Part shown: piece by piece, positions 1 through 6,694 of the stretch
Layout of the letters: the number at the start of each line of letters is the position of its first letter
Position numbering within the stretch: the first letter of the stretch is position 1
From: Dehalococcoidia bacterium
GTDB lineage: Bacteria > Chloroflexota > Dehalococcoidia > JACPQF01
Reading direction: 5' to 3'
Assembly: GCA_030650265.1 (NCBI GenBank)
Contig: JAUSEJ010000396.1
Span: 1 to 6,694, forward strand
Length of the DNA: 6,694 bases
Position numbers and translations under genes: made by a program
Notes under the pieces: generated by a model
The model's input: the letters and a program-made list of their open reading frames with translations, nothing else
Told to the model about the DNA's origin: nothing
Databases searched by the model: none

Positions 1-1560
1 CCGGTCCTCCTCGACATAGGCTTGCAATATGGGGTCGAGAACGTCGTACGGCGGCAAGGAATCTTCATCTTTCTGGTCGGGACGAAGCTCTGCCGAGGGC
101 GGCTTGGTAAACACCCGCTCTGGTATGACTTCTCCTGAGCTACGCTCATTCCGGTACCGCGACAGTCGGTAAACCCAGGTCTTCGGCACATCCTTGATGA
201 CGGCCAGCCCGCCTGCCATATCGCCGTAGAGCGTGGAATACCCGGCCGCCATCTCGCTCTTGTTGCCCGTAGACAAGACCAGATTGCCAAATTTATTGGA
301 GATGCCCATCAGGATGTTCCCCCTGATGCGAGCCTGAAGGTTCTCCTCCGCCAGGCCCGGTTTGGCTCCGGCAAAGACTCCTGACAGCATCTCCAGACTG
401 GCAACGAACGCCGGCTCGATAGAGATGGTGTGAATAGTCATGCCCAAATTATGCGCCAGAATCTCCGCGTCTTCCTTGCTTGCCGGCGAAGAAAAGCGGG
501 AGGGCATGGCTACGCCGACCACGTTCTCCGCGCCCAGGGCATCCACGGCGATGCAAGCGACAAGGCTCGAATCAATGCCGCCTGATAGCCCGATGATGGC
601 CTTTCTGAATCCGTTCTTGTGGAGGTAGTCTCCCGTGCCAACGACCAGCGCTTCATACACGTCACCGGGAAATTCCAGAAGCCGATCCTCCCGTTCGGGA
701 ATAGGCGGCTTTGGCTCACTGATCGCATAGTCAGGCACGACAATGCGATCGCAGAGACCGGCTTCGGCCTCGAGATTCAGCTTCTCCTTACGGCGGCGCG
801 GGTCGTGGAGCCTGCTGCGAAATACGGCGGACAGATCGACATCGGCGAGGACCAGGTCCTCCTCGAACTGCTTGCCCCTCACCACCAGGTCTCCCCGCTG
901 ATCAACCACCATACTGCCGCCGTCGAACACCAACTCATCCTGACCGCCCACCATATTCACATAGGCAAGAACCACCTGGTTGTCCGACGCCCGGGCGGCA
1001 AGCATCCGGTGCCGGAAATCTGCCTTCCGATAGTCGAAGGGGGAAGCGTTTATGTTGATGATTAGCTCTGCCCCGGCCAGAGCCTGCAGAGCAGTTGGAC
1101 CCATCGGATACCAGATATCCTCACATATGCCAACCCCAAAATGGACGCCGCCGATATCAAAGATCGGGCAACCGGTTCCTACCTGAAAGTACCGATTCTC
1201 GTCAAAGACGCCGTAGTTAGGCAAGTACTGCTTGTGATACATAGCAATGATCCGACCATCATAGATAACAGCCGAAGCGTTGTAGATGTCTTCTCTCACG
1301 TCGATGCACCCTACCACGACGATCAGGCCGCGCGAGTATTCGGCCACGGTCCGCAATCGCTCCATGTTGTCCCGGATAAAAGACGGCTTTAGCAGAAGAT
1401 CCTCCGGCGGATAGCCAGGGATTGCCAATTCGGGAAAGGCGAGAAGGTCAACTTTAAGGGCCCTGGCCCGATCGATGAAGCCCAATATCTTCGCTGTGTT
1501 TCCGTCCAGGTCTCCGACAGTCGAATTTATTTGGGCAAGCCCGATTCTCATTTTTTGCAT
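1..1560 (-). CDS. nadE: Glutamine-dependent NAD+ synthetase, 3' end beyond window
   Basis: Catalyses the last step of NAD+ synthesis: nicotinic acid adenine dinucleotide is adenylated and amidated with ammonia released from glutamine. It is a cytosolic two-domain enzyme. I translated the reverse strand through 520 open codons with no stop before the window edge. The N-terminal nitrilase-fold glutaminase shows the Glu-Lys-Cys triad: E44 in FPELAIPGYPPEDLL, K110 in HKQYLPNYGVFDE, C146 in GVGICEDIW. The synthetase domain has the PP-loop SGGIDSS (326-332), STGNKSE (430-436) and TKPPSAELRPDQKDEDSLPPYD (485-506). Family members are usually about 540-590 residues, so roughly the last 30-60 are missing. 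The ATG at 1558-1560 has GAGG at 1568-1571, seven bases upstream, and overlaps the glnA stop; an ATG three codons later is an alternative start. It is the second gene of a glnA-nadE unit. The family call is very secure. Confidence 0.97.
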   Translation of the reverse strand, partial: MQKMRIGLAQINSTVGDLDGNTAKILGFIDRARALKVDLLAFPELAIPGYPPEDLLLKPSFIRDNMERLRTVAEYSRGLIVVVGCIDVREDIYNASAVIYDGRIIAMYHKQYLPNYGVFDENRYFQVGTGCPIFDIGGVHFGVGICEDIWYPMGPTALQALAGAELIININASPFDYRKADFRHRMLAARASDNQVVLAYVNMVGGQDELVFDGGSMVVDQRGDLVVRGKQFEEDLVLADVDLSAVFRSRLHDPRRRKEKLNLEAEAGLCDRIVVPDYAISEPKPPIPEREDRLLEFPGDVYEALVVGTGDYLHKNGFRKAIIGLSGGIDSSLVACIAVDALGAENVVGVAMPSRFSSPASKEDAEILAHNLGMTIHTISIEPAFVASLEMLSGVFAGAKPGLAEENLQARIRGNILMGISNKFGNLVLSTGNKSEMAAGYSTLYGDMAGGLAVIKDVPKTWVYRLSRYRNERSSGEVIPERVFTKPPSAELRPDQKDEDSLPPYDVLDPILQAYVEEDR

Positions 1561-2921
1561 TAGAATACCTCGAGATATCGATCAAGTTCCCAGGGCGAGA
1601 CGTAGGTCTTATACTCGGCCCACTCCTGAGCCTTGGCTTCAAGAAACCGCTCGTAGACGTGCTCTCCCAAAGCCTCCCGAACGACCTCATCTGTCTTCAT
1701 TTCCTCGATAGCCTCCCCCAGAGAGCCGGGGAGCATCTGCACCTGGCGCCGCCGAATCTCGGCCTCGTCAAAGGTGTAGAGATTCTCCTCAACGGCCGGC
1801 GGCAGCACCATTTTGTTTTTCACACCGTCCAGGCCGCATTTCAGCATTACAGCGAAGGCCAGATATGGATTGCAACTAGGATCCGGGCAGCGCAACTCGA
1901 TGCGAGTGGCATCAAGCTTTCCAGGGCTGAATTTCGGTACTCTGATCAGGGCCGACCGATTGATGGAAGCCCAGCTTACATAAACAGGAGCCTCGTAGCC
2001 TGCCACTAGCCGTTTGTAGGAATTGACTAGTGGCGCGAGAACGGCGCACATGGCTCTGGCATGGTGCAATTGGCCAGCTATGAAGTGCTTGGCCAGGCTC
2101 GACAACCCGTATTCGTCGTTTGCATCGGCAAAGGCGTTTCGCCCACCGTCCAGAAGGGCGAGACTCTGGTGGCAGTGCATACCATTTCCCGCGGTACCGA
2201 AGATCGGTTTGGGCATGAAGGTGGTATGAAGCCCGTGTTTTTGCGCCACCGCTTTGAGGGCGTACTTAAAAGTCACGGCGTTGTCAGCCGTGGCGAGGGC
2301 GTTGTCGTACTGAAAATCGATTTCGTGCTGACCCATAGCCACTTCGTGGTGAGCCGTCTCGACCTTAATGCCGAGGTCCGCCAAAACGTTCACCATCTCC
2401 TTGCGTACATGGGCGGCAAGGTCCGTGGAGAGATCGAAGTATCCACCCCGGTCGTGGGGAAGCGGCGCTATTCGCCCCAACCCGTCGGACTTAAACAAGA
2501 AGAACTCCAACTCCGGACCGGTGTTATAGACATAGCCCATTTCAGCGGCTTCGGCCACAGCCTTCATCAGAACAACGCGGGGATCGCCAGCAAAGGCCTC
2601 ACCGCCAGGGGTATGGACCCAACAGATGACCCTCGCCGTAGTGTTTTCCCCTCTTTCCCAGGGAATGACCCTATAAGTAGCCAGGTCGGGGACAAGATAC
2701 ATGTCGCTTTCGGCAATGCGGGCAAAGCCCTCAATCGATGAGCCGTCAAACCACTTCCCGTGATCGATAGCGTCGGGAAGCTGCTCGATCGGAATGGTGA
2801 CGCTCTTGACCACGCCAACGACGTCGGTGAACTGCAAGTTGACAAACCTGACTCCGTCAGCCTCCGCCTTCTTGAGAATCTCTTTCGGCTTGACCTCGGC
2901 CGGTTTTGAGACCAGTTCCAT
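1560..2921 (-). CDS. glnA: Glutamine synthetase type I, alpha subtype
   Basis: Condenses glutamate and ammonia to glutamine using ATP; a cytosolic dodecamer in this family. The 453-residue length is typical of GSI-alpha. Residues counted from the ATG at 2919-2921 include the beta-grasp FDGSSIEGFARIAESD (58-73), metal-ligand glutamates in GPELEFFLF (E137, E139), HHEVAMGQHEIDF (E193, E200), GNGMHCHQS (H249), the Glu flap NSYKRLVAGYEAP (E310) and RIELRCPDPSCNPY (340-353). R68 aligns with the Arg62 that mediates feedback inhibition in Bacillus subtilis GS, by my alignment from memory. The region before NLY reads EENLY, not the D-[RK]-[DN]-[LI]-Y of adenylylated GSI-beta, and no ~25-residue insertion is seen, so control by adenylylation is unlikely. 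An in-frame ATG at 2937-2939 would add six residues, but the strong Shine-Dalgarno lies between the two starts and favours 2921. The stop TAA (1560-1562) overlaps the nadE start. Confidence 0.97.
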   Translation of the reverse strand: MELVSKPAEVKPKEILKKAEADGVRFVNLQFTDVVGVVKSVTIPIEQLPDAIDHGKWFDGSSIEGFARIAESDMYLVPDLATYRVIPWERGENTTARVICWVHTPGGEAFAGDPRVVLMKAVAEAAEMGYVYNTGPELEFFLFKSDGLGRIAPLPHDRGGYFDLSTDLAAHVRKEMVNVLADLGIKVETAHHEVAMGQHEIDFQYDNALATADNAVTFKYALKAVAQKHGLHTTFMPKPIFGTAGNGMHCHQSLALLDGGRNAFADANDEYGLSSLAKHFIAGQLHHARAMCAVLAPLVNSYKRLVAGYEAPVYVSWASINRSALIRVPKFSPGKLDATRIELRCPDPSCNPYLAFAVMLKCGLDGVKNKMVLPPAVEENLYTFDEAEIRRRQVQMLPGSLGEAIEEMKTDEVVREALGEHVYERFLEAKAQEWAEYKTYVSPWELDRYLEVF

Positions 2922-2925
2922 CATT

Positions 2926-2933
2926 CCTCCTTT
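2926..2933 (-). promoter_or_regulatory. Shine-Dalgarno of glnA that decides its start
   Basis: The minus strand reads AAAGGAGG here, a near-perfect anti-16S complement. It sits four bases before ATG 2919-2921 and only one base before ATG 2922-2924. The upstream in-frame ATG at 2937-2939 precedes this site and has no purine-rich tract of its own. I therefore start glnA at 2921. Confidence 0.75.
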
Positions 2934-3042
2934 GCCCATCGCTTAGGCGACGCCACAACCCATGATTGAAGTTTCGCTCAGCTCTCGCCCGAGAATATCG
3001 CTTTGGGGATTATGCTAAACGCACAAAGCAACCCTCTCGAAA

Positions 3043-3072
3043 AGTATAACACGCCTGTTGGTTGATCGTCTA
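3043..3072 (-). promoter_or_regulatory. Candidate promoter of glnA-nadE
   Basis: On the minus strand TATACT (3043-3048, five of six bases of TATAAT) lies 18 bp downstream of TAGACG (3067-3072, four of six bases of TTGACA). Transcription would begin near 3036 and give a leader of roughly 115 bases before glnA. The -35 match is weak. This is the best candidate I found by eye in the glnA upstream region, not a certain promoter. I saw no recognisable riboswitch in the leader, only a short palindrome (GGCGaCGCC, 2946-2954). Confidence 0.4.
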
Positions 3073-3073
3073 T

Positions 3074-3120
3074 GGGCACTGCGCCCAAAGAAGCATCACC
3101 TTCTCTTGGGCATCGTGCCC
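3074..3120. repeat. 47-bp compound inverted repeat between divergent genes
   Basis: Outer arms GGGCAC (3074-3079) and GTGCCC (3115-3120) enclose a 3x3 mismatch. Inside are middle arms GCCCAA / TTGGGC, a 1x2 mismatch, then inner arms GAAG / CTTC around a six-base loop CATCAC, for about 16 paired bases in all. Neither side is followed by a T tract, and the flanking genes diverge, so it is not placed as a terminator. It lies outside both predicted transcripts, between the two promoters. It could be a regulatory DNA site, a leader hairpin of a longer transcript, or a dispersed intergenic repeat; the sequence does not decide. Confidence 0.6.
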
Positions 3121-3126
3121 GGTAAT

Positions 3127-3151
3127 CCGACAGATCGGTCCGATCTGTCGG
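3127..3151. repeat. 25-bp perfect palindrome upstream of asp23 promoter
   Basis: The arms CCGACAGATCGG (3127-3138) and CCGATCTGTCGG (3140-3151) are exact reverse complements around a single T at 3139. The centre is about 64 bp upstream of the predicted asp23 transcription start, a distance compatible with an upstream activator or operator site. As RNA it could fold as an 11-bp stem with a three-base loop, but no T run follows. No regulator family is recognised from the sequence. Confidence 0.65.
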
Positions 3152-3166
3152 ATCAGTCAGATCAGC
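3131..3166. repeat. Four imperfect 9-bp tandem units, each with GATC
   Basis: The units are CAGATCGGT (3131-3139), CCGATCTGT (3140-3148), CGGATCAGT (3149-3157) and CAGATCAGC (3158-3166). GATC recurs exactly every nine bases at 3133, 3142, 3151 and 3160. The array overlaps the right part of the palindrome and stops one base before the -35 element of asp23. It may be an intergenic low-complexity repeat or a set of phased protein-binding sites. Confidence 0.6.
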
Positions 3167-3167
3167 A

Positions 3168-3196
3168 TTGAACCAACTCCCGTACAATGATATAAT
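3168..3196 (+). promoter_or_regulatory. Strong sigma-70-type promoter of the asp23-fakA-fakB operon
   Basis: TTGAAC (3168-3173) is separated by exactly 17 bp from a perfect TATAAT (3191-3196), which is preceded by TGa (3188-3190), an extended -10. The start site is expected near 3203, giving a leader of about 18 bases that contains AGGAGG (3213-3218). The TTG that could open a longer asp23 reading frame at 3168 is the -35 box itself, which argues that the longer start is false. Confidence 0.85.
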
Positions 3197-3221
3197 GGTG
3201 CTATCTGCAGAGAGGAGGGCG

Positions 3222-3590
3222 ATGCCAAAATCTATGCCACAAGGAAAGCGACTTGGCAAAGTTGAAGTATCCGCGGAAGCGGTGGCCACGATTGCCGGAC
3301 GAGCGGTGATCCAATCCTATGGCGTCGTCGGCATGGCCTCTCGACGGTTCAAGGATGGCATCGCCACATTACTGCACCACGATAGCTGCAGCAAAGGCGT
3401 GGACGTCCACCTCAACAGCGATCAGGTAATAATCGATCTGTTTGTGGTCGTGGAATACGGGACCAGGATATCCGAGGTCGCCAAGAACATCATGTGCAAC
3501 GTGAAGTTTGCCGTCGAGCAATCCTTGGGTACACCGGTTGCTCAGGTCAATGTAAACGTGCAGGGCCTCAGAATTAGCGGCAAGGATTGA
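3222..3590 (+). CDS. Asp23/Gls24 (YloU-like, DUF322) family protein
   Basis: A 122-residue protein of the Asp23 family. Members in Firmicutes are small cytosolic or membrane-associated proteins linked to cell-envelope stress; the biochemical role is not settled. Family features seen are the opening GKVEVSAEAVATIAGRAV, the central SYGVVGMA, an alternating hydrophobic strand around VIIDLFVVVEYG, the helix NIMCNVKFAVEQ and the closing VAQVNVNVQGLRI. No signal peptide or membrane segment is present. The ATG at 3222 follows AGGAGG by three bases; an in-frame TTG at 3168 falls on the -35 promoter element and is rejected. The gene stands directly before fakA, the same order as yloU-yloV in Bacillus, with a 43-base gap and no terminator, so it is probably the first gene of the operon. 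Confidence 0.9.
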   Translation: MPKSMPQGKRLGKVEVSAEAVATIAGRAVIQSYGVVGMASRRFKDGIATLLHHDSCSKGVDVHLNSDQVIIDLFVVVEYGTRISEVAKNIMCNVKFAVEQSLGTPVAQVNVNVQGLRISGKD

Positions 3591-3633
3591 CGTTGGTGGC
3601 AATGAGGATTATCTCCATACCGGGAGAGGGACG

Positions 3634-4884
3634 ATGAAGAGTATGAGCAAAGGAGACGTCATCGCTCCTCTCAAGACACCTCCCATACACCATGGCGACG
3701 GCCAATGCCTGAAAAGGGCTTTGCAGGCCGCCACAAACTGGCTCGAGAGACACGCCGAGGCCATCAACGCCCTCAACGTCTTCCCCGTGCCCGATGGCGA
3801 CACCGGCAGCAACATGCTACTCACCATGCAATCCACGGTTAAGGCCGTTGCTGCCTCGAACGAGTCTGACATTTCCATAATAGCCCGGGATATGGCCCAC
3901 GGCGCTTTGATGGGGGCTCGCGGCAATAGTGGTGTCATTCTGTCCCAGATTCTCCGCGGTTTCGCCCAGGGTCTAGACAAGAGGCAAAACATCGACGGCG
4001 AATCGCTCGCCGCTGCCCTCACTCAAGCCTCAGTCATCGCCTACAAAGGGGTCAGCAAGCCGGTCGAGGGCACGATGCTTACGGTCATCCGGGAGGTCGC
4101 GGAGTCTGCAAGGGAGGCCGCCAGCCAATACACGGATCTGGTGACCATACTAGAAACCATCAGCAGCGCCGCTAAGTCGTCTGTAGCCCGCACTCCCTCC
4201 CTCCTTAAGGTGCTGCGGGAAGCGGGAGTGGTGGATGCCGGCGGGCAGGGGATCTATGTGCTATTTGACGGCGTCCTGCGTTACTTACACGGTGAACTGA
4301 CCGAAGGAGCAACACCCGCTTTGGCGCAGTATGCGGCGCCGGCGCCAAGAGCGACCGGCGCGCCAGGTGAGGGAAGAGAATACGGTTATTGCACCGAGTT
4401 CCTCCTCGAAGCACAGGGACTAGATCTCGACGGGATGCGGGAAAGAATCAACGCACTCGGCGATTCCGCCCTTGTCGTCGGCGATGGCAACCTGGTACGG
4501 GTTCACGTTCACACCTTCGATCCCGGCGCCGCCCTATCCCTGGCGACCTCTGTCGGCGACCTCTGTCGGCGTCCTTCGTCAGGTCAAAGTGGAGAACATG
4601 CAGGACCAGCATCAGGATTTCCTCGCCGCTTTCGTTCCTCCAACCAGGCAGACCGATGGCATCGCGACCGTCGCCGTGGTCGCCGGCAAAGGCCTCAGCG
4701 AAGTCTTCACCAGTCTGGGAGCCAACAAGATAGTGCATGGTGGACAAACGATGAACCCGAGCACGGAGGAACTGCTGGCCGCTGTAGAGTCCGTGCCTTC
4801 CAACAGGGTCATTCTTCTCCCCAACAACAAGAACGTCGTCTTGACCGCTGCTCAGGTCCCTGCTCTTTCCACCAAGAATGTTAG
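3634..4884 (+). CDS. fakA: FakA N-terminal fragment: kinase and middle domains with aberrant tail
   Basis: The product predicted if the frameshift is real has 416 residues. Residues 1-308 are genuine. The DhaL kinase domain (about 25-215) carries the Mg-ATP motif NALNVFPVPDGDTGSNM (45-61, with D54 and D56) and GARGNSGVILSQ (94-105), plus VVDAGGQGIYVLFDGVL near its end. A linker rich in Ala and Pro follows, then the middle domain with YGYCTEF (C253) and VHVHT (H291, H293). These three residues appear to match zinc ligands described for the Staphylococcus enzyme, a match made from memory. From residue 309 the reading is out of frame: 108 Arg-, Ser- and Gln-rich residues with no family resemblance, ending at the TGA at 4882-4884. 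The fragment lacks the C-terminal domain thought to bind FakB. Confidence 0.7.
   Translation: MKSMSKGDVIAPLKTPPIHHGDGQCLKRALQAATNWLERHAEAINALNVFPVPDGDTGSNMLLTMQSTVKAVAASNESDISIIARDMAHGALMGARGNSGVILSQILRGFAQGLDKRQNIDGESLAAALTQASVIAYKGVSKPVEGTMLTVIREVAESAREAASQYTDLVTILETISSAAKSSVARTPSLLKVLREAGVVDAGGQGIYVLFDGVLRYLHGELTEGATPALAQYAAPAPRATGAPGEGREYGYCTEFLLEAQGLDLDGMRERINALGDSALVVGDGNLVRVHVHTFDPGAALSLATSVGDLCRRPSSGQSGEHAGPASGFPRRFRSSNQADRWHRDRRRGRRQRPQRSLHQSGSQQDSAWWTNDEPEHGGTAGRCRVRAFQQGHSSPQQQERRLDRCSGPCSFHQEC
4542..4571. repeat. 13-bp exact tandem duplication that frameshifts fakA
   Basis: GGCGACCTCTGTC occurs at 4542-4554 and again at 4555-4567, followed by four more bases of the same period (GGCG, 4568-4571). 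Periodicity of 13 fails at 4541 and at 4572. Since 13 is not a multiple of three, the second copy shifts the frame by +1. Loss of one copy restores the family-consensus protein. Confidence 0.95.
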
Positions 4885-5311
4885 GGTGATTCCCACCCAC
4901 ACCATCCCTCAGGGCATTGCTTCGCTCATGGCCCTGAACACTGAGATCGACCTCGATGACAACGCCTCGGCAATGACCAACGCCAAGGACTCGGTCAGGA
5001 CCATCGAGATCACCAGAGCCGTGAGGGAGGCAAGGTTGAATGGTTTGCATATCTCAGAGGGTCAGATCATCGGCCTTCTTGATGGAGAACTGGTGGCGGC
5101 TGGAGAGGATTCTACGCAAATAGTCGAAAATCTTCTCGACAAGGCCCGCGCCGCCGCCGGAGAAGTTATCACCATTTTTTGGGGAGCGGCGATGGATCCC
5201 GTCGAAGTGGAAAGAACGGCTGGCGTTGTTCGCGCCAAGTATCCAGACCAACAAGTCGACATCGTCGAGGGTGGGCAACCCCATTATCACTACATTATTT
5301 CTGTAGAATAG
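4598..5311 (+). CDS. fakA: FakA C-terminal fragment (FakB-binding domain)
   Basis: Corresponds to residues 318-554 of the restored protein, in the +1 frame relative to the kinase half. Conserved elements are GGQTMNPSTEELL (365-377), LPNNKN (391-396), PTHTIPQG (416-423) and the terminal GGQPHYHYIISVE, all typical of the YloV C-terminal domain. Homology begins upstream at about 4571, but no start codon lies there. The ATG at 4598 has GGAG (4591-4594) three bases before it and could in principle start an independent 237-residue polypeptide. The open frame also extends up to a TTG at 4472, but residues before about 4556 are out-of-frame reading of the kinase half and should be ignored. Separate expression is inference only. 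Confidence 0.6.
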   Translation: MQDQHQDFLAAFVPPTRQTDGIATVAVVAGKGLSEVFTSLGANKIVHGGQTMNPSTEELLAAVESVPSNRVILLPNNKNVVLTAAQVPALSTKNVRVIPTHTIPQGIASLMALNTEIDLDDNASAMTNAKDSVRTIEITRAVREARLNGLHISEGQIIGLLDGELVAAGEDSTQIVENLLDKARAAAGEVITIFWGAAMDPVEVERTAGVVRAKYPDQQVDIVEGGQPHYHYIISVE

Positions 5312-5320
5312 GTAGAATAG
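5303..5320. repeat. 9-bp tandem duplication across the fakA stop codon
   Basis: GTAGAATAG occurs at 5303-5311 and 5312-5320 with no mismatch. The first copy encodes Val-Glu-stop at the end of FakA. The second gives a backup in-frame TAG at 5318-5320 and lies just before the fakB ribosome binding site. It is in frame and should be harmless; it widens the fakA-fakB gap to 20 bases. Confidence 0.9.
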
Positions 5321-5331
5321 AGGGTAAGAGA

Positions 5332-6177
5332 ATGACGACAAATCAAGCCGTCCGCGTGGTTACAGATTCGACTGCCGACCTAACTCAGTCTATCGTCGAC
5401 GAACTGGGGATAACGGTAGTTCCCCTCAACGTCCATTTCGGCGACGAGGTCTATAAAGAGGGGGTGGAGATCACCAACGCGCAGTTTTACCAGAAGCTCC
5501 AGGCAAGCGCCAAGCTTCCCACGACATCTCAGCCGACTGTCGGAGATTTCGCCAGCGCCTACCGCGCTTTGATGCCAGCCAGTGTCGTCTCTATTCACGT
5601 CGCCGAGAAGCTGAGTGGCACCTACAACTCAGCCCGCCTGGCAGCCGAGAGCGTCACGGAAACGCGGATTGCCGTTATCGACTCTCAATCCACCACAATT
5701 GGTCTCGCCTGGTCAGTGATTTACGCTGCCAAAGCGGCGAAAGCCGGAGCCAGCTTCGAGGAAGTTGTCGCCGTGGTTAAGGAAACCATGGGCCGCGTCC
5801 GGCTCGTAGCGGCGCTGGAAACCCTCGAATACCTGCGGCGGGGTGGGAGAATAGGCCCGGCGTCGGCCTTTCTTGGCTCGTTGCTGAGCATAAAGCCCCT
5901 CATCTACGTTCAGGACGGCGAAGTGCGTCCCCTTGAGAAGGTACGTACTCAGGCAAAGGCCATGCAGCGATTAGTGGAGATCGTATCTCAAACGGCGCCT
6001 TACGACGACCTGGCGGTCGCCCACGCCCAGCGACCGGAAGCCGCCGAAGAGGTTCGCCGGGCTCTCAGTGCCATCCACCCCTACGACCGGATTCTCCTCA
6101 CCGAAATCGGCTGTGTGGTCGGCACTCACGCCGGGCCAGGGACGATTGGCGTCGCCGGCACGAGGAAGAACATTTAG
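5332..6177 (+). CDS. fakB: DegV family fatty-acid-binding protein (FakB-like)
   Basis: DegV/EDD-fold proteins bind a fatty acid and present its carboxylate to FakA for phosphorylation. The 281-residue protein is the usual length. Motifs seen are VVTDSTADL (9-17), PTTSQPTVGDF (63-73), the ligand-binding LSGTYNSARLAA (94-105), VIDSQSTTIGLAWSV (115-129), ALETLEYLRRGGRIG (161-175), LLSIKPLIYVQDGEVRPLEKVRT and HAGPGTIGVA with H266 near the C-terminus. The Ser/Thr, Arg and His positions match those that hold the fatty-acid carboxylate in known FakB proteins, by family knowledge. There is no signal peptide. The ATG at 5332 follows GAGGG (5320-5324) by seven bases. The frame stays open further upstream into fakA, but that part lacks family similarity. 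Adjacency to fakA supports the FakB role; the preferred fatty acid cannot be inferred. Confidence 0.93.
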   Translation: MTTNQAVRVVTDSTADLTQSIVDELGITVVPLNVHFGDEVYKEGVEITNAQFYQKLQASAKLPTTSQPTVGDFASAYRALMPASVVSIHVAEKLSGTYNSARLAAESVTETRIAVIDSQSTTIGLAWSVIYAAKAAKAGASFEEVVAVVKETMGRVRLVAALETLEYLRRGGRIGPASAFLGSLLSIKPLIYVQDGEVRPLEKVRTQAKAMQRLVEIVSQTAPYDDLAVAHAQRPEAAEEVRRALSAIHPYDRILLTEIGCVVGTHAGPGTIGVAGTRKNI

Positions 6178-6186
6178 AGGCCCTAT

Positions 6187-6694
6187 GTGAAAACGGATAC
6201 CGCTTTTTCCGGGACGAAGGGAGGCCCGCGCACCCCAACTCCTGTTGATCCTATGCCTCTCGCGAAGGTACAGGAGCTGGTGAAGATACTTTCTCACGAG
6301 AAGAGGCTGGGAGGCAAAGACAGCGCGGTGATCGGCGGGCTGGACGGGTATCTGTCACGGTGGAGGGAACACATAACTTCGCTGGCCGCCGGTTCCTGCC
6401 TGGTCGCGGATTCGCTTCGACTCGTCGCCCCTCTCCATGATTATTCACTTATTTCGACCGCCCAAAGAGGAGACCTTCTCTCAGTGGTTATCAGCGGGCT
6501 ATCTGCACTGGCTAAAGGCACCCCTTCGTCTCTGGCAACTCATTCTGTCAGTCAAGCAAGTACTCCTACCAAGACGGACGCTGAGGCTTTAGCCGGAAAA
6601 CGAGTACTGGCACCGGCTGAAGCCTCGACCTCCAGCGCCTCTTCATCAGGAGGGGCGACGTCCCCTGGAAAGACAAGGGGTCCGGCCTCCGGCG
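6187..6694 (+). CDS. recG: Probable RecG helicase, N-terminal extension only (3' partial)
   Basis: The frame is open from a GTG at 6187 to the window edge (169 codons plus one base). AGAGG (6176-6180), overlapping the fakB stop TAG, lies six bases upstream and supports this start; an ATG at 6253 is an alternative without a visible ribosome site. Residues 25-61 (LAKVQELVKILSHEKRLGGKDSAVIGGLDGYLSRWRE, quoted by its ends LAKV and RWRE) resemble the extra N-terminal region that precedes the wedge domain of RecG in Chloroflexota and some deep-branching bacteria. Residues 112-169 are a low-complexity Ser/Ala/Thr/Pro/Gly linker, probably disordered. No helicase motif lies inside the window, so RecG is an inference from this region and from the frequent yloV-recG neighbourhood. 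RecG remodels stalled replication forks and Holliday junctions using ATP. Confidence 0.55.
   Translation, partial: MKTDTAFSGTKGGPRTPTPVDPMPLAKVQELVKILSHEKRLGGKDSAVIGGLDGYLSRWREHITSLAAGSCLVADSLRLVAPLHDYSLISTAQRGDLLSVVISGLSALAKGTPSSLATHSVSQASTPTKTDAEALAGKRVLAPAEASTSSASSSGGATSPGKTRGPASG

Follow-up and report, generated by a model that had tools for sequence, protein, structure and literature searches.

Gene neighbourhood of fakA

The window, by which we mean the whole 6,694-nucleotide stretch of Dehalococcoidia contig JAUSEJ010000396.1 that was analysed and that is probably the entire contig, carries nadE and glnA on the reverse strand, followed on the forward strand by asp23, fakA, a degV/fakB gene and the start of a recG-like gene (Table 1). 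The same gene order is present in the nearest relative found, G026 (3.2 Mb; locus L138), whose FakA (P0001) shares 73% protein identity with the N-terminal fakA ORF over the matched 72% of that ORF. The recG-like ORF has no Pfam match itself; the RecG of G026 at the matching place is confirmed by Pfam. The promoter listed ahead of asp23–fakA–degV is weak on its own, because two such sites were found against 1.6 expected from shuffles.

Two further differences from G026 lie upstream of fakA. A perfect inverted repeat with 14-bp arms, ATCCGACAGATCGGTCCGATCTGTCGGAT (3125–3153), is situated just upstream of the −35 element of the asp23–fakA–degV promoter; the block aligns partly with G026, in which no perfect arm of at least 8 bases is left. 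From its sequence the inverted repeat is a candidate operator. G026 in turn has a 74-residue DUF1858 gene (PF08984, 2.4e-17; L138 4258–4482) between glnA and asp23 that has no window counterpart in the alignment.

Table 1. Features of the fakA locus, in window coordinates
Feature	Position	Strand	Remarks
Sigma-70-like promoter, TTGAAC-17-TATAAT, TG before −10	3168..3196	+	Ahead of asp23–fakA–degV
Asp23 family gene, first of likely operon	3222..3590	+	Profile search on 3210–3590
ORF, N half of fakA	3634..4884	+	Dak2 residues 51–215; FakA-like_M 249–311
ORF, C half of fakA, +1 frame	4472..5311	+	Complete FakA-like_C
First copy of 13-bp unit GGCGACCTCTGTC	4542..4554	+	In frame with DAK2 half
Second identical copy of GGCGACCTCTGTC	4555..4567	+	13 = 1 mod 3, frame moves +1
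GGCG after second copy	4568..4571	+	Equals first four bases of 13-bp unit
237-aa product P0121	4598..5311	+	Window-encoded entry in protein collection
DegV/FakB-type fatty-acid-binding protein gene	5332..6177	+	Directly after fakA; open; DegV profile 2–276 of 280
N-terminal part of recG-like gene	6187..6693	+	Cut by contig end; 49% identity over 127 residues to L138 RecG ORF

The domains of FakA are divided between two reading frames

The window's fakA is a broken member of the FakA/YloV family (TIGR03599), its domains lying on two ORFs. The N ORF contains the DAK2 kinase domain (PF02734, 4e-44, profile positions 1–173 of 174) and part of the middle domain (FakA-like_M, PF21645, positions 1–66 of 80), and FakA-like_C is present in the +1 frame (PF13684, positions 1–216 of 216). 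Against TIGR03599 the N ORF scores 357 bits and the C ORF 239.6 bits, neither half reaching the cut-off of 396.1. As far as the available portions of its descriptions go, S. aureus FakA has the same Dak2, FakA-like_M and FakA-like_C domains (PMC9136124, PMC11617999; PDB 7w7h, 6w6b), and the likeness extends to Cys/His/His ligands before the break and to an adjoining FakB-type gene. In the window, by contrast, a 13-bp tandem duplication interrupts the frame after residue 308.

All three ligand positions precede the break. In alignment A3 (32 of the 120 proteins listed plus the window ORF; A4 holds 31 of the 120; structure alignments), C253 is nearly invariant, and H291 and H293 are invariant. 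Judged by their motifs, they would be the counterparts of S. aureus C240, H282 and H284. Family sequence continues in frame in the N ORF to G308 (base 4557), after which an out-of-frame tail leads to the stop codon. In the C ORF it begins at about 4562 and continues in the +1 frame as far as the stop codon at 5311, and the first methionine of P0121 aligns with M315 of an intact relative, where the helix preceding the C domain begins. The earlier note had counted 246 open codons after the break, and our count from 4571 to the stop agrees; the 554 residues that it gave for the protein with one copy removed agree by arithmetic only, no such sequence having been built.

A perfect 13-bp tandem duplication lies at the frameshift

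The 30 bases at 4542–4571 consist of GGCGACCTCTGTC, GGCGACCTCTGTC and GGCG, with exact identity between 4542–4558 and 4555–4571, a 17-base match at offset 13. Tandem Repeats Finder (TRF) reports a repeat at 4542–4575 with a period of 13, 2.6 copies and a score of 61. A 17-base match was reached in none of 500 dinucleotide shuffles of the window (offsets 8–60), whose longest exact match averaged 9.2 with a maximum of 13, the latter attained in three of the 500. These results bear out the initial description of an exact, back-to-back 13-bp duplication in fakA at the point where the frame moves by +1. Related loci totalling 930,522 bases (138 of the 148, after 10 that overlap had been set aside) contain six perfect tandem duplications with a unit of 11–40, so that about 0.04 would be expected per window; four of the six have units that are multiples of three and none has a unit of 13.

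A single copy is the state of the family

At the repeat site G026 (L138) lacks 13 bases that the window has. A single-frame FakA match was obtained in all 148 relative loci, and the site is readable in 146 of them, L141 and L148 not covering it. Because some loci show one gene twice (L008/L085; L086/L137/L138), we counted distinct sites, of which there are 137, six of them with rows shorter than 78 bases. A comparable repeat occurs in none of the 137, the longest run being 9 (offsets 6–20) as against 17 in the window. Loci L001–L080 are the best 80 of 589 confirmed, which biases this portion of the survey towards genes that are intact and match well. The copy number of relatives' fakA, which the earlier note had proposed as a check, is one wherever the site can be read. 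Across the sequences compared, one copy is the family state and the duplication is the derived state.

Wider samples were also searched for broken genes. The C half is matched in 344 of 393 genomes of a class sample and in 338 of 400 of a phylum sample, with no internal stops in C-half matches among the matches listed for the two samples. Open frames shorter than 500 number at least 11 among the matches listed for the class sample; the 10 that were fetched each gave one single-frame match (G373 was excluded, its match beginning at base 2 of its contig). Seven of these 10 loci come within 5 bases of a contig end and L142 within 73, and L145 and L147 are matched over residues 13–550. A second case of broken fakA among relatives was thus rejected for the 10 short-frame loci, eight of which stop at or near a contig end. 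No sister sequence of more than 73% identity is present among the matches listed (120 of 8000 scored proteins), so no second allele of the source organism, with one copy or two, was seen.

The break does not look old

Ka/Ks against G026 (NG86) is 0.168 for the N half (305 codons) and 0.139 for the C half (245 codons). Both halves being under similar purifying selection, the break looks recent, although the test is weak for very recent relaxation because Ks is about 1.2, near saturation. The claim that fakA is not an old pseudogene accords with these values.

Conserved columns, counted over 119 proteins of 500–600 aa among 240, give a finer view. Where conservation is at least 97%, the window departs at 4 of 45 columns (C half) and 2 of 83 (N half), as against 2 and 1 in the G026 protein, a slight hint of relaxation after the break. 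Where it is at least 90%, departures number 6 of 66 (C) and 8 of 111 (N), with 4 and 4 in G026. The relatives depart at 0–8 (C) and 0–11 (N) of these 90% columns, with medians of 2 and 2, placing the window above their median in both halves and inside their range. At columns conserved to at least 80%, the window departs at 10 of 88 (C) and 17 of 137 (N) and G026 at 11 and 12.

Predicted products and their activity

The N ORF encodes 416 residues, and its structure model is confident to residue 312. Residues 313–416 have a pLDDT below 50 and are disordered; pLDDT is also low in the N-terminal residues and in the linker 224–248. In the model of an intact relative, a strand (residues 306–314) and a helix (315–325) of the middle domain come directly after the position of the break, and the C domain starts at residue 336. 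Both the strand and the helix are cut off from the N product. On these models, the polypeptide made from the allele should have the ATP site and the Cys/His/His ligands, no FakB-docking domain and an out-of-frame tail of about 105 residues. With initiation at ATG 4598, translation of the C half would yield helix 315–325 first and then the whole C domain.

What such a product might do can be gauged from S. aureus FakA. In the accessible portion of one study, its isolated domains are inactive, its C domain binds FakB, and FakA_NL, which has the N and middle domains and is without the C domain, is active with a Km for FakB1 of 0.99 as against 0.09 μM (PMC9136124). A zinc site in the FakA middle domain is needed for dimer stability and function, according to the part available of a second (PMC11617999). 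Fatty-acid kinase activity is expected to be lost or strongly reduced in the window because FakA is truncated and the FakB-docking domain is not normally connected, and this is likely because the family sequence of the N product ends before the end of FakA_NL. The loss may be incomplete, since S. aureus FakA_NL stays active in the text available. We conclude from this analysis that activity is likely to be lost or strongly reduced, with residual activity possible.

G026 has one match each for Dak2, DegV, PlsX and PlsY and so no second kinase, but acyl-phosphate would be possible via PlsX. The genome from which the window derives is presumed to be alike in this content.

Origin of the duplication and alternative explanations

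Perfect copies and microhomology (GGCG) at both edges, as slippage would leave them, are found here, and an ancestral state of one copy is seen in G026 and the other readable relatives. For a random 13-bp unit, an edge ambiguity like that of GGCG would arise at 1.3% and 2.1% of window positions (either side) and at 1.0% in L138; some 4-mer is repeated at offset 13 somewhere in 30 of the 137 relative sites. G026 is without the upstream GGCG, and the microhomology is therefore read from the window alone. At the level of sequence, the GGCG edges fit slipped replication between short repeats and are not expected of an arbitrary mis-join. The window shares perfect head-to-tail copies and a 4-bp direct repeat at the edges with the known class of microhomology-mediated slippage duplications, and differs from that class in nothing beyond the gene affected. 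The event belongs to a commonplace class of mutation, in a place of potential interest.

We propose that replication slipped between two GGCG tetramers 13 bases apart, which would have duplicated 13 bp in an otherwise intact fakA. The duplication would shift the frame and yield a truncated FakA made up of the ATP-binding domain, an incomplete middle domain and a tail of about 105 residues. As the FakB-docking domain would not be connected in the normal way, little or none of the fatty-acid kinase activity would be left, and de novo phospholipid synthesis via PlsX and PlsY could continue. A recent loss-of-function mutation in fakA by slippage is the best reading, to which we assign a probability of about 0.6, with an assembly or sequencing artefact as its main rival. 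We infer all three of its parts, namely slippage as the cause, the presence of the allele in cells and the loss of activity.

Several other origins were considered and rejected. The DNA folding z-score of 0.35 gives no support to a hairpin-driven duplication. For a phage origin, the sole match to a phage record covers 45 bases over a conserved FakA stretch, and the two-copy 26-mer has no match in viral contigs. An RNA element was set aside, no Rfam family scoring at its gathering threshold. No mutation rate for a 13-bp tandem repeat was found in the available portions of the literature on fakA frameshifts, slippage rates and reversible tandem duplications.

An artefact would mean that the organism has a single copy and that the contig contains a mis-join or derives from a few faulty reads; this is unlikely on balance but has to be taken seriously. 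The typical assembly frameshift is a one-base indel or miscall, whereas the window has an exact 13-bp duplication with microhomology, and the 4-bp direct repeat that bounds the unit has a chance frequency of only 1.0–2.1% of positions. Usual assembly k-mers are longer than 17 bp, so that graph ambiguity would not easily create the repeat. The rest of the contig also argues against a faulty sequence, its remaining genes having no break before they end or reach the edge of the contig, and nadE, glnA, asp23 and degV aligning with G026 over their lengths. In favour of an artefact, the two-copy allele is known from one short contig only (P0121 has one member, on one contig of 6694 bases), the two-copy form occurs in no relative read (0 of 137 distinct sites), and slippage during amplification is also conceivable. 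Spurious frameshift pseudogenes do occur in low-coverage assemblies, as reported in the accessible part of PMC11017572, and the window resembles them in having a frameshift in a conserved gene on a short contig. Coming as it does from a single 6.7-kb contig of one sample, the allele may be absent from the cells.

Three readings in which the split gene would retain a function are much less probable. The repeat could be a reversible phase-variation switch, in which slippage between one and two copies would activate and silence the fatty-acid kinase within the population; some of the cells would then forgo fatty acids that are recycled or come from outside. Slippage could act on a perfect 13-bp tandem repeat, the frame behind it is open and selected, and with only one Dak2 match and one DegV match in the nearest relative, switching would have a clear effect. 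Contingency loci usually keep their mutable tract, but here none is kept at any of the 137 distinct relative sites, where offset runs do not exceed 9, selection for the repeat tract itself leaves no sign, and the matches listed (120 of 8000 scored proteins) include no second allele. Slipped-strand phase variation, as far as the available text of PMC12817950 describes it, likewise involves a tandem repeat within a coding sequence, the frame depending on the number of copies; the window differs from it in having two copies only, no tract in the relatives read and no sign of two alleles. We therefore consider a switch very improbable. Of the three readings offered by the earlier note, recent loss is favoured and assembly error persists as the main rival, and the reversible switch lacks positive support, there being only two copies and a comparable repeat at 0 of 137 distinct relative sites.

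A split enzyme, its halves made separately with the C half starting from the internal ATG 4598 and working in trans, would be in keeping with S. aureus FakA, whose domains fold independently and whose activity is restored by N and L supplied separately, in the part of PMC9136124 available. The window's C half is complete and opens with the helix that leads into the C domain; a GGAG lies 3 bases ahead of ATG 4598. This spacing is short, however, and G026 has the same bases, there as part of conserved coding sequence. Neither product contains strand 306–314. The out-of-frame overlap between the N ORF and the ORF from 4598 amounts to 287 bases, which allows no stop–start coupling, and 148 of 148 relative loci keep one frame. 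On these grounds a split enzyme is highly unlikely. Rejoining of the frames by a programmed +1 ribosomal shift or by transcriptional slippage is the least probable reading of all. Both frames are open across the region, but the N frame has no stop codon until 4882, homopolymers in 4531–4620 are all of 3 bases or fewer, and folding is not unusual (z-score 0.35, DNA parameters).

Possible consequences of the allele and a second duplication nearby

If the slippage allele is real, the fatty-acid kinase would have been knocked out recently in nature, in a lineage whose nearest relative has one FakA, one FakB homologue and PlsX and PlsY; this would suggest that cells in that habitat can do without the kinase. 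The allele also touches annotation. The C half (P0121) is the sole window-encoded entry found in the protein collection by two protein searches, the N half being absent among the 120 matches listed for its own query, and the kinase domain may be missed in annotation because only the C half was found as an entry. Gene callers forbid such long same-strand overlap, which may be a reason for the missing N-half entry.

A second perfect duplication, GTAGAATAG twice, lies at 5303–5320 on the forward strand over the fakA stop codon and leaves the protein unchanged. It is absent in G026. Perfect tandem duplications of 9 bp are not rare, with 24 in the 930,522 bases of related loci. Two fresh-looking tandem duplications (4542–4567 and 5303–5320) lie less than 0.8 kb apart, and the nearby 9-bp duplication could hint at something systematic, whether biological or technical.
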